Assembly: GCF_000620785.1 (NCBI RefSeq)
Contig: NZ_JIAI01000002.1
Location: 1,308,177 to 1,372,176 of the forward strand
DNA length: 64,000 nt
Direction of reading: 5' to 3'
DNA from: Actinospineispora acaciae DSM 45401
Lineage (GTDB): Bacteria > Actinomycetota > Actinomycetes > Mycobacteriales > Pseudonocardiaceae
Shown here: in pieces, positions 1-64,000 of the stretch
How the letters are laid out: the number at the start of each line of letters is the position of its first letter
Position numbering within the stretch: the stretch's first letter is position 1
Position numbers and translations under genes: made by a program
The notes under the pieces: model-generated
Seen by the model: only the letters and a program-made list of their open reading frames with translations
Database searches by the model: none
What the model was told of the DNA's origin: nothing

Positions 1-1101
1 GCGTTCGACGCGTACCTCGACCCCCGCATCACTATCTGGGAGAGCGACGCCGACCGGCTGCTGGACGGCCTGCCTTCGCTGGATGAGCTGCGCGACCGGC
101 GGGCCGCGCGAGCGTCGGGTCCGTCGCCGGTGTCGGTCGCGCCCGAGGACATCCGGGCGGACGTCTGGGGCGACACCGCCGTCGCCCGGTACCTGCTGCG
201 CGCCCGGTTCCCCGCGCCGTCGGCCGACCGCTGCTTCCGGGTCACCGACGTGCTGCGCCGCGACGACGAGCACGGCTGGCGGATCGTGCACCACCACGCC
301 GAGGCGCTGTCGCTGCTCGACCGGTCGGTGCCCCCGCACGCCGGCGGGACGCTCACCTACGGCGGCTACCTGCGCCTGGACGAGCTGCTGGCCTGCCAGA
401 CCCCGCTCACCGACGCGCACGACGAACTGCTGTTCGTGGTGATCCACCAGGTCTACGAGCTCTGGTTCGCGCAGATCCTGCACGAGGCGGCGCTGCTGCA
501 GCGGCGGCTGGAGGACGGCGACAGCACCGGCGCGCTGCACACCGCCCGCCGCATCGCCAAGATCCTCAAGACCATCGTCGGCCAGCTCGACGTGCTGGAG
601 ACGATGACCCCGCGCCAGTTCGCGTCCTTCCGCCCCGAGCTGGGCTCCTCCAGCGGCTTCCAGTCCCACCAGTTCCGCGAGCTGGAAGCGGTGCTCGGCC
701 GGCGAGGGTTCGCCCGCGACGTGCTGGACGAACGACTGCGCGCGGCGACCACCCGCCGCTCGGTGTTCGACTCGCTGCTGCGCTACCTGGCCGGCACCGG
801 GCTCGCCGTCCCGCCCGACGCGCTCGACCGCGACCCCGCCCAACCCTGGCGGCCTCGGGCCGACGTGCGCGCGGTCCTGGCCACCGCGTACGCCGACGAG
901 CGCAACCCGGCGGCCGAGGTGTGCGAGGCGCTGGTGGACATCGACGAGGGCGTGCAGGAGTGGCGCTACCGCCACGTGAAGATGGTCGAACGGATCATCG
1001 GCAGCCGGACCGGGACCGGCGGCTCCTCCGGTGCGGACTACCTGCGCTCGACGCTGTTCCGCCCGGCGTTCCCCGAGCTGTGGGAGGTCCGGGGCGCCTG
1101 A
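1..1101 (+). CDS. NTF2-like domain fused to tryptophan 2,3-dioxygenase (5' end outside window)
   Basis: The frame is open from the first base, so the gene starts upstream; 366 residues are visible. Residues 1 to about 103 look like a SnoaL/NTF2-like domain ending in a WRIVHHH strand. From about residue 120 the protein matches tryptophan 2,3-dioxygenase, the heme enzyme that opens the indole ring to N-formylkynurenine: YGGYLRLDELL, HDELLF, the substrate loop SSSGFQSHQFRELE, and RHVKMVERIIG with the heme-ligand His, followed by GTGGSSGADYL. A GTG at 130 could start a shorter protein, but it falls inside the NTF2-like domain, so the fused reading is preferred. Its 3' end overlaps the convergent flavin monooxygenase gene by 64 bp. 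The dioxygenase call is firm; the role of the extra domain is unknown. Confidence 0.85.
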   Translation, partial: AFDAYLDPRITIWESDADRLLDGLPSLDELRDRRAARASGPSPVSVAPEDIRADVWGDTAVARYLLRARFPAPSADRCFRVTDVLRRDDEHGWRIVHHHAEALSLLDRSVPPHAGGTLTYGGYLRLDELLACQTPLTDAHDELLFVVIHQVYELWFAQILHEAALLQRRLEDGDSTGALHTARRIAKILKTIVGQLDVLETMTPRQFASFRPELGSSSGFQSHQFRELEAVLGRRGFARDVLDERLRAATTRRSVFDSLLRYLAGTGLAVPPDALDRDPAQPWRPRADVRAVLATAYADERNPAAEVCEALVDIDEGVQEWRYRHVKMVERIIGSRTGTGGSSGADYLRSTLFRPAFPELWEVRGA

Positions 1102-2591
1102 CCGGCCGCACCGGCCCATCGACGCAGGGTGGCGTCGAGGCCGGTGCCGTCGGGGATGTCGGTGGCCCAGGCGACCACACCGTCCGGGCGTACCAGCACC
1201 CCGGTCGGTGTCGCGGGCTCGTCCGTCACGCCGTGCACCCGCCCGGCCCAGGCCGAGGCGAGGCGGGCGAACGCGCCGTCCGGGGTGCGGTCGAGCAGCA
1301 CGAACCCGCCGCCGTGAGCGTGGAAGGCCAGCCGCGAGCCGTCCGCCAGCCGCAGGTCGGGGACGAACCCGCCGACCAGCGGATGGTCGCCGGGCAGGTC
1401 GATGCGCTGGGTGACGCCGGAGATCTTCTTGACCGCGTGGGTCGTGCCGTCCCGGGTGCCCAGCAGGTCGGCGACGACCCCGCGCAGCGCCCCCGACTTG
1501 GCGTCCCCGCGCAGCACCCCGATCTGTGCCCGCGTCCAGTCCAGCACCCAGGCACCGATCGGACGGCGCTCGTCGTCGTAGGTGTCGAGCAGCCCTTCGG
1601 GCGCCCACCCGGCGACCACCGCGCCGAGCTTCCACCCGAGGTTCACCGCGTCGCCGACCCCCAGGTTGAGCCCCTGGCCGCCGAACGGCGAGTGCACGTG
1701 CGCGGCATCGCCGGCCAGCAGCACCCGCCCCGACCGGTAGTTCGCGGCCTGGCGGGCGTTGTCGGACCAGCGGGTCGCCGGGCCGCGCAGCGCGGTCAGC
1801 GTGACGTCCGTGCTCGACACCCGCCGCAGGCTGGCCTGCACCTCGTCCAGCGTGACCGGTGCCGACCGGTCGTTGACGCGGTCGAACTCCAGGGTGGTCA
1901 CCCGCCCGGGCTGTGGCCCGCAGCGGTACACCCCCTGGGGAGACCACGTCCATCCGCTCGCGAGCTTCTCCGGATCGGCGATGTCGACGTTCGCCAGCAG
2001 CCCGGCGAACTCGGGGTCGGTGCCGGGGAACTCGATGCCCGCGAGGCGGCGCACCGCGCTGTGCCCACCGTCGCACCCGACCAGCCACCCGGAGCGCACC
2101 GTGCCGTCGGTGGTGCCGACCAGCACGCCGTCGCCGGTGTCGTCCAGCGCGGTGACCTCCACCCCGCGACGCACCGACACGCCGAGCCGCGCGGCATGGC
2201 CGGCCAGCAGCTTCTCCAGCTCACGCTGCGGCACCATCCGCGCCCCGGCGGCCTCGGTGTGCGCGGCCAGGTCGGGATCGGACCAGTCCACCAGGTCGGC
2301 GTCGAGGACCATGCCCGCGAAGTGCCCGGTGAACCGCCCGTCGGCCGCCCGGGAGAACGGCCCCAACCGCCCGAGCGTCTCCCGGTGCGCCCGTTCGGCG
2401 GCGGGCAGCAGGCCACGGCGGTCGAGCGCCTCGGCCGTCGGCACGTTGATCGACATGGCCTTCTCCGCCTCGTCCGGCTCGGCCCGCCGCTCGAGTACCC
2501 GCACGCTCGCCCCGCACAGCGCCAGCTCCGCCGCGAGCATCAGCCCCACCGGCCCGGCCCCGACCACCGTCACGTCCACGTCGTTCGACAC
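1038..2591 (-). CDS. FAD-dependent aromatic monooxygenase (PheA/TfdB type)
   Basis: Class A flavoprotein hydroxylase of 517 aa that would use NAD(P)H and oxygen to hydroxylate an aromatic or polyketide-like substrate. Near the N-terminus is the Rossmann motif VVGAGPVG, then the DG motif (VGCDGGHSAVRR) near 160 and the GD motif (GRVLLAGDAAHVHSPFGGQG) near 270, followed by a thioredoxin-like C-terminal domain. The relatives I recognise include rifampicin-monooxygenase-like and polyketide-tailoring enzymes. The GTG at 2591 was chosen because a TTGACA-N17-TAGAAC promoter ends 7 nt before it, implying a leaderless mRNA; a longer frame to 2627 would run through that promoter. It is divergent from a TetR regulator, with a palindrome over the promoter, so it is probably repressed by that protein. 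Substrate unknown. Confidence 0.85.
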   Translation of the reverse strand: MSNDVDVTVVGAGPVGLMLAAELALCGASVRVLERRAEPDEAEKAMSINVPTAEALDRRGLLPAAERAHRETLGRLGPFSRAADGRFTGHFAGMVLDADLVDWSDPDLAAHTEAAGARMVPQRELEKLLAGHAARLGVSVRRGVEVTALDDTGDGVLVGTTDGTVRSGWLVGCDGGHSAVRRLAGIEFPGTDPEFAGLLANVDIADPEKLASGWTWSPQGVYRCGPQPGRVTTLEFDRVNDRSAPVTLDEVQASLRRVSSTDVTLTALRGPATRWSDNARQAANYRSGRVLLAGDAAHVHSPFGGQGLNLGVGDAVNLGWKLGAVVAGWAPEGLLDTYDDERRPIGAWVLDWTRAQIGVLRGDAKSGALRGVVADLLGTRDGTTHAVKKISGVTQRIDLPGDHPLVGGFVPDLRLADGSRLAFHAHGGGFVLLDRTPDGAFARLASAWAGRVHGVTDEPATPTGVLVRPDGVVAWATDIPDGTGLDATLRRWAGAAGQAPRTSHSSGNAGRNSVERR

Positions 2592-2624
2592 GAACAGTGT
2601 TCTACGTACGAACGCTGTTCGTGT
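2588..2624. promoter_or_regulatory. Divergent promoter with TetR-type operator palindrome
   Basis: Inverted repeat with arms ACACGAACAG (2588-2597) and CTGTTCGTGT (2615-2624). Each arm also nests a shorter palindrome (GAACA-TGTTC, CGAAC-GTTCG). It covers the minus-strand -35 (TTGACA, 2622-2627 on the complement) and -10 (TAGAAC, 2599-2604) of the monooxygenase gene. A plus-strand -10 candidate TAGAGT (2630-2635) lies 6 nt before the GTG of the TetR gene. The layout fits a TetR repressor controlling both genes; binding is inferred. Confidence 0.7.
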
Positions 2625-2641
2625 CAAGCTAGAGTGACCGG

Positions 2642-3406
2642 GTGGACCCGAGACAGCGCCGCGCCGCGCGCCACCGCCCGCCGGACCCGGAGGCCGAGCC
2701 CGACCCGAGGCCGCGGCGCCGCAAGGCCCCGATCACGCCCGAGCAGGTCGTCGACACCGCGCTCGACGTCGTTGCCAAAGAGGGCTACGAGGCGCTGACC
2801 ATGCGACGGCTGGCCGCCGCGCTCGACACCGGACCCGCCTCGCTCTACGCCCACGTGGTCAACAAGGCCGACCTCGACGAGCTGCTCATCGGCCGCCTCT
2901 GCTCCGAGCTGGACCTGCCCACCCCCGACCCGTCCGCCTGGCGGGAGCAGGCCCGCGCCGTGTGCGCTCAGATCCGCGACCAGTACCTGAGGTACCCCGG
3001 TATCTCCCGCGCCGCGCTCGCGATGGCCCCCACCGACCTCGAGATCGTGCGCGTCAACGAGGGAATGCTGGCCATCCTGCTTGCCGGCGGCGTCCCCCCA
3101 CGGGCCGCCGCCTGGACCGCCGACGCCCTCTTCCTCTACGTGGCCGCCTACTGCCTCGAGCTCTCGATCGCCCGCCGCCGAGCAGCCCATGACGACGCCG
3201 CCTGGGTGCACGACCGCGCCGAACTGCTCCGCCGCCTCACCGCCCTGCCCGCCGCCACTTTTCCCCACACCACCCGCCACGCCGCCGAGCTCACCGCCGG
3301 CGAGGGCCACGACCGCTTCGACTTCACCCTCACCCTGCTCATCGACGGCCTCGCACACCGCCAGCGGCCCGGTCGCCGGAGCAAAACCCCAGGTCACCAC
3401 CCGTGA
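2642..3406 (+). CDS. TetR family transcriptional regulator
   Basis: 254 aa. A basic, proline-rich N-terminal tail (about 30 residues) precedes a TetR helix-turn-helix: ITPEQVVDTALDVVAKEGYEALTMRRLAAAL, then GPASLYAHVVNKADLDELL, the signature of the TetR subgroup with a TetR_C_1-like ligand domain. The start is a GTG just after a -10-like TAGAGT, so the message is probably leaderless. It is divergent from the flavin monooxygenase and most likely represses it until a substrate or drug binds, by analogy with many TetR/monooxygenase pairs. The stop codon lies inside a strong palindromic terminator shared with the convergent IclR gene. Confidence 0.9.
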   Translation: MDPRQRRAARHRPPDPEAEPDPRPRRRKAPITPEQVVDTALDVVAKEGYEALTMRRLAAALDTGPASLYAHVVNKADLDELLIGRLCSELDLPTPDPSAWREQARAVCAQIRDQYLRYPGISRAALAMAPTDLEIVRVNEGMLAILLAGGVPPRAAAWTADALFLYVAAYCLELSIARRRAAHDDAAWVHDRAELLRRLTALPAATFPHTTRHAAELTAGEGHDRFDFTLTLLIDGLAHRQRPGRRSKTPGHHP

Positions 3407-3444
3407 GTGGTTAGCGTTGCCATAGCAACGCTAACCACTCACGG
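3401..3444. terminator. Bidirectional terminator, perfect 20-bp stem
   Basis: CCGTGAGTGGTTAGCGTTGC (3401-3420), loop CATA, then the exact reverse complement (3425-3444). The stem contains the TGA of the TetR gene and the TAG of the convergent IclR gene, so both messages would end in this hairpin. No U-tract follows, as is common in actinomycetes. Confidence 0.8.
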
Positions 3445-4198
3445 CCTCTGACCAGGCGCGACGGTCGCCGGTCAGGTTGTCCGTGCCGATGGGGCCGGCG
3501 CAGGCCTGTGCGATGTGCGTCGATGCGGCCCGCAGTGCGTCGATGTGCTGGGTCAGCGTCGAGGCGCGGCTCATCGGGACCAGCGCGGCGACGCTGGCGA
3601 TGACCCGGCCGGCGCGGGTGCGGACGGGCACGGCCAGGCCGTAGACGCCGTCCTGCAGCTCGTCGTGGGACAGCGCGTAGCCGAGCTCGCGCACGGCGTC
3701 CAGCTCGCGGCGCAGTGCGTCGGGGCGGCCGGTCCGCTCGGTGACGTGGGCGACCACGGCCGGGTCGAGGAAGGCGAGCAGCGCGCGGCCGCTGGCGCCG
3801 GTGCCGAGCGAGTGCCGCGAGCCGATCCGGTGCTCCACGCGCACCACGTGGTGGGTGGACACGACCTGCTGCAGGACGACGGCGTCCTCGCCCTCCGCGA
3901 TGTGCAGGACGATCGTCTCGCCGACCGCCTCCACCACGTCCTTCATCACCGGGGTGGCGGCCACGCGCAGGCCGGGGCGGACGCGCTCGGCCATCCGCAC
4001 CAGCAGCGCGCCGAGGGCGTACCGGTCGTCGTACCGGCTGACGAAACCGCGCCGCAGCAGCGTCGAGAGCAGCCGGTGCACCACCGTGCGGTTGAGATCC
4101 AGCGCTCGGGACAGCTCGGCGGGTTTCATCGGACCGCGGTCGGTCAGCATGACCAGCGCGGCGAGCGCCTGGTCCGCGGTCTTCGAGATCTCGGCCAC
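3431..4198 (-). CDS. IclR family transcriptional regulator
   Basis: 255 aa. The N-terminal winged helix (KTADQALAALVMLTDRGPMK, then PAELSRALDLNRTVVHRLLSTL) is followed by the IclR effector-binding domain, including GSRHSLGTGASGRALLAF and the late block GLAVPVRTRAGRVIASVAALVP. The GTG at 4198 is the start nearest the helix-turn-helix; the frame stays open far upstream, but that is antisense to the monooxygenase gene. It sits at the end of a locus with a flavin monooxygenase and an ABC importer. A TCCG-N5-CGGA palindrome lies in its own promoter and recurs before those genes, so it is probably autoregulated and their local regulator. IclR proteins often govern aromatic-compound catabolism; the effector is unknown. 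Confidence 0.88.
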   Translation of the reverse strand: MAEISKTADQALAALVMLTDRGPMKPAELSRALDLNRTVVHRLLSTLLRRGFVSRYDDRYALGALLVRMAERVRPGLRVAATPVMKDVVEAVGETIVLHIAEGEDAVVLQQVVSTHHVVRVEHRIGSRHSLGTGASGRALLAFLDPAVVAHVTERTGRPDALRRELDAVRELGYALSHDELQDGVYGLAVPVRTRAGRVIASVAALVPMSRASTLTQHIDALRAASTHIAQACAGPIGTDNLTGDRRAWSEAVSG

Positions 4199-4274
4199 CG
4201 GGTTCGTCCTATTGTGAGTCGAACGGGCCCGGCAAGCACCGGGAACAACAATTCTTTCTAGATCCGAACGTATT

Positions 4275-4289
4275 GTCCGAATAACGGAC
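4275..4289. promoter_or_regulatory. IclR operator candidate A
   Basis: GTCCGAATAACGGAC, a perfect palindrome with 5-bp arms and a 5-bp spacer, between the IclR start and the upstream monooxygenase stop. Its core TCCGAATAACGGA is the exact reverse complement of site D at 11115-11127. Confidence 0.6.
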
Positions 4290-4296
4290 GTGACTT

Positions 4297-5478
4297 TCAG
4301 TGTTCCATGCGGCGCATCGCTTCCCGGTAGTACGGGCGGCGGTGCACGACGTGGCTGGCGGCGACGCGGAAGTCCTGGTAGAGCTGCTCCCACGGGCGGG
4401 CGGTGTGGATCGCGTCGGTGCCGACCAGCTCCAGAGCCTGGTCGACCGCGCGGCGGCACAGCTGGGCGAGCGCGACGCCGACCAGCGGGAGCTTCGCGTT
4501 GTGCTCGCGGGTCAGCGGCCGGTCCTGGAAGACGATCTCGTCGGTGGCGCGCGCGTACTCGTAGACGTAGGCCCGGGCGGCGCCCCACATCGCCTCGGCC
4601 TCGGGCACGCCGGTCAGCACCGGGTACTCCTCCTTGATCGGCTGGCGGGTCGAGGTGGACACCCTGGTGCGGGCGGCGGCGTTCAGCTCGTCGAGGATGT
4701 GCCTGGTCAGGCCGAGGATGACGCCGAACTGGCTGAGCACGAGGTGGTGGTGGTACCGCGACAGCGGCGGCCGGTCCTCGATCACGGCGGCCTTGTCCAG
4801 CCGGCACATGTGGCGGCTCGGCACCAGCAGGTTGTCCACCGAGTAGTCGGTGCTGCCGGTGCCCTGCAGGCCGATCGTGTGCCAGGTGTCGTGGATGGTG
4901 ACCCGCTCGCGGGGGACGAAGAACAGCGCGAGCACGGGCTTGCCGTCCTCGTCGAGCAGCAGCCCGTCGCCGTCGGGCAGCATGGTCGGGCAGACGAACA
5001 TGTCGGCGTTGTACGAGCCGCTGCCGAACTTGAACCGCCCGGTGACCCGGTAGTCCTCGCCGTCGCGCACCGCGCGCCCCGGCGGGTACTCGCTGACCGC
5101 CGTGGCCATGTCCATCGAAGGGTAGATCTCCTCGGCGATCTCCCTGGGGAACTGGCCGGCGAAGAACCCGCTGTCGAACAGGATCATGCAGGCCCAGCCG
5201 ACGGACGCGTCGTGCCTGGCCAGGCCCTCGATCAGGGTGACCTGGTCGACGAAGCACATCTCCGGGCCGCCCCAGGCCGCCGGGAACGCCGCCCGGAACA
5301 CGCCGGCCTCGCGCAGGCTCGCCATCAGTTCGTCGGGCAGCTTGCCGGCCTCCCGGATCGCCGGCACCTGCGCGTCGATCATCGGGTACAGCCGCTCGGC
5401 GGCGGCCAGGATGCCGGGGGCGCTCACCTCGCGGCCGGGGTATCCGACGGTAAGCGTTTCGAGGGCGGTCGAGCTCAT
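4297..5478 (-). CDS. Group D flavin-dependent monooxygenase (acyl-CoA dehydrogenase fold, HsaA-like)
   Basis: 393 aa with the acyl-CoA-dehydrogenase fold of the HsaA/hydroxylase family, which takes reduced flavin from a separate reductase to hydroxylate aromatic substrates. The N-terminal helical domain (LREAGVFRAAFPAAWGGPEM), the middle beta domain (YRVTGRFKFGSGSYNAD; HTIGLQGTGSTDYSVDNLLVP) and the C-terminal helices with HTARPWEQLYQDFRVAASH are visible. The catalytic Glu of true acyl-CoA dehydrogenases is not obvious. The ATG at 5478 follows GGAGG at 7 nt; a GTG 21 nt upstream has no Shine-Dalgarno. It has its own promoter (TTGACA at 5571-5576, TAGTCT at 5548-5553) with an operator downstream. 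No flavin reductase gene lies nearby, so it must borrow one from elsewhere. Confidence 0.8.
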   Translation of the reverse strand: MSSTALETLTVGYPGREVSAPGILAAAERLYPMIDAQVPAIREAGKLPDELMASLREAGVFRAAFPAAWGGPEMCFVDQVTLIEGLARHDASVGWACMILFDSGFFAGQFPREIAEEIYPSMDMATAVSEYPPGRAVRDGEDYRVTGRFKFGSGSYNADMFVCPTMLPDGDGLLLDEDGKPVLALFFVPRERVTIHDTWHTIGLQGTGSTDYSVDNLLVPSRHMCRLDKAAVIEDRPPLSRYHHHLVLSQFGVILGLTRHILDELNAAARTRVSTSTRQPIKEEYPVLTGVPEAEAMWGAARAYVYEYARATDEIVFQDRPLTREHNAKLPLVGVALAQLCRRAVDQALELVGTDAIHTARPWEQLYQDFRVAASHVVHRRPYYREAMRRMEH

Positions 5479-5510
5479 GAGGTGTCCTCCGTGACGCACC
5501 AGAGAAATGG

Positions 5511-5576
5511 TCCGTTTATCGGACTTAAGTGTTCGAACTTCGATCTGAGACTAACTATGCGGTTCTGGAATGTCAA
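5511..5576 (-). promoter_or_regulatory. Promoter and IclR operator candidate B
   Basis: Minus-strand promoter TTGACA (5571-5576), 17 nt, TAGTCT (5548-5553), followed by the palindrome TCCGTTTATCGGA at 5511-5523. The 25-bp offset from -10 to operator equals that of site C before the ABC importer, placing both repressor sites just after the transcription start. Confidence 0.65.
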
Positions 5577-5598
5577 GGTTCTCGGTGATTTCGAATGA

Positions 5599-7452
5599 TC
5601 AGGGAAACGGGAATTTCGAATCGTCCATAAGGCGATCCGGAATTGAGGCGGGGGTCGTGGTGGTGGTGTGTGCGGCGGCGTGCAGGCTCGGGGCGGCGGC
5701 CAGCAGCCGCTGGGTGTAGGCGTGCTCGGGCGCGTCGAGCACGGTGGCGGTGGGTCCGCGCTCGCGGATCCGCCCGTGCTCCAGGACGAGCACCTGGTCG
5801 GCGATGGTGGCCACCACGCCCAGGTCGTGGGTGATGAACAGCAGGCTCAGCCCGAGCTCGGCGCGCAGCTCGGCGAGCAGCTCCAGGATGGCCGCCTGCA
5901 CGGAGACGTCCAGCGCCGAGGTGATCTCGTCGCAGACGATCAGGTCCGGGTTGGCGGCCAGGGCGCGGGCGATGCCGACGCGCTGGCGCTCGCCGCCGGA
6001 CAGCTCGCCCGGGTAGCGGTCGGCGATCCGGCGGGGGAGCCGGACCTGGTCGAGCAGGCGCCCGACCTCGGCGTCGGTGCCGGCCCGGCCCAGGCCGCGC
6101 AGCTGGCGGATCGGGCGGGCGACGATGGCCCGCACGTCGTGGCGCGGGTTGAGCGCGTCGGCCGGGTTCTGGAACACGATCTGGATGCGTCGGCGCTGGT
6201 CCAGGGTGCGGTGGCGGGCACGGGCGGCCAGCGGGGCGTCGGCGAACCGCAGCGAGCCGCCGTGCGGCGGGTGCAGGCCGGCGATCACCCGGGCGATCGT
6301 CGTCTTGCCCGAGCCCGACTCGCCGACCAGCGCGACGCAGGCGCCCCGGTCCACGGCGAAGCTCACGTCCTCGGCGACCACGACCCGCTCGCGGCGGGAC
6401 CTGTGCTCGGCCCGCAGGCCAGCGACCTCCAACAGCGCGCCGGCCCGGCCGTTGGCCACCGGCGCGGCCTTGAGCGCGGGCAGCTCCAGCGGCTTCAGGT
6501 CCCGCCAGCGGAAGCAGCGGGCGTCGTGTCCCGGTCCGACCGGCTCCAGCACGGGAACCGCGGTGGCGCACCGGTCCACCCTGGCCGCGCAGCGCGGCTC
6601 GAACGCGCAGCCCGACACGGCGTCGCCGGGGCCGGCGGCGACCCCGGGCATGGCCTGGAGCCGTCGCGGGGCCGTCAGGTCCGGGGTGGAGGTGATCAGC
6701 CCCCGGGTGTAGGGGTGCCGAGGCCGGGTCAGCACCGAGGCGACCGGCCCCTGCTCGATGATCCGGCCGCCGTACATCACCGCGACCCGGTCGGCGACCT
6801 GGGCGATGACCGCGAGGTCGTGGGTGACGTAGACCATGGCCACCCGGTGCCGGGCGCGCAGGTCCTCGATCTGGGCCAGGATGCGCTCCTGGGTGAGGAC
6901 GTCCAGGCCGGTGGTGGGTTCGTCGAGCACCAGGACCCTCGGCCGGCAGGCCAGCGCGGCCGCGATGCAGACCCGTTGTTGCTGGCCGCCGGAGAGCTGG
7001 TGCGGGAAGCGGCGGGCGAACTCCGGCTCGGTGGGCAGCTCGGCGGCGCGCAGGGCGCTCTCGACCACCTCGGCGGGCGGCTCGCCGTCGCGGGCGTGCG
7101 CGCAGACCACGTCGGCGAGGGCGGCGCCGATGCGCGAGGACGGGTTGAGCGCGCCGCCGGGGTCTTGCGGGACGTAGGAGATGAGCCGGCCGCGCGGCGC
7201 GCGCAATGCCGCCTCGTCCCGGCCGTCGAGGCGCTCGCCGGCCACCGAGATCTCCTCGGCGCGGATGCGCGCGCCGGGGCGGGCGTAGCCGAGCAGGGCC
7301 AGCGCGGTGGTCGTCTTGCCGGAGCCGGACTCGCCGACCAGCCCGAGCACCTCGCCCGCGGCGACGTCCAACGACACCCCGTCCACGATCGGCGCCCCGT
7401 CGGTGAGGGAGACGGACAGTTCGCGCACGCGTAGCACCGGCGGCACGTTCAT
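5599..7452 (-). CDS. Dipeptide/oligopeptide-type ABC transporter, fused double ATPase
   Basis: 617 aa made of two complete ABC ATPase domains, corresponding to DppD and DppF in one chain. Domain 1: Walker A GLVGESGSGKTT near 35, signature LSGGQQQRV, Walker B VLVLDEPTTGLD, then the oligopeptide-type Cys-containing C-terminal extension (GCAFEPRCAARVDRC). Domain 2: GESGSGKTTIARVIAG, LSGGERQRVGIARAL, LIVCDEITSALD. Both halves look catalytically intact. The ATG at 7452 overlaps the permease stop (ATGA), so translation is coupled. It energises import by the two permeases and the lipoprotein encoded just upstream in the same operon. Substrate not determinable; PepT-family importers carry peptides, nickel chelates or opines. 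Confidence 0.92.
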   Translation of the reverse strand: MNVPPVLRVRELSVSLTDGAPIVDGVSLDVAAGEVLGLVGESGSGKTTTALALLGYARPGARIRAEEISVAGERLDGRDEAALRAPRGRLISYVPQDPGGALNPSSRIGAALADVVCAHARDGEPPAEVVESALRAAELPTEPEFARRFPHQLSGGQQQRVCIAAALACRPRVLVLDEPTTGLDVLTQERILAQIEDLRARHRVAMVYVTHDLAVIAQVADRVAVMYGGRIIEQGPVASVLTRPRHPYTRGLITSTPDLTAPRRLQAMPGVAAGPGDAVSGCAFEPRCAARVDRCATAVPVLEPVGPGHDARCFRWRDLKPLELPALKAAPVANGRAGALLEVAGLRAEHRSRRERVVVAEDVSFAVDRGACVALVGESGSGKTTIARVIAGLHPPHGGSLRFADAPLAARARHRTLDQRRRIQIVFQNPADALNPRHDVRAIVARPIRQLRGLGRAGTDAEVGRLLDQVRLPRRIADRYPGELSGGERQRVGIARALAANPDLIVCDEITSALDVSVQAAILELLAELRAELGLSLLFITHDLGVVATIADQVLVLEHGRIRERGPTATVLDAPEHAYTQRLLAAAPSLHAAAHTTTTTPASIPDRLMDDSKFPFP

Positions 7453-8282
7453 CCGATGACCTTCCGGGCCGAGCGGCCGAGGCCGCGGGCGTAGGCGTCG
7501 GCGACCAGGGTGACGCCGATGGTCAGCAGGCCGAGCATCAGCCCGGGCGCGAGCACCGCGTACGGGTTGAGGTCGATCACCTGCCGGTTCTCCGAGGCCA
7601 TCAGGCCCCAGTCGGGCGTGGGCGGGCGCAGGCCCAGCCCGAGGAAGTTCACGCTGGCGATCAGGATGATGGCGTACGCGAACCGCAGCCCGAGCGTGGC
7701 GAGCATCGCCTCCACGATGTTGGGCAGCACCTCGCGGCGCACGATCGTCCACGGGCGCTCGCCGCGCGCGACCGCGGCCTCCACGTAGCCGCGCGCGACG
7801 ACCTCCAGGGTGGCGGTGCGCACGATGCGGCTCATGCCCGGTACCAGGACGATGGCCACCCCGAGCACGAGCACCGGCACGCCGCTGCCCAGGCCGGTGA
7901 CCAGCACCAGCAGCACGATCAGCGGCGGGAACACCACCAGCACGTCGACCGCGCGCATGAGCAGCGGGTCGAGCCAGGAGCGGGCGAAGCCGGCGGTGAG
8001 CCCGATCGCGGTGGCCGCGAGGTAGGCGAGCACGGTGGTCAGCGCGCCGAGGCCCAGCGCGGTGCGCCCGCCGTGCAGGGTGCGGCTGAGCACGTCGCGT
8101 CCGACCTGGTCCAGGCCCAGCAGCGCCTGCCCGGACGGGCCGTCGCCGGGGATGCCGATGCTCGCGGTCGGGGAGTGCGGCGCGAGCAGCGGCCCGAACA
8201 CCGCGATGCCCACCACCACGAGCACGATCACCGGTCCGGCCACGCCCAGCCGGTGGCGGACCGCCGCCAGCGCCGCTGTCAT
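7449..8282 (-). CDS. ABC transporter permease (DppC/OppC type)
   Basis: 277 aa inner-membrane subunit of the BPD_transp_1 family. Around six hydrophobic segments are visible: the first near residues 15-35, then the periplasmic DQVGRDVLSRTLHGGRTAL block typical of DppC, and the coupling-helix region (ARGYVEAAVARGERPWTIVRREVLPNI). The DppC-like order (TM1, long loop, GRD motif) separates it from its DppB-type partner. Its ATG overlaps the stop of the DppB-like gene by ATGA, and its own TGA overlaps the ATPase start, as expected for a tightly coupled importer operon. Confidence 0.92.
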   Translation of the reverse strand: MTAALAAVRHRLGVAGPVIVLVVVGIAVFGPLLAPHSPTASIGIPGDGPSGQALLGLDQVGRDVLSRTLHGGRTALGLGALTTVLAYLAATAIGLTAGFARSWLDPLLMRAVDVLVVFPPLIVLLVLVTGLGSGVPVLVLGVAIVLVPGMSRIVRTATLEVVARGYVEAAVARGERPWTIVRREVLPNIVEAMLATLGLRFAYAIILIASVNFLGLGLRPPTPDWGLMASENRQVIDLNPYAVLAPGLMLGLLTIGVTLVADAYARGLGRSARKVIG

Positions 8283-9295
8283 GACAGCTCCGTGGTGCGT
8301 AGTTGGGGTACCAGGAACACGACGATCAGGTCGGCCACGATGTTGAGCGCGACGGCGAACGCGCCGATCAGCACGGTGATCGCCTGCACCTCGGTGAAGT
8401 CGCGGGCGGTGACGGCGTCGACGAGCAGCTTGCCGACGCCGGGGTAGGCGAAGACGACCTCCACCAGCACGATCCCGCCGAGCAGGTACTGGACGTTCTG
8501 GGCGATCATCTGCACGCTCGCGGCCAGGCTGTTGCGCACGATGTAGCGCCAGACCACCCGGCGTTCGGCGATCCCGTTCAGCCGGGCCATTGTGACGTAC
8601 TGCCGCCGCGCGACCTCCGCGACGCCGGCGCGCACCTGCCGCATGCCGACCGCCACACCGATGATCAGCAGCGTCAGTACCGGCAGCACCAGCGCGGTCG
8701 GGTCGGCCAGCGGGCTCTCCCCGGGCGCGACCAGCGCGACCGGCGGCAGCACCTGCAGCCCGGTGAAGAACACCAGGATCAGCAGCGAGGCCAGCACGAA
8801 CTCCGGGACCGACACCAGCGCCAGCGACACGGTGGTCAGCAGGTGGTCGGCGGTCCGCCCGGCGCGCAGTCCGGTGAACACGCCCAGCGCCAGGGTCAGC
8901 GGGATCGTCAGCACCAGCGTGATCAGGGCCAGCATGGCGCTGTTGAGCAGCGGGCCGGCGATGACCGCCGAGACCGGGGCGGACTCCGCGCCGCCGGCCA
9001 GCGCGACCGCCGAGTCGCCCAGGTCGCCGCGCACGAAGTGGGCCAGCCAGTCCGCGTACTGGGCGACGATCGAGCGGTCCAGGCCGAGCCGGTGCCGCAG
9101 CGCCGCCACCGCCTCCGGGCTGGCCGCCTTGCCCAGCACCGCGCTGGCGGTGTCGCCGGGCAGCAGCTGGGTGGCCACGAAGATCAGCATGGACGCGACG
9201 AGCAGCGTGGCCACCGCCCCGGCCAGCCGGCGGGCCAGGAACGCCAGCACCGGATGCGCGCGGCGGGCGGTCCTTTCGACGACAGCGCTGGTCAC
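8279..9295 (-). CDS. ABC transporter permease (DppB/OppB type)
   Basis: 338 aa permease. An N-terminal membrane anchor (LAGAVATLLVASMLIFVATQLLPGD) and the DppB-specific periplasmic domain (LRHRLGLDRSIVAQYADWLAHFVRGDLG) precede five more membrane helices and the coupling motif around RRQYVTMARLNGIAERRVVWRYIVRN. The GTG at 9295 overlaps the substrate-binding-protein stop as GTGA and is the only sensible start, because the frame upstream is antisense to nothing and internal to the binding-protein gene. It forms the heterodimeric channel with the DppC-like protein. Confidence 0.92.
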   Translation of the reverse strand: MTSAVVERTARRAHPVLAFLARRLAGAVATLLVASMLIFVATQLLPGDTASAVLGKAASPEAVAALRHRLGLDRSIVAQYADWLAHFVRGDLGDSAVALAGGAESAPVSAVIAGPLLNSAMLALITLVLTIPLTLALGVFTGLRAGRTADHLLTTVSLALVSVPEFVLASLLILVFFTGLQVLPPVALVAPGESPLADPTALVLPVLTLLIIGVAVGMRQVRAGVAEVARRQYVTMARLNGIAERRVVWRYIVRNSLAASVQMIAQNVQYLLGGIVLVEVVFAYPGVGKLLVDAVTARDFTEVQAITVLIGAFAVALNIVADLIVVFLVPQLRTTELS

Positions 9296-10917
9296 GTCGC
9301 GAGCCAAGCGTCTTTGAACGCCCAGTTGCCGGCGTTGGCGAACTTGTCGGGGGACAGGCCGTGCACGTTCTTCGCCATCGCGTCCAGGAAGTCGGGCTGG
9401 CCCCACATGATGTAGCCGCCTTCGGCGTGCTGCTGGCGTTGGATCTGGTTCCAGAGTTCCTGTGCTCGCGCGCCGGTGGACCCGATCGCCTCGTAGAGCA
9501 TGGCGTCGGTGCCGGGGTTGTACCAGTGGGTGCCGTTGGCGGGCCCGTCCCGGGTCAGGTCGAGCATGCAGATGCTGGCCAGCGAGGAGATCGGGGCGTT
9601 CATCTCCTGGAAGAACGGCATCTTCCGGTAGAGCTGCGACGGGTCGTGGTAGGCGCTCGGGTTCTCCTGCTTGACCAGGATCGTGACGCCCGCGGCCTTC
9701 GCCTGTTCGGCGAGCAGCTGGGCGGACTCGACGAAACCCGGCGACGCCGTGTTGGTGTGCAGGGTGACCGTCAGGTTCTCTTTCCCGGCTTCCTTGAGCA
9801 GGGCCTTGGCGCGTTCGATGTCCCTGGTGCGTTGTGGCACCGAGGTGTCGTAGTGCGGCAGGCCGGGGCCGGGCAGGTCGTTGCCGATCTCGCCGAAGCC
9901 GAAGAAGACGGTGTCGACCAGCGCCTGGCGGTCCACGATCAGGCGCATCGCCTGGCGCACCCGGACGTCGTCGAACGGCGGCCGGTCGACGGCCATGGTG
10001 AAGATCGTCGACGCGGGCTGCTTGGTGACCATCAGCTTGAGCCGCGCGCTGCGCTGCTTGATCGCGCGCGCCTGCAGGAATGGCACCGCCGGCATCAGGT
10101 CGGTCTGGCCGCCCTGCAGCGCGTTGAACGCGGCGGTGGCGTCGGAGAAGGACAGGATGCGCAGCTCGTCGACGTACGGCTTGCCCTGCGCCCAGTAGTT
10201 CTCGTTGCGGACCATGGTGCTGCTCTGGCCGGGGGTGAACGCGGTGAGCTTGAACGGCCCCGTCCCGGCCGGCTTCGTGAAGTCCTTCTCGCCGTCCTGG
10301 TAGACCATGCACGGCGGCGAGGCCAGCGCGCCGTGCGGCTCGGCGAACGGGATGGTGAACGGCAGCTCCACGGTGTGGCTGTCGCGCTTGCGCAGCCGGG
10401 GCAGGTCGACGAACTTGCCGATCTGGGAGAAGGCGTCGTTGCCCGGGTCCGCCCAGCCCCGGATCGTGTAGAGCACGTCGTCGGCGGTCAGGTCCTTGCC
10501 GTTGTGGAACGTCACGCCCTGGCGCAGCCGCACCGTCCACACCCGGAACTCGGGGTCCGGGGTGAGCTCCTCGGCCAGCGCCGGCACCGGCGCGGTCATG
10601 TCCGGGTTGAAGCCGACCAGGCTGTCGAACAGCTGCCGCTGGCGGACGATGCTGATGTCGGAGGTGTAGTGGTTGACGTTGAGCGTCTCCACCTGGCCGC
10701 CGCCGACCATCCCCACCCGCAGCGCACCACCCCGGCGCGGTGGGCCGGCGTCCGCGTCGTCCCCGGAGCCAGAGCCAGAACCGGGCACGGAGCCCGCCGG
10801 GCCGCACCCCGCGACCGTCCCGACGCCCGCCGCCAGCACACCGACCGCGCAACCACCGAGGAATCCCCGCCGCGAGACGCCGACCGCCGCGCGTGACCGA
10901 CCGAACAAGCCAACCAC
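9292..10917 (-). CDS. ABC transporter substrate-binding lipoprotein (peptide/nickel family, Tat-exported)
   Basis: 541 aa extracytoplasmic solute-binding protein, SBP_bac_5 family. The N-terminus carries a twin-arginine motif (SRRGFLGG), a hydrophobic stretch and a lipobox ending VAGC, so it is probably exported folded by Tat and lipid-anchored outside the membrane. The family block VWTVRLRQGVTFHNGKDLTADDVLYTIR (split here by position near 110-140) and a late DAMLYEAIGSTGARAQELWNQIQ region are present. The GTG at 10917 has an AGGGGCGG-like ribosome site. It opens the importer operon and lies behind a strong promoter with a putative IclR operator. Tat export of such binding proteins is common in actinomycetes. 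Confidence 0.88.
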   Translation of the reverse strand: MVGLFGRSRAAVGVSRRGFLGGCAVGVLAAGVGTVAGCGPAGSVPGSGSGSGDDADAGPPRRGGALRVGMVGGGQVETLNVNHYTSDISIVRQRQLFDSLVGFNPDMTAPVPALAEELTPDPEFRVWTVRLRQGVTFHNGKDLTADDVLYTIRGWADPGNDAFSQIGKFVDLPRLRKRDSHTVELPFTIPFAEPHGALASPPCMVYQDGEKDFTKPAGTGPFKLTAFTPGQSSTMVRNENYWAQGKPYVDELRILSFSDATAAFNALQGGQTDLMPAVPFLQARAIKQRSARLKLMVTKQPASTIFTMAVDRPPFDDVRVRQAMRLIVDRQALVDTVFFGFGEIGNDLPGPGLPHYDTSVPQRTRDIERAKALLKEAGKENLTVTLHTNTASPGFVESAQLLAEQAKAAGVTILVKQENPSAYHDPSQLYRKMPFFQEMNAPISSLASICMLDLTRDGPANGTHWYNPGTDAMLYEAIGSTGARAQELWNQIQRQQHAEGGYIMWGQPDFLDAMAKNVHGLSPDKFANAGNWAFKDAWLAT

Positions 10918-11265
10918 CTCACACCGCCCCTGCCGGACGAGCGGGGCCAGAACGCCGACTTTTCCGTATATCGGACATATAGTTCCGAAGTGAGTTGGGA
11001 CACTACGGTCGCCGGAAAGCCCTGTCAACCGTGCTTGCGGGCGCCCTACCAGGGCCGTCACGCGCTATCAGGGTCATCGATACGGCCTGACGAGGGCAAA
11101 GTCGGTTCGATAGATCCGTTATTCGGAGGACCGCTGCCGGGGGTCGGCCCCACCCCGGGGTAGGGGCCGCACCGGGTGCCTCGGGGGTGCGCACCATCGT
11201 CATTCCGCGCCCGGATGGGCAGGCTGGGCGCCGGACGACGCGGTCGCTGACGAGGAGGCCCAGCC
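10918..11265. promoter_or_regulatory. 348-bp divergent regulatory region with IclR operator candidates C and D
   Basis: No gene here. Minus-strand promoter TTGACA (11023-11028), 17 nt, TAGTGT (11000-11005), followed by site C, TCCGTATATCGGA (10963-10975), with the same 25-bp -10-to-operator distance as site B. Site D, TCCGTTATTCGGA (11115-11127), is the reverse complement of site A. It lies just after a weak plus-strand -10 candidate (ATAGAT, ending near 11115), so it may control the rightward membrane gene or act as a second operator for the importer. The rest (11128-11250) shows nothing recognisable. Confidence 0.6.
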
Positions 11266-12432
11266 GTGGACGGTGGACACCCGACCCGCACCGCCGCACC
11301 CGCCCGGCACCGCGCGCCCCGGCTGGCCGGCGTCGACGTGGCCAGGGGGCTCGCGCTGCTCGGCATGATCGCGGTGCACGTCTTCGACCAGTTCACCAGG
11401 CGCGGCGAGCCGACGGTGGCCACCATGATCGCGGGCGGGCGGGCCGCGACCACGTTCGTGCTGCTCGCCGGGGTCGGCCTGGCGCTGCTCAGCGGCGGGC
11501 GCCACCCGGTCGAGGGGCGGGTGCGCGGCGCGGTCGCGGTGCGGGCGGTGCTGGTCGGGGCCATCGGCCTGGTGCTCGGCGGCCTGGTCGGCAAGGCCAC
11601 CGAGGTGGAGGTGATCCTGCCGTACTACGGGCTGCTGTTCCTGCTCGCCATCCCGCTGCTCTACGCCCGCCCGCGTACCCTCGCGCTGGCCTGCGCCGCC
11701 CTGGTCGCGGTGTCCCCGGTGGTCATCCTGTGGGCGGTCGCGGACGGCGGCGGGGCCGACCTGTCCGCCGGCGGCAACCTCACGTTCGGTGCCCTTGCCG
11801 AGGACCCGGGCGGGTTCCTGGCCGCGCTGTTCGTCACCGGCTCCTACCCGGTGCTGGCCTACTTCGCGTTCCTCTGCGCCGGCATGGCCATCGGCCGGCT
11901 CGACCTGTCCTCGGCCAAGGTTGCCGGCGCGTTGCTGGGCGGCGGTCTCGCGCTCGCGGTCGGCGCCCGGCTGCTGTCCTACCTGTTGCTGGTGCGGGCC
12001 GGCGGGCTGGCCCGGCTGCTGGACCTCGACGACGGCGGCTCGGTCCGCCGGGCCACCAACAGGCTGTTGTGGAGCTCCGACGACCCGGTCGGGTCGTGGT
12101 GGTACCTGGCGGTGCCCGCGCCGCACTCGAACACCCAGATCGACCTGATGCACACGCTCGGCTCGGCGATGGCGGTGCTCGGCGCGGCGCTGCTGGTGTG
12201 CCGGGTCCCGGCGCTCGCCCGGCTGCTCGGGCCGCTGGCGGCGGCCGGCTCGATGACGCTGACCCTCTACGTCGGCCACCTGCTGGTCCTGGCCACCGGG
12301 CTGATCGACAACGAGCCGGCGCTGTTCGCGCTGCTCGCCGCCGGCGCGCTCACGTTCGGGCACCTCTGGCGCCGCCGCCTGGGCCAGGGACCGCTGGAGC
12401 GGATGGTGTCCACCGTCTCCGCGCGCTTCTAG
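11266..12432 (+). CDS. Multi-pass membrane protein, DUF418/HGSNAT-like acyltransferase family
   Basis: 388 aa, hydrophobic throughout, with about ten membrane segments. The opening RLAGVDVARGLALLGMIAVHV is the hallmark of the DUF418/DUF1624 and heparan-alpha-glucosaminide N-acetyltransferase-like membrane proteins, and a late GSMTLTLYVGHLLVLATG block also fits. Such proteins are thought to move acyl groups across the membrane, but substrates are mostly unknown. The GTG at 11266 follows GAGGAGG at 8 nt. Its stop shares the four bases CTAG with the stop of the convergent protease gene. A putative IclR operator lies 140 bp upstream, so it could belong to the neighbouring regulon. Confidence 0.75.
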   Translation: MDGGHPTRTAAPARHRAPRLAGVDVARGLALLGMIAVHVFDQFTRRGEPTVATMIAGGRAATTFVLLAGVGLALLSGGRHPVEGRVRGAVAVRAVLVGAIGLVLGGLVGKATEVEVILPYYGLLFLLAIPLLYARPRTLALACAALVAVSPVVILWAVADGGGADLSAGGNLTFGALAEDPGGFLAALFVTGSYPVLAYFAFLCAGMAIGRLDLSSAKVAGALLGGGLALAVGARLLSYLLLVRAGGLARLLDLDDGGSVRRATNRLLWSSDDPVGSWWYLAVPAPHSNTQIDLMHTLGSAMAVLGAALLVCRVPALARLLGPLAAAGSMTLTLYVGHLLVLATGLIDNEPALFALLAAGALTFGHLWRRRLGQGPLERMVSTVSARF

Positions 12433-13829
12433 AACGGGCCGTCCAGCGCGGCGTCCTTGTGGGTGTGCAGGTCGGTGGGGGTGAACACGTCCCGCTGGAC
12501 GGTGGGCGGGATGCCGGTGCCTTCGAAGCTACGGCCGTCGGGCAGGTAGAACTCCTCGTTGCCCAGCCCGAAGGACAGGCCGTTGGGCAGCCCTCGGTGC
12601 ATGTCGTCGGCGAACACGCCCTGGGTGGTGGTGCCGACCCGGGCCGGCGCCGGGGTGCGGCCCATCAGTGCCATGGTGAACGTCTCGCCGGCGCTGACGG
12701 TCAGGTCGCTGGTCAGCAGCCGCAGCGGCCCGGTGTACCTCGGCCCTTCGCTGGGGGTGACGGTGATCGTCAGCAACCGGCCGTGGCGGGTCTGGTCGTT
12801 CGGGTCGTTGCGCGCCTGCTTGGTGTACGCGGGGTAGGCGCGGTCGGTCAGGTGCCCGGCGATCTGGATGCCCAGCGCGTCGGAGCCGCCGGAGTTGTGC
12901 CGCAGGTCGATGGTGAGCCCGCGCCACTTCGCCACCCTGGCCTGGGTGAACACGGCGGCCAGCGCCCTGTCCAGCTCGGCCCTGTCCGCCAGGTACGCGG
13001 AGTCCTCGCCCTGCCAGTCCTGGAAGGAGGTGATCCGCAGGTAGCCCAGGTCGCCGGGCAGGTCCGCGTAGGCGATGTGCCCGCCGGCGAACCGCTGGAT
13101 GTCGGACACGCCGAGGTCCGCGCGCAGGTGGGCGTCGATGGACGTGGTGACGGTCTTGAGCGGGACGGCGTCCTCGCCCCGGGTGCCGGCCCGCAGGCCT
13201 TCGAACTCGAGGTCGCCCTTCCCCTCGACGGAGGTGTGCGCGTCGCCGAGCGGGGCGAGCATCGCCGTGAAGATCGTGAACAGCTCCGCGCGCGAGGTGC
13301 GGGGGGTCACCTGTGGCCGGTACCGCTCGCGCACCGCCGCCCAGTCGACGTGCTTGCGTCCGAACGAGTTGTAGTGCTCGGCGAACGTGGTCCAGAAGAT
13401 GTCGAAGTTGGTGACCGGATCGTTCGGCACCGGCCGCGAGCACGACTCGGGCAGCCCCGGCAGCGGCAGCAGGTCGATCTCGGAGACGGTGCCGAGCGGG
13501 TGCAGCACCGCCCGGCCGTCCGCCGTGCGACGCACCGTCCGGCGTGCCACGCCGTCGGTGCCGTACCGGACGGTGCCGTCCGCCCCCGGCGGCCCGATCT
13601 GGTCCAGGGTCTCGGCCGGCAGGCAGCTGATCGCGGTGGTCTCGAAGGTCCGCGCCCGCCCGCCGCCGACCGCGATGACCCAGCCGTAACCGTCGGAGCG
13701 CCACACCCCGTCCGGTGGGGCCGTCGCCTCGCCGGCGCCGTCGGGTGCGGCGCCGGCGCAGGCGGTCATCGCCGGCACCAGGACAGCCGTCAGTACCAAC
13801 GCGACCGCCCGTGCACCCTTGATGATCAT
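12429..13829 (-). CDS. S41 family peptidase, secreted lipoprotein
   Basis: 466 aa. A signal peptide with lipobox (VPAMTAC, Cys near residue 24) directs it to the outer face of the membrane. The region from about 130 contains a tail-specific-protease helical segment (NFDIFWTTFAEHYNSF, WAAVRERYRPQV), and the S41 core follows: IDLRHNSGG and LTVSAGETFTMAL, where the Ser of SAGE is the expected nucleophile, then GTTTQGVFAD. No clear PDZ domain is seen, so it resembles the short CtpA-like or tricorn-core proteases. The ATG at 13829 is preceded by a G-rich ribosome site. Substrate unknown; a role in envelope protein processing is inferred from location. Confidence 0.83.
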   Translation of the reverse strand: MIIKGARAVALVLTAVLVPAMTACAGAAPDGAGEATAPPDGVWRSDGYGWVIAVGGGRARTFETTAISCLPAETLDQIGPPGADGTVRYGTDGVARRTVRRTADGRAVLHPLGTVSEIDLLPLPGLPESCSRPVPNDPVTNFDIFWTTFAEHYNSFGRKHVDWAAVRERYRPQVTPRTSRAELFTIFTAMLAPLGDAHTSVEGKGDLEFEGLRAGTRGEDAVPLKTVTTSIDAHLRADLGVSDIQRFAGGHIAYADLPGDLGYLRITSFQDWQGEDSAYLADRAELDRALAAVFTQARVAKWRGLTIDLRHNSGGSDALGIQIAGHLTDRAYPAYTKQARNDPNDQTRHGRLLTITVTPSEGPRYTGPLRLLTSDLTVSAGETFTMALMGRTPAPARVGTTTQGVFADDMHRGLPNGLSFGLGNEEFYLPDGRSFEGTGIPPTVQRDVFTPTDLHTHKDAALDGPF

Positions 13830-13975
13830 GTCGACCCCCCAGTCGTTCGTCCCCGACGCCCGCCGCAGCGAACCAGGGCCGAGGCGCGTCGCAGAACCCC
13901 CGAGGGGCGGAGAAGGCGCGGCCGAGGACGGGCACCAACCCCGCCGGAAGTACTTGCCGAGCGGGAAAGTGAGGC

Positions 13976-13998
13976 GTACTTTCCGTATTGGAAAGTAC
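13976..13998. promoter_or_regulatory. Palindromic operator before the membrane protein/winged-helix pair
   Basis: GTACTTTCC, spacer GTATT, GGAAAGTAC: perfect 9-bp arms, 19 bp before the ATG at 14017. A further AAGTACTT lies at 13948-13955 and GGGAAAGT nearby. The likely ligand is the winged-helix protein encoded by the second gene. Confidence 0.6.
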
Positions 13999-14016
13999 TT
14001 GAGCGGGGAGCAAACG

Positions 14017-14499
14017 ATGGGCGAGAGGCCGAGGCCGGACGAGGCAGCCCGGGCGCTGGACGAGATCGACAGGCGCGCCGACCAGGTGATCACGCGATCG
14101 CTGATCCCCTGGTGGTACTGGTGGGCGGTGGCGGTGTTGACGGTCGGCCTGGTGGCGGCGGTCGAGTCGCGCGAGCCGCTGGTGATCGGCGTCGGCACGG
14201 GCGTGTTCGTGCTCGGCGTGCCGGCCGCGACCTGCGCGGTGGTCTTCGGCGCCCGCCGGCACGCCCAGCCGCGCGGCGACCTGCTCGGCCCCGGCGGTGC
14301 GCTGGCGATCGTCGGCTTCGTCGCGCTGGTGCTCGCGGTGACGCTGCCCGCCGCGTTCGCCCTGCAAGCCGCCGGCGTCCGCTATCCCGCCACGCTGGCC
14401 ACCGCCCTGGGCGGGGTCGTCATGGTCGTGGGCGGGCCGGTGCTGCGGCGGCTGCTGCGCCAGATCATGTGGACCCACCGCGCCGGCACCCAGCGATGA
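14017..14499 (+). CDS. Small membrane protein, four predicted TM segments
   Basis: 160 aa. A charged N-terminal helix (PDEAARALDEIDRRADQVITRS) leads into four hydrophobic segments starting at PWWYWWAVAVLTVGLVAAV. I do not recognise a named family, but small four-helix proteins encoded directly before a PadR/HTH_34-type regulator are common in actinomycetes. The ATG at 14017 follows GGGGAG at 6 nt. The gene overlaps the regulator by ATGA, so the two are translationally coupled and probably share the palindromic operator just upstream. Possible roles are stress or efflux sensing; function unknown. Confidence 0.75.
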   Translation: MGERPRPDEAARALDEIDRRADQVITRSLIPWWYWWAVAVLTVGLVAAVESREPLVIGVGTGVFVLGVPAATCAVVFGARRHAQPRGDLLGPGGALAIVGFVALVLAVTLPAAFALQAAGVRYPATLATALGGVVMVVGGPVLRRLLRQIMWTHRAGTQR

Positions 14500-14807
14500 T
14501 CGAGCCACGCTTCGACGAGCTCATCCACGCGCCGACCCGGCTGTCCATCGTCGCGTTGCTGGCGTCCTCGGAGTGGGCGGCGTTCGCGTTCATCCGCGAC
14601 AGCGTCGGGCTCTCCGACTCCGCCCTGTCCAAACAGCTCACCACGCTGGAGGACGCCGGCTACATCGAGCTGCGCAAGGCGTTCGTGGGCAAACGCCCGC
14701 GCACCTCGGCCCGGCTCACCACCGTCGGGCGCGCCGCGTTCGAACAGCACGTCGCCGCCCTGCAACGGATCGTCTCCTCCGCCGGCGTCTCGGTCCTGCC
14801 GGAATGA
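14496..14807 (+). CDS. Winged-helix transcriptional regulator (HTH_34/MarR-like)
   Basis: 103 aa consisting almost entirely of one winged-helix domain: IHAPTRLSIVALLASSEWAAF, the recognition helix region VGLSDSALSKQLTTLEDAGYIELRKAF, and the wing GKRPRTSARLTTVGRAAF. This matches the small PF13601-type regulators. No ligand-binding domain is present, so it probably senses through dimer changes or a partner. The ATG overlaps the membrane-protein stop, and a perfect palindrome precedes the pair, which points to autoregulation of the two-gene unit. Confidence 0.88.
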   Translation: MIEPRFDELIHAPTRLSIVALLASSEWAAFAFIRDSVGLSDSALSKQLTTLEDAGYIELRKAFVGKRPRTSARLTTVGRAAFEQHVAALQRIVSSAGVSVLPE

Positions 14808-14881
14808 GCCGCTCAGGGCGCGGCGGCACCGACTCAGCGCACCGGCGTCCTCGTTCGGCGTCGAGATCAGCACCACGGGGG

Positions 14882-16510
14882 TCAGCGGTTGATGCTCCGC
14901 CAGAACCCACACCGGTGCTCGGCGCCGAGATCGACCGGTCGGATCCCCTCCGGTGACGGCGCGAGCGACAGCACGTCGCCCACGGACCTGTACGCCGGCC
15001 AGTTCGGCGTGGGGCCGCCGTTCGGGTCGCCGGCGCGCGCGAACCGGGTCCAGTAGTCGATCATCGCGTCGGACAGCTTCTGTTGGTCGGCCGAGAGCGG
15101 GCCGGGGAACTCGGGGTTGTTGAACAGGTACTGGATCTCGCCGATGTGCATCGCGCCGGTCGGGAAGTTGGCCTTGGGCATGTCCTTGCCCCACGGCGGG
15201 TTCCGGTCGGCGAACTCGTAGGCGTACGTCGGCACGTGCTTGCTGAGTTCGTCGGCGGTGGTGACGGCCGGGCAGCCCCAGCTGTAGTCGCTGAACAGCG
15301 TGGACAGCGCCAGGCTCGGCGAGCTGTAGTCCGTCAGCGGGTACTGCGCCAGCACCCGGTTCGCGTTCGGGCCGAAGAACTCGGTGATCAACTGGCGGTA
15401 GTCGTCGGCGTTGTAGGAATGGCGCGTGAACGTCTCGATGGCCCAGATGAACGTGCTGTGCTCGTCGCGGGTGATGCCATGCATGACCGGCACCCTGTTG
15501 AACGCGCCGGTCCGGATGGCCTCCGCCGGCCCGATGGGAAGCACGTCGCCACCCCCGCCGTACATCGGGCCGTAGCCGCCGCCGTCGGAGGCGGCCAGCA
15601 CCTTCTCGGTCGGAACGGTGCGCAGGCACTCCACGGCGGTCTTCGCGTCCGCGCAGCCCAGCGTCTTCGCCAGCGCCAGGCCCTGGGCCTCGGCCCGGCC
15701 CCGGGGCCGGGCGAACCAGTAGCCGTCATCGTGCGGCCATTCCTTCGTCTCCGCGCACGGCCCGCTCTGCACGATCGCCCGGGCGAACAGGCCCTCGGCG
15801 GCCGGCGAGGCGACCTGGGCGCAGGTGCTGACCCCGCCGGCGGACTCCCCGAACACCGTGACGTTGTCCTCGTCACCGCCGAACCGCTCGATGTTGCGCC
15901 GCACCCAGCGCAGCGCGGCCTGCTGGTCCTGCATGCCGTAGTTGCCCTCGAGATCCTCTCCGAGCTTGCCGAACTCGGGATGGGCCAGGTAGCCCAGCGC
16001 CCCGAGCCGGTAGTTGAGCGTCACGACGACCACGCGCCCTCGGGTGGCCATGCGCAGGGCCTGGTAGGCGTGGCCGGAGCCGAAGTAGAACCCGCCGCCG
16101 TGAATCCAGAACATCACCGGAAGCTTCTCGTTCTCGGCATGGTCGGGCGTGGTGACGTTGAGGTACAGGCAGTCCTCGGTGTCGCTGGCGGGGTCGTCGA
16201 GCAGGCTGGCGCTCTGCGGACAGGTGTTGCCGGGCCTGGTCGCGTCCCGAGCCTGTTCCCACGGCGTGACAGGGGCCGGCGGCGCCCAGCGGAGCTTTCC
16301 GACCGGCGGCGCCGCATAGGGAATGCCCTGGAACGTCCGGTAGCCGTCGGCGACCGTCCCCCGAACCGGGCCGTCGTCGGTGCCGACGACGGCCGGCCCC
16401 CGCCGCGGTTCGCCGTTCCCGTCGGTGCCGGACGAACAGCCCGCCAGCGTGGTCGCGCCCAGACCGACGACCGCGGCGACAACCACCACGGCACGCCCCC
16501 ATCTCCCCAC
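14882..16510 (-). CDS. Type B carboxylesterase, secreted lipoprotein
   Basis: 542 aa alpha/beta-hydrolase. A signal sequence ends in the lipobox LAGC, then the type B carboxylesterase landmarks follow: FQGIPYAAPPVG, EDCLYLNV, oxyanion HGGGFYFGSG and the nucleophile elbow VTVFGESAGG (Ser). Acid and His residues are in the usual later positions (DEHSTF; near HIGEIQYLF). Anchored outside the cell, it would cleave carboxylic esters of medium-size substrates. The GTG at 16510 was chosen; the frame extends to a TTG at 16537, which is less likely. No operon partner: the next gene upstream is 275 bp away. Confidence 0.85.
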   Translation of the reverse strand: MGRWGRAVVVVAAVVGLGATTLAGCSSGTDGNGEPRRGPAVVGTDDGPVRGTVADGYRTFQGIPYAAPPVGKLRWAPPAPVTPWEQARDATRPGNTCPQSASLLDDPASDTEDCLYLNVTTPDHAENEKLPVMFWIHGGGFYFGSGHAYQALRMATRGRVVVVTLNYRLGALGYLAHPEFGKLGEDLEGNYGMQDQQAALRWVRRNIERFGGDEDNVTVFGESAGGVSTCAQVASPAAEGLFARAIVQSGPCAETKEWPHDDGYWFARPRGRAEAQGLALAKTLGCADAKTAVECLRTVPTEKVLAASDGGGYGPMYGGGGDVLPIGPAEAIRTGAFNRVPVMHGITRDEHSTFIWAIETFTRHSYNADDYRQLITEFFGPNANRVLAQYPLTDYSSPSLALSTLFSDYSWGCPAVTTADELSKHVPTYAYEFADRNPPWGKDMPKANFPTGAMHIGEIQYLFNNPEFPGPLSADQQKLSDAMIDYWTRFARAGDPNGGPTPNWPAYRSVGDVLSLAPSPEGIRPVDLGAEHRCGFWRSINR

Positions 16511-16785
16511 GCCGGCCGCTACCCGATGACCCAACAACGCAACTCGCCTCGATTCCTCACACGGTTACTCGGCGACGGCCGCCGAACACCTCGCCGATCG
16601 ACGAAAACGGGGCGTGGCGATCGCGCCGGTCCCGGCGCGGCAATGGTCGTCACCCCCCACGTCCCGGGACCGTACGTTTCGGCAACCGTGCGTCCCATCG
16701 GCCCGACGGGCGGGTACCGCTGGACATAAAGTGCCGGCGCCTGCGACTTTCGGTGGAGCCCGCCCATCAACCGCGGCGGTGGGGC
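16511..16785. other. Intergenic region, no clear feature
   Basis: 275 bp between two minus-strand genes. It should hold the promoter of the esterase and the end of the upstream oxidoreductase message. I see no convincing gene, hairpin or operator; a short minus-strand open frame here (16519-16770) has no recognisable homology features or ribosome site. Confidence 0.4.
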
Positions 16786-18030
16786 CTACGGCGTCGCAGG
16801 CGAGGTGGCCGGGGCCGCGGAGTCCGGCAGCCCGGCGTAGTCGGGCAGGTCGACGCCGTTGATCGCGCGCTCGACCAGCTCGGTGACCCACTCGCCGTCG
16901 AGGTCCGGGCCCGGCTCGGCGTCCGGCGCGGAGGCGTCGAGACTCTGTACGTGCAGCCGGCCGATCTCCTGGTTGGCCTCCACGAACGGGCGCATCTGTC
17001 GCTCGTAGGCGGCGAACCCGGCCTTCGGGTCCCAGCCGGCGGCGGCCAGCTCGCCGGCCAGCAGGTAGGCGCCGACCAGGGCCAGCCCGGTGCCGCCCCC
17101 GGACATCGGCGACGAGCTGAACGCCGCGTCCCCGAGCAGCCCCACCCGGCCGCTCGACCAGCTGTCCATCACGACCTGGGCGACCTGGTCGAGGTAGAAG
17201 TCCGGGGTGTCGTCCAGGTGCGCGAGCAGGCGCGGGGTCAGCCAGCCCAGGCCGGCCATCCGATCGCGCAGCAGGCGTTTCTGGGCCTCGACATCGCGGT
17301 GGTCGACGTCGTGGTCGGGGGAGGGAAAGGAGAACATGGCCATCGCCCGGGTGGCGTCCTGGATGGGCCGCAGCATGGCGGAGCGCCCGGACGGCCGGTC
17401 CTGGTACTCGACCAGCCAGCGGTCCAGCCCGTACTCGTTGGGCACGCTGTAGAACGCCAGCACGAGCCCGAGGTGGCGGACGAACCGCTCGCGCGGGCCG
17501 AACACCATCGCCCGCACGCCCGAGTGCAGCCCGTCCGCGCCGATGACCAGGTCGAAGCGCCGCCGGTCGCCGCCCGCGAAGGCCACGTCGACCCCGTCCG
17601 CGTCCTGGGTGAGCTCGGCGATCTGGTCGCCGAAGCGGTACTCCACGCCGTCGCGGGTGTCGTCGTAGAGCACCTGGGCCAGGTCCCCACGCAGGATCTC
17701 GATCTCCGCGATGTACCCGTCGCCGCCGTGGTCGTCCGCGCGGTAGGTCTCCAGCACGTTCCCGTCCACGTCGACGGTGTGCGCGCCGGCGGTGTCCGTG
17801 CGGGCCGCGCGCACCGCCGCGTCCAGCCCCATCCGCCCGATGACCTCCTTGGCCACCCCGCGCGCGTCCACCGCCTGCCCACCGGGACGCAGCCCGGTGG
17901 CCCGCTCCACCACCGTCACCTCGGCGCCCCGCCGGCGCAGCCAGTGCGCCAGCGCGGGTCCGGCGATGCTCGCCCCCACCACCAGTACCTTCGGGTTGCC
18001 AGGACTCTGCGTGTTGCCGGTGAGGTTCAT
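16786..18030 (-). CDS. FAD-dependent monooxygenase (PHBH fold, TetX-like)
   Basis: 414 aa single-component flavoprotein hydroxylase. It has the Rossmann motif VLVVGASIAGPALAHWLRRRG at the N-terminus, the DG motif GADGLHSGVRAMVFG near 165, and the GD motif GRVGLLGDAAFSSSPMSGGG near 285. The family includes TetX-like and polyketide-modifying oxygenases that use NAD(P)H. The ATG at 18030 follows GGAAAGG at 6 nt; an extended start at 18078 lacks such a site. It is monocistronic as far as visible. Substrate unknown. Confidence 0.85.
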   Translation of the reverse strand: MNLTGNTQSPGNPKVLVVGASIAGPALAHWLRRRGAEVTVVERATGLRPGGQAVDARGVAKEVIGRMGLDAAVRAARTDTAGAHTVDVDGNVLETYRADDHGGDGYIAEIEILRGDLAQVLYDDTRDGVEYRFGDQIAELTQDADGVDVAFAGGDRRRFDLVIGADGLHSGVRAMVFGPRERFVRHLGLVLAFYSVPNEYGLDRWLVEYQDRPSGRSAMLRPIQDATRAMAMFSFPSPDHDVDHRDVEAQKRLLRDRMAGLGWLTPRLLAHLDDTPDFYLDQVAQVVMDSWSSGRVGLLGDAAFSSSPMSGGGTGLALVGAYLLAGELAAAGWDPKAGFAAYERQMRPFVEANQEIGRLHVQSLDASAPDAEPGPDLDGEWVTELVERAINGVDLPDYAGLPDSAAPATSPATP

Positions 18031-18157
18031 GGGATGCCTTTCCGTGGGGTGACCGACCGGGGAGCGTTGCTCTCTCACCGGGGCGTCGAACGCGAGTGGT
18101 CCCGATCGACAGGTCCGGCAAAAAATATCCGCGGGGTGGCCATACCCGCCGGTGAGG

Positions 18158-18916
18158 TCAGGGCAGGGTGCGGCGGTAGCGGGCGGTGAGCTGGTCGGCG
18201 GCCTCGTGCAGGGCGCGGGCGACCTGGGGGACGTCGAACATCGGCAGCCGCGACGCCGGGGCGCTCTGGCTGAGGGCGACGTCGAGGCCGATCGGCAGGG
18301 GCACCGCGACGCAGCGGCCGTCGGGTTCGTTCTCCATGTCGTCGATCGCGTACCCCTCGGCGCGGACCTTCTCCAGCTCGGCGAGGTAGTCCTCGGGCGA
18401 GGTGATCGTGTGGTCGGTGAGCCGGGGCAGCCGGGGGTCGAGCAGGGCGCGGACCTGGTCCTCGGGCAGCTGGCTGGCGATGGCCTTGCCCATGGCGGTG
18501 GAGTGGATCGGGTCGCGGGTGCCGGGGCGGGCGGAGAGCCGGACGCCGCTGCGGCTCTCCACGATGTCCAGGTAGATGACGTGCGAGCCCTCCAGCCGGC
18601 CGAGGTTGATCGTCTCGCCGAGCAGGTCGCGCAGCTTCTCCAGGTACGGCCGGGCCATGGCGATCAGCCGGTCGAGGTGGGAGGCCTGCAGCGGGGCGAC
18701 GGCGCTGCCGAGCCGGTAGGTGCCGTCGTCGTGTTCCACGTAGCGGAAGGACTCCAGGGTGGCCATATAGCGGAACACCGAGCTCTTCGGCAGGCCGGTC
18801 AGCTGCGCGATCTCGCCGAGCGTGACCCCCTGCCGGGCGGCGGCGAGCCGGTTGAGGATCTCGCACACCCGGGCGACCGCCCTGATCTGGTACGCCGAGT
18901 CCTGTTCGCTGCCCAT
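18158..18916 (-). CDS. IclR family regulator of the sugar-oxidation locus
   Basis: 252 aa. The winged helix (VARVCEILNRLAAARQGVTL, then GEIAQLTGLPKSSVFRYMATLES) and the effector domain (GTRDPIHSTAMGKAIASQL; DDMENEPDGRCVAVPLP) are typical. The ATG at 18916 has AAGGA at 6 nt and was preferred to an upstream in-frame ATG. It is the last gene of the leftward operon SDR, dehydratase, lactonase, iclR, 20 bp after the lactonase. IclR members such as KdgR control sugar-acid catabolism, so it probably binds the paired TCTAGCGA sites between the two divergent operons, with a sugar acid as effector; this is inferred. Confidence 0.88.
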   Translation of the reverse strand: MGSEQDSAYQIRAVARVCEILNRLAAARQGVTLGEIAQLTGLPKSSVFRYMATLESFRYVEHDDGTYRLGSAVAPLQASHLDRLIAMARPYLEKLRDLLGETINLGRLEGSHVIYLDIVESRSGVRLSARPGTRDPIHSTAMGKAIASQLPEDQVRALLDPRLPRLTDHTITSPEDYLAELEKVRAEGYAIDDMENEPDGRCVAVPLPIGLDVALSQSAPASRLPMFDVPQVARALHEAADQLTARYRRTLP

Positions 18917-18936
18917 CGCGGTCCTTCTCTCGGTCA

Positions 18937-19980
18937 TCACGGGTGGTCGGTCACAAGGATGCAGCTCGGGCTCGGTGACGGTGCCACCGCGGCGGCGGCC
19001 GGCTCGTCGAGCGCCACGGCGCAGACCGTGTCCGAGCGTTGGTTGGCGACGTAGAGGTGGCCGTGCGGGCCGAGGGCCAGGTGGCGCGGCCATCGCCCGT
19101 GGGCGGGCAGGTCGGCCACCGGGCGGACGACCGTGCCGACCGTGCCGACTGTGCCGTGGACGTCCAGCACCGTGATCCGGTCGGCGCCGCGGTGGGACGC
19201 GTAGAGCCGCCGCCCGTCCGGTGCGGCGACCAGCGCGGCGGCGAGGCTGCCGGGCGGGAGGGGGCCGGCGGCGGCTCGAAGCGACGCGGTGGTGCCCGGA
19301 GGCGGCCACGCGCCGGCCGTGATGGATCCGTCCAGCTCGCCCAGGACGTAGGCCGTCCGGCCGTCGGGGGAGAACACGACCTGGCGCGGTCCGCTGCCCG
19401 GCGGGGCGACGAGCGGGGGTCCGAGCGCGGAGAGCCGGCCCGTTTCCGCGTCGAGTGCCAGGCGCCAGACCCGGTCGGAGCCGAGGTCGGCGACGGCGAC
19501 CTCCCGCCCGTCCGCGCCCGGCGTGACCATGTGCGCATGCGCCCGGTCCTGCCGCCTCGGGTGCGGTCCGGAGCCGGTCAGCTCGACGAGGTCGGTGAGC
19601 GCCCCGATCGCGCCGTCGGCGCCCAGGCGGTGCACGGCGACGCTGCCCGAGGTGTAGTTCGCGGTGAGCAGGTAGCGGCCCGACGGGTGAACCACCAGGT
19701 GGCAGGGGTGGGCGCCGCCGGTGGTGGCCCGGCCGAGCGGCGCGAGCACCGTGCCGTCCAGGCGGAACGCGCTGACCGCGCCGTGGTCGAGCTCGTTCAC
19801 GGCGTACAGGGTGCGACCGTCGGGCGACAGGGTGAGGAACGACGGCGACGGCGTCTCGGCGACGGTGCCCAGCGGCGTCAGGCTCGCCCGGTCGGGGTCG
19901 TGCTCGACGATCGAGATCCCGGCGGCGGTGCCCTCCGGCGGACCGTAGGCACCGACGAACAGCCGAACCACCACCCTCAC
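18937..19980 (-). CDS. Lactonase family protein (6-phosphogluconolactonase-like beta-propeller)
   Basis: 347 aa, PF10282-type seven-bladed propeller. Repeated blade motifs are visible: LTLSPDGRTLYAVNE, VVHPSGRYLLTANYTSGSVAV, VFSPDGRTAYVLGE, LGPHGHLYVANQRSDTV, with GPHPRRQDRAHAHMV resembling the family's metal/active-site loop. It would hydrolyse the aldonolactone made by the neighbouring SDR to the free aldonate. The GTG at 19980 overlaps the dehydratase stop as GTGA; a GTG one codon earlier is also possible. It lies third in the leftward catabolic operon. Confidence 0.85.
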   Translation of the reverse strand: MRVVVRLFVGAYGPPEGTAAGISIVEHDPDRASLTPLGTVAETPSPSFLTLSPDGRTLYAVNELDHGAVSAFRLDGTVLAPLGRATTGGAHPCHLVVHPSGRYLLTANYTSGSVAVHRLGADGAIGALTDLVELTGSGPHPRRQDRAHAHMVTPGADGREVAVADLGSDRVWRLALDAETGRLSALGPPLVAPPGSGPRQVVFSPDGRTAYVLGELDGSITAGAWPPPGTTASLRAAAGPLPPGSLAAALVAAPDGRRLYASHRGADRITVLDVHGTVGTVGTVVRPVADLPAHGRWPRHLALGPHGHLYVANQRSDTVCAVALDEPAAAAVAPSPSPSCILVTDHP

Positions 19981-21737
19981 CACCCCCCGTGCCAGCCGCC
20001 GATGATCGCATCGGCTGAATCACCGGCCGGTTCCGCTCCGTCAAGGGCCATGAAGTCGAAGTCGCAGCCCTGGTCGGCCTGGGTCACATGACGCTGGTAC
20101 AGGCCCTGGTACCCGCGCGCCGGCAGGGTGTCGCCGAGCGCGGGTGGGCGGCGGGCGAACTCCCGGTCCGGGATGTCGACGGCCAGCAGCCGGCGCGCCA
20201 CGTCGAGGACGACGGGGTCACCGGTGCGCAGCCGCGCGAGCGGGCCGCCGGCCGCGGCCTCCGGGGCGACGTGCAGCGCGACAGTGCCGAACGCCGTGCC
20301 GCTCATCCGGGCGTCGGAGATGCGCACGATGTCCCGGACGCCCCGGCGCAGGAGCTTCTCCGGCACCGGAAGCTGAGCCCACTCGGGCATGCCGGGGCCG
20401 CCGACCGGCCCGACCCCGCGCAGCACCAGGACGGTGTCGGCGTCCACATCGAGATCCGGGTCGTCGACGCGATGCGCCAGCTCGTGGACGTCGTCGAAGA
20501 CCAGCGCCGGCCCGCGGTGGCTCAGCAGGGAGGGGTCGGCGGCGCTGGTCTTGAGCAGCGCCCCGTCCGGCGCGAGGTTGCCGCGCAGCACGGCGATGCC
20601 ACCGGTCGCCGCGAACGGCCGCTCCAGCGGCGCGACCACTGTCTCGTCCGCGGTCTCGGCCGCCGAACCGGCGCCGGCTCGGTGGACGAGGTCGGCGAGC
20701 GGCCGCCCGGTCACGCCGGTGGCCGACAGGTGCAGCAGCGGGGCGAGCCGCGCGAGGACCCCCGGGACACCGCCCACCGCGTCGAGGCGGGCGAACAGGT
20801 CCTCCCCGCTGGGGCGCAGGTTCGTGACGACGGGCGTGCGGGCGGACAGCTCGTCGAACCGGTCCAGGCCGAGCGCCACCCCTGCCCGGCGGGCGATCGC
20901 GAGCAGGTGGATCACCGCGTTCGTGGATCCGCCCAGCGCCATCAGCGTGGTGATCGCGTTGTCGAACGCCTCCCGGGTCAGCACGTCCGACGGACGAGGC
21001 CCGTTGCGCGCCAAGGCGACGGCGCGCTCACCGGTGGTCTCCCCGAGCGCGTAGCGGCGGGCGTCGGTGGCCGGGACCGTCGCGCTGCCCGGCAGGCTCA
21101 TGCCGAGCACCTCGGTGAGCGCCGCCATGGTGGACGCGGTGCCCAGCTCCGGGCAGTGCCCGACCGACGGCATGGACGCCGCCTCCAGCTCGGCGAAGTC
21201 GTCGCGGCTCATCCGCCCGGCCCGCAGCTCGGCCACGTAGTGCCACAGGTCGGTGCCCACGCCCAGCTCGCGTCCCCGGAACACGGCCGGGTTGGCCGGG
21301 CCGCCGGTGAGCGCGATGGCCGGCACGTCCGCGCTGGCCGCGCCCATGAGCTGCGCCGGCACCGTCTTGTCGCAGCCGCCGAGGAGCACCACCGCGTCGA
21401 ACGGGTACGCCCGGATGGACTCCTCGACCTCCATCGCGACCAGGTTGCGGTACAGCATGGCCGTCGGCTTCATGAGGTTCTCGCCGAGGCTCATGGTCGG
21501 GAACTCCAGCGCGAGGCCGCCGGCGCGGGTCACGCCCCGGCGCACCGCGTCGGCCACCCCGCGCAGGTGGAAGTTGCAGCTGACCAGGTCCGACCACGCG
21601 GTGCAGATGCCCACCACCGGCCGGCCGTCGAGCGCCTGCCTGCCGACCCCGGTCGCGGTGATCGTGGAGCGGTGCAGGAACCCGGCAAGGTCGTCGCGCG
21701 TGAACCACCGGGCGCTGCGCAAGGAGGGTGTGGCCAT
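19977..21737 (-). CDS. IlvD/Edd family aldonate dehydratase
   Basis: 586 aa iron-sulfur dehydratase of the sugar-acid branch (arabinonate/xylonate/gluconate type), converting an aldonate to a 2-keto-3-deoxy acid. The three cluster cysteines are present in GICTAWSDLVSCN, VLLGGCDKTVPAQLMGAAS and SVGHCPELGTASTM, with the Mg-binding/catalytic block ITTLMALGGSTNAVIHLLAIA and late DARMSGTAFGTVALHVAPEA. The branch-specific EFPTMSLGENLMKPTAMLYRN region (two adjacent stretches) separates it from branched-chain IlvD. The ATG at 21737 begins 2 bp after the SDR stop. Exact sugar acid not determinable. Confidence 0.9.
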   Translation of the reverse strand: MATPSLRSARWFTRDDLAGFLHRSTITATGVGRQALDGRPVVGICTAWSDLVSCNFHLRGVADAVRRGVTRAGGLALEFPTMSLGENLMKPTAMLYRNLVAMEVEESIRAYPFDAVVLLGGCDKTVPAQLMGAASADVPAIALTGGPANPAVFRGRELGVGTDLWHYVAELRAGRMSRDDFAELEAASMPSVGHCPELGTASTMAALTEVLGMSLPGSATVPATDARRYALGETTGERAVALARNGPRPSDVLTREAFDNAITTLMALGGSTNAVIHLLAIARRAGVALGLDRFDELSARTPVVTNLRPSGEDLFARLDAVGGVPGVLARLAPLLHLSATGVTGRPLADLVHRAGAGSAAETADETVVAPLERPFAATGGIAVLRGNLAPDGALLKTSAADPSLLSHRGPALVFDDVHELAHRVDDPDLDVDADTVLVLRGVGPVGGPGMPEWAQLPVPEKLLRRGVRDIVRISDARMSGTAFGTVALHVAPEAAAGGPLARLRTGDPVVLDVARRLLAVDIPDREFARRPPALGDTLPARGYQGLYQRHVTQADQGCDFDFMALDGAEPAGDSADAIIGGWHGGW

Positions 21738-21739
21738 GA

Positions 21740-22510
21740 TCAGTAGATCCTGGCCAGCAGGCCGCCGTCCACGACGACGTCGATCCCGCTGAGGTAGCTG
21801 GCCCGGTCCGAGGCCAGGAACACCGCGACCTCGGCGACGTCGCGGGGCGAGGCCAGCCGGCCGAGCGGGTACTTCCGCTCGACGTCGGCCCTGGCCTGGT
21901 CGGGATCGGGCTGGTAGTCGAAGAACTCCCGCACCATCGGGGTGTCGACGTCGCCGGGGCAGATCGTGTTGCACCGGATGTTGTCGCGGCCGTACGCGGC
22001 GGCGACCGAGCGGCACAGCGCGCGCAACGCGCCCTTCGTGGCGCCGTACATGGGCAGGTCCGCGTCGCCGGTGAGGGCCAGCAGCGACGCCGTGACCAGG
22101 ATCGTCCCGCCGCCGCGCTCGCGCAGGTGGGGGACCACCTCGCGGATGCCCGCCGCGACGGCGCGCTGGTTGACCTCGTACATCCGGTCCCAGTCCGCGG
22201 CGGTGGTGTCGGCCAGCCCGCCCATCACCTGGACGGCGGCGTTGGCGTGGAACACGTCGACCCCGCCGAACGCGTCCCGCGCGGAGCCGAACGCGGCCGC
22301 CATGGCGTCCGGCGCGGCGATGTCGACCGCGAACGGGCGCACCCGCGAACCGGCCGGGAGCCCGGCGAGGACCCGGTCGAGCCCGCCCGCGTCCCGGTCC
22401 ACGGCCAGGACGGCGGCTCCCTCCTCGGCGCACCGGCGCACGACCTCGGAGCCGATGCCACCGGCCGCGCCGGTCACGACGACGACCTTCCCTGTCAGCA
22501 GACCCTGCAT
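21740..22510 (-). CDS. SDR family sugar dehydrogenase (predicted aldose 1-dehydrogenase)
   Basis: 256 aa classical short-chain dehydrogenase. It has the cofactor loop VTGAAGGIGSEVV, the NAD-favouring acidic residue after beta-2 (AVDRD), HANAAVQ in place of NNAG, the catalytic Ser in ILVTASLLAL and the YGATK motif (Tyr/Lys). The C-terminus ends with the usual SYLSGIDVVVDGG. It is the first gene of the leftward operon, before dehydratase and lactonase, so the best-fitting role is oxidation of an aldose at C1 to its lactone. The family alone does not prove this; it could also act on a later keto-deoxy acid. Confidence 0.88.
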   Translation of the reverse strand: MQGLLTGKVVVVTGAAGGIGSEVVRRCAEEGAAVLAVDRDAGGLDRVLAGLPAGSRVRPFAVDIAAPDAMAAAFGSARDAFGGVDVFHANAAVQVMGGLADTTAADWDRMYEVNQRAVAAGIREVVPHLRERGGGTILVTASLLALTGDADLPMYGATKGALRALCRSVAAAYGRDNIRCNTICPGDVDTPMVREFFDYQPDPDQARADVERKYPLGRLASPRDVAEVAVFLASDRASYLSGIDVVVDGGLLARIY

Positions 22511-22652
22511 GCGTGATCCCGTCTAGCGAAACGATCTGATTCAGTCAGTGAACCATAATCGCGAAGACTATCGGTTGACCAGTCGACGATGGCTGCCTAT
22601 GGTGCCGCTAGTCAATGGAACGTTATATCTCGCTAGATGAAACGAGGTGACC
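22511..22652. promoter_or_regulatory. Divergent promoters with paired TCTAGCGA operators
   Basis: Rightward promoter: TTGACC (22575-22580), 17 nt, TATGGT (22598-22603). Leftward -10: TATGGT on the complement of 22552-22557. An 8-bp element occurs as TCTAGCGA at 22522-22529 and inverted as TCGCTAGA at 22630-22637, each 23-27 bp downstream of its own -10. The symmetry suggests that one repressor, most simply the locus IclR protein, controls both operons. Confidence 0.6.
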
Positions 22653-24161
22653 GTGTCCGCCATCGAGGGTTCCGCAACGTCGCACCCGGCGGTCGCGTCA
22701 GCGCCCAGCACGTCCCTGCGCAAGGACGCCGTGGGCACCGGCGACATCGTGTTCTTCGTGGTCGCCGCGGCGGCCCCGCTGTCCGGCGTGGTGCTGGGCT
22801 TCCCCGTCATCGTGGCAACCGGCAACGGCGTCGGGGCGCCCGGTGCCTACCTGGTGGCCACCGCGGTCCTGCTGGTCTTCGCGGTGGGGTACACGGCGAT
22901 GAGCCGGCGGGTGGTGAGCGCGGGCGGCTTCTTCGCCTACATCGCCCACGGGCTCGGGCTGCCGGCCGGGCTGGGCGCTGCCACCCTGGCGATCCTGTCC
23001 TACGGCCTGGTCCAGCTCGGCATGTACGGCGCGTTCGGCGTCTACGTGGCGGACGCGTCGGCCCGCTACCTCGGCGGTTCCCCGCCGTGGTGGGTGTGGG
23101 CGTTCCTGGCCATGGCGCTGTGCCTGTTCCTCGGCGTGCGCCGGGTCGAGGTCGGCGCGAAGCTGCTCGGGATCGCGCTGGTGCTGGAGACCTCGGTGAT
23201 CGTCGTGCTCGACGTGGCGATCCTGGTCACCGGGGGTGCGAGCGGTGCCGGGCCGGGCGGCCTGTCGGCGCTGCCGTTCGCCCCGGCGGTGGTGTTCAGC
23301 GGCGCCGTGGGCATCGCGGTGATGTTCGCGCACGCGGCGTTCATCGGGTTCGAGGCCACCGCCATCTACGGGCAGGAGGCCCGCGACCCCCGGCGCACGG
23401 TGCCCAGGGCCACCTACATCGCGATCACGACGATGGGCGTGTTCTTCGCCGCCTCCACCGCGCTGATCATCAATGGTTTCGGCACGTCGGCCGCGACCGA
23501 GGTCGCGACGGCGTCCACCGAGCGGTTCGCGTTCCTGGCCATCGAGCGCTACCTCGGGCACCTGGTCTCCGACGCGGCGGCCGCCCTGATCATCACCAGC
23601 GTGTTCGCGGCGCTGCTCGCGTTCCACAACTCCGTCGCCCGCTACCTGCACGCGATGGGCCGCCACGGCGTTGCCTGGGGCTGGCTGGGCACCACCCACG
23701 GCACGCGCAAGTCCCCGTACGCGGCCTGCCTGGTGCAGACGCTGTTCGCGGCCGTCGGGGTCGCGGCGTTCGTGGTGTTCGACCGCGACCCGTTCCGCGA
23801 GCTGTTCGTCTGGGCCACCGGCCTCGGCGCGATCGGGATCATCGCGCTGCAGGCCATGACGTCGGTCGCGGTGGTCGCGTTCTTCCGCCGCGCGGGCGGC
23901 GGCGAGGGCGTGCTGCGCACCTGGGTGGCGCCGGTGCTCAGCGGGATCGGCCTGTTCGCCTTCCTCGCGCTGGCGCTGGTCAACTTCTCGGCGCTGGTCG
24001 GCACCGACGACCCGGCCATGGTCATCACGATGAACGTGCTGCTCTGGGGGACCGCCGCGGCCGGCGTCGCCAGGGCGGTGCACCTGCGGCGGGCTCGTCC
24101 GGCCGCCTACGAGTCGGCGCGGGTGGCCGTCACCCACCCCGTCGACGGACGGGAGAACTGA
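22653..24161 (+). CDS. APC superfamily permease
   Basis: 502 aa with about twelve membrane segments. Family features are visible: LRKDAVGTGDIVFFVVAAAAPL at the first helix, SAGGFFAYIAHGLGLPAG, and FIGFEATAIYGQEARDPRRT, the APC motif after helix 6. The GTG at 22653 follows ACGAGG at 5 nt; a GTG two codons upstream is less likely. APC proteins usually carry amino acids or amines, which is odd beside sugar-oxidising enzymes, so either the substrate is an amino-sugar-like compound or the transporter has shifted specificity. It leads the rightward operon. Confidence 0.88.
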   Translation: MSAIEGSATSHPAVASAPSTSLRKDAVGTGDIVFFVVAAAAPLSGVVLGFPVIVATGNGVGAPGAYLVATAVLLVFAVGYTAMSRRVVSAGGFFAYIAHGLGLPAGLGAATLAILSYGLVQLGMYGAFGVYVADASARYLGGSPPWWVWAFLAMALCLFLGVRRVEVGAKLLGIALVLETSVIVVLDVAILVTGGASGAGPGGLSALPFAPAVVFSGAVGIAVMFAHAAFIGFEATAIYGQEARDPRRTVPRATYIAITTMGVFFAASTALIINGFGTSAATEVATASTERFAFLAIERYLGHLVSDAAAALIITSVFAALLAFHNSVARYLHAMGRHGVAWGWLGTTHGTRKSPYAACLVQTLFAAVGVAAFVVFDRDPFRELFVWATGLGAIGIIALQAMTSVAVVAFFRRAGGGEGVLRTWVAPVLSGIGLFAFLALALVNFSALVGTDDPAMVITMNVLLWGTAAAGVARAVHLRRARPAAYESARVAVTHPVDGREN

Positions 24162-25858
24162 TGTCCACCGTCGATGCCGTCGTCATCGGCTCCGGCCACA
24201 ACGGCCTGATCGCGGCCAACTACCTCGCCGACGCCGGCCTGACGGTGCGGGTGCTGGAGCGCCGGCACATCGTCGGGGGCGCCACCGTCACCGAGGAGGT
24301 CTTCCCCGGGTACCGCGCGTCCACGGCGTCCTACCTGTCCGGGCTGCTGCACCCGAAGATCCTCGCCGACCTGAGGCTGGACGAGTGGGGCCTGCGGTTC
24401 CTGCAGGGCGACGCGGGCACCACGAACATCTGGCGCGACGGCCGGCACGTCACGCTCTTCAACGACCTCGGCGCGACCCTGCGCGAGCTGGAACGGGTCG
24501 GCCCGGGGGAGGGCGAGCGGTTCCTCGCCTTCGGCCTGCAACTGCAGAAGCTCTACCGCGTGCTGTCCCCGTTCCTGATCACCACCCGGCCGCCGTCGCT
24601 GGCCGAGGTGGTGGCGGCGTTCGCGGACGCCGGCGTGCCCGAGGTGTTCACCGACTTCTTCACGCTCAGCGTCGCGGAGATCCTGGACAGGCACTTCGGC
24701 TCGGACATCCTGAAGGGGCTGCTGGCGTTCACCGGCACGGTGAGTGTGTACGGCGGGCCGACGACCCCGGGCTGGGCCTACGTCTACGGCCACCACGCCA
24801 TCGGCGAGTACGACGGCCACATGGGCCAGTTCGCGTTCCCGCGCGGCGGCATGGGCGCGATCTCCGGCGCGCTGGCCGACCGGGCACAGGCGCGCGGCGC
24901 GGTGATCAGCGTGGACAGCGAGGTCGCGCGGGTCCTCACCCGCAACGGCCGGGTCACCGGCGTCGTCACCACGTCCGGCGAGGAGGTCGCGAGCCGTGTC
25001 GTGCTGTCCAACGCCGATCCCCGCACCACCTATCTCGGCCTGGTCGCGCCGGAGGATCTCCCGGACGAGCTGCTCACCAGGATGCGGGGCTACGACGTGC
25101 GCGGCGCCATGGCGCGGTCGATCTTCGCGCTGGACCGGCCACCCACGTTCGTCGGCCTCGGCGGTGTGGGGCCTCGGCACAGTGGGTTGACCCTGTTGGG
25201 CGCGGACGTCGACCTGTTCACCCGGGTCGGCGAGGCGCAGGCGCGGGGCCGGATCGCCGAGGACTTCCCGATCGAGCTGATCATCCAGACGGTCCTGGAC
25301 GACAGCCTCGCGCCGGCCGGCAAGCACATCCTCACCACCGGCATCCAGCAGGTGCCCTACGAGCTCGCCGGCTCGGACTGGGCCACCGAGAAGAAGGCGT
25401 TCGAGGAGCGCGTCGTCGCGGTGCTGGAGACCTACGCGCCGGGGATCCGGGACTCGATCATCGCGTCGAAGACGATCACGCCGGCCGAGTACGAGCGGGA
25501 CTTCGGGCTCGCCGGGGCGAACATCTTCCACGGCGCGCTGACCCTCGGCCAGCTGTTCGACGCGCGGCCGGTGCCCGGCTACGGCGGGTACCGGGCGCCG
25601 CTGCACGGGCTGTACCTGGGCGGTTCGGGCACCCATCCCGGCGGTGGCGTCATGGGGGTGCCCGGCCACAACGCCGCGCACGCCGTGCTCGAGGACCGCT
25701 TCGCCACCGCCGCGCCACCCGATCGCCCCGCCCGGCCGATGCGCACCCCGCTGGTCGAGCGCGCGCTGGCCCACCCGGCGCTGCGCCGGATCGGGGCGCG
25801 GGCGGCGCGGGACCCCCGGCTGGCCCGCATCGTCAACTACCTGAGCTCGCACCGCTGA
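24161..25858 (+). CDS. FAD-dependent oxidoreductase, phytoene-dehydrogenase/PYROXD2-like
   Basis: 565 aa flavoprotein. The N-terminal dinucleotide-binding motif is AVVIGSGHNGLIAANYLADAG, followed by the CrtI-type VLERRHIVGGATVTEE. A late GGSGTHPGGGVMGVPGHNAA block matches the C-terminal FAD contact of the carotenoid-desaturase/PYROXD2 group. No carotenoid genes are near, so a role on a small metabolite is more likely. The ATG overlaps the permease stop (TGATG). In this operon it could oxidise or dehydrogenate an unusual sugar-like or amine substrate; function is otherwise unknown. Confidence 0.8.
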   Translation: MSTVDAVVIGSGHNGLIAANYLADAGLTVRVLERRHIVGGATVTEEVFPGYRASTASYLSGLLHPKILADLRLDEWGLRFLQGDAGTTNIWRDGRHVTLFNDLGATLRELERVGPGEGERFLAFGLQLQKLYRVLSPFLITTRPPSLAEVVAAFADAGVPEVFTDFFTLSVAEILDRHFGSDILKGLLAFTGTVSVYGGPTTPGWAYVYGHHAIGEYDGHMGQFAFPRGGMGAISGALADRAQARGAVISVDSEVARVLTRNGRVTGVVTTSGEEVASRVVLSNADPRTTYLGLVAPEDLPDELLTRMRGYDVRGAMARSIFALDRPPTFVGLGGVGPRHSGLTLLGADVDLFTRVGEAQARGRIAEDFPIELIIQTVLDDSLAPAGKHILTTGIQQVPYELAGSDWATEKKAFEERVVAVLETYAPGIRDSIIASKTITPAEYERDFGLAGANIFHGALTLGQLFDARPVPGYGGYRAPLHGLYLGGSGTHPGGGVMGVPGHNAAHAVLEDRFATAAPPDRPARPMRTPLVERALAHPALRRIGARAARDPRLARIVNYLSSHR

Positions 25859-25875
25859 CCTGGAGAGGACACCGC

Positions 25876-26916
25876 GTGAACCTGTCCGACGCCGGGCTGG
25901 ACGGCTACCCCGTCCGGCTCGTCACGCTGGAGAACGAACACTGCACGGCCGTGCTCACCGACCTGGGCGCGCGGCTGCTGGAGCTGCACGTCCCCGACCG
26001 CGACGGCGTGCGCGCCGACGTCGTGCTCGGCCGCCCGGACCTCCGGGCGACCTTCTCCGACCCCCACTACATGGGCTCGACGGCCGGTCGCTACGCCGGC
26101 CGCATCCGGGGCGCGACGTTCACCCTCGACGGGCGGACGCACCACCTGGCGCGCAACGAGGGAGCCAACCACCTGCACGGCGGGGCTCGCGGGTTCGACA
26201 GGTACGCATGGAGCACGGCGGTGCACCCGGGCGAGGAGGCGGTGACCTTCTCGCGGGTGTCCCCGGACGGGGAGGAGGGCTTCCCCGGGGCACTGACCGC
26301 CGCCGTCACCTACCGCCTGGACGGTCCCGGCCTCGTGGTCGGCATGTCCGCGACCACCGACGCCGCCACCGCGGTCCGCCTGGTGCACCACTCGTACTGG
26401 AACCTGGCCGGGCACGACTCCGGCCACGTCCTCGACCACGTGCTGCGGCTGCGCTCCGGGCACTACGTCGCGCTCGACGACGAGCTGCTGCCCACCGGCG
26501 AGGTTCGCGCCGTCGACGCGACCCCGTTCGACTTCCGAGACCCCACACCGCTCGGGCGGGGCAACGCGCGCGTGCACAACCGAGGCGCCGGCAGGGTGTC
26601 GGGCGACGGCGGGGGCTACGACCACGTCTGGGTGCTCGACGGCACCGGCATGCGGGTCGTCGCGGAGTTGTCGGATCCGGCCAGCGGCCGCCGGCTGGAG
26701 CTGGCCACCGACCAGCCCGGCCTGTGCCTCTACGCCGGCGGCTACCTGGGCGGGACCAGCGCGAAGGGCGGCGGCGAGTACGGCGGCTTCGCCGGGGTCA
26801 CCCTGGAGACCACCGGTTTCCCCGATGACGTCAACATCGCCCACTTCCCGTCCCCGGTGCTGCGCGCGGGCGAGACCTACGCGCACGAGATGCGGCTGAC
26901 GTTCTCCACGACGTGA
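25876..26916 (+). CDS. Aldose 1-epimerase (galactose mutarotase type)
   Basis: 346 aa. Mutarotase landmarks: GRYAGRIRGATFTLDG, NEGANHLHGGARGFDR (with the first catalytic His), VRLVHHSYWNLAGH (second His), GYDHVWVLDG and the late Glu in VTLETTGFPDDVN. It interconverts aldose anomers, supplying the form used by the sugar dehydrogenase. The GTG at 25876 follows GGAGAGGA at 6 nt. Its presence is the strongest hint that the pathway substrate is a free aldose. It sits between the FAD oxidoreductase and the aldolase gene. Confidence 0.9.
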   Translation: MNLSDAGLDGYPVRLVTLENEHCTAVLTDLGARLLELHVPDRDGVRADVVLGRPDLRATFSDPHYMGSTAGRYAGRIRGATFTLDGRTHHLARNEGANHLHGGARGFDRYAWSTAVHPGEEAVTFSRVSPDGEEGFPGALTAAVTYRLDGPGLVVGMSATTDAATAVRLVHHSYWNLAGHDSGHVLDHVLRLRSGHYVALDDELLPTGEVRAVDATPFDFRDPTPLGRGNARVHNRGAGRVSGDGGGYDHVWVLDGTGMRVVAELSDPASGRRLELATDQPGLCLYAGGYLGGTSAKGGGEYGGFAGVTLETTGFPDDVNIAHFPSPVLRAGETYAHEMRLTFSTT

Positions 26917-26933
26917 TCGACGAAACAGGAGAC

Positions 26934-27581
26934 ATGGACATCATCGACACCCCGAACGACCTGTCCAGCGCGCTCGCCGCCGACGCACTGGACACCCTCG
27001 GCCACCGCGCCCAGTGCCTCGGCCCGGACGTCCGGCCGCTGACCCTGAGCCAGCGCGTGGTCGGCCGCGCGCACCCGGTTCGCGCGGTGCCCGCCGAGGA
27101 CATCGCCCCCGCCCGGCCCTACGCGGGCCTGCTGGCCGCGCTCGACGTCGCCCCGCCCGGCTCGGTGTTCGTGTTCGCCACCGGCCGCTCGGACGCCGCC
27201 GGCGTCTGGGGCGAGCTGATCACCACCGCCTCGCGGGCCCGTGGCCTCGCCGGGGCGCTGACCGACGGGCTGATCAGGGACGTCACGTCGGTGGCCGGGT
27301 CCGGGTTCCCCGTCTTCAGCAGGGGCGCGACGCCGTACGACAGCAAGGGCCGCGTCGACGTCGTCGAGCACGGCCGCCCCGTCGTCGTCGACGGCGTCAC
27401 GATCGGCCCCGGCGACCTCGTGGTGGGCGACGCCGACGGGGTGTGCATCGTCCCGGCGGCGCTGGTGGACGACGTGCTCGACATCGTGCGCCGCAAGCGT
27501 CTCGGCGAGAACGAGTTCCGGGAGGCGGTCGCGGGCGGCATGCCGGTCAGCGAGGCGTTCCGCGCGTTCGGGGTGCTCTGA
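26934..27581 (+). CDS. RraA/HMG-aldolase superfamily protein (predicted keto-acid aldolase)
   Basis: 215 aa. The RraA-fold signature GALTDGLIRDV carries the Asp/Arg of the divalent-metal, pyruvate-enolate site seen in class II HMG/CHA aldolases, and GVTIGPGDLVVGDADGVCIVP is the conserved C-terminal block. In this context it most likely cleaves the 2-keto-3-deoxy acid from the dehydratase into pyruvate and an aldehyde. The ATG at 26934 has AGGAG close in front; the GTG at 26913, overlapping the mutarotase stop, is an alternative. The stop codon abuts the left end of a MITE-like element. Confidence 0.82.
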   Translation: MDIIDTPNDLSSALAADALDTLGHRAQCLGPDVRPLTLSQRVVGRAHPVRAVPAEDIAPARPYAGLLAALDVAPPGSVFVFATGRSDAAGVWGELITTASRARGLAGALTDGLIRDVTSVAGSGFPVFSRGATPYDSKGRVDVVEHGRPVVVDGVTIGPGDLVVGDADGVCIVPAALVDDVLDIVRRKRLGENEFREAVAGGMPVSEAFRAFGVL

Positions 27582-27828
27582 CTAGTGTCGTGTGAACGGG
27601 GTTCCTTGCCCGGATTCGGTGATCCAGGTGCTGTGTCCCCGCGGGACACCCGCACCCGGGCAACCGCAAGGCTGTGTCTGATTCGGAGTCCCCGATACCG
27701 GGTTTGTATCGGGGGCGACGACCTTCGGTCGACGACGCTGTGCCTTGCGGGGACACCCCGCACCCCGGGGACGGGGCGCCGCCTGGGCGCCGAAGACGGG
27801 TAAGACGACCTCGTTCACACGGCACTAG
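27582..27828. mobile_element. 247-bp MITE-like element with CTAG at both ends
   Basis: Terminal inverted repeats CTAGTGTCGTGTGAACG (27582-27598) and CGTTCACACGGCACTAG (27812-27828) differ at one base and remain partly matched for about 15 more. CTAG at both outer ends looks like a 4-bp target duplication of the YTAR type used by IS5-group elements. The interior has no credible gene but folds into several hairpins (for example CGATACCGGGTTTGTATCGG and GACGACC-TTC-GGTCG). It sits exactly between two convergent stop codons; the right-hand CTAG supplies the TAG of the PQQ dehydrogenase gene. Confidence 0.7.
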
Positions 27829-29351
27829 GTTCGGCGCATCCCGGTGACCTTCCAGATCTTGCCGTTCGCCTTGGCAAGGACGTACAGCTCGCCACGGGCA
27901 TCGGAGCCGAACCGGAGGTCGACCTTGGGCTGGCCGGCCAGTTCGACGTTCGGGTTGCTCGCCAGTCCCTGCATGGTGACCGGCCGCCCCTGGCCGTCGA
28001 ACAGCGCCAGCTCGTGAATCGGCGCCAGTTTCTCGTCGCGCCGCATGTCCTGGACGTTCGTGTAGAAGATCCGCCCGGTGACGCCGTCCCCGAACACGAA
28101 CTTTCCTTGCAGTTCGGGGATGTCGTTGCCCCGGTAGACGAAACCGGCGATCACCGCGTATCCGCTGTCCTCGCAATGAGGCCAGCCGGTCGGCCGTTTG
28201 TTGTGCCCGTAGGCCGCCACCGGATAGGTGAAGCCGTTCTTCTCGTCGTCGGCGGGCACCGGCTGAATGTCGCAGGAGTTCGGTCCCTCGCCGAGCTTGA
28301 CGACGAACGGGCCCTCGCGTTCGCTCCACCCGTAGTTGTCCCCGGGCCGGACCTCGTAGATGGACTCGACCTCTTCGTTGCCGATGTTGCCGAGGAACAT
28401 CCGGTGGTCCTCGCCGGGGTCCCAGCTGAAGCGGTACGGGCCGCGCAGCCCGGAGGCGTAGATCTCGCCCAGTGCCCCGGCCTTGCCCACGAACGGGTTG
28501 GTCGCCGGGATCCCGTACCTTCCGCGCGGGCCGTTCGTGCCGGTCGGGTCGATCCGCAGGATCTTGCCCTGCGGAACCCCCTTGTCCTGCGGGACCGTCG
28601 TCTTCAGGCTGTGCTCCGCGTCGCCGGCCGCGCCACCGTCGCCGACGGCCAGGTAGAGCAGCCCGTAATCCTCGCCGCCGGGCCGCGCGGTCGGGTTGAA
28701 CCCGATCTGCAGGATCCCGTGAATGTCGTTCACGAAACCGATCCTGAGCACCTCTCGGCGGGTGCCGGCGAAGGTGTTCGCGGCGGGGTTCGACGCCGTC
28801 CATTCGGTGACGACACCGTGGTTGTACGTTTCTTTCGGGAACGGCAGGTCGGGCGTCTGGGTCTTGAGCGCGTCACGGCCCTCGGTGTGGACCGTGTAGA
28901 ACTTGCCGTTCCGCTTGAAATCCGGATGGAATGCCACGAAGCCGAACCCGGTCCCGATTCCTTCGTGGTTCCAGAAGTTCGGTCCGACCTGGGCGCCGAC
29001 ATCGAGATAGACGCCGGAGCCGCCGTCCTTGATGGTGTAGAGCTTGCCGTTGAGGTCCGGCACGTAGAGCCGCCCGGAGCCGTCCGGGATCTCGCCCAGG
29101 TAGTTGATCCGAGCCCACCTGTCGAGGTTGTCGCCCGACTCTGGCGGCGGGTTCGGCGTCGACTGGGGAAGCATCATGAAGTCCGAGAGGACCAGCCCCG
29201 ACCCCGAGGGGACGGGATCCGGGAGCGGAGGCTGCACGATGACGCGCTCGCGCGGCGGAGGCGGCGGCGCGGCCGGCGGCGCCGGGGACGAACAGGCGGC
29301 CGCCGCCAGCACCACCGCGACCGTCAACAGACAACGCCCGTACCACCGCAT
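27825..29351 (-). CDS. PQQ-dependent sugar dehydrogenase family lipoprotein
   Basis: 508 aa. The signal peptide ends in a lipobox (LAAAACSS), followed by a proline-rich linker and a six-bladed GSDH propeller. Motifs include NHEGIGTGFGFVAFHPDF (with the expected general-base His), YLAVGDGGAAGDAEHS, GKILRIDPTG, GLRGPYRFSWDPG and GDNYGWSEREGP, which line the PQQ and calcium sites in relatives. It would oxidise sugars or aldoses outside the membrane. The ATG at 29351 follows a run of G. PQQ synthesis genes are not in the window, so apo-protein or other cofactor use is possible. Confidence 0.85.
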   Translation of the reverse strand: MRWYGRCLLTVAVVLAAAACSSPAPPAAPPPPPRERVIVQPPLPDPVPSGSGLVLSDFMMLPQSTPNPPPESGDNLDRWARINYLGEIPDGSGRLYVPDLNGKLYTIKDGGSGVYLDVGAQVGPNFWNHEGIGTGFGFVAFHPDFKRNGKFYTVHTEGRDALKTQTPDLPFPKETYNHGVVTEWTASNPAANTFAGTRREVLRIGFVNDIHGILQIGFNPTARPGGEDYGLLYLAVGDGGAAGDAEHSLKTTVPQDKGVPQGKILRIDPTGTNGPRGRYGIPATNPFVGKAGALGEIYASGLRGPYRFSWDPGEDHRMFLGNIGNEEVESIYEVRPGDNYGWSEREGPFVVKLGEGPNSCDIQPVPADDEKNGFTYPVAAYGHNKRPTGWPHCEDSGYAVIAGFVYRGNDIPELQGKFVFGDGVTGRIFYTNVQDMRRDEKLAPIHELALFDGQGRPVTMQGLASNPNVELAGQPKVDLRFGSDARGELYVLAKANGKIWKVTGMRRT

Positions 29352-29456
29352 GGACCCCCCCGGATCACGTCGACCGGACGTCGGATCGTAACGATGATCC
29401 ACCCCGCGTCGCGCCCCTACGAAAGGACCCAATGATCTCCGGCAACCCGCGCGGCC

Positions 29457-29828
29457 TCAGATCTGTGCCGGATCGAGGTATTCCTCGGCGCGGGTGACCT
29501 GTCCGTTCGACACGGCGATGTGCAGGGCGGCGTGCGCGGCTATCTCGGTGCCGTCGCGCCGCCGGCCTCGCAGGACGTGCTGTTGGAAGACGCCATCCGG
29601 GACGGCGACGCGCCGCACGATCTCGTACCTGGGTTCGGACACCGTCCGATGCAGCTCGCGCAGCACGTCCAGGCTCTCCTGCGCGGTCAGCTCCCGGAGC
29701 AGGTGGTTGTGCCAGATCCGGAAGTCCGGGGCGTAGATGGCGGCCACGGTGTCGAGGTCGGCGTTCTCGATGGCCGCGAACAGCCGCTCGACCAGGCGCT
29801 CCGCCTCGCCGGTGGGTTCGATCTTCAT
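29457..29828 (-). CDS. SnoaL/NTF2-like protein
   Basis: 123 aa, alpha+beta cone fold: a first helix (EAERLVERLFAAIENADLDTVAAI), YAPDFRIWHNHL, then strands through RRDGTEIAAHAALHIAVSNGQVTRAEEYLD. This fits the SnoaL-like group of small hydrolases, isomerases and binding proteins. The ATG at 29828 has only a weak ribosome site. It is divergent from the amidohydrolase gene and convergent to nothing. Substrate unknown. Confidence 0.75.
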   Translation of the reverse strand: MKIEPTGEAERLVERLFAAIENADLDTVAAIYAPDFRIWHNHLLRELTAQESLDVLRELHRTVSEPRYEIVRRVAVPDGVFQQHVLRGRRRDGTEIAAHAALHIAVSNGQVTRAEEYLDPAQI

Positions 29829-29998
29829 ACGACGGGACGTTAGGCGCCGGCGACGGGGGCGAGGAGTAGCTGAACTGCCAGGTTTCAGCGGGTTCTCGCC
29901 AGGCGTCGGCCGGGAGCCGCCGAACTGCGCGCGCGGGGACAACCGTGCTGCCGTGAAGGACAACGCGCCGGCTCGTCGGTTCGAGAACACTGGGCGCC

Positions 29999-31744
29999 GT
30001 GAGTGCCATCGGAACGGACCCGAACCGGCCTGTCGTGTTCCACCGCGCCAAGGTCATCACGATGGCGGACGACCCCGCCGTGCACGAGGCGGTCGTGGTG
30101 AGAAACGGCCGGATTGCGGCCGTGGGGTCGAACGAGGAGATGCTGGACCTGGCGGGCCCGGGCGCCGAGCGGGTCGACGTGGCCGGCCGGTCGATCATGC
30201 CCGGCATCGTGGACACCCACCCGCACCTGCTGAGCTGGGCCGCGTTCCGGCACGCCGTGGTGGACCTGTTCGACTGCGCGAGCCACGACGACATCGTCGA
30301 GCGCGTGCGCGAGGCGGCCGCCCGCACCCCGAAGGGGCAGTGGATCCGCTGTTCGCCGATCGGCGAACCGCACTACTTCTACCGGCGCTCCTGGCGCGAC
30401 CTGGCGGAGGGCGAGCTGCCCACCCGCGAGGTCCTGGACGCGGCGGCCCCGGAGCATCCGGTGTGGATCCAGGCCTGGGCGCCGGTCAACCCGAACACCA
30501 CGGTGTTCAACACGCGCGGGCTGTGGAACATCCAGGTCTCCCGCAACACCCCGAGCCAGGTCGGCCGGGTGCACATCGAGAAGGACGCGCACGGCGAGCC
30601 CACCGGCCGGCTGTCCGGGCCGGTCAACAACTACTACAACAACGAGCCCTGGTGGGACTCGGTGCTCGCGCGGATCGCGCACCTCGGACCGGAGGACTTC
30701 GTCGAGGGCGCGATCGAGGGGATGGCGGCGGCCAACCGCGTCGGGGTCACCAGCGTCTTCGAGGGCCACATGATGGACTTCGCGACGATCGACGTCTATC
30801 GGCAACACCGGGCCGCCGGAAACCTCACGCTGCGGGTCCTGTGCACCCCGGACGGGGAGCCGCACGGGCTGGCCGACTCGGTGACCCTCGGCGAGGATGA
30901 GCTGCGCGACCGGCTGGGCCGGCTGCACGACCTGCAGGAGCTGACCGACGACTACTTCCGGGTGGAGGGCCTGCTCGTCACCCGGGGCGGCCCGCTCGGC
31001 CCCGGCCAGCAGATCTTCTACCGCGGCTACCGGGACGCCTACGGCGGCTGGACGAACGGCCTGGAGTGGCTCCCCGAGTGGAAGGGGCAGCTCATGATCG
31101 ACTTCGCGGTGGAGCGCGGGATGCGCCTCAACGTCATCTCCGTCGCCGACCGCGAGCACGACACGACGCTGCGCCAGCTGCGCGAGGCCGAGCGCAGGTT
31201 CGGGTCGACGGCTCGTTCACTGGGAGAGCGCGAGCCGATCCTGCAGCACGCCTACATCCTCGGCGAGGAGCACGGGCGGCGCTACCGCGACCACGGCTTC
31301 CAGGTGACCACCTCGATGTCGTTCTCCTACTTCAAGCAGCACACCTACTGGGAGCGGATTGGAAAGGACGTGCTGCGCGACCTCATCCCGCTGCGCCGCG
31401 AGCTGGACCTGGGCTTCGACGTGGCGTGCGGCTCGGACTGGGGGCCGGCGAACGTGTGGGAGCACATCGCGCTGGGGGAGACCCACGAGGGCGTCTTCGG
31501 CTCCTCGAACGCCGGGCCGGCGCAGGTCATCTCCCGGCGCGAGTCGCTGGCCACCTGGACGCGCAACGGCGGCAGGGTGATGCGCTGGGACGGCATCGGC
31601 ACCCTCGAACCGGGCACCCACGCCGACCTCATCGTCGTCGACAGAGACCCGTTGACCTGCGGAAACGACGAGCTGAAGGACACATCGGTGAACCTCACCC
31701 TGGTCGGCGGGCGCGAAGTCCACAACGACGGCACCGTCGGCTGA
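29999..31744 (+). CDS. Amidohydrolase family protein (YtcJ-like)
   Basis: 581 aa metal-dependent hydrolase of the amidohydrolase_3 type. The beta-sandwich start (VFHRAKVITMADDPAVHEAVVVRNGRIAAVGS, two stretches) leads into GRSIMPGIVDTHPHLLSW with the HxH metal pair. A later His (LQHAYIL), the catalytic Asp in VACGSDWGPANV and the closing GTLEPGTHADLIVVDRDP are also seen. It would hydrolyse an amide, ester or cyclic C-N bond; the substrate is unknown. The GTG at 29999 is preceded by a -10-like sequence rather than a clear ribosome site, so the mRNA may be leaderless. Confidence 0.83.
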   Translation: MSAIGTDPNRPVVFHRAKVITMADDPAVHEAVVVRNGRIAAVGSNEEMLDLAGPGAERVDVAGRSIMPGIVDTHPHLLSWAAFRHAVVDLFDCASHDDIVERVREAAARTPKGQWIRCSPIGEPHYFYRRSWRDLAEGELPTREVLDAAAPEHPVWIQAWAPVNPNTTVFNTRGLWNIQVSRNTPSQVGRVHIEKDAHGEPTGRLSGPVNNYYNNEPWWDSVLARIAHLGPEDFVEGAIEGMAAANRVGVTSVFEGHMMDFATIDVYRQHRAAGNLTLRVLCTPDGEPHGLADSVTLGEDELRDRLGRLHDLQELTDDYFRVEGLLVTRGGPLGPGQQIFYRGYRDAYGGWTNGLEWLPEWKGQLMIDFAVERGMRLNVISVADREHDTTLRQLREAERRFGSTARSLGEREPILQHAYILGEEHGRRYRDHGFQVTTSMSFSYFKQHTYWERIGKDVLRDLIPLRRELDLGFDVACGSDWGPANVWEHIALGETHEGVFGSSNAGPAQVISRRESLATWTRNGGRVMRWDGIGTLEPGTHADLIVVDRDPLTCGNDELKDTSVNLTLVGGREVHNDGTVG

Positions 31745-31757
31745 CTATGCTGCGGCC

Positions 31758-32501
31758 GTGCCGTCACCGTCATCCGCTCGGCGCGGCGAGTACGGCTTCG
31801 ACGCGCCGTATGCCGTGTTCGGCCTGCTCATGGCGGCGCTGCCGCCGCTGGTAGCCGGAGTGATCTTCTGGCGCCAGCCGTGGGGGAAGCTGCTGCTGGC
31901 GGCGGGCGTGGCGGGCTCGATCAGCACGGCGCTGTACCTGCACGCCACCCGGCGCGGGAAGTTCGCGGTCTGGGCGCGGGAGCTGGCCGCCGTGGGGCTG
32001 GCCGGGTCGGAGCGGGTGGTCGACCTCGGCTGTGGCCGGGGCGCGGTGCTCACCATGGCCGCCGAGCTCGTGCCCGACGGCGCCGCGGTCGGGGTGGACC
32101 TGTGGCGCTCGGCCGACCAGTCGGGCAACCGGGCCGAGGTCACCCGGGCCAACGCCGCCGCCGAAGCGGTGGCCGACCGCGTCACGCTGGTCACCGCGGA
32201 CCTGCGCGAGCTGCCGTTCGCCGACGGCGAGTTCGACCTGGCCGTGTCCAGCCTGGCGGTGCACAACATCAGCGACGCCGACGGCCGCGCGAGGGCCGTG
32301 CGCGAGGCGGCCCGCGTCCTCAGGCCCGGCGGCCGGCTGGTCATCGCCGACATGGCCAGGACCTCCGAGTACGCCGCGACCCTGCGCGCCCTCGGGTTCG
32401 CCGTCACCCACCGCCGCTCGGGCTGGCGCGGCTGGTTCGGCGGACCATGGACGGCCACCGCGTTCGTCACCGCTCGCAAGCCGTCCCGGAGGGTCCGCTG
32501 A
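31758..32501 (+). CDS. SAM-dependent methyltransferase with N-terminal membrane segments
   Basis: 247 aa. Two hydrophobic stretches (about residues 18-40 and 45-62) precede a class I methyltransferase domain: VVDLGCGRGAVLTMAAE (SAM motif I), GVDLW, VTADLRELPFADGEFDLAVSS (motifs II/III) and RVLRPGGRLVIADM. It is therefore probably a membrane-attached methylase. A TATGCT element 4-9 nt upstream of the GTG suggests a leaderless message starting near it. The stop overlaps the start of the AsnC-type regulator (CTGA), so the two are coupled. Confidence 0.85.
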   Translation: MPSPSSARRGEYGFDAPYAVFGLLMAALPPLVAGVIFWRQPWGKLLLAAGVAGSISTALYLHATRRGKFAVWARELAAVGLAGSERVVDLGCGRGAVLTMAAELVPDGAAVGVDLWRSADQSGNRAEVTRANAAAEAVADRVTLVTADLRELPFADGEFDLAVSSLAVHNISDADGRARAVREAARVLRPGGRLVIADMARTSEYAATLRALGFAVTHRRSGWRGWFGGPWTATAFVTARKPSRRVR

Positions 32502-33400
32502 ACCTCGACCACGTCGACGCCAAGCTGCTCGCCGAGCTGGAGAGCGACGGGCGGGCGAGCTTCGAGGCGCTGGCTCGCCGGGTCGGGCTGTCGCGGGCGG
32601 CCACCAGGGCGCGCGTGCACAGGCTGATGGCGTCCGGGGCGATGCGGATCGCGGGGGTGATGCACCCGGAGGCCCGGGGGCTGCGCGCGTTCGGCCACGT
32701 CTCGGTCTATGTCGACGCGGCGGCGCGGCCGGTCGCCGAGACCATCGCGCGGATGGAGGCGGCCCCGCTGGTCACGGTGGTGGCCGCCCGGCACGGCGTG
32801 GTGGCCGAGCTGCGCACCTCGGACACGACCGCGCTGCAGGAGGCGGTCACGCGCATCCGGGGCCTGCCGGGGGTGCGCCACGTCGAGACCGCCGCGTACA
32901 CCTCCCGGGTCAAGGATCCGCACGTGCCGCCGGGCCGGGTGGAGCCGATCGAGCTGGACGAGGTGGACCACCGGCTGCTCGCGGCCCTGCTGGAGGACGG
33001 CCGCGCGTCGTACGCCGACCTGGTGCCGGTGGTCGGGCTGTCGCCGAGCGCGATCCGGGACCGGGTGCTGCGGCTGCTGGACTCGCGGGTGGTGCACGTC
33101 GGCGCGATGGTCGCGCCCGGCGCGGTCGGCCTCGGGCACAGCTGCGGCATCGGGGTTCGCTTCCACGGCGCGGCGGAGGAGGCGCTGGCCGGGATCGCGG
33201 CGTTGCCGTCGGTGAACTACCTGGCCACCACGCTCGGGCGGTGGGACGCGGTCGGCACGGTGGTCGCCGAGTCCCCGGCCGCGATCGGCGCCGCGCTGGA
33301 CGCGATCCGGGGTCTGCCCGGTGTCCGGCACCTGGAGGGCTGGGTCCACCTGGAGATCGTCAAGGAGGACTACACGGCTGAGCCGGCCGGGTACGGCTAG
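32498..33400 (+). CDS. Double-domain Lrp/AsnC family regulator, probable CTG start
   Basis: 300 aa with two tandem AsnC helix-turn-helix domains and ligand-binding (RAM) regions: NLDHVDAKLLAELESDGRAS and VDHRLLAALLEDGRASYADL are the two helix-turn-helix starts. The best start is CTG at 32498: GGAGGG lies 4 nt before it, it overlaps the methyltransferase TGA as CTGA, and the protein then begins (M)NLDHVDAKLL, exactly where AsnC proteins begin. An ATG at 32447 inside the methyltransferase gene is the alternative. The regulator may sense an amino acid and control the neighbouring genes. It converges on the deiminase gene, sharing the stop bases CTAG. Confidence 0.85.
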   Translation: MNLDHVDAKLLAELESDGRASFEALARRVGLSRAATRARVHRLMASGAMRIAGVMHPEARGLRAFGHVSVYVDAAARPVAETIARMEAAPLVTVVAARHGVVAELRTSDTTALQEAVTRIRGLPGVRHVETAAYTSRVKDPHVPPGRVEPIELDEVDHRLLAALLEDGRASYADLVPVVGLSPSAIRDRVLRLLDSRVVHVGAMVAPGAVGLGHSCGIGVRFHGAAEEALAGIAALPSVNYLATTLGRWDAVGTVVAESPAAIGAALDAIRGLPGVRHLEGWVHLEIVKEDYTAEPAGYG

Positions 33401-34524
33401 ACCGGTTGGTCCTGGGTGGCGCAGTGGATGCCGCCGTCGCCGGTGGCCAGGGTGTCGATGTTGAGCTGGACCACGTCGCGGCCGGGGAAGTGCTCGCGCA
33501 GCAGGCCTGCGGCGCGGTCGTCGGCCTGCTTGTCGCCGAACTCGGGGAGCAACACCGCGCCGTTGCAGACGTAGTAGTTGGCGTAGCTGGCCACGAAGGT
33601 CTCGCCGCCGCCGCGGATCTTGCCGGGGTCCGCCTCGGGCAGCTCGACGACCGTGAACGGCTTGCCGCGCGCGTCGGTGGCGTCCCGCAGCACCGATCGG
33701 GCCTGGTCGGACACCTTGGACCAGACGTCGGGCGGCGTTCCGGGCGCGGGCCGGTTGAGCAGCACCACGCCGGGGGACGGGATGCGGGTCAGGGTGTCGA
33801 CGTGGCAGTCGGTGATCTCCTCGCCCTTGACGCCCTCGAACCAGACCACGGTGCGGGCGCCGAACGTGTCGAGCAGTGCGCGCTCGATGTCCGCGCGGGT
33901 CCGGCCCGGGTTGCGGTTGTCGATGACGATCGAGCTCTCGGTGGCCAGCAGCGTGCCGAGCCCGTCGGTCTCGATGCTGCCGCCGTCGGATACCAGCGGC
34001 GCCTGCCGGCGCTCCAGCCCGAAGTGGGCTAGCAGCCCGGCGGCGGCGCGGGCGTCGTGAGCGTAGTTGATCCCGGGCTTGGCGCCCCAGCCGTTGAAGT
34101 TGAGGTCCACGCCCGCCACCGCGCCGCCACCGGCCACGAACTTCGGGAAGGAGTCACGCGCCCAGAGGTTGTCCACCGGCAGGTCGACCACCTCCACCGC
34201 GGACCCGCAGGCGCGGCCCGCGCCTGCCACGTCCTCCGGGCTCGCCACCATCACCACCGGCTCGTAGCGGGCGATCGCCTGGGAGATCCGTGCCAGGTCA
34301 CCGCGCACCGCCTCCAGCGCCGGCCCCCAGTCCGACCTGACCGAGGGCCAGGACATGAAGGTGCGGACGTGCGGGCCCGACTCGTGCGGCATCAGCATGG
34401 GTTCGGCTCCGTTCCTCGCACCGCCGGGCGGTCCAGACGGTGTGGACTGGCACCCGGCGAGGACGCCCAGCGCCGCCGCGCCGACGACACCGCCGAGGAC
34501 CGCGCGGCGGGACAGGCCCGTCAT
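33397..34524 (-). CDS. Agmatine deiminase/peptidyl-arginine deiminase family, Tat lipoprotein
   Basis: 375 aa guanidine-group hydrolase. A twin-arginine signal (SRRAVLGG) and lipobox (VLAGC) place it outside the membrane, unlike the cytoplasmic AguA. Catalytic landmarks of the PAD_porph family are present: VDNLWARDSFP, SDGGSIETDG, EEITDCHVDTLTRI (His) and the C-terminal DGGIHCATQDQP with the nucleophilic Cys. It would release ammonia from agmatine or a related guanidino compound, giving an N-carbamoyl (ureido) product. The ATG at 34524 follows GGGAGG at 5 nt. It is divergent from the permease/urease-like operon, which could use ureido products. Confidence 0.87.
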   Translation of the reverse strand: MTGLSRRAVLGGVVGAAALGVLAGCQSTPSGPPGGARNGAEPMLMPHESGPHVRTFMSWPSVRSDWGPALEAVRGDLARISQAIARYEPVVMVASPEDVAGAGRACGSAVEVVDLPVDNLWARDSFPKFVAGGGAVAGVDLNFNGWGAKPGINYAHDARAAAGLLAHFGLERRQAPLVSDGGSIETDGLGTLLATESSIVIDNRNPGRTRADIERALLDTFGARTVVWFEGVKGEEITDCHVDTLTRIPSPGVVLLNRPAPGTPPDVWSKVSDQARSVLRDATDARGKPFTVVELPEADPGKIRGGGETFVASYANYYVCNGAVLLPEFGDKQADDRAAGLLREHFPGRDVVQLNIDTLATGDGGIHCATQDQPV

Positions 34525-34824
34525 GACGACCTCCCTCGGACCTCGATCTTGGACGGGGACAACGTGACCACGGCCGATCCGGGCCGTCAACGCGGTATCG
34601 GACGACGCGATCACGCCGAAACTCGCGGGTCGACCGGCCGCCCACCGGTTCACCGGCCGCAGACGGCGGCGGTTCGGTAGCCGACCATCGAATCAGCGGC
34701 GCATGGATGAATTCGTTGGTTTCAAGTTTGTTTGTAACAATCTGACCAACGAATCATCTGTTGACGGAGATTCAGGCCACTCGTATGTTTCGCCCCGTTG
34801 CGTCGATCGCAAGGAGGCGCTCGA
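34525..34824. promoter_or_regulatory. 300-bp divergent region: promoter and nested palindrome
   Basis: Rightward promoter TTGACG (34761-34766), 17 nt, TATGTT (34784-34789), before the permease gene. Just upstream is an inverted repeat, ATTCGTTGGT (34711-34720) and ACCAACGAAT (34745-34754), enclosing a second palindrome TTGTT-TGT-AACAA (34728-34740). The position directly before -35 suits an activator. The leftward half (34525-34700) shows no distinctive element apart from the ribosome site of the deiminase gene. Confidence 0.6.
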
Positions 34825-36255
34825 ATGGCCGACGAGCCACGGCTGGAGGCCGGCACGATCGGGCTGCGGCACGCGCTGAGCCAGGGGTTCATCGCCAACG
34901 GGCCGCTGGCCTCGGTGACGGTGGCGGTGACCGGCGCGGCGGTGTTCGGCCTCGGCGCGCTGCCGTTGGCGTTCGTGCTCGGCTCGGTGCTGATCCTGTT
35001 CAGCGTCAACACGCTCTACCAGTTCTCCCGGCACGTGCTCAGCGCGGGCGGGATCTACGCGTTCACCCGGGCCGGGTTCGGCGAGCGGTCCGGGTTCGCC
35101 ACCGGGATCACCTACGGGCTGTCCAACCTGCTGCTGGTCGTCGGCAACGCCATGATCGCGCCGAGGCTGGTGGAGTTCGCCATGGCCAGTGCCGGGGTGG
35201 CGGTGCCGGCGGGCGTTCCGGTCGCGGTCGCGCTGGTCACCGTCCTGGTGCCGTACGGCATCACCTGCCTGCGGCTGCGGCCGTCGCTGGACTACGGCAT
35301 CGTCACCGCGCTGCTCGAGGTGCTCGCCGTGGTCGTGCTGTCGGTGGTGTTCGTCGTCGGGGCCGGGTCCGCGAACACGGTCGCGGTGTTCGACCCCGCC
35401 AACGCGCTGGACGGCTGGTCCGGGCTGGCCACCGGCATGGTGCTGGCCTCGGTGGCGCTGGGCGGCTCGGACAACGTGGTGGCGCTCGGCGAGGAGAGCA
35501 GGGCGCCGGCGCGCACCATCAAGCGCGGCGTGCTGGCCGTGCAGCTGTGGGTGATCGGGATCTACCTGCTCGCGTCGTATGCGCTGACCATCGGCTGGGG
35601 GCCGTCGAAGATGGCCTCGTTCGCGGAGTCCGGCAGCCCGCTGCTGGTGCTGGTGGAGCGGGCGGCCGGGCCGTGGCCGGTGGCCCTGATCATGCTCTTG
35701 GCGCTGAACAGCATCGTCGGCGTGAACGTAGCAGTGAACATCAGCACCGCGCGGCTGATCTTCGACACGGCCCGGCGGGGGCTCACGCCCGAGCGCCTGG
35801 CCGCCGTGCACGCCCGGCACCGCACGCCGGTCGCGGCGCTGACGGTGGCCGTCCTCGTGCAGCTGGCCGTGCTGCTCGTAGCGACCGCCGCCTGGGGGCT
35901 GACCACCGGGTTCGTCGTGGTGGTCGCCGCGGGGGGCGCCGGGTTCGTGCTCGTCCAACTGGTCAACACCGCGGCGCTGATCTCGTTCGCCCGCCGGCAC
36001 GACCTGTTCGGAATCTGGTACCGGGGCGTGCCGGCCGCCGGCTGCGTGCTCACCGTCTACCTGCTCTACACCAGCGTGGTGCCGCTGGAGCTGCCGAGGA
36101 GCATCGGTGTGATCGCCATGCTCGCCGTGTTCGCCGGCTGCGCAGGGTGGGCCTCCTTGGTTGCACGTTCAAATCCGACGACCGAAAGGGACGGTGTGCA
36201 TGGACGACCACGCCAAGCGTCACGCCTGGGACTGGATAGAGAACCACCGGCCTGA
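34825..36255 (+). CDS. APC superfamily permease of the urease-like operon
   Basis: 476 aa, about twelve membrane helices. After a short tail comes GLRHALSQGFIANGPLASVTV, then AGGIYAFTRAGFGERSGF and SVALGGSDNVVALGEESRAP, which matches the APC motif after helix 6. The ATG at 34825 follows AAGGAGG at 7 nt, a very strong site. It is the first gene of an operon with an M20-type hydrolase and urease-like subunits, so it probably imports their nitrogenous substrate. The gene overlaps the next by 56 bp, an unusually long overlap. Confidence 0.88.
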   Translation: MADEPRLEAGTIGLRHALSQGFIANGPLASVTVAVTGAAVFGLGALPLAFVLGSVLILFSVNTLYQFSRHVLSAGGIYAFTRAGFGERSGFATGITYGLSNLLLVVGNAMIAPRLVEFAMASAGVAVPAGVPVAVALVTVLVPYGITCLRLRPSLDYGIVTALLEVLAVVVLSVVFVVGAGSANTVAVFDPANALDGWSGLATGMVLASVALGGSDNVVALGEESRAPARTIKRGVLAVQLWVIGIYLLASYALTIGWGPSKMASFAESGSPLLVLVERAAGPWPVALIMLLALNSIVGVNVAVNISTARLIFDTARRGLTPERLAAVHARHRTPVAALTVAVLVQLAVLLVATAAWGLTTGFVVVVAAGGAGFVLVQLVNTAALISFARRHDLFGIWYRGVPAAGCVLTVYLLYTSVVPLELPRSIGVIAMLAVFAGCAGWASLVARSNPTTERDGVHGRPRQASRLGLDREPPA

Positions 36256-37756
36256 CCTGTCGGGCTGGCACACCACCATCTGGGAGTTCGCCGAGCCGGC
36301 ATGGCGCGAGTACCGCTCCGCCGCCTGGTACGTCGACCGGCTGCGCGGCGCCGGGTTCGACGTGGAGGTCGGCAGCGGCGGCATGCCCACGGCGTTCGCG
36401 GCGAGCTGGAGCAACGGGCCGGGGCCGACCGTGCTGACCTACGCCGAGTACGACGCCGTGCCCGGCAACTGCCAGGCCGCCGCGACCAGCCCCGGCCCGC
36501 GCCCCGGGCTGAGCCGGTTCGCGCCCGGGCACACCGACCCGCACTCCGCGCTGGGCATCAGCACCCTCGGCGGGCTGCTCGCCGCCCAGCACGCCATGCG
36601 CGAGCACGGCATCGGCGGCACGCTGCGCTACACCGGCGAGCCGGCGGAGAAGGTGCAGGGCTCGAAGGTGGTGCACGGCCTGCGCGGCTACTACGACGTG
36701 GACGCGATCGTCAGCTACCACCCGTACTACTCGCTGCCGATGTGCAACACCGCCCGCTGGGACACCCACTGCGGCGCGTACTACAGCAAGATCTTTACCT
36801 TCCGCAGCGACCACCCGGAGACCTGGGCCGACGCCGGCACCCCGATCCCGTCGGTGCACTCCTCGGCGCGGGCGCCGGGCGCTAACGCCGCGCTGTTCGC
36901 GATGTACTCGCTGACCAAGTCCACGCAGGACGCGATGGCGCCGACCGTCGGCGGCTGGTCGCTGAGCGAGGCGATCCTCACCGCCGGCAACGCCACCGCC
37001 GACCACCTGCCCGCCGGCCTGGCCCAGATCCAGTACTCCTGGCGGGCGCCCACGCTGGACATCGCGGAGCGGATCCTGGCGGTGCTGGACGCGAACGCCG
37101 AGGCCGCCGCCCGCACCGCGCACTGCGACCTGCACGCCCGGTGGGTGGCGCGCAACCGCCCCGGCCTGGCCAACCACGCCATGGCCGCGCTCACCTACCG
37201 CAACCTGGCCGCCGTCGGCCCGCCCGGCTACGACGAAGCGGCCGTGGCGGTGGGCAGGGACATGCAGCGCGCGCTCGGCGTCCCGGTCACGGATAAGCCG
37301 TTCCTGCCCGACGCCGAGCGGCTGGTCGAACCGCGCGAGGCGGAGCGCCGGCTGCGCGAGCTGCTGCCGCCCTGGCAGGCCAACTCCACCTCCGACGACT
37401 ACGTGGAGATGACCTGGTACGCGCCGACCGCCCGGTTCTACGTGGCCGGCCCCGAGCTGGCCCCGACCGGTACGTCGTGCCCGGCCTGGGTCTACAACGC
37501 GCTGGGCGGCATCCCGGCCACCATCGACCCGAGCATCGTGTGCGCGGCCAAGACCACCGCCGGCGCCCTGCTCGACCTGCTGCGCGACCGGCCGGCGCTG
37601 CACGCGGCCCAGGAGGAGTTCGAGCGCCGCCGCGCGGGCGGCCCGAAGCCGCTGCTGCCGCCCGAGTTCACCGCGCCGGTGGACTACCCGTGGCCGGAGT
37701 ACGTGACCACCGAGCGCGGCCGCGACTGGTCGGTGCCGCTGAACGCGGAGGTCTGA
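36200..37756 (+). CDS. M20D (AbgB-like) amidohydrolase homologue with altered metal site
   Basis: 518 aa. The overall pattern is that of AbgB-type M20 hydrolases: GPTVLTYAEYDAVPG, GTLRYTGEPAEKVQGSK, DAIVSYHPYYSLP, and late STSDDYVEMTWYAPT with IVCAAKTTAGALLDLL. However, the usual HACGHN zinc motif is replaced by APGHTDPHSA, the PAEE pair by PAEK, and the HSW of the C-terminal part by PAW. It may bind metal differently or act on an atypical amide. The ATG at 36200 has GAAAGGGA at 8 nt. The gene overlaps the urease gamma-beta gene start (TGATG). Substrate unknown; AbgB itself cleaves aminobenzoyl-glutamate. Confidence 0.8.
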   Translation: MDDHAKRHAWDWIENHRPDLSGWHTTIWEFAEPAWREYRSAAWYVDRLRGAGFDVEVGSGGMPTAFAASWSNGPGPTVLTYAEYDAVPGNCQAAATSPGPRPGLSRFAPGHTDPHSALGISTLGGLLAAQHAMREHGIGGTLRYTGEPAEKVQGSKVVHGLRGYYDVDAIVSYHPYYSLPMCNTARWDTHCGAYYSKIFTFRSDHPETWADAGTPIPSVHSSARAPGANAALFAMYSLTKSTQDAMAPTVGGWSLSEAILTAGNATADHLPAGLAQIQYSWRAPTLDIAERILAVLDANAEAAARTAHCDLHARWVARNRPGLANHAMAALTYRNLAAVGPPGYDEAAVAVGRDMQRALGVPVTDKPFLPDAERLVEPREAERRLRELLPPWQANSTSDDYVEMTWYAPTARFYVAGPELAPTGTSCPAWVYNALGGIPATIDPSIVCAAKTTAGALLDLLRDRPALHAAQEEFERRRAGGPKPLLPPEFTAPVDYPWPEYVTTERGRDWSVPLNAEV

Positions 37757-38316
37757 TGTACCTGAGCCCGACCGACCAGGCCCGCCTCGACGTGTTCACC
37801 GTCGCCTCGCTGGCCCGCGAGCTGCTGCGGCGCGGGCTGCGGCTCAACGCCCCGGAGGCCACCGCGCTGGTCTGCGACGAGATGCACCTGGCCGCCCGCG
37901 CCGGCGCCGGCTACGACGAGACGCTGGTGGCCGGCCGCCGGGCGGTGCGCCGCGAGCAACTGCTCGACGGGGTGCCCGACCTGGTCGACGAGATACGCCT
38001 GGAAGTGCTGTTCGAGGAGGGCAGCCGGCTGCTGGTGCTGCACCGGCCGTGGTCGGGGCCTGGTGGCAGCCGTGTGGAGGGCGCCCCCGTCACGCTGAAC
38101 GGCGAGCGTCCCCGGCGGCGGCTGGCCGTCACGAACACCTCGACACGCGTGGTCAGGGTGTCCTCGCACTACCCGTTCTGGCGGACCAACCGCCGGCTGG
38201 AGTTCGACAGGGCGGCCGCGCACGGCTTCCGGCTGGACGTGCCGGCCGGGGTGTCGGTGCGCTGGACGCCCGGCCAGACCCGCGAGGTCGACCTGGTCGC
38301 GTTGGGGACGAAGTAG
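37756..38316 (+). CDS. Urease gamma-beta fusion protein (orphan urease-like system)
   Basis: 186 aa. Residues 1 to about 100 match urease gamma (MYLSPTDQARLDVFTVASLA, LNAPEATALVCDEM, LLDGVPDLVDEIRLEVLFEEG in part). The remainder matches the beta subunit (NGERPRRRLAVTNTSTRVVRV, SSHYPFWRTNRRLEFDR, GFRLDVPAG). Such fusions occur in some actinomycetes and Helicobacter. The beta motif GSHFHFFE is here SSHYPFWR, so the subunit is divergent. The ATG overlaps the M20 gene stop and the gene runs straight into the alpha-like gene. It should form the scaffold of a urease-like complex. Confidence 0.88.
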   Translation: MYLSPTDQARLDVFTVASLARELLRRGLRLNAPEATALVCDEMHLAARAGAGYDETLVAGRRAVRREQLLDGVPDLVDEIRLEVLFEEGSRLLVLHRPWSGPGGSRVEGAPVTLNGERPRRRLAVTNTSTRVVRVSSHYPFWRTNRRLEFDRAAAHGFRLDVPAGVSVRWTPGQTREVDLVALGTK

Positions 38317-40035
38317 ATGGCCGTCGAGCTGCCGCGCGACGAGTACGGGCTGCGCTACGGGCCGACCACCGGCGACCTGGTGCGCCTCGGCGACACGAAC
38401 CTGTGGGTGCGGGTGGAGGACGACCACGTCGGCTACGGCGACGAGCCGATCTGGGGGTACGCCAAGAACCTGCGCTCCCGGATGGCCCAGCACGACAACG
38501 CCACCTCGGCCAGCGAGCTGGACGTGCTGGTCGCCGGGGTGCTGTTGATCGACCCGCTGCTCGGCGTGGTCAAGACGAACATCGGCGTCAAGGACGGCCG
38601 GGTGGTCGGGATCGGGCGGGCCGGCAACCCCGACGTGCTGTCCGGCGTCGAGCTGGTCGTCGGCCCGAACACCATGCCGATCATGGGCTACGGCCTGGTC
38701 GCCACCGCCGGCGGCGTGGACAGCCACGTGCACCTGATGTCGCCCCGGCTGCTCCCGGTGGCGCTCGGCGCGGGGGTGACCACCCTGGTCACGGCCGGGT
38801 TCGAGGAGCCGCCGGCGGCGATGTCCGCGACCCTGCGCGCGTTCGAGCACCTCCCGGTCAACATCGGCCTGCAGGCCAGCTCGCGCTCCGAGGTGGCCGG
38901 CGCCACCGAGCGGGTCGTCGAGGCCGGCGCGATCGGGCTGAAGATCCACGAGGACTGGGGCGCCTACCCCGAGATCATCGACGCCACCCTGCGGCTGGCC
39001 GACCAGCACGACGTGGCCGTCGCCCTGCACACCGACGGCCTGCACGAGTCCGCCGAGCTGGAGGACACCGTCGAGGCAATCGCCGGCCGGGCCGTGCACG
39101 CCTACCACGTCGAAGGCGCCGGCGGGCACGTGCCGGACCTGATCGCGCTGGTCCGGGAGCCGAACATCATCTGCTCGTCCACCACCCCGACCATCCCGTA
39201 CGGCAGCCTCGCCCCGGTCGAGGGCACCCCGATGGTGCTGCGGGTGCACGGCGGCTGCGCGGACGCGCCCGAGGACCTGGAGCTGGCCGCCGAACGGATC
39301 CACCCCGCGACGATGGCCGCCGAGGGCCCGCTGCACGACCTCGGCGCGATCAGCATCATCAACAGCGACTCCCAGGGCATGGGCCGCATCGGCGAGACGA
39401 TCCGCCGCACCTGGCAGCTCGCGCACCTGATGAAGGCCTGGCGGGCCACCGAGGCCGGGCGCGGCTGGCCGACCCCGCCGCGCTGCCCGCGCCCGTACGC
39501 CCCGGCCGGGGCCGACGACAACGACCGGGTGCTGCGGTACCTGGCCAAGTACACCGTCGAGGCCGCGCACACCCACGGCATCGGGCACGAGGTGGGCAGC
39601 CTCGCGCCCGGCCGGCTGGCCGACGTGGTGCTCTGGCGGCCCAGCCACTTCGGGGTACGCCCCGAGCTGGTGCTCAAGGCCGGCTACCCGGCGTGGGGCG
39701 CGATCGGCGAAGGCAACGCCTCGGTCACCGCCGTCGAACCCCGCCGCTACGGCCCGCACTGGGGCGGCCACGGCCTGGCACCCGCCGCGCTGTCGGTCAC
39801 GTTCGTGTCCCAGGCCGCCATGGCCGCCGGCATCCAACGCCGCCTCGGCAGCCGCCGCCGCTTCGTGACCGTCCGCGACACCCGCACCGTGCGCCGCGAC
39901 CACCTCACCGCCAACCCGGCCACCGCCCCCATCGCCGTGGACCCCCTCGACGGCACCGTCACCCTCCACGACCGCCTGTTGGCCGCCCCGCCCACCACCC
40001 ACGTCCCGCTCAACCGCAACTACCTGCTGGGCTGA
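38317..40035 (+). CDS. Urease alpha-subunit-like protein lacking the catalytic Cys-His flap
   Basis: 572 aa, normal UreC length. Predicted nickel-site residues are all present: the HxH pair in GGVDSHVHLM, the carbamylatable Lys and next His in AIGLKIHEDWG, His in VALHTDGLHE, His in HAYHVEGAGG, and Asp in IINSDSQGMGR. The mobile flap differs: where true ureases have MVCHHLD, this protein reads MVLRVHGGC with two extra residues, so the flap Cys and the general-acid His are lost. The adjacent RIRRETIAAE is RIHPATMAAEG. It therefore probably hydrolyses another ureido or guanidino compound, or is inactive. No ureD, E, F or G gene is in the window. The start directly follows the gamma-beta stop. 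Confidence 0.88.
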   Translation: MAVELPRDEYGLRYGPTTGDLVRLGDTNLWVRVEDDHVGYGDEPIWGYAKNLRSRMAQHDNATSASELDVLVAGVLLIDPLLGVVKTNIGVKDGRVVGIGRAGNPDVLSGVELVVGPNTMPIMGYGLVATAGGVDSHVHLMSPRLLPVALGAGVTTLVTAGFEEPPAAMSATLRAFEHLPVNIGLQASSRSEVAGATERVVEAGAIGLKIHEDWGAYPEIIDATLRLADQHDVAVALHTDGLHESAELEDTVEAIAGRAVHAYHVEGAGGHVPDLIALVREPNIICSSTTPTIPYGSLAPVEGTPMVLRVHGGCADAPEDLELAAERIHPATMAAEGPLHDLGAISIINSDSQGMGRIGETIRRTWQLAHLMKAWRATEAGRGWPTPPRCPRPYAPAGADDNDRVLRYLAKYTVEAAHTHGIGHEVGSLAPGRLADVVLWRPSHFGVRPELVLKAGYPAWGAIGEGNASVTAVEPRRYGPHWGGHGLAPAALSVTFVSQAAMAAGIQRRLGSRRRFVTVRDTRTVRRDHLTANPATAPIAVDPLDGTVTLHDRLLAAPPTTHVPLNRNYLLG

Positions 40036-40047
40036 CCCCGAACGGGG
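40036..40047. terminator. Short hairpin after the urease-like operon
   Basis: CCCCG-AA-CGGGG immediately after the TGA of the urease-alpha-like gene. The stem has only 5 bp and the loop 2 nt, so termination is possible but weak. Confidence 0.3.
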
Positions 40048-40064
40048 TACCGTTCCGGAGCGTG

Positions 40065-40865
40065 GTGGACATCGACCCCGCCGAGGAGCTCGGGTCGGAC
40101 AGGTCGCATCCGGCGCGGGTGTGGAACTACTGGCTCGGCGGGACCGACAACTACCCGGCGGACCGGGCCGTCGCGGACGCCGGCGCCGAGGTGAACCCGG
40201 GGCTCCCGCTGATGGCCAGGCAGTGCCGGCGGTTCCTGGTCCGCTCGGTGCGATACCTGGCGGGAGAGGCCGGCATCCGGCAGTTCCTGGACATCGGCGC
40301 GGGCCTGCCGACGATGCGGAACACGCACGAGGTCGCCCAGGCCGTCGCGCCCGATTCGATGATCGTCTACGTGGACAACGACCCGCTGGTGCTCGCGCAC
40401 GCGCGGGACCTGCTGACCAACACCACCGACGAGGGCGTCACCACCTACCTCCACGCCGACGTCCGCGACCCCGAGCCGCTGCTCGACGACGCGCGCAACG
40501 TGCTGAACTTCGACCGGCCGGTCGCGGTGATGCTGCTGGGCATCCTCGGCCACGCCGCGCCCGAGTACGACACGATGCGGTCCCTGATCTCCCGGCTGAT
40601 GGCCGCCACCTGCCCCGGCAGCCACCTGGTGCTCGTGGACGGCGTCGAGACCGACGACCAGACGTACCTGGCCGGCGTGGAGCGGCTCCACGAGGTCGGC
40701 CACATGTACCAGCTGCGCACCGTCGGGCAGTTCCGGGCGTGCTTCGCGGGGATGGAGCTGGTGGCGCCCGGGCTGGTGCCGGTCACCCGGTGGCGGCCGG
40801 ACGACGACGAGGAGGGCGCGGACGCCCCGTGCAGCGTCTACGGCGCCGTCGGCGTCAGGCGGTGA
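40065..40865 (+). CDS. SAM-dependent methyltransferase (PF04672 type)
   Basis: 266 aa, actinomycete-specific methyltransferase family: HPARVWNYWLGGTDNYPADR near the N-terminus is its signature, followed by QFLDIGAGLPTMRNTHEVAQ (SAM-binding), IVYVDNDPLVLAHARDLL and VLNFDRPVAVMLLGILGH. Members are abundant in actinomycetes but few have a known substrate. The GTG at 40065 has GGAG at 4 nt; a GTG one codon earlier is possible. The 3' end overlaps the convergent O-methyltransferase gene by 11 bp. Confidence 0.85.
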   Translation: MDIDPAEELGSDRSHPARVWNYWLGGTDNYPADRAVADAGAEVNPGLPLMARQCRRFLVRSVRYLAGEAGIRQFLDIGAGLPTMRNTHEVAQAVAPDSMIVYVDNDPLVLAHARDLLTNTTDEGVTTYLHADVRDPEPLLDDARNVLNFDRPVAVMLLGILGHAAPEYDTMRSLISRLMAATCPGSHLVLVDGVETDDQTYLAGVERLHEVGHMYQLRTVGQFRACFAGMELVAPGLVPVTRWRPDDDEEGADAPCSVYGAVGVRR

Positions 40866-41844
40866 CCGCGAGCTCCAGCACGGTGCGCCCGTCCGACACC
40901 GGGGCGGAGCCTCGGGGCGTGAGCCCGAGGTCGGCGGCCAGGTCGGTCAGCTCCGCGATGGTCCGTTCCCGGCCGCCGAAGCACATCAGCATGAACAGGT
41001 CCACCGTGGTGTCGACGCCCTGTCCGCGCACGGCCTCGATCACCAGCACCGTGCCGTCCGGCGCGGCGGCCCGGCGGCACTCGGCGAGGATCGCGCGGGC
41101 GTGCTCGTCGTCCCAGTCGTGCAGGATGTCGCACAGCAGGTAGGCATCCGCGCCGGCGGGCAGGGGCTCGAAGAAGCTGCCGGCGACGGCGCCGGCCCGG
41201 TCGCCGAGCCCGGCCGCCGCGAACCTGTCGGCGGCGGCCTCGGCCGAGGGCGGCAGGTCCAGCACCCGTCCGCGCACGCCGGGGTGGGCGCGCAGGATCG
41301 CCTCCAGCACCATCCCGTTGCCCCCGCCGACGTCGAGGATCTCCGGGAAGCGGCCCCAGTCGAAGCGCTCGGCGATCTGCGACGCCTGCGTCTCGAACCG
41401 CCAGTTCATCTGGGCGTCGAAGGTGCGCCGCAGCTCCGGCTCGGCGTCCAGGTCGGCCCAGAACTCGCGCCCGTAGCGGCGCGGGTAGGCGGGGGCGCCG
41501 GTGGTGACCGTGCCGAGCAGCTCGACGAACGCGAGCTCGGCGCGCCCGCCGGCGGCGTTGATGTCGAGCAGGAGCCTGACCTCGTCCATCTGGGTGCCGA
41601 GGCTGGTGGGGCGGAAGCGGCCGGACCGCGCGTCGTGCTCGAACACGCCGACCGTGACCAGGTGGTCGAGCAGCCGTCCCAGCGCCGGCGCCGAGGTCCC
41701 GGTCAGGGCCGCGAGCCGCTCCGCCGTCGCCCCCGCGTTCCCCGCGTGCTCCACCAGGCCGAGCGTCGCGGCGACCCGGATGGACATGGGGGTGGCCAGG
41801 TCGGCCATGGCTCGAATCGACGGTGTTGCCGCTACAAGATCCAT
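40855..41844 (-). CDS. O-methyltransferase (PF00891 family)
   Basis: 329 aa. An N-terminal winged-helix dimerisation domain (MSIRVAATLGLVEHAG; LGRLLDHLVTVGVFEHD) precedes the SAM fold: EILDVGGGNGMVLEAILR (motif I), GRVLDLPPS, GSFFEPLPAGADAYLLCDILHDWDD with the catalytic His in LHDWDD, and DGTVLVIEAV. This is the small-molecule and polyketide tailoring type (TcmN/DmpM-like). The ATG at 41844 has a weak ribosome site. It is divergent from a cupin gene across 49 bp, so they may share control. Substrate unknown. Confidence 0.87.
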   Translation of the reverse strand: MDLVAATPSIRAMADLATPMSIRVAATLGLVEHAGNAGATAERLAALTGTSAPALGRLLDHLVTVGVFEHDARSGRFRPTSLGTQMDEVRLLLDINAAGGRAELAFVELLGTVTTGAPAYPRRYGREFWADLDAEPELRRTFDAQMNWRFETQASQIAERFDWGRFPEILDVGGGNGMVLEAILRAHPGVRGRVLDLPPSAEAAADRFAAAGLGDRAGAVAGSFFEPLPAGADAYLLCDILHDWDDEHARAILAECRRAAAPDGTVLVIEAVRGQGVDTTVDLFMLMCFGGRERTIAELTDLAADLGLTPRGSAPVSDGRTVLELAVTA

Positions 41845-41893
41845 GGTCTCAACTTATCCACGTCGATGAGCCCGCAAGAGATCGAGGAGACCG

Positions 41894-42457
41894 ATGTCCT
41901 TCCTGGCAGACGACTACCCGGAGATCCGCTACGACCGCGAGGAAGGAGAGGTCAACGCGACGTTCCGCCCGGCAGGGACCCCGCCGGACCTCACCATGCC
42001 CGGCGGCGGCGAGTACCACTACCTGTCCACGCGGCTGACCACCGACGGCCTCTTCGGGCTGTACCAGACCCGGATGGGTCCGGCGGTCGGCGGCACCAGC
42101 GTGCACTTCCACAAGACGATGTCCGAGGCGTTCTACGTGCTCGCCGGGGAGATCCACGTCTTCGACGGCGAGCGCTGGATGGACGCCGGCAAGGGCGACT
42201 ACCTCTACGTCCCGCCCGGCGGCCTGCACTCGTTCGGCAACGTCTCCGGCGAACCGGCCGAGTTCCTGATGCTGTTCGCCCCCGGCGCCGCGCGCGAGGG
42301 CTACTTCGAGGGCCTGGGCACGCTCGGGACCATGACCGAGCAGGAGCGCACGCGGTTCCTGGTCCGCCACGACAGCTGGTTCGCCGACATGGTCAAGGGC
42401 CCGGGCACGGACTCCTGGGAGGACCGCGCCGCCGCCCGCGCGTTCAAGACCCGGTAA
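41894..42457 (+). CDS. Cupin domain protein
   Basis: 187 aa. The cupin motif 1 is seen in GGTSVHFHKTMSEAFYVLAGEIHVFDG (H-x-H and Glu) and motif 2 in KGDYLYVPPGGLHSFGNVSGE (His). A short helical C-terminus follows. It may bind a metal and act as an enzyme or a sensor. The ATG at 41894 follows GAGGAG at 4 nt. Immediately downstream lies one copy of a large palindromic repeat that probably terminates its message. Confidence 0.82.
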   Translation: MSFLADDYPEIRYDREEGEVNATFRPAGTPPDLTMPGGGEYHYLSTRLTTDGLFGLYQTRMGPAVGGTSVHFHKTMSEAFYVLAGEIHVFDGERWMDAGKGDYLYVPPGGLHSFGNVSGEPAEFLMLFAPGAAREGYFEGLGTLGTMTEQERTRFLVRHDSWFADMVKGPGTDSWEDRAAARAFKTR

Positions 42458-42464
42458 AACCGCC

Positions 42465-42561
42465 CGCGAGTCGGGCGTGTCAGCACACTGAGTCGCGCGT
42501 CTGAGCACACGGACGGTGTGCTGAAACGCGCGACTCAGTGTGCCCAGACGCCCGACTCGCG
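42465..42561. repeat. Large palindromic intergenic repeat, copy 1
   Basis: Two 46-nt arms (42465-42510 and 42516-42561), five mismatches, loop GGACG. Each arm contains CGCGAGTCGGGCGT, CACACTGAGTCGCGCGT and AGCACAC. It begins 8 bp after the cupin stop. A related copy lies at 60817-60935 after nrdB. Likely a terminator hairpin and also a dispersed palindromic repeat family. Confidence 0.75.
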
Positions 42562-42618
42562 TATGAGGGACGGGTGGGCGCGCGGCGGCGGTCGGGCGAG
42601 CGTGGGTTGCGGTGGACG

Positions 42619-42632
42619 TACGATCGGTCGTA
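42619..42632. promoter_or_regulatory. Palindrome before the NTF2-like/DUF3237 pair
   Basis: TACGA-TCGG-TCGTA, 11 bp upstream of the ATG at 42643. Perfect 5-bp arms; a plausible TetR or GntR-type operator, with no adjacent regulator gene. Confidence 0.4.
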
Positions 42633-42642
42633 TTGTTTGTTT

Positions 42643-43089
42643 ATGGACGTCGATCGGATGGTTGAGTTGGTGACGGGGCTTGCCGTCGCCAAGAGCCGGC
42701 AGGACGTGCCGGCCGCGTTGAAGGTGATGCATCCGCGGATGCTGCTGGAGAACCGCGCGTTCGGGACGGCGGCGCGGGGCCTGGCCGAGAACGAGAAGGT
42801 GTTGACGCGGTTCTTCCGGTCCTTTCCCGACTATCACGTGGACCTGGAGGGCCATGCCTCCGACGGGGAGAACCTGGTCTGCTGGGGGACCGTGCGGATG
42901 ACCTGGACCGGTGACCGGTTCGGGGTGACACCGAACGGGAAGACCGCCGAGCTGCCGGTTCACATCAGGTTCACCTTCGAGGACGACCTGATCGCCAGCG
43001 AACGGTTCTTCTTCGACCTGTCCGAACTGTGCGCGCGGTCCGGCGTGTCGACCGATGCCGTACGGCGCTCGCTCAGGGGCGAAGGATGA
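42643..43089 (+). CDS. NTF2-like/SnoaL-type polyketide-cyclase family protein
   Basis: 148 aa. A SnoaL-like cone fold is suggested by the helical start (VTGLAVAKSRQDVPAALKVM), FFRSFPDYHVDLEGHASDGENLV, GKTAELPVHIRFTFEDDLIASERFFFD. The FPDYH strand resembles the ligand-contacting region of ester cyclases in this family. The ATG at 42643 has no strong ribosome site. It overlaps the DUF3237 gene by ATGA, so the proteins are coproduced. Function unknown; small-molecule hydration or cyclisation is typical. Confidence 0.78.
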   Translation: MDVDRMVELVTGLAVAKSRQDVPAALKVMHPRMLLENRAFGTAARGLAENEKVLTRFFRSFPDYHVDLEGHASDGENLVCWGTVRMTWTGDRFGVTPNGKTAELPVHIRFTFEDDLIASERFFFDLSELCARSGVSTDAVRRSLRGEG

Positions 43090-43550
43090 CACTCGAGACG
43101 GAGTTCCTGTTCGAGATGGTCGACGACCTGCAGGCGCCGCTCGCGATCGGCCCCGGCCCGTTCGGCCGGCGGGTGTTCTTCGGTTCCGCCGGCGGCACCT
43201 TCGACGGGCCGAAGCTGCGCGGCGAGGTGCTGACGGTGGGCGGGGACTGGGGGCTGTTCCGGCCCGACGGCGGGCTGACCCTCGACGTGCGGCTGACGCT
43301 GCGGACGCACGACGGCGCACTGGTGCACATGACCTACGGCGGCCGGTGGGTCACGCCGCCGGAGCTGCGGGCCGACATGGCCGACCCGGTGAAGCGGTAC
43401 CGGGTCGATCCCGACCGATACTACTTCCGGACGAACCCGCTGTTCGAGACCGGTTCGGAGGAGTACGCCTGGCTCAACGACATCGTCTGCGTCGGCGTCG
43501 GGCGCCTCGTCGAGGGCGGCGTCGCGTACCGGGTCTTCCAGGTGCTCTGA
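43086..43550 (+). CDS. DUF3237 (UPF0311) family protein
   Basis: 154 aa beta-barrel-type protein. The family features ETEFLFEMVDDLQAPLAIGPG, GPKLRGEVLTVGGDWGLFRPDG and DPDRYYFRTNPLFETGSEEYAWLND are clear. Members often sit beside degradation enzymes, but no activity is established. The ATG overlaps the preceding gene, and the stop lies one base from the end of the convergent oxidoreductase gene. Confidence 0.83.
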   Translation: MTLETEFLFEMVDDLQAPLAIGPGPFGRRVFFGSAGGTFDGPKLRGEVLTVGGDWGLFRPDGGLTLDVRLTLRTHDGALVHMTYGGRWVTPPELRADMADPVKRYRVDPDRYYFRTNPLFETGSEEYAWLNDIVCVGVGRLVEGGVAYRVFQVL

Positions 43551-43551
43551 C

Positions 43552-44565
43552 TCAGGGCAGCTCGGCGGGGCCCTCGACCACCCGCATGCCGAGCTGGTCG
43601 GCGATCTCGGCCAGCACGTCCTGGACGGCGACCGTGTCGGCCAGCGGCATGATCTCGCTCTCGGTGTGCCCGCCGGCGATGCGGTCGGTGACCTCGGCCA
43701 ACTCGTGGGTGTAGCCGGCGCCGATGAGCGGGGTGTCGATGGTCTCCGGGTCGCGGCCGCGGCGGTGCAGCACGATCCGGGCGGGGTAGTGGAACCTCGG
43801 CGGCACCTGGATCCAGCCGCCGGTGCCGAGCACCCTGGCCTCGCCGGGCGCCGGGCTGCGCAGCGAGGCGAACAGCAGCGCGGAGCGGCCGCCCGGGTAG
43901 CGCAGCAGCACCGACTCCTCCACGTCGACGCCGGACTCGTGCACGACGCCGTGCGCGACGACCGCCTCCGGGGTGCCCAGCAGCATCTGGGCGAACGAGA
44001 CCGGGTAGACGCCCATGTGGAACAGCAGGCCGTCGCCGTCCTCGGGGCGGTAGGCCTGGGTCGCCGGATCGACCGGGTGGCGCACCCCGAGGTCCGCGGT
44101 CACCGTGCACACCTCGCCGATCGCCCCGTCGGCCACCAGCTCGCGCAACCGGGCCACGGCCGGGCAGAACCGCGTCCACATCGCCTCCATGGCGAAGCGA
44201 CCGGCCGTACCCGCCGCCGCGACGACCTCCCGGGTGGCCGCCGGGGTGACCGTGAACGACTTCTCCACCAGCACCGCCTTGCCGGCGCCCAGCGCGGCCA
44301 GGGCCAGCGCGCGATGGGTGGGATGCGGGGTGGCCAGGTAGACCACGTCCACCTCCGGGTCGTCGAGCAGCGCCCGGTACGAGCCGTGCGCCCTCGGGGT
44401 CCGCGCCCGGCCGGTGGCGGCGGCATGCGCGGCGGCGAACGCCTCCGCCCGACGGGCCGAGCGCGAGCCGACGGCGGTGAGCTCCGCGTCCGGCACGTGG
44501 ATCAGGTCCCCGAGCACCTTGGCCGCGATCGGTCCCGGCCCGGCCACACCCCACCGCACGGTCAT
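43552..44565 (-). CDS. Gfo/Idh/MocA family oxidoreductase
   Basis: 337 aa NAD(P)-dependent dehydrogenase of the sugar/polyol type. N-terminal WGVAGPGPIAAKVLGDL (dinucleotide fold), [29 protein letters not shown], with the conserved EK of the family, and AMEAMWTRFCPAV, the dihydrodiol/sugar dehydrogenase variant. The ATG at 44565 starts directly at the fold; an in-frame ATG 18 nt upstream is possible. It is divergent from the GNAT/racemase operon across a region with ATACG palindromes. Substrate unknown. Confidence 0.87.
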   Translation of the reverse strand: MTVRWGVAGPGPIAAKVLGDLIHVPDAELTAVGSRSARRAEAFAAAHAAATGRARTPRAHGSYRALLDDPEVDVVYLATPHPTHRALALAALGAGKAVLVEKSFTVTPAATREVVAAAGTAGRFAMEAMWTRFCPAVARLRELVADGAIGEVCTVTADLGVRHPVDPATQAYRPEDGDGLLFHMGVYPVSFAQMLLGTPEAVVAHGVVHESGVDVEESVLLRYPGGRSALLFASLRSPAPGEARVLGTGGWIQVPPRFHYPARIVLHRRGRDPETIDTPLIGAGYTHELAEVTDRIAGGHTESEIMPLADTVAVQDVLAEIADQLGMRVVEGPAELP

Positions 44566-44601
44566 GCCCCGATCATGGCTCATCCGTCGTGAAGGGATTA
44601 G

Positions 44602-44668
44602 ATACGGAACATAAGTAGGCCCACGACCTCCTGTGGAAATGGTACGGTGCCGGATATACGGACCGTAT
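44602..44668. promoter_or_regulatory. ATACG-N3-CGTAT operator region of the GNAT/racemase operon
   Basis: A perfect palindrome ATACGGACCGTAT at 44656-44668 and a weaker relative ATACGGAACATAA at 44602-44614. The same ATACG-N3-CGTAT pattern occurs at 55289-55301 in the promoter of the M20/D-aminoacylase cluster, suggesting a shared regulator. Confidence 0.6.
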
Positions 44669-44682
44669 GTTTGGAGGGCACG

Positions 44683-45447
44683 CTGAGCGGGGTCGAGGTG
44701 CGAGCGCTCGTCGAGCCGGCCGAGATGCGGGAGGCGGTGCGGCTGTACCGGGACGTCTTCAAGCTGGCGTCGACCGACCCGGCGGTGAGCCCCCGGCTGC
44801 TGGCCTCGCTGGCGCGCCACGGCGGTTCGGTGATCGGGGCGTTCCTGGGCGCCGAGCTGGTCGGCTTCGCCTACGGCTTCCCGGGGGTCGACGGGTCCGG
44901 GGACGTCTACCACTACTCGCAGTCCGCGGTGGTGCGGGACGACCAGCAGGGGCGGGGGATCGGCCGGGCGCTCAAGCTCGGGCAGCGAGAGCGGGTGCTC
45001 GCCACCGGGGTCACCAGCATGCGTTGGGCGTTCGACCCGGTCCGCACCCACAACGCGCACTTCAACCTGGACGTGCTGGGCGCGGTGGCCAGGTGGTTCG
45101 AGCCGAACATGCTCGGGATCGAGGACGTCGGGCGCGACCGGGGCATGCGCACCGACCGGCTGGTGGTTTCCTGGGACCTGACCGGCGGCGCCCGGGTGAG
45201 AGCACCGGAGGCGCCGGCGGGGAAGCGGCCGGGGTGGGGGAGCGTCGTCGCGGACGGCGACGCGACGCTGCTCGGGATGCCCCGGGACTGGGATGCGCTG
45301 GTCGCCTCGGACCGGGCCGGGGCCGTGGAGCTGCGCGAACGCGTCGCCGAGGTGCTCGGCGGGCTGTTCGCGGACGGCCATGTGGCCGTCTCCTGCCGGG
45401 TAGTCGACGCGGACACCGCCGTCTACCGGATCGAGGCGGGCCGATGA
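44683..45447 (+). CDS. COG3375-type GNAT N-acyltransferase, probable CTG start
   Basis: 254 aa. The GNAT core is visible: YHYSQSAVVRDDQQGRGIGR contains the acetyl-CoA loop, followed by MRWAFDPVRTHNAHFNLDVLGAVA and MRTDRLVVSWDL, the hallmarks of the COG3375 family found next to N-succinylamino-acid racemases. It would transfer an acyl group, probably succinyl, to the amino group of a D-amino acid. The CTG at 44683 has GGAGGG at 4 nt and keeps the first beta strand (VEVRAL); GTG at 44698 is the alternative, and a GTG at 44647 lacks a ribosome site and would overlap the operator. It overlaps the racemase gene by ATGA. Confidence 0.82.
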   Translation: MSGVEVRALVEPAEMREAVRLYRDVFKLASTDPAVSPRLLASLARHGGSVIGAFLGAELVGFAYGFPGVDGSGDVYHYSQSAVVRDDQQGRGIGRALKLGQRERVLATGVTSMRWAFDPVRTHNAHFNLDVLGAVARWFEPNMLGIEDVGRDRGMRTDRLVVSWDLTGGARVRAPEAPAGKRPGWGSVVADGDATLLGMPRDWDALVASDRAGAVELRERVAEVLGGLFADGHVAVSCRVVDADTAVYRIEAGR

Positions 45448-46562
45448 CCAGGATCGTCGAGGTGGAGGCGTTCCGGCTGGGCCTGCCGCTGGTGCACACC
45501 TTCCAGACCAGCTCGCACCGCAAGTCCCAGCTGGAGCACATCCTGGTCAGGGTCCGTGACGGCGAGGGCCGGCACGGCTGGGGCGAGATCGCCTCGCCGA
45601 GCGACCCGTACTACGGCCCGGAGACCGTCGACACCTGCTGGCTGATGCTGTGCCGCTACCTGGCGCCCGCGCTGCTCGGCACCGAGTGGGAGCACCCGGG
45701 CGGGGCGTCGCGGGCCTGGGCGAAGGTCCGGGGCCAGCACTTCGCGAAGGCCGGGCTGGACGTCGCCTGCTGGGACCTCTGGGCGCGCGCCCACGACCGG
45801 CCGCTCGCGCACGCGCTCGGCGGCACCCGCGAGCGCATCGCCGCCGGCGTCAGCCTGGGCATCGAGCCGACCATCGACGACCTGCTCGCCCAGGTCGCGC
45901 GGCACGCCGGGGACGGCTACCGCAGGGTGAAGCTCAAGATCGCGCCGGGCTGGGACGTCGAGCCGGTGCGGGCGGTGCGGGCGGCGTTCCCGGACCTGGC
46001 GGTGCAGGTGGACGCGAACGGCGGCTACCCGGAGGAGCCCGAGGCGCTCGCCGTGTTCCGGGACCTGGATCACCTCGGGCTGCTCATGATCGAGCAGCCG
46101 TTCCCGCCCGGCGCGCTGGCCGCGCACGCCCGCCTCGCCGAGGGCCTCCAGACGCCGGTGTGCCTGGACGAGTCGGTCGCCGACCTGGACCAGCTGGACT
46201 CGGCGATCGCGCTGCGGGCCGGCACGGTGCTGAACATCAAGGTGTCCCGGATGGGCGGGCTCACCCCGGCCAGGGAGGCGCACCAGCGCGCGGTGGATGC
46301 GGGCTGGCGGGTGTGGTGCGGCGGCATGCATGAGTTCGGCGTGGGCCGCGCCGCGAACGTGGCGCTGGCCGCGCTGCCCGGCTTCGACCTGCCCAGCGAC
46401 GTCTCCGGCTCGGACAAGTACTACGCGCGCGACGTGGTCGACCCGCCGATCCGCGCGGTCGCCGGCCAGGTGGCGGTGCCGACGACGCCCGGGCTCGGCC
46501 ACGAGGTCGACGAGCCGTTCATCCGCGCGACCGCCACCGCCCACCACGTCGCGACCCCCTGA
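45444..46562 (+). CDS. N-acyl/N-succinylamino-acid racemase (enolase superfamily)
   Basis: 372 aa of the muconate-lactonising subgroup. Catalytic elements: GQHFAKAGLDVACWDLWARA, the KxK pair in YRRVKLKIAPGW, metal ligands Asp in VQVDANGGY, Glu in MIEQPF and Asp in CLDESV, the second catalytic Lys in NIKVSRMGG, and WCGGMHEFGVGRAANVALAA. The family includes o-succinylbenzoate synthase, but no menaquinone genes are near. The coupling to a COG3375 acyltransferase points to racemisation of N-acylamino acids in the D-to-L conversion pathway known from Geobacillus. ATGA overlap with the GNAT gene. Confidence 0.87.
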   Translation: MTRIVEVEAFRLGLPLVHTFQTSSHRKSQLEHILVRVRDGEGRHGWGEIASPSDPYYGPETVDTCWLMLCRYLAPALLGTEWEHPGGASRAWAKVRGQHFAKAGLDVACWDLWARAHDRPLAHALGGTRERIAAGVSLGIEPTIDDLLAQVARHAGDGYRRVKLKIAPGWDVEPVRAVRAAFPDLAVQVDANGGYPEEPEALAVFRDLDHLGLLMIEQPFPPGALAAHARLAEGLQTPVCLDESVADLDQLDSAIALRAGTVLNIKVSRMGGLTPAREAHQRAVDAGWRVWCGGMHEFGVGRAANVALAALPGFDLPSDVSGSDKYYARDVVDPPIRAVAGQVAVPTTPGLGHEVDEPFIRATATAHHVATP

Positions 46563-46571
46563 CCGGCCACC

Positions 46572-48335
46572 TCAGCCGCGGCTGGCGATGCGCCAGTGCC
46601 GGGACCGCTCGTACTGCCGTTGCATCCGCGCGAACGCCCCGCCGGTGTGCATCAGCTCCGACGGGGTGCCGGACTCGGCGACGCGGCCGTCGTCGAGCGA
46701 GACCACGTGGTCGGCCGCGGCCAGGGTGGCCGGGCGGTGCGCGATCACGATCACCGTGCGGTCCGGGTCGCTGCCGAGGTTGGCGATGGCCTGGGTGATC
46801 GCCGCCTCGTTCTCCGGGTCGAGCGCGGAGCTGGCCTCGTCGACGAGCACGATGCGCGCCCGCTTGAGCATCGCCCTGGCGATCGCCACCCGCTGGCGTT
46901 CGCCGCCGGAGAGCTGGGCGCCGGCCTCGCCCACGCGGGTCCGCCAGCCGTCGGGCAGCCGCTCGATCACCTCGTCGAGCCGCGCCGAGGCGGCCGCCTT
47001 CTCCAGCTCGTCGCGGGTCGCCTCCGGGTGCGCCAGGCGCAGGTTGTCCTCGATGGTGTCGTCGAACAGGTAGACGTCCTGGAAGACGATGGCGATCTCG
47101 TCGAGCAGCACGGCAGGGTCGAGCTCGCGGACGTCGACGCCGCCGACGAGCACCCGCCCGGAGTCGACGTCGAAGAACCGGGCGATGAGCCGGGTGACCG
47201 TCGTCTTCCCCGACCCCGACGGCCCGACCAGCGCGGTCGTGGTGCCCGGGCGGCAGCGCATCGACACCTCGCGCAGCGCGGCGGCCCGGGTGTCGGAACC
47301 GCCCGGGTAGGTGAAGCTGACGCCCAGGAGCTCGACGTCGGCCCGGTCGATGGAACGCACCGGGCCGGGCGGCACCGGCAGCGTGGGGGTGGCCAGCAGC
47401 AGCTCGATGCGCGCGATCTTGTTCGTCATCGCCCGCAGCGCCCCGATCAGCTCGATGAGGTTGCCCAGCGGCTCCAGGAACCGGGCGGCCAGCACCAGCA
47501 GCACGACCGCCTCGGCGACCGCGACGCGCTCGACCAGCACCAGCTCGGCGACCAGCGCGAGCACCGCGACGAACCCGCCCATGATCACGGCGGTGTAGGT
47601 GAAGAACGGCCGCCGCGCGCGGCGCATGCCGTCCCGGTAGGTCTCGCGGTGGTCGACCAGCGCGTCCCACATCCGGGGGGTGCCGTCGGCGAGGCCCGAG
47701 GCGCGCAGCACCGGCTGGGCCTGGCCGAGCTCGATCGCCCGCCCGGCGACCCCGGCCGAGGCGCGCTCCAGCTCGATCTCGGCGAGCTCGGCGATGCGCC
47801 CGGCGCGCCGCAGCGCCCACGAGGCGACCAGCGCGATCACGCACAGCAGCAGGCCCATCCGCCAGTCCACCGCGAACGTCACGGCGACGACGGTCGCGGG
47901 CAGCAGCGTCGAGGTGATCGCGGGTCCGGCGACGGTCACGGCCAGGTGCGCGGCGTCGCCCACGTCCGCGGTGACCCCTCGCGCCAGCCTGGCCTTGTGC
48001 TCGGCGGTGAACCAGCCAAGCGGCAGCGTGCTCACGTGGCGCATCAACGTCCGCCGCAGCTGCGCCGCGAGCACCCCGGAGGCCTTGAACCCGACGGGGG
48101 TGGCGACGATGCACAGCACCGCGTACGCGGCCGCGCCGATCCCGCCGAGCACCAGCCACGGCGTGGCCTCGGCCAGCGCTTCGGCGCGGTCGGGTCCGGG
48201 TCGGATCACGGCGTCCAGGATCGGGACCAGCAGGCCGAGCAGGAGCCCCTGCAGGACGGCCTGCGCCGCCGTGAGCGACCACAGCCGGCCCAGCAGCGCC
48301 GGCTCCGGCCACAACCGGTAGAGCCTGCGGATCAT
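46572..48335 (-). CDS. ABC exporter-fold transporter, IrtB-like half (membrane + ATPase)
   Basis: 587 aa. An N-terminal six-helix ABC_membrane domain (LWSLTAAQAVLQGLLLGLLV) is followed by an ATPase: Walker A ALVGPSGSGKTTVTRLIARF, signature QLSGGERQRVAIARAM, Walker B IVLVDEASSALD. In such heterodimers (IrtAB, YbtPQ) the exporter fold imports ferric siderophores. The ATG at 48335 overlaps the stop of the partner gene (ATGA). An iron box precedes the partner, so both subunits should be made when iron is scarce. Confidence 0.85.
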   Translation of the reverse strand: MIRRLYRLWPEPALLGRLWSLTAAQAVLQGLLLGLLVPILDAVIRPGPDRAEALAEATPWLVLGGIGAAAYAVLCIVATPVGFKASGVLAAQLRRTLMRHVSTLPLGWFTAEHKARLARGVTADVGDAAHLAVTVAGPAITSTLLPATVVAVTFAVDWRMGLLLCVIALVASWALRRAGRIAELAEIELERASAGVAGRAIELGQAQPVLRASGLADGTPRMWDALVDHRETYRDGMRRARRPFFTYTAVIMGGFVAVLALVAELVLVERVAVAEAVVLLVLAARFLEPLGNLIELIGALRAMTNKIARIELLLATPTLPVPPGPVRSIDRADVELLGVSFTYPGGSDTRAAALREVSMRCRPGTTTALVGPSGSGKTTVTRLIARFFDVDSGRVLVGGVDVRELDPAVLLDEIAIVFQDVYLFDDTIEDNLRLAHPEATRDELEKAAASARLDEVIERLPDGWRTRVGEAGAQLSGGERQRVAIARAMLKRARIVLVDEASSALDPENEAAITQAIANLGSDPDRTVIVIAHRPATLAAADHVVSLDDGRVAESGTPSELMHTGGAFARMQRQYERSRHWRIASRG

Positions 48336-50122
48336 GCCGGCACCCCTTCCTGCGCGGCCCACATCCGGGCGTACAGCCCGCCGCGCGCGAGCAGCTCGTC
48401 GTGGCCGCCGCGCTCGACCAGCCGCCCGTTGTCGAGCACCAGGATCTGGTCGGCGCCGGCGATGGTGTGCAGCCGGTGGGCGATCACCAGCACCGTCTTG
48501 CCCACGGCCAGGGTGGCTAGCGCGTCCTGGACCGCCGCCTCGCTGTCCGGGTCCAGCGCGGCCGTCGCCTCGTCCAGCACGACGATCGGCGCCCCGGACA
48601 GGATCGCCCGCGCGATCGTGAGCCGCTGGCGCTCACCGCCGGACAGGCTGCCCCCGCCCGCGTCGAGCGGCGTGTCGTACCCCTCGGGCAGCCGTTCGAT
48701 CACGTCGTGGATGTGCGCGGCGGCGGCCGCCGCGCGGACCTCGGCGTCGCCCGCGTCGGGCCGGCCGATGCGGATGTTCTCCGCCACGCTGTCGCGCAGC
48801 AGCGCGACGTCCTGGAACACCAGCGACATCGACGCCAGCAGCTCGGCGGACGGGATCGAGCGCACGTCGACGCCACCGATGCGCACCGCCCCGTCCGACA
48901 CGTCGTAGAACCGGGGCAGCAGGCTGGCCAGCGTCGTCTTGCCGGCGCCCGACGGCCCCACGATCGCCGTCACCCGCCCGGGCGGGCAGACGGCGCTGAC
49001 GTCGGTGACCGCGTTGGTCACCCCGTCGTAGGAGAACGTCACGCGGTCGAACTCGACGCCGTGACCGGCCGGCCGGTGCGGGCGCTCGGGCTCGGGCAGC
49101 GGCGCGCGGGACAGCAGCCGCTCGATGTTGGCCGCGCCCATCCGGCCCTTGCGCACGCCCTGCATGGCGGACACGGCCGGCATGACCGAGTTCGGCAGGC
49201 CGATCGCGACGACCAGGAACGCCACCAGGTCCGCGACCGCGAGCGACCCGCCGGCGAGGAGGAGCAGCCCGGCGACGGTCACGGCGACCAGCACAGCCAT
49301 CTCCGAGCCCAGCACGCGCGTGACCGCCGAGCTGTAGCGCACCTCGGCCACCCACGCCGCGAACGCGTTGGTGTGCTCGTCCACCGCCTCGTCGAAGCGG
49401 CGCAGCACGCGGCCCCCGGTGCCGAAGGTCTTGACCACCTGGATGCCGTCGGCGTACTCGACGCTCGCGGCGCTGATCCGCGCCTCGGCGGCGACCAGCC
49501 GGTTCATGTGGGTCGTCATGGACCGCATCGAGATCCGGAACGAGAGCGCCATCAGCCCCAGCAGGCCGAGCGTGACCAGCGCCAGCGGGACGTCCACGAC
49601 CAGCAGGTACGCCGCCCCGACGACCATCACCGTGACGGCCCCGGTCAACTGCCCAAGGGCGTGCGCGATGACCTCGTGCATCTCCTCCAGGTCGCCCGTC
49701 ATGGCCCGCTTGACCTTGCCCGAGCCCGAGGCGCGGAACCAGCCCAGCGGCAGCGCGCCGAGGTGGCGCACGATCCGCGCGCGCAGCTCGTAGAGGATCT
49801 TCGCGTCCGCGTAGTGGCCCACCCGGGAGGACTGGACGAGCAGCAGCAGCCACAGGCTCGCGGCCGCGGCGCCGACGCCTACCCACGTCCAGATCCTCGC
49901 GGGCTCCGCCTCGGGGCCGTCGAGCATGGCCCGCGCGATCTCCGCGAACGCGATGTACGGCACGATCCCGGCCGCCGCGCCCAGCGTCGAGAGGATCGCG
50001 CAGGCCACGAGGTGGGTCCTGATCGGAGCGAGCAGCCGCGCCAGCGCTCCGGTCTTCGCCAGCCCGGGCGGGGGGTCGGGCTCCGATGCGGCGACCGTGC
50101 GGGTGTCCGTCGTGGTGCTCAC
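48332..50122 (-). CDS. ABC exporter-fold transporter, IrtA/YbtP-like half
   Basis: 596 aa, membrane domain then ATPase: Walker A AIVGPSGAGKTTLASLLPRF, signature SLSGGERQRLTIARAI, Walker B IVVLDEATAALD. It lacks the N-terminal siderophore-interacting reductase domain of mycobacterial IrtA, so iron must be released by another enzyme. Start GTG at 50122 with AGGAGG at 10 nt. The minus-strand promoter (TTGAAG at 50168-50173, TCGTAG at 50145-50150) brackets an IdeR/DmdR-type iron box. Ferric-siderophore import is the favoured role; siderophore export is possible. Confidence 0.86.
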   Translation of the reverse strand: MSTTTDTRTVAASEPDPPPGLAKTGALARLLAPIRTHLVACAILSTLGAAAGIVPYIAFAEIARAMLDGPEAEPARIWTWVGVGAAAASLWLLLLVQSSRVGHYADAKILYELRARIVRHLGALPLGWFRASGSGKVKRAMTGDLEEMHEVIAHALGQLTGAVTVMVVGAAYLLVVDVPLALVTLGLLGLMALSFRISMRSMTTHMNRLVAAEARISAASVEYADGIQVVKTFGTGGRVLRRFDEAVDEHTNAFAAWVAEVRYSSAVTRVLGSEMAVLVAVTVAGLLLLAGGSLAVADLVAFLVVAIGLPNSVMPAVSAMQGVRKGRMGAANIERLLSRAPLPEPERPHRPAGHGVEFDRVTFSYDGVTNAVTDVSAVCPPGRVTAIVGPSGAGKTTLASLLPRFYDVSDGAVRIGGVDVRSIPSAELLASMSLVFQDVALLRDSVAENIRIGRPDAGDAEVRAAAAAAHIHDVIERLPEGYDTPLDAGGGSLSGGERQRLTIARAILSGAPIVVLDEATAALDPDSEAAVQDALATLAVGKTVLVIAHRLHTIAGADQILVLDNGRLVERGGHDELLARGGLYARMWAAQEGVPA

Positions 50123-50148
50123 GTCTGTCGTTCCTCCTGGGGAGCTAC

Positions 50149-50167
50149 GAAGGCATGCCTAACCTGA
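50149..50167. promoter_or_regulatory. DtxR/IdeR-type iron box
   Basis: GAAGGCATGCCTAACCTGA on the plus strand; its complement agrees with the consensus TTAGGTTAGGCTAACCTAA at 14 of 19 positions. It fills the spacer between the -35 and -10 of the ABC operon and lies 29 bp before the MerR gene, so iron-loaded repressor would shut off the importer and possibly the regulator. Confidence 0.75.
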
Positions 50168-50196
50168 CTTCAATCTTGTTTCTTCAAGGGAACTTG

Positions 50197-50838
50197 ATGT
50201 CAAATCGACACATGTGGGAGACACGTGGTGTCACGATCGCCCAGGCGGCGGCGCTCTACGGCCTTGCCCCGTCGACGCTGCGGTGGTGGGAGTCGCAGCG
50301 GGTGCTTCCCGAGCCGCCGAGGGTCGGCGGTCGCCGGGTCTACACCGAGACCGAGCTGCGTCGCATCGGCCTGGCCTACCTGTGCTGTGTCGTGGGCGCG
50401 ATGCCCCTCGACCAGGCGTCGGTCGTGACCGAGGGCAGCCGCAGCCGGCACTGGCACAGCACCGTCCGGCGCCACGCCGGGCTGGTCGAGGAGAAGATCA
50501 AGCAGCTGCGGAGCGCCCACGAGTACCTGCTGCACCTGCTGCTCTGCCCGGACGAGGACATCGTGGCCGACTGCCCGTATCTGGATGACGAGTTGGTGAA
50601 GCGCACGCCGCGCGGGCTGGTCGGGACGCCGAACCTCGTCGCCGCTGCGCGGTCGGCGCGCCGGAAGCGTGATGAAAAACGTCCACGGCGTGACGAAAAT
50701 GCCGGGGCGGCGGCCGGCCGCTGTGCCGTGTGCGCGAGTCCGTTCACCCAGCCGGCGCGCGGCCGCCGCCGCACGTACTGCTCGCGCGCGTGCCAGCAAC
50801 GGCGGTACCGACAGCGCCGTGGGCTGCCGCACAGCTAG
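50197..50838 (+). CDS. MerR-like regulator with C-terminal zinc ribbon
   Basis: 213 aa. Residues 10-80 form a MerR-type helix-turn-helix and wing (TIAQAAALYGLAPSTLRWWE, VGGRRVYTETELRRIGLAYL), then a coiled-coil stretch (LVEEKIKQLRSAHEYLLHLL) typical of MerR dimers. The C-terminus carries a Cys4 ribbon, CAVCASPF...RTYCSRACQQRRYRQRR, a motif common in actinomycete DNA-binding or zinc-finger tails. The ATG at 50197 follows AAGGGA at 6 nt. Divergent from the iron-regulated ABC pair, it may regulate it in addition to the iron repressor. Confidence 0.8.
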   Translation: MSNRHMWETRGVTIAQAAALYGLAPSTLRWWESQRVLPEPPRVGGRRVYTETELRRIGLAYLCCVVGAMPLDQASVVTEGSRSRHWHSTVRRHAGLVEEKIKQLRSAHEYLLHLLLCPDEDIVADCPYLDDELVKRTPRGLVGTPNLVAAARSARRKRDEKRPRRDENAGAAAGRCAVCASPFTQPARGRRRTYCSRACQQRRYRQRRGLPHS

Positions 50839-50840
50839 GT

Positions 50841-50876
50841 GGGCCGCCGCACACGCCGCACCGTGCGCGACGGCCC
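50841..50876. terminator. Hairpin between convergent MerR and serine-hydrolase genes
   Basis: GGGCCG (50841-50846) pairs with CGGCCC (50871-50876), enclosing further complementary GCAC/GTGC segments. It lies 3 bp after the MerR stop and 22 bp before the end of the convergent gene, so it could terminate both. Confidence 0.45.
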
Positions 50877-50898
50877 AGCAAGGTGTGCGACGCGGGGG

Positions 50899-51648
50899 TT
50901 AGTAGGCCAGGCGGCCAACTTCCGCGATGAGGTCGCAGGCGGTTGCGGCGGAGTTGATGGCTTCGGTGAGGGCGACCACGACGATCGTGGGTTTGCCCTT
51001 GTCCAGGACTATGCCGGCGTCGTGGCGGATGCCGTCCAGCTCGCCGGTCTTGTGCGCCAGGCGCAGGCCGTCGGGCAGGTGGCGGGGCAGGCGGTCGTTC
51101 ACCCGCTGGCGGGCGAGCACGTCGAGCGCGAAGTCGGTGGCGGGCGGGTCGAGCAGCCGGCCCCGCGCCAGGTCGGCCAGCAGCGTCGCGACGTCGCGGG
51201 CCGTGGTGAGGTTCTCCTCGCCTCGGGCGCGCGCTTCGGCGTCGAACATTCGCCGCGCGAGCACCGTGCCGGTCAGGCCGTGCCCGGCGCACCAGGCGTT
51301 GACCGCGTCGATGCCGACCAGGTCGATCAGGACGTTGGTCGCGGTGTTGTCGCTGATCGTGATCATCAACGTGAGCAGGTCCCGCACGCTCAGCGCGGGC
51401 ACCTCCAGGTCGCGCAGGATGCCGCTGCCACCGGCCCGGGCGGCCGCCCTGACCATCACCTGCCGATCCAGCGGCAGCTCGCCCGCCAGCACGGTCATCG
51501 CGATCGGCAACTTGATCACCGACGCCGAGGTGAACGCCCGCTGGGCGCCGACCTCGGCGCGCCGGCCGGTGCGCAGGTCCTCGATCACCGCGCCCAGCGC
51601 ACCGCCCAGCTTGGTAGCCCGCGCGGCCAGCTCGTCCAGGCCCGTCAC
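50899..51648 (-). CDS. Class A beta-lactamase-like serine hydrolase without signal peptide
   Basis: 249 aa of the beta-lactamase2/PF13354 family. The three motifs are intact: SVIK (Ser-x-x-Lys) in FTSASVIKLPIAMTV, SDN in TISDNTATNVLIDL, and KTG in LAHKTGELDGIRHDAGI. The Glu-containing omega loop is not obvious. No signal sequence is seen, so it probably acts in the cytoplasm on a peptide or amide rather than as a secreted antibiotic-resistance enzyme. The GTG at 51648 overlaps the permease stop (GTGA). It is the last gene of the N-acylamino-acid operon. Confidence 0.83.
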   Translation of the reverse strand: MTGLDELAARATKLGGALGAVIEDLRTGRRAEVGAQRAFTSASVIKLPIAMTVLAGELPLDRQVMVRAAARAGGSGILRDLEVPALSVRDLLTLMITISDNTATNVLIDLVGIDAVNAWCAGHGLTGTVLARRMFDAEARARGEENLTTARDVATLLADLARGRLLDPPATDFALDVLARQRVNDRLPRHLPDGLRLAHKTGELDGIRHDAGIVLDKGKPTIVVVALTEAINSAATACDLIAEVGRLAY

Positions 51649-53066
51649 AGCAGCACCGCGAACAGGATCAGGAAGCCGACGGTGTTGACCACCATGATCG
51701 CCCAGCCGTTGAACAGCATCATCCGCAGGTCACGGGACCGGGCCAGGCCCATCTGCCCCATCATGTCCGCCGTTGGATACGGGCCGAGCTGGTCGATCTG
51801 CGCGGTGCCCAGCAGCGACACCGCCCACGCCCCGGGCGGCACCCCGAGCGCGGTGACCAGCGGCCCGAACAGCTTGTTGATCAGCACGATCTGCGCGACC
51901 GCCGCGCCCGGCACCGCGTGCACGTAGCCGAGCAGCACCACCAGCAGCAGGAACCAGTACGGCCCGACCTTCGGCATCACGGGTTCGAGCGCGCCGAAGA
52001 TCGACTCGAAGGCGCCGGTCTTCTCCACCAGCGTGAGCAGCGGGTCGAGCATCCAGAACAGGAAGAACAGCCAGATCAGCCGGGACGCGCCGGCGTACAC
52101 CGCCTGGGCGATCTCCAGCGGCCGCCGCCCTCCCGCCAGCCCGGTGGCCGCCGCGGTGACCACCAGCACCACCAGCGCGTACGAGTAGCCGGCCTTGGCG
52201 AACACGCCGTAGGCGGCGAGCGCCACCAGTACGCCGGCGAACGCGGCCGCCGCCCGGCGGCTGTGCGCGTCGGGTTCCTGGTCGGACTCGGTGCTCGCGG
52301 CGTCCTCGGCGGTGTACTCCACCTCGGTGCGCCGCTGGATCCAGCGCGCCATGAAGAACCCGGTCACCATCGTGATCAGGCCGACCGGCAACCCGGCCTG
52401 CAGCAGGTACGTGCCGTAGGAGAGCTTCGCCGCGGCCATGATGGTCACCACCGGCGGGGTGAACGGCCCCAGCATCAGCCCGGCGGCGCCGGCGGAGTGG
52501 AACATGGCGGCGACGGCGGCCGGGCGCCAGCCCACCCGCGCCGCGATCGGGATGACGATCGGCGCCAGGATCGCGTTGCCGCCGGCCAGCGTGCCCAGCG
52601 CGCCCACGATGACCAGCGAGGACAGCATCAGCCCTAGCTGGACGCGGGTCGGCGTGCGCAGCCCGACCCGGCGCATCACGGTCCGCACCAGCGCCTGCGC
52701 CGCCCCGGTCACCTGCGCCACGTGGCCAAGGCCCGCGCCCAGGATGATGATCAGGCCGATCACCGCGACCAGGGAGCCCATCGAGGTCGCCAGCTGGGCG
52801 CCCAGCGGTATCGGCCCGGTGCGGGTCAGGATCGCCGCGACCAGCAGCGCGCCCACCGTGGCCAGCACCACGTCCACCCCGACCAGCGCGAGCACCGCGT
52901 ACAGGATGATCGGCAGCAGGCCCCAGAACCCGGCCTTCGGGGTCGCGATCGCCAGCACCACGCTGGCCAGCAGCGCCACCCCGAAGCACACCATCCCGGC
53001 GGTGTTCCGCCGGGCACGGGGCTCCTCGGTCGTCGTGTGCGTCGTGCCGGACTCTTCGGACGTCAT
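51645..53066 (-). CDS. Ion-transporter-superfamily permease
   Basis: 473 aa with about twelve membrane segments, a hydrophilic loop near residue 240-265, and internal similarity of the two halves. The sequence AGGNAILAPIVIPIAARVGWRP and the hairpin-like GLMLGPFTPPVVTIMAAAKL suggest the ion-transporter superfamily (gluconate, citrate, dicarboxylate or Na/H carriers); I cannot name the subfamily. The ATG at 53066 begins 4 bp after the D-aminoacylase stop. In context it is probably the importer for N-acylamino acids or peptides used by this cluster. Confidence 0.75.
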   Translation of the reverse strand: MTSEESGTTHTTTEEPRARRNTAGMVCFGVALLASVVLAIATPKAGFWGLLPIILYAVLALVGVDVVLATVGALLVAAILTRTGPIPLGAQLATSMGSLVAVIGLIIILGAGLGHVAQVTGAAQALVRTVMRRVGLRTPTRVQLGLMLSSLVIVGALGTLAGGNAILAPIVIPIAARVGWRPAAVAAMFHSAGAAGLMLGPFTPPVVTIMAAAKLSYGTYLLQAGLPVGLITMVTGFFMARWIQRRTEVEYTAEDAASTESDQEPDAHSRRAAAAFAGVLVALAAYGVFAKAGYSYALVVLVVTAAATGLAGGRRPLEIAQAVYAGASRLIWLFFLFWMLDPLLTLVEKTGAFESIFGALEPVMPKVGPYWFLLLVVLLGYVHAVPGAAVAQIVLINKLFGPLVTALGVPPGAWAVSLLGTAQIDQLGPYPTADMMGQMGLARSRDLRMMLFNGWAIMVVNTVGFLILFAVLL

Positions 53067-53070
53067 CGCC

Positions 53071-54621
53071 TCAGGCCCCTCGTCGTAGTACCCGACCGGG
53101 GCGCGCGCCGGTCGCGGCCCCGTCACGCAGCACCGCGACGCCGCGCACCAGCACGTGCCGCACCCCGGTGGCCAGCCGCCACGGGTCGGTGAAGTCCGCG
53201 TTGTCGATCACGGTGTCCGGGTCGAACACCGCCAGGTCCGCCACCGAGCCCGGGCGGACCTCGCCCCGGTCGGCCAGCCCGAGCCGCGCGGCCGGCAGCG
53301 AGGTCATCTTCCGCACCGCCTCGGCCAGGCCGATCAGCCGCTGCTCGCGCACGTACCGGCCGAGCACCCTGACGAACGTGCCGAAGCTGCGCGGGTGCGG
53401 GCGCCCCGGCCCGGTGGGACGCAGCGTCCAGCCGTCGCTGGCCACGCTGACCAGCGGGTGGGCCAGCACGGTGGCCACGTCCTCCGGGGCCATCGCGTGG
53501 TTGATCACCGCCACCTTGCCGTGGTGCGCTTCGAGCAGCTCCAGCGTGGCGTCCGCCGGGTCGCCTCCCAGCTCGGCCAGGCTGTGTCCGACGAACCTGT
53601 CGAACGGCCCCGGTGGCAGCTCGGCGATGACCACGTCGGCCGGCCACAGGCGCTCGGCCAGCTCGGCCGCGATCCGGGCCCGGGTGGCCCGGTCGGCCAG
53701 CCGCTCCAGCAGGCGGGGGACGCCGCCGTCCATCGCCCAGCCGGGCAGCCGCGAGGTCAGCGTGGTCGACGACGCCGAGTACGGGTAGACGTCCGCGGTG
53801 ACGTCGACGCCCTCGGCCCGCGCCGCCTCGATCTCCGCCAGCGCCGCGCGCACCAGTCCGTGGTTGGGCCGCTCCATCGCCTTGAGGTGCGAGATCTCCA
53901 GCCGGACGCCCGAGGCGCGCGCCGTGTCCAGCGCCTCGCGCACCGCGTCGAGCAGCCCGGAGCGCTCGTCGCGCATGTGCGTCGAGTAGAGCATCCCGTG
54001 CCGCGCCGCCTCGGCCGCCAGCTCGGTGACCTCGGCGGGGTCGGCGAAGCTGCCGGGCGCGTAGATCAGGCCGGTGGAGAAGCCGAACGCGCCCTGCTCC
54101 GCCGCCTCGGCCAGCAGCCCGCGCATCCGGGACAGCTCGCCCGAACCGGCAGGGCGCCGGTCGGTGCCGATGGCGGCGATCCGCAGCGCCTGGTGGCCGA
54201 CCTGGGTGGCCAGGTTGACCGCCGGCGGGTCCGCCTCCACCATCGCCGCGTAGCCGTCCAGGTCCGACCAGGAGTAGTCCAGCCCGGCGCCGAGGAACCC
54301 GGCCGTCGCGGCCAGCGCCGACCTGTCGACCACCGGGAACGGCGAGAACCCGCAGTTGCCGCCGAGCAGCGTGGTCACGCCCTGGTGGACGGCGGTGTCG
54401 GCGGCCGGGTGGTCGGACAGCGAGAAGTCGGTGTGCGAGTGCAGGTCGATGAACCCCGGGCACACCACCATCCCGTCCACCCGGATCGTCTCGCCCCCGG
54501 ACGGACCCGGCTCGCGGACCTCGGCGACCCGGCCGTCGCGCACCAGGACGTCGGCCCGGCGCGGCGGTGCGCCGGTCCCGTCCACCAGCAGGCCGCCGGC
54601 GAGCGTCGTCGTCTCACCCAT
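53071..54621 (-). CDS. N-acyl-D-amino-acid deacylase (D-aminoacylase family)
   Basis: 516 aa amidohydrolase. Recognisable sites: GFIDLHSHTDFSL (HxH), GGNCGFSPFPV (the metal-bridging Cys of D-aminoacylases), LYSTHMRDE, LEISHLKAMERPNHG and SVASDGWTLRPTGP (catalytic Asp), plus RPGSVADLAVFDPDTV. It removes acyl groups from N-acyl-D-amino acids in the cytoplasm. The ATG at 54621 overlaps the regulator-like gene by 8 bp. With the permease, serine hydrolase and M20 enzyme it forms a scavenging set for acylated or D-amino acids. Confidence 0.88.
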   Translation of the reverse strand: MGETTTLAGGLLVDGTGAPPRRADVLVRDGRVAEVREPGPSGGETIRVDGMVVCPGFIDLHSHTDFSLSDHPAADTAVHQGVTTLLGGNCGFSPFPVVDRSALAATAGFLGAGLDYSWSDLDGYAAMVEADPPAVNLATQVGHQALRIAAIGTDRRPAGSGELSRMRGLLAEAAEQGAFGFSTGLIYAPGSFADPAEVTELAAEAARHGMLYSTHMRDERSGLLDAVREALDTARASGVRLEISHLKAMERPNHGLVRAALAEIEAARAEGVDVTADVYPYSASSTTLTSRLPGWAMDGGVPRLLERLADRATRARIAAELAERLWPADVVIAELPPGPFDRFVGHSLAELGGDPADATLELLEAHHGKVAVINHAMAPEDVATVLAHPLVSVASDGWTLRPTGPGRPHPRSFGTFVRVLGRYVREQRLIGLAEAVRKMTSLPAARLGLADRGEVRPGSVADLAVFDPDTVIDNADFTDPWRLATGVRHVLVRGVAVLRDGAATGARPGRVLRRGA

Positions 54622-55288
54622 CGGCGTAGATCGCCAACCGGTGCGCGAGCTCCTCCCGCCGGGCCAGCCGCCGCCGCGCCCCCTTCGCGCTCGCGGCGGT
54701 GAGCGTGGCCAGCGCGTGCGCCACGGCGGCGATCGCGGTGGGGGAGTCGCTGTACGAGGCGCTGCCGGTGCCGACGACGATCGTGGTCGCCGCCGTGTCG
54801 GCCAGCGGGCCGCGGGCGTCGTCGGTGACCGCCACGACGTGCCCGCCGGCGGCGGCGAACTCCCCGGCCACCGTCACCGTGTCGCGGGCGTAGCGGCGGA
54901 ACGCGAACGCGACCAGCACGTCGGTCGGCCGCACGTCGCTGAGCACGTCGATGGCCCGCACGGTGGCCTCGTCGATCAGGCTGACCCCGGCCATGCTGGC
55001 GGACAGCTCCAGGTGCAGCAGCGTGGCGTGCGCCCTGCTCTTCGCGTTGCCAAGGACGAACCGCCTGCGGGCGGCGACGATCTCCCCGGCGGCCCGCTCC
55101 AGCGAGCCGTCGGCCTCCAGCTGGGCCATGGTGTGTTCCAGGTTCTCCCGCTCCGCCCTGATCACCGCGCGGAGCAGCGCGGACGCCGACGAGCGGGAGC
55201 GCAGCCGCGCACCGTACCGGGCGCCCGGGCTGCTCAGCCGCCGGTTCTCGGCGTCCGTCTCCTGGCTCAACACCCTCACCTTTCGCAC
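54614..55288 (-). CDS. RpiR-like SIS-domain protein lacking the helix-turn-helix
   Basis: 224 aa. From about residue 40 it matches the linker and SIS domain of MurR/RpiR regulators (ALLRAVIRAERENLEHTMAQLE; FVLGNAKSRAHATLLHLELS; RPTDVLVAFAFRRYARDTV; GGHVVAVTDDARGPLAD). The usual N-terminal HTH_6 domain of about 75 residues is absent: only about 35 basic residues precede the linker, and the divergent promoter follows immediately, leaving no room for it. It may be a truncated regulator or a sugar-phosphate-binding partner. The GTG at 55288 is used; a GTG at 55273 has a better ribosome site. Confidence 0.75.
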   Translation of the reverse strand: MRKVRVLSQETDAENRRLSSPGARYGARLRSRSSASALLRAVIRAERENLEHTMAQLEADGSLERAAGEIVAARRRFVLGNAKSRAHATLLHLELSASMAGVSLIDEATVRAIDVLSDVRPTDVLVAFAFRRYARDTVTVAGEFAAAGGHVVAVTDDARGPLADTAATTIVVGTGSASYSDSPTAIAAVAHALATLTAASAKGARRRLARREELAHRLAIYADG

Positions 55289-55301
55289 ATACGAGTCGTA
55301 T
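55289..55301. promoter_or_regulatory. ATACG-N3-CGTAT operator of the M20/D-aminoacylase cluster
   Basis: ATACGAGTCGTAT, a perfect palindrome directly between the divergent SIS-protein and M20 genes. It matches the operator pattern before the GNAT/racemase operon at 44656-44668. Confidence 0.6.
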
Positions 55302-55332
55302 CCTTAGGCGATTTCTTACAGGGGCAGCGGAC

Positions 55333-56583
55333 GTGAGTCAATATCCTGGGACAACCGAGGACGAGGTAGGCAAACCCGTGAAGGATACGTCGCATATTTC
55401 AAGCATCACCGCGTTGCGCGACTGGATCGCCGGGCACCGGGAGCAGATGCTGGCCGACCTCGGCGACTACGTCCGCCGCGAGACGCCCAGCACCGACAAG
55501 GCGCTGCTGGACGCCGGGCTGGCCTGGGTGGAGGCGTCGTTGCTGGCGCCGCTGGGCGCCGCGGAGCGGGTGGCGCGCGTCGAGGGCGGGGAGCACGGCG
55601 ACGCCCGGGTGTTCGACTACCCCGGCCGGTCCGGCGCGGCGCCGGTGCTGGCGCTGTGCCACTACGACACGGTGTGGCCGGCCGGCACGCTCGCCGAGCT
55701 GCCGTTCGCGGTCGACGGCGACCGGGTCACCGGGCCGGGCGTGTTCGACATGAAGGCCGGGCTGGTGCAGCTGGTCTGGGCGTTGCGGGCGTTGGACGCC
55801 GCCGAGCTGCCCCGCCCGCCGGTGCGGCTGGTGCTCAACGGCGACGAGGAGCTGGGCAGCCCGGCGTCCCGGCCGGTGATCGAGTCCGCCGCGCGGGGGG
55901 CCCGCGCCGCGCTGGTGTTCGAGGCCAGCCAGGCGGGGGCGGTCAAGACCGCGCGCAAGGGCGTTGGGATCTTCCGGGTCGAGGCGCGCGGGGTGCAGGC
56001 GCACGCCGGGCTGGACCCGGAGGGCGGGGTGAGCGCGGTGGACGAGCTGGCCAGGGTCGTGCTCGCGCTGCACGCGCTGGCCGACCTCGCGGCGGGGACC
56101 AGCGTGAACGTGGGCATCATCGGCGGCGGCACCGCGCGCAACGTCATCGCCGGGCACGCGCACGCCGAGGTCGACGTCCGGGTCAGCAGCGCCGCCGAGG
56201 CGGCCAGGGTGGACGCGGCGCTGGCCGCCCTGCGCCCCGCCGACCCGAGGGCGGCGATCACGGTCACCGGCGGCTGGAACCGCCCGGTGATGGAACGCGG
56301 CGAGGGGACCGCCGCGCTGTTCGCCACCGCCGCCGAGGTCGCCGCCGGGATGGGAGTGACCCTGGAGGAGTGCTCGGTGGGCGGCGCGAGCGACGGCAAC
56401 TTCGTCGCGGCGCTCGGCGTCCCGGTGCTGGACGGCCTCGGCGCGGTCGGCGACGGCGCGCACGCCCGGCACGAGCACATCTCGATCGCCGGCATGCTCG
56501 AACGCGCCGCCCTGACCGCCGGCCTGCTCACCGCGCTCGCCGAGGTCGACACCGCCGACACTGCCGACACGCCCAGCATGTAG
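55333..56583 (+). CDS. M20 family metallopeptidase (ArgE/CPG2 type)
   Basis: 416 aa. The di-zinc site is complete: VLALCHYDTVWPAG (His, Asp), GPGVFDMKAGLVQLVWAL (bridging Asp), LVLNGDEELGS (catalytic and metal Glu), and the late HARHEHISI (His). The dimerisation domain (GVQAHAGLDPEGGVSAVDEL) is present. It hydrolyses an amide between a carboxylate and an amino acid; N-acyl-L-amino-acid desuccinylase is attractive given the racemase system 11 kb away. GTG 55333 is preceded by GGGG; GTG 55378 is an alternative. The stop codon lies inside an NrdR box of the next operon. Confidence 0.85.
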   Translation: MSQYPGTTEDEVGKPVKDTSHISSITALRDWIAGHREQMLADLGDYVRRETPSTDKALLDAGLAWVEASLLAPLGAAERVARVEGGEHGDARVFDYPGRSGAAPVLALCHYDTVWPAGTLAELPFAVDGDRVTGPGVFDMKAGLVQLVWALRALDAAELPRPPVRLVLNGDEELGSPASRPVIESAARGARAALVFEASQAGAVKTARKGVGIFRVEARGVQAHAGLDPEGGVSAVDELARVVLALHALADLAAGTSVNVGIIGGGTARNVIAGHAHAEVDVRVSSAAEAARVDAALAALRPADPRAAITVTGGWNRPVMERGEGTAALFATAAEVAAGMGVTLEECSVGGASDGNFVAALGVPVLDGLGAVGDGAHARHEHISIAGMLERAALTAGLLTALAEVDTADTADTPSM

Positions 56584-56618
56584 TGGTGCGGCGTCTGGCG
56601 TACCGCTAGATGTAGTGT
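56571..56618 (+). promoter_or_regulatory. Tandem NrdR boxes of the nrdAB promoter
   Basis: Box 1, GCCCAGCATGTAGTGG (56571-56586), matches the NrdR consensus ACACWATATATWGTGT (complement) at about 10 of 16 positions; box 2, CCGCTAGATGTAGTGT (56603-56618), at about 12 of 16. Their starts are 32 bp apart, three helical turns, the spacing known for NrdR pairs. NrdR with bound dATP would repress nrdAB here. Confidence 0.65.
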
Positions 56619-56624
56619 TGCGCT

Positions 56625-56821
56625 CGTCGATGGTTCGGGGCTCACCGGAACGGGTGGGTCTCGTGGCAACAGGGAACCCGGTGGGAGTCCGGGACTGCCC
56701 CGCAGCGGTGAGTGGGAACGACAGCCGTCAGGAGCACTGGGTGCGCGCGCACCTGGGAAGCGACGGCCGGTAGGTGGCGCATGCGCGCCGGGCCCACGAG
56801 TCCGAAGACCTGCCATCGGCG
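56625..56821 (+). promoter_or_regulatory. Cobalamin (B12) riboswitch
   Basis: All key parts are present: P1 formed by CGTCGATGG (56625-56633) and CCATCGGCG (56813-56821), the conserved core GGGAACCCGGTGGGAGTCC and ACTGCCCCGCAGCGG, and the B12 box AGTCCGAAGACCTGCC (56799-56814). It lies in the long nrdAB leader. When cobalamin is plentiful the riboswitch would lower expression of this B12-independent reductase, as described for Streptomyces nrdABS. Confidence 0.92.
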
Positions 56822-56968
56822 GGCACGCCGCCGGCGTGCTCGGCTCGGTGTCTTCGCGGGACGGATGCGTGAGTGGGCGTGGTGCTGGGTTGTGCCCTGC
56901 TCGCCGTGCCGTCTCGGTGTGGTCACCGGCCGTTCTGAGACAGCGAACTCGCGAGGAGTAGCTCTCTG
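56822..56968 (+). promoter_or_regulatory. Expression platform between riboswitch and nrdA
   Basis: 147 nt with a strong inverted repeat GCACGCCG-C-CGGCGTGC (56823-56839) right after the aptamer, then a GC-rich stretch without a credible gene, ending in GAGGAG 10 nt before the nrdA ATG. The hairpin could serve as terminator or as a switch partner for P1; a small self-complementary element (GAGGAGTAGCTCTC) includes the ribosome site. Confidence 0.45.
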
Positions 56969-59743
56969 ATGACGGTCACCGAGGTGACTCCGGTGATCCG
57001 CCGCAACGGCGAGATCACCCCGTTCGACCCTTCCAAGATCTCCTCCGCGCTCACCAGGGCGTTCCTGGACGTGGAGGGCACCGACGCCGGCGCGTCCAGC
57101 CGGGTGCGCGCGGTGGTCGCCGGGCTCACCGAGGCGGTGGAGCTCGCGCTGATGCGCCACGCCGGGCCGGACCGGGCGGTGCACATCGAGCAGATCCAGG
57201 ACCAGGTCGAGCTCGCGCTGATGCGCGGCGGGCACCACGCGGTGGCCCGTTCCTACGTGCTCTACCGGGAGGAACACGCCCGCGCCCGGGCGGCGGACAC
57301 CCCTGCGCCGATGCCGTCCGAGCCGAGGGTGCGCCTCGCCGACGGCACCACCGCCCCGATCGACACCGGCCGGCTCGCCAGGGTCGTCGAGGAGGCGTGC
57401 GCCGGGCTGGCCGGCGCGGACGTCGACAAGGTGCGGTCCGAGACCCGCGCGCTGCTCTACGACGGCATCGGCGTCGCCGAGCTGGACCAGGCCCCGGTGC
57501 TGGCCGCCCGCGCGCTGGTGGAGACCGACCCGGACTACTCGTTCGTCGCCGCCCGGCTGCTGCTGGACGTGCTGCGCAGGGAGGCGTTCGCCGCGCTCGG
57601 GCTCGCCCCGCCCGCCGACCAGGCCGAGACCGCCCGCCGCTACCCGGAGTACCTGGCCGCCTACCTGCGCCGGGGCGTCGAGCTGGGCCAGCTGGACCCG
57701 GCGCTGGCCGAGTTCGACCTGGACCGGCTGGCCGCCGAGGTCGCGCCGGAGCGGGACCTGGACTTCGGCTTCCTCGGGTTACAGACGCTCTACGACCGCT
57801 ACCTGCTGCACTCCGGCGGCGCCCGCTACGAGCTGCCGCAGGCGTTCTTCCTGCGGGTGGCCATGGGCCTGGCGCTGCGCGAGGTGGACCGCGAGGCGCG
57901 GGCCGCCGAGTTCTACCCGCTGCTGTCGCGCTTCGACGTGATGTGCTCAACGCCCACGCTGTTCAACGCGGGCACCACCCGCCCGCAGCTGAGCTCGTGC
58001 TTCCTGACCACGATCCCGGACGACCTGCCCGGCATCTTCGGCGCGATCAGCGACAACGCGCTGCTGTCCAAGTACGCCGGCGGGCTGGGCAACGACTGGA
58101 CGCCGGTGCGCGGCATCGGGGCGCACATCCGGGGCACCAACGGGGTGTCGCAGGGCGTGGTGCCGTTCATGAAGATCGCCAACGACACGGCGGTCGCGGT
58201 GAACCAGGGCGGCAAGCGCAAGGGCGCGGTGTGCGGCTACCTGGAGACCTGGCACATCGACATCGAGGAGTTCCTCGACCTTCGCAAGAACACCGGCGAC
58301 GACCGCCGCCGCACCCACGACATGAACACCGCGAACTGGGTGCCCGACGAGTTCCTGCGCCGGGTGCGGGCGGACGGGCAGTGGACGCTGTTCTCCCCGG
58401 ACGAGGCCGCCGACCTGCACGACCTCTACGGCGAGGAGTTCGCGGCGGCGTACCGGGAGCACGAGGCGGCGGCCGCGCTCGGCGAGCGGAAGGTGTTCCG
58501 CACGGTGCGCGCGGTGGAGCTGTGGCGGCGGATGCTGACCATGCTGTTCGAGACCGGCCACCCGTGGATCACGTTCAAGGACCCGTGCAACCTGCGCTCC
58601 CCGCAGCGCCACGCCGGGGTCGTGCATTCGTCGAACCTGTGCACCGAGATCACCCTGAACACCACAGCGGCTTCGGGCGAAGAGGAGGTCGCCGTGTGCA
58701 ACCTGGCCTCGGTGAACCTGGCCCGGCACGTCACCGCCGACGGGCTGGACGCCGCGCGGTTGGCCAGCACGGTGCGGACCGCCGTCCGGATGCTGGACAA
58801 CGTCATCGACATCAACTTCTACACGATTCCGTCCGCGCGCCGGTCCAACCTGCGCCACCGCCCGGTCGGGCTGGGCCTGATGGGGCACCAGGACGCGCTG
58901 TTCGCCCAGCGCATCCCGGTGGCCTCGGACCGCGCCGTGGAGTTCGCCGACGAGTCGATGGAGCTGATCAGCTACCACGCCATCGCCGCGTCCTCCGACC
59001 TGGCCGCCGAGCGCGGGCGCTACGCCAGCTTCGACGGCTCGCTGTGGAGCAGGGGCGTGCTGCCCATCGACTCGATCGAGCTGCTCTCCGCCGCCCGGGG
59101 CGAGGGCGAGCTGGAGCTGGACCGCACCACCCGGCTGGACTGGGACGCGCTGCGCGCCAAGGTCGTCGCCCAGGGCATGCGCAACTCCAACGTGATGGCC
59201 ATCGCCCCGACCGCGACCATCGCCAACATCACCGGCGTGAACCCGTCCATCGAGCCGCTGTACCGCAACCTCTACGTCAAGGCGAACATGTCCGGCGACT
59301 TCACGGTGGTCAACCCGCACCTGGTCCGCGACCTGGCGGCGCGCGGGCTGTGGGACCAGGTGATGGTCGGCGACCTGAAGTACTTCGACGGCGCCCTCGG
59401 CGAGATCGAGCGGGTGCCCGACGAGCTCAAGCGGCTCTACGCCACCGCGTTCGAGATCGACCCCCGATGGCTTATCGAGGCGGCCGCCCGCCGCCAGAAG
59501 TGGCTCGACCAGGCCCAGTCGCTGAACCTCTACCTCGCCACCCCCAGCGGCCGCGAGCTGGACGCGCTCTACCAGCTGGCCTGGACCAGGGGCCTGAAAA
59601 CCACCTACTACCTGCGCTCGCAGGCCGCGACCAGGGTGGAGAAGTCCACCCTCGCCGGCACCGACGGCCGGCTCAACGCCGTCGCTCCGGTTGTCGCCGC
59701 GGCCTGCTCGATCGACGACCCGGACTGCGAGGCCTGCCAGTGA
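56969..59743 (+). CDS. nrdA: Class I ribonucleotide reductase, catalytic (alpha) subunit
   Basis: 924 aa. Two ATP-cone allosteric domains are visible: [20 protein letters not shown] (about 8-97) and [21 protein letters not shown] (about 118-205). The catalytic barrel has LSSCFLTT (first redox Cys), [12 protein letters not shown] (active-site Cys in NLCxE), [18 protein letters not shown] and the C-terminal redox pair [12 protein letters not shown]. It reduces ribonucleoside diphosphates to deoxy forms, with the radical supplied by NrdB. Duplicated ATP cones are like those of class Ic enzymes. Expression is set by NrdR boxes and a B12 riboswitch. The stop overlaps nrdB (GTGA). Confidence 0.95.
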
Positions 59744-60810
59744 ACGCCAACACGCCGTCCGGACTCGGCGCCATCGAGCGCGGCGCCGCCCGCGTGGACG
59801 TCTCGGACAAGCGCATGATCAACGCCAGGGCGGACGTCAACCAGCTTCTCCCGCTGAAGTACCGCTGGGCGTGGGAGAAGTACCTGTCCGGCTGCGCCAA
59901 CCACTGGATGCCCTCGGAGGTGTCCATGCAGGCCGACATCTCGCTGTGGCGCGCGCCGGCGTCCTCGGGAGGCCTGACGGACGACGAGCGGCACATGGTC
60001 AGGCGCAACCTGGGCTTCTTCGCCACCTCCGAGTCTCTGGTCGCCAACAACATCGTGCTCGCCGTCTACCGGCACCTGACCAACCCGGAGTGCCGGCAGT
60101 ACCTGCTGCGCCAGGCCTTCGAGGAGGCCGTGCACACCCACACCTTCCAGTACATCTGCACCTCGCTGGGCCTCGACGAGGGCGAGCTGTTCAACGCCTA
60201 CCGCGAGGTCCCGTCGATCACCGACAAGGCCGCCTGGGCGCTGGAGCACACCCGCAGCCTGTCCGACCCCGACTTCCGCACCGGCACCCCCGCCGCCGAC
60301 CAGGCGTTCCTGCGCGACCTGGTCGCGTTCTACGTGGTGTTCGAGGGAATGTGGTTCTACACCGGGTTCGCGCAGATCCTGGCGCTGGGCCGGCGCGGCA
60401 AGATGGTCGGCATCGCCGAGCAGTACCAGTACATCCTGCGCGACGAGTCGATCCACCTGAACTTCGGCGTCGACGTGATCAACCAGATCGCCACCGAGAA
60501 CCCCGGGCTGTGGACCGAGTCGTTCCGCTCCGAGGTGCGCGCCATGCTCGCCGAGGGCTGCGAGCTGGAGATCGCCTACGGCCGCGACACCCTGCCCAGG
60601 GGCATGCTCGGCCTGTCCGCCGAGTCCTGCGAGCGGTACATGCGGTTCATCGCCGACCGCCGCTGCGCGCAGCTAGGCCTGCCCCCGCTGTTCAACACCA
60701 CCGAGAACCCGTTCACCTGGATGTCGGAGTCCATGGACCTGACCAAGGAGAAGAACTTCTTCGAGACCAGGGTCACCGAGTACCAGACCGGCGGCACCCT
60801 CGTCTGGTAA
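59740..60810 (+). CDS. nrdB: Class I ribonucleotide reductase, radical (beta) subunit, class Ic-like
   Basis: 356 aa ferritin-like R2. Metal ligands are found in [12 protein letters not shown] (Glu at the first-ligand position), [15 protein letters not shown] (Glu and His), [12 protein letters not shown] (Glu) and [10 protein letters not shown] (Glu, His). Aligning EAVHTHTF with E. coli ETIHSRSY puts Phe where the radical Tyr122 belongs, and the first ligand is Glu rather than Asp84. Both are the hallmarks of Chlamydia-type class Ic subunits that use a Mn/Fe cofactor in place of a tyrosyl radical. The GTG at 59740 overlaps the nrdA stop. A palindromic repeat follows the stop. Confidence 0.93.
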
Positions 60811-60816
60811 CCCCAC

Positions 60817-60935
60817 CGCGAGTCGGGCGTCTCAGCACACTGAGTCGCGGTTTTCGGCACATCCCGAGGCCGCCGGCGGGTGCCGAGCCGTGTGCTGAAA
60901 CGCCCGACTCGGTGTGCCAGGAGCCCCGACTCGCG
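60817..60935. repeat. Large palindromic intergenic repeat, copy 2
   Basis: Arms 60817-60862 and 60890-60935 (46 nt each, diverged) with a 27-nt GC-rich centre. The sequence CGCGAGTCGGGCGTCTCAGC matches copy 1 at 42465 closely. It fills the space between the convergent nrdB and MFS genes, so it likely terminates both. Confidence 0.72.
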
Positions 60936-60940
60936 GGGGG

Positions 60941-62293
60941 TTAGGTGCGGGCGGTGTCTGTGGTCGCGGTGGTGGGGGTGCGAGCTTCGACGCGTTTCTG
61001 TTGGTCCCACACCACGCCGGCGACGACCGCGACGGCGCAGAGGAGGAACATGAGGGCGACCGGCCAGTAGGCGTGGTCGGGGGTCACGGCGATCAGGCCG
61101 AAGCCGACCAGCGGAGCGATGCCGCCGGCGATGCCACCGGTTTCCTTGCCGGTGCCCAGGCCGGTTGCCCGCACGCTGGTCGGGAACTGGCGGGCGAAGT
61201 ATGCCCCGGAGGCGGCGAGCATGGCGGGGATGACGATGCCGGTGGTCGCGATCATCACGGCCCAGATCGGGAGGGGCGCGCCGGTGTCGAGCGCCCAGAA
61301 GAACGGGAACGCCAGCAGCGCGATCCCGGCCGCGCCGGCGAACAGCACCTGGCCGGCGTCGTACCTGTCGCACAGCCAGCCGGCGACCGGGACCGCGGCG
61401 ATGGCCACGGCGCTGGCGAGCGTCACGCCGAACGCGCCGATGTTCGCCGGCACCCCTCGGAACTCGGTCAGGTAGGACAGGCTGAAGGTCTTGAACAGGT
61501 AGCTGGCGCTCAGGTAGCCGATGACCACCAGACCCACGGCGCACACCCCGCGCCAGTCGTAGCGGAACAGGTCGCGCAGCGGGGTGGCGTGCGAGCGCCG
61601 GTCGTCGTCGTCGGAGACCTCGGCGTACTCGGGCGTCTCCGGCATCCGGGAGCGCACCCAGAAGCCCACCGCCACCAGCGCGAAGCTCGCCACGAACGGG
61701 ATGCGCCAGCCCCAGGTCACCAGGAACTCCTTGTCCATGCTGGTGAGCAGGGTGACCGTGAGCGACGAGGCGAACAGCCCGATGTTGACGCCCAGTGCGG
61801 GCAGCGAGCCGAACAGGCCCCGGGTGCGCACGCCCGCGTGCTCGTAGGACACCGCGATGGCGCTGCTGAACTCGGCGCCCGCGCCGAGCCCCTGGGCCAG
61901 CCGGAGCACGACCAGCAGGATCGGCGCGAACACGCCGATCGAGCCGTACGACGGGATCAGCCCGATCAGCCCGGACGAGACGCCCATGAGCAGGAACGTC
62001 AGCGTCAGCACCCGCTTGCGGCCGATCTTGTCCCCGAGGTAGCCGAAGAAGATCCCGCTCAGCGGGCGGACCACGAACCCGACGGTGAACGTGGCGATCG
62101 AGGAGAGCGTCGCGGCCACCGGGCTCTGTCCCGGGAAGAACACCTTGCCGAAGACCAGGGCGGCCATCGAGGCGAACAGGTAGAAGTCGAACCACTCGAG
62201 GGCCGAGCCGATGATCACGGCGGGGGCGACCGTGCGCGCGGCCGCGGACGTGGTGCGCCCGCCCGCCGGCGCGGGTGGGTCGGAGTGACTCAT
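60941..62293 (-). CDS. MFS transporter, metabolite:H+ symporter family
   Basis: 450 aa with twelve membrane segments. Family marks: VAPAVIIGSALEWFDFYLFA (the EWFDF motif of MHS carriers), GYLGDKIGRKRVLTLTFLLM (MFS motif A) and RPLSGIFFGYLG. Relatives such as KgtP, ShiA and ProP import organic acids, shikimate or osmolytes with protons. The ATG at 62293 has a weak ribosome site. A palindrome TCACAC-CACT-GTGTGA lies 50 bp upstream. Substrate unknown. Confidence 0.88.
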   Translation of the reverse strand: MSHSDPPAPAGGRTTSAAARTVAPAVIIGSALEWFDFYLFASMAALVFGKVFFPGQSPVAATLSSIATFTVGFVVRPLSGIFFGYLGDKIGRKRVLTLTFLLMGVSSGLIGLIPSYGSIGVFAPILLVVLRLAQGLGAGAEFSSAIAVSYEHAGVRTRGLFGSLPALGVNIGLFASSLTVTLLTSMDKEFLVTWGWRIPFVASFALVAVGFWVRSRMPETPEYAEVSDDDDRRSHATPLRDLFRYDWRGVCAVGLVVIGYLSASYLFKTFSLSYLTEFRGVPANIGAFGVTLASAVAIAAVPVAGWLCDRYDAGQVLFAGAAGIALLAFPFFWALDTGAPLPIWAVMIATTGIVIPAMLAASGAYFARQFPTSVRATGLGTGKETGGIAGGIAPLVGFGLIAVTPDHAYWPVALMFLLCAVAVVAGVVWDQQKRVEARTPTTATTDTART

Positions 62294-62335
62294 GGGCGCT
62301 ACCGTCCTCGTGCGTCGTTGCGCGTACCATCTAGT

Positions 62336-62368
62336 GAAACATTCACACCACTGTGTGATGCATGTTTC
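62336..62368. promoter_or_regulatory. Palindrome upstream of the MFS gene
   Basis: TCACAC (62343-62348), CACT, GTGTGA (62353-62358), flanked by GAAACAT (62336-62342) and ATGTTTC (62362-62368) as an outer inverted pair. Placed 43-75 bp before the MFS start and 23 bp after the end of lysE-like gene; a likely operator or partial terminator. Confidence 0.45.
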
Positions 62369-62390
62369 CTACCTGCATCGGATGAACGGG

Positions 62391-63032
62391 TCAAGAGCCC
62401 TCGGTGACGAGTCGGACGGCGACGCCCGCCAGCAGGAGCCCGGTGACCTCTTCGATGCGCGCCTTCACCGTCGGTCGCCGCAGCCAGCGGCCGAGCCGGT
62501 CGACGGCGGCGATGTAGAGGCCGAACCAGGCCAGGTAGAGCGTCGCGAAGATCCCGGACAGCAGCAGCGCCTCGGCCCGAGGTGAGGCGCTGTCGGTGGA
62601 CAGGAACTGGGGCAGGAAGGTGAGGAAGAACAGCGCGACCTTCGGGTTGAGCGCGTTGGACAGGAAACCCTGCCGCAGGTACGCCAGGCCGCGCCGGGGC
62701 GCCGCAACGGCGGTGTCGAGAACGTCGGCCGTCGGCGAGCGGCGCGAACGTATCGCCGAGCGCAGCATCTGCGCGCCCAGCCACAGCAGGTACGCCGCTC
62801 CGACGATCTTGAGCGCGGCGAACGCCGTCGCCGAGGTGAGCAGCAGCGCGGAGAGCCCGAGCGCGGCGGCTCCGGCGTGCACGGTCAGGCCGAGCACGCC
62901 GCCGAGCATGGTCAGCGAGGCCCCGCGCCGGCCGCCGACCACGGCGTTGCGGGTGATCAGGGCCTGGTCCGGCCCGGGCAGCATGATCAGTACCAGCGCG
63001 GCGAGAGCGAATGTCGTCATGGCTTTGAGCAT
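62391..63032 (-). CDS. LysE/RhtB family amino-acid exporter
   Basis: 213 aa with about six membrane helices. The N-terminal LIMLPGPDQALITRNAVVGGRRGA carries the LysE family signature (PGPD, G-x-x-G), and LKIVGAAYLLWLGAQMLRSA and GFLSNALNPKVALFFLTFLPQF are further family blocks. It exports amino acids or homoserine-lactone-like compounds. The ATG at 63032 was chosen; ATG 63020 or TTG 63044 are alternatives. It is divergent from a LysR gene, the standard LysE/LysG arrangement. Confidence 0.88.
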   Translation of the reverse strand: MLKAMTTFALAALVLIMLPGPDQALITRNAVVGGRRGASLTMLGGVLGLTVHAGAAALGLSALLLTSATAFAALKIVGAAYLLWLGAQMLRSAIRSRRSPTADVLDTAVAAPRRGLAYLRQGFLSNALNPKVALFFLTFLPQFLSTDSASPRAEALLLSGIFATLYLAWFGLYIAAVDRLGRWLRRPTVKARIEEVTGLLLAGVAVRLVTEGS

Positions 63033-63049
63033 CCAGTCGGACAATCGAT

Positions 63050-63090
63050 AAGTCCAATGTCAGTCTTGACGGTCATTGATACGTAGACTT
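63050..63090. promoter_or_regulatory. LysR-type operator between exporter and regulator
   Basis: Nested inverted repeats AAGTC (63050-63054)/GACTT (63086-63090) and CAATG (63055-63059)/CATTG (63074-63078) in the short divergent region; a typical LysR recognition layout. Confidence 0.5.
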
Positions 63091-63095
63091 TATGG

Positions 63096-63971
63096 ATGGT
63101 TACCCTGGTCCAACTTCGCGTCCTCGAGGCCGTCCGGCGACACGGGTCGGTCACCTCGGCCGCGAAGGAGCTGCTCTACACCCAGCCGGCGGTCAGCCAC
63201 CACCTGTCCAGGCTGGAGGCGCAGACCGGCGCGATGTTGCTCCAGCGGGTCGGGCGGGGGATCCGGCTCACCGAGGCCGGCCACCTCCTCGCGGACCGGG
63301 CCGCCGAGATCATCGGCAGGGTCGACTCGGCGGCGGCGGAGCTGTCCACGCTGGTCGGCCTGAACGCGGGCCGGGTCAGGGTGGCCGGGTTCAGCTCGGC
63401 CATGAGCTCGCTGGTCCCGCGGGCGGCCGCCGTGCTCGCCCGGCGGCATCCCGGCCTGGAGCTCGGGCTGACCGACACGCACCCGGAGGACGCGCTGCGG
63501 CAGTTGCGGGCCGGCGAGGTGGACGTCGCGGTGATCTTTCGGTACGACGACACCGCCCCTGAGGAGGACGGCGTCCGGCTGGTGCACCTGCTCGACGACC
63601 CGGTCTTCCTGCTCACCGCCGACGGTGGGGGGACGCTCGCCGAGCACAGGGACGGGCCGTGGATCGCGGGCTGCGAGCGGTGCCGGGCGCATCTGGTGCG
63701 GATGTGCGAGCAGGCCGGGTTCTCGCCCCGGCTGGCGTTCGTCACCGACGACATGGTCGTGATGCAGAGCCTGGTGGCCGCGGGGATGGGCGTCACGACG
63801 ATCCCCGGGCTGGCCCTGCGCGCCCACCACCATCCGGCGGTAGTCGCCACCGCGCTGCCGGTCCCGCCCCGCCGGGTGTACGCGGCCAGCTACGGCGAGC
63901 CGCCCGACCCGCCGGCGACCTCGGCGCTGCTGGCCGCCCTGACCGAGGCGGCCACGGATCCAGGTGCCTGA
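63096..63971 (+). CDS. LysR family transcriptional regulator
   Basis: 291 aa. The N-terminal helix-turn-helix (LVQLRVLEAVRRHGSVTSAA, then LYTQPAVSHHLSRLEAQTGA) and a periplasmic-binding-protein-like effector domain with DTHPEDALRQLRAGEVDVAV are clear. It is divergent from the LysE-type exporter and probably activates it when its amino-acid effector accumulates, as LysG does. The ATG at 63096 lies just after the inverted repeats. The last 29 bases of the window after its stop show no decisive feature. Confidence 0.9.
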   Translation: MVTLVQLRVLEAVRRHGSVTSAAKELLYTQPAVSHHLSRLEAQTGAMLLQRVGRGIRLTEAGHLLADRAAEIIGRVDSAAAELSTLVGLNAGRVRVAGFSSAMSSLVPRAAAVLARRHPGLELGLTDTHPEDALRQLRAGEVDVAVIFRYDDTAPEEDGVRLVHLLDDPVFLLTADGGGTLAEHRDGPWIAGCERCRAHLVRMCEQAGFSPRLAFVTDDMVVMQSLVAAGMGVTTIPGLALRAHHHPAVVATALPVPPRRVYAASYGEPPDPPATSALLAALTEAATDPGA

Positions 63972-64000
63972 TTGTCGGGCAGCCCGGCGAGCGCCTCGTC

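Follow-up and report, generated by a model that had tools for sequence, protein, structure and literature searches.

The 64,000-nucleotide stretch of the Actinospineispora acaciae DSM 45401 genome analysed here, referred to as the window, carries a gene pair that resembles urease and raises the question of which compound its product hydrolyses. A sequence-only reading had proposed a metal hydrolase for a ureido compound larger than urea, fed by a neighbouring deiminase homologue. Our evidence leans towards the gamma-beta and alpha subunits forming a urease-fold hydrolase of a mono-substituted urea, most likely N-carbamoylputrescine.

The operon and its urease-like catalytic subunit

Gene calls confirmed the proposed four-gene operon, albeit with a weak M20 call: between 34825 and 40035, four plus-strand genes that overlap or abut encode an APC permease, an M20-like protein, a urease gamma-beta fusion that begins within the stop of the M20-like gene, and a urease alpha homologue. 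The features of the locus are as follows.

29999..31744, plus strand: Amidohydro_3 protein (PF07969)
32447..33400, plus strand: AsnC/Lrp-type regulator adjoining the deiminase-like gene, a possible regulator (PF13404, PF01037)
33397..34524, minus strand: agmatine-deiminase-like gene, divergent, upstream of the operon (PF04371)
34525..34824, no strand: intergenic region common to the divergent deiminase-like gene and the operon; judged by position only, a possible two-way promoter
34825..36255, plus strand: APC-family permease, 476 aa (PF00324, PF13520; AA_permease family call)
36200..37756, plus strand: divergent M20-like amidohydrolase, 518 aa (TIGR01891, under cut-off)
37756..38316, plus strand: urease gamma-beta fusion subunit, 186 aa (PF00547 Urease_gamma and PF00699 Urease_beta)
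38317..40035, plus strand: urease-alpha-like catalytic subunit, 572 aa, predicted to hydrolyse a ureido compound (Urease_alpha and Amidohydro_1)
38785..38826, plus strand: shortened substrate-side loop LVTAGFEEPPAAMS, residues 157-170, at the place of the GGGTGPA loop of canonical ureases
38941..38943, plus strand: codon of the predicted carbamylated Lys, K209 (K217 in K. aerogenes), placed by alignment
39220..39276, plus strand: flap, residues 302-320, without insertion by alignment

The alpha protein scored above the cut-off of the subfamily model NF009686 (632.9 bits) and below the equivalog cut-offs of TIGR01792 (543 bits; cut-off 680), NF009685 (547 bits; cut-off 907), NF009834 and NF010591. 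Its AlphaFold model has the urease fold, reaching a VIA Z of up to 52.1 against urease alpha chains, with 1fwh_C as the best structural match (553 residues aligned, rmsd 2.1). As the sequence-only reading had stated, the metal ligands are retained: alignment places predicted counterparts at all of His134, His136, Lys217, His246, His272 and Asp360 (K. aerogenes numbering), the lysine being K209 and the others H137, H139, H238, H264 and D351. The window alpha is most likely a binuclear metallohydrolase with a urease fold and presumed metals. Its partner, the gamma-beta fusion, covers positions 1-195 of 231 in the fusion profile.

The flap differs from that of ureases in its residues and not in its length. 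Its spacing, from the invariant E302 to M306 to H311 to D320, is equal in the window alpha and the aligned canonical ureases, with M-VLR-VHGG in the former and M-LMV-CHHL in the latter. In K. aerogenes numbering, Cys319 has become Val310 and His321 has become Gly312, while the general-acid His320 is kept as H311, giving Val-His-Gly for the Cys319-His320-His321 of ureases. The sequence-only reading had lined up the wrong “MV” and described a 2-residue insertion together with loss of both the Cys and the general-acid His; alignment to canonical ureases rules out the insertion and the loss of the His, and leaves the Cys replacement standing. The argument for a changed substrate that was built on the insertion and the missing general acid is therefore wrong. 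Loss of the flap Cys by itself reportedly leaves urease activity, as in K. aerogenes C319A. A further change had been overlooked: the GGGTGPA... loop of canonical ureases reads TAGFEEPP in the window alpha, which has 11 residues fewer there than jack bean urease.

The non-canonical clade and its gene neighbourhoods

Phylogeny combined with flap alignment, proposed earlier as a check, placed the window alpha in one separate clade with an altered flap. This non-canonical clade holds 70 of 172 tree rows (68 distinct genes, the tree including the duplicates L128/L201 and L148/L168) with a support of 1.0; a smaller tree of 76, with 27 non-canonical members, gave it a UFBoot value of 99. Only rows longer than 330 aa were kept, and a further 24 genes, uncalled, were translated with X for each stop and included. 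Alphas were collected from genomes at an E threshold of 1e-138; at least two genomes (G614 and G573) of T3, the largest sampled subclade, escaped this search and were found later. Because the clade occurs in several families of the phylum Actinomycetota, the locus is not the orphan it had been called.

The changed flap and loop are present throughout the clade. Flap variants were seen in 6 of 102 canonical-grouped rows (SHH in three, AHN in two, CHN in one). The ligands are conserved across the clade together with His219, His320 and Arg336, bar two rows: a partial one without D360 and one with Leu at 336. A shortened loop with an acid was present in all 14 rows of W, the subclade of the window, and in all 40 T3 rows. 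Acidic loop residues as binders of a substrate amine were rejected as more than a possible lead, since acids also occur, at other positions, in 48 of 102 canonical loops.

Neighbouring genes were counted where the flank reached at least 4 kb (12 of 13 distinct loci for W), and 68 canonical loci of mixed phyla served as the control. At 33 of 39 T3 loci an agmatine-deiminase-family gene (two family codes) lies directly 3' of alpha, on the same strand and with a gap of 9-208 nt, counts that are not independent because 26 of 38 T3 genomes come from one family. In the further T3 loci of G614 and G573 the deiminase gene is about 2 kb away, and the G614 protein exceeds the TIGR03380 equivalog cut-off (543 against 381.8 bits). 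Genome-wide profile search detected PF04371 in 37 of 38 T3 genomes, all but G532, against 68 of the 356 other genomes in the class sample (raw counts that ignore kinship, with G614 and G573 among the others). Neither a deiminase nor potD was found near any canonical locus (0/68 for each).

Polyamine-type ABC transporters occur at both W and T3 loci. Within W, a deiminase gene is found at 3/12 loci, in differing arrangements, and PotABCD-like transporters of the polyamine type at another 3/12 (L168 called by HMM, the other two by clustering); the window's own deiminase-like gene is divergent, and the APC and M20-like genes separate it from alpha, 3.8 kb away. No homologues of the window permease and M20-like gene were found at other W loci, so the window operon appears to be a version of its own. 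In two W MAGs the alpha gene is followed by an AS-family amidase gene, and one query of each kind detected no nitrilase or amidase gene near T3 alphas (0/39). Linkage of a deiminase to every non-canonical alpha is ruled out by subclade T2 (0/12). Genes of the Amidohydro_3 family are near alpha at 4/12 W, 5/39 T3, 10/12 T2 and 3/4 deep loci and at 0/68 canonical ones. Since relatives adjoin deiminase genes and polyamine transporters, the enzyme probably takes part in polyamine breakdown, splitting a urea compound of larger size. Thus the earlier proposal of a deiminase-fed hydrolase of a larger ureido compound gains strong support from conserved neighbourhoods elsewhere, even as its flap argument is lost.

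The divergent, exported agmatine-deiminase homologue described earlier was recovered as a minus-strand PF04371 gene, the one such gene found in the window genome. Its N-terminus carries what we take by eye to be an RR motif and a LAGC lipobox, so the protein is probably an exported lipoprotein. Agmatine deiminases are the best PDB matches of the window protein (E 2.9e-51) and of one T3 deiminase. Against TIGR03380, the agmatine deiminase model, the window protein scored 214.2 bits and three other deiminases scanned beside W or T3 alphas scored 284-313 bits, all under the cut-off of 381.8, so that their substrate may differ. With these scores, the window shows the co-location with an agmatine deiminase homologue typical of an N-carbamoylputrescine amidohydrolase, here as a divergent neighbour.

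The M20-like protein is less readily placed: it scored 68.6 bits with TIGR01891 (cut-off 153.75), had no Pfam match at E 0.001 and gave a weak best PDB match (E 7.4e-4). Within the order, homologues occur in 8 of 298 genomes, and the context of four of the seven homologue loci outside the window genome was examined. The nearest homologue (43%) adjoins a PotA-type ABC transporter gene close to a GABA transaminase; near the other three (L244-L246, ~27-29% identical) no polyamine transporter or urease-like gene was seen.

Maturation genes and known N-carbamoylputrescine hydrolases

Matches to ureG, ureF or ureD were absent within 10 kb of the clade alphas at all 67 loci. Here ureG, found at 63 of 68 canonical loci by own-genome query, is the informative control because the ureF-like and ureD queries were insensitive (10/68 and 6/68 canonical loci). 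Own-genome UreD, UreF-like and UreG-like queries likewise gave no match within 10 kb of the window alpha. The sequence-only reading had reported no ureDEFG, which is true of UreD, UreF and UreG around the operon and untrue of the genome as a whole: the search for a canonical cluster with accessory genes that it had suggested found one on contig C9, with UreD over cut-off and UreF and UreG named by position and by eye. Among 60 genomes with non-canonical alphas, 38 had a UreD match and 22 had none, counts in which incomplete genomes can hide UreD. Apart from the window genome, every W-type genome sampled belongs to those without a match: 10 W genomes and the L172 sister, 11 in all. T3 genomes with UreD lend no support to chaperone independence, as most also carry a canonical system. 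Maturation without urease chaperones is most likely in at least some genomes.

AguB was found over its curated cut-off in 0 of 49 genomes tested and in 2 of 14 control genomes. Nitrilases under that cut-off are present in 31 of the 49 (best 265 against 410 bits) and could be N-carbamoylputrescine amidases.

Predicted reaction and alternative substrates

In the route that we propose, the exported deiminase-like protein would convert agmatine to N-carbamoylputrescine and ammonia, and the APC permease, a possible importer of the substrate, would take up N-carbamoylputrescine, the direction of transport being presumed. The urease-like enzyme would then split the ureido group, standing in for AguB of the nitrilase family or AguY of the amidase family. 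Its products are most likely putrescine, CO2 and ammonia, released from N-carbamoylputrescine or a close ureido-amine. The chemistry would follow the urease mechanism, with the carbamylated Lys bridging two metals and the retained His as general acid, and assembly would proceed without UreDEFG or, in the window genome, possibly with the chaperones of the canonical cluster. More tentatively, and at slightly less than even confidence, we extend this to the whole Actinomycetota “urease” clade as hydrolases of substituted ureas, possibly with chaperone-free maturation: one branch would add another kind of N-carbamoylputrescine hydrolase, unrelated to those known, T2 would act on a ureido substrate that is anionic, and a third branch would have been recruited as a tailoring enzyme into nonribosomal peptide gene clusters.

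Other substrates linked to a deiminase have to be weighed. Citrulline, or a peptidyl- or acyl-citrulline whose acyl group is trimmed by the M20-like protein, could be converted to ornithine, or agmatine itself could be the substrate; the exported-looking, sub-cut-off deiminase, the name of PF04371 (Porphyromonas-type peptidyl-arginine deiminase) and the M20-like hydrolase within the operon would all fit. We nevertheless regard this as unlikely, given the agmatine deiminases among the best PDB matches, the polyamine-type transporters at W and T3 loci, and the PotA-type transporter and GABA transaminase beside the nearest M20 homologue. A ureido or carbamoyl substrate with no tie to agmatine, such as a carbamoyl acid derived from a hydantoin or a purine, may hold for T2, where a CdaR-like regulator, Amidohydro_3 and MFS each occur at 10/12 loci, deiminases are lacking and flap position 321 is Arg or Lys in 11/12. 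Applied to the window it is rather improbable: 6/12 W loci have neither deiminase nor polyamine-type transporter within 10 kb, and the amidase gene of the two W MAGs points the same way, but position 321 is Gly or Glu in W, never basic, and the window locus has its deiminase-like gene.

We give still less credence to an ordinary urease paralogue that acts on urea and is matured by the canonical cluster's chaperones. The conserved ligands, carbamylated Lys, His219, His320 and Arg336, the urease alpha fold at Z 52 and the UreD of the window genome and of 38/60 genomes overall agree with it, and the available text of PMC5489568 includes ure(AB)C clusters among the functional urease clusters. Against it stand the 22/60 genomes with no UreD match, the clade-wide alteration of flap and loop, a linked deiminase family that makes no urea, and alpha scores under the urease-alpha equivalog cut-offs. 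A catalytically dead pseudo-enzyme kept for another role would account for the missing flap Cys and second His and for the partial profile coverage of the gamma-beta fusion, and is very improbable in view of the clade-wide conservation of ligands, His219, His320 and Arg336 bar two rows, the intact reading frame and the conserved gene pair.

The urease-like enzyme shares with nickel urease UreABC (EC 3.5.1.5) its fold, subunit make-up, ligands, predicted carbamylated Lys, general-acid His and Arg336, and differs in Val for the flap Cys, Gly for His321, the shortened substrate loop, the absence of nearby chaperone genes and its neighbours. To our knowledge, urease takes essentially urea alone as substrate. 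The iron urease UreA2B2 of Helicobacter mustelae is not known to depend on urease accessory proteins. It likewise has the urease fold, with a metal other than nickel according to the available text of PMC3816311; UreA2B2 (3qga) is a named urease, 40% identical to the alpha model sequence, as are the listed canonical chains. Streptomyces ure(AB)C-only clusters are alike in having a gamma-beta fusion and alpha without accessory genes, and the accessible portions of PMC2492869 and PMC3293853 term S. coelicolor SCO5525-5526 urease or urea-utilisation genes. Judged from that description, this pair likely belongs to T3; SCO5526-5524 are given as nrdABS in the part of PMC4991794 at hand, which conflicts with the urease tags, so the SCO5525-5526 locus tags need checking. 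AguB and AguY share with the urease-like enzyme the predicted reaction and adjacency to aguA, from which AguY was identified by inference (PMC12283126, in part), whereas their protein families are unrelated to it. The word “urease” is absent from the main text of that paper as available, and openly licensed PubMed Central articles, which take in no preprints and few papers from subscription journals, yielded no prior proposal of a urease-like N-carbamoylputrescine hydrolase, a weak negative.

The clade genomes without a UreD match raise the question of how the metal centre is assembled. If our reading is correct, the urease fold would gain a new substrate class, and agmatine a new route to putrescine. 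Many ure(AB)C genes would then be mis-annotated as urease, and the presence of ureC would be no proof of ureolysis, a caveat that would bear on soil nitrogen models.

The window operon and its altered urease pocket

The sequence-only reading had proposed a four-gene operon, and the genes indeed lie on one strand and overlap or abut. Domain calls strongly supported its labels for the two urease subunits, and only weakly its M20 label.

Genes of the window operon and its upstream neighbourhood
29999-31744, Amidohydro_3 protein, further upstream than the regulator
32447-33400, AsnC/Lrp-type regulator adjoining the PF04371 gene
33397-34524, minus strand, agmatine-deiminase-like gene (PF04371), divergent, 300 nt upstream of the operon
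34825-36255, plus strand, APC permease
36200-37756, plus strand, M20-like hydrolase
37756-38316, plus strand, urease gamma-beta fusion
38317-40035, plus strand, urease alpha homologue

The deiminase-like gene is the one PF04371 gene found in this genome, and the N-terminus of its product, judged by eye, reads as a putative twin-arginine lipoprotein signal. The closest M20-like homologue found (43% identical) adjoins a PotA-type ABC transporter gene near a GABA transaminase gene, a setting not seen at the loci of three weaker homologues. At this locus (L243, 2833-17442) the transporter gene exceeds the cut-off of polyamine-type TIGR01187 and the transaminase exceeds its own cut-off; an aldehyde dehydrogenase, named by eye, lies close by, and a urease-like gene is absent from the stretch. 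At another locus (L250, 8977-10125), a deiminase homologue 54% identical to the window's, with a lipoprotein-like N-terminus, is followed by peptide-type ABC transporter-like genes (by eye) and, farther along, by a second deiminase gene.

Alignment confirmed that the alpha subunit has lost the flap Cys, now Val, and revealed a Gly replacing the second flap His. The 2-residue flap insertion claimed earlier is absent, with E302, M306, H311 and D320 (window alpha numbering) at canonical spacing, and the general-acid His thought to be missing is kept. The urease loop beginning GGGTGPA, which borders the urea pocket, is TAGFEEPP in the window alpha; the loop of jack bean urease is longer by 11 residues. 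The AlphaFold model (pLDDT 85, pTM 0.91) aligns to urease alpha chains across almost the full length.

Phylogeny and distribution of the non-canonical alphas

Alphas were gathered by a collection scan, from which the best 80 loci were retained, and from genomes sampled within the same order (298), class (394) and phylum (396) and within the family of one strong hit (17). In a 172-row tree, the 70 rows (68 distinct genes) with a flap other than CHH, SHH, CHN or AHN formed one clade (support 1.0), and a reduced IQ-TREE analysis of 76 sequences recovered the split from canonical alphas (UFBoot 99). The latter tree resolved subclades W, which includes the window's alpha (98; W plus its sister L172, 98), T2 (100) and T3 (97). 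The window's system, previously described as an orphan, thus belongs to a well-supported clade with relatives in other families. His219, His320 and Arg336 (K. aerogenes numbering here and below) are kept throughout, save for Leu at 336 in one row. The metal ligands, correctly noted as retained, are conserved at all six positions except in one partial row lacking D360. The loop is shortened in W and altered in T2 and T3; at flap position 321, W and T3 rows have an acidic residue or Gly and 11 of 12 T2 rows a basic one, a pattern that fits differing substrate charges.

W-type alphas occurred in 1/298 genomes of the order sample and 1/394 of the class sample, in each case the window's own, and in 12/396 of the phylum sample, counting this genome and the L172 sister. 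Most belong to one family of small genomes, 10 of whose 17 members carry one. Transfer is a likely, though putative, origin of the window genome's copy. Elsewhere, one in-frame TAA occurs within a match to urease alpha that scores in the canonical range (G246:C7:86692-88395).

Three plasmid sequences (NZ_CP109047.1, L252 5282-7647; NZ_CP108786.1, L253; NZ_CP109401.1, L254) form the sister branch of T3 (UFBoot 100), with a Val-His-Arg flap. They adjoin genes for adenylation, condensation and phosphotransferase functions in a cluster of nonribosomal peptide type, which suggests a putative urease-like tailoring enzyme; one plasmid also has a 2OG-Fe(II) oxygenase gene near the alpha.

Gene neighbourhoods and chaperones

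Genes were called with a codon-usage caller and neighbours counted within 10 kb at loci with sufficient flank. An agmatine-deiminase-family gene accompanied 33/39 T3 loci, lying directly 3' of alpha on the same strand after a 9-208 nt gap, in two family codes; a PotD-like gene was present at 3/39 and neither at 3/39. At W loci the deiminase was found in 3/12: the window, L167 (co-directional, immediately upstream) and L175 (divergent). A different 3/12 had PotD-like genes, and 6/12 had neither. Two more T3 loci have a deiminase gene ~2 kb away. Together, these counts show alpha-deiminase co-localisation in several arrangements across five family codes. No deiminase gene occurred at the 12 T2 loci or at 68 canonical loci from mixed phyla; T2 loci carried a CdaR-like regulator, Amidohydro_3 and MFS genes (10/12 each).

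Three W/T3-linked deiminase genes scored 284-313 bits against the agmatine deiminase model TIGR03380, below its cut-off of 381.8, and the one scanned from the two more distant loci exceeded it (543 bits). One alpha-linked transporter ATPase passed the TIGR01187 cut-off; two alpha-linked binding proteins matched PotD/PotF below cut-off. PF04371 was present in 37/38 T3 genomes (not G532) versus 68/356 others in the class sample (Fisher p 7e-23, uncorrected for phylogeny, with 26 of the 38 belonging to one family).

Several loci show other arrangements. Four PF04371 genes lie in ~17 kb around one T3 locus (L198, G430:C19:611000-630500). The L249 locus (8423-12030) has no urease-like gene; its deiminase gene, which shares 56% identity with one linked to T3, is flanked by nitrilase-like and permease-like genes (by eye), as if deiminase partners had been exchanged. 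In two W-type MAGs (L008, 8373-13224; L009), the gene after alpha encodes an AS-family amidase, and a divergent phosphotriesterase-like gene lies on the other side of alpha, before it. At L172 (5619-8588), the divergent gene just upstream of gamma-beta encodes a large aminotransferase fusion protein (NF004800, above cut-off).

The reported lack of chaperone genes near the operon extends to the clade: ureG, ureF or ureD matched at 0/67 non-canonical loci within 10 kb, and ureG was found at 63/68 canonical ones. No UreD match was found in 22/60 genomes with non-canonical alphas, including all 11 sampled W-type genomes besides the window's, of which 10 are W and one is the L172 sister; the other 38, among them most T3 genomes, have a match, so chaperones could be shared there.

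The window's genome, 9.9 Mb in 93 contigs (completeness 98%, contamination 7%), encodes three urease alphas. A suggested search for a canonical cluster located one on contig C9 (L007, 6304-11320): a CHH-flap alpha followed by putative UreF and UreG, named by position and by eye, and UreD above cut-off. Next comes a PF00491 gene of the arginase family that scores below the agmatinase cut-offs. The arginase family releases free urea; the window's non-canonical enzyme adjoins a deiminase-like gene instead. The third alpha, on C3, is T2-type, in a conserved neighbourhood of CdaR-like regulator, gamma-beta, alpha, Amidohydro_3 and MFS genes (L006, 4612-11159).

Proposed hydrolysis of N-carbamoylputrescine

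Agmatine deiminase converts agmatine to N-carbamoylputrescine, whose carbamoyl group must then come off to yield putrescine. This step is known for the nitrilase-family AguB and, since 2025, for the amidase AguY, whose discovery rested on gene adjacency of like kind (PMC12283126). AguB above the curated cut-off was found in none of 49 genomes with T3- or W-type alphas (38 T3, 9 W, the L172 sister and the window's); weaker nitrilase matches (E 1e-60 or better) occurred in 31.

In earlier studies, ure(AB)C-only clusters are noted for Streptomyces coelicolor and S. avermitilis (2008; PMC2492869), SCO5525-5526 are listed among urea-utilising genes (2012; PMC3293853), SCO5526-5524 are instead given as nrdABS (2016; PMC4991794) and ure(AB)C is counted as a functional urease cluster (2017; PMC5489568). 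No link of these genes to agmatine was found in open-licence literature at title/abstract level.

Urea-type hydrolysis is plausible because the catalytic set is retained. We propose that the T3 enzyme, and probably W enzymes too, would hydrolyse N-carbamoylputrescine by the same chemistry as AguB and AguY. The changed flap together with the shortened (W) or altered (T2, T3) loop could leave space for a substituent. In the window, the exported-looking deiminase and the permease suggest that carbamoylputrescine would be made externally and taken up through the permease. The earlier idea of a larger ureido substrate stands in its direction and on better grounds, shorn of the flap insertion and lost His. 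For the window enzyme, N-carbamoylputrescine or a close ureido-amine is slightly favoured as substrate; for the clade as a whole, we judge it probable that the main activity is not on urea.
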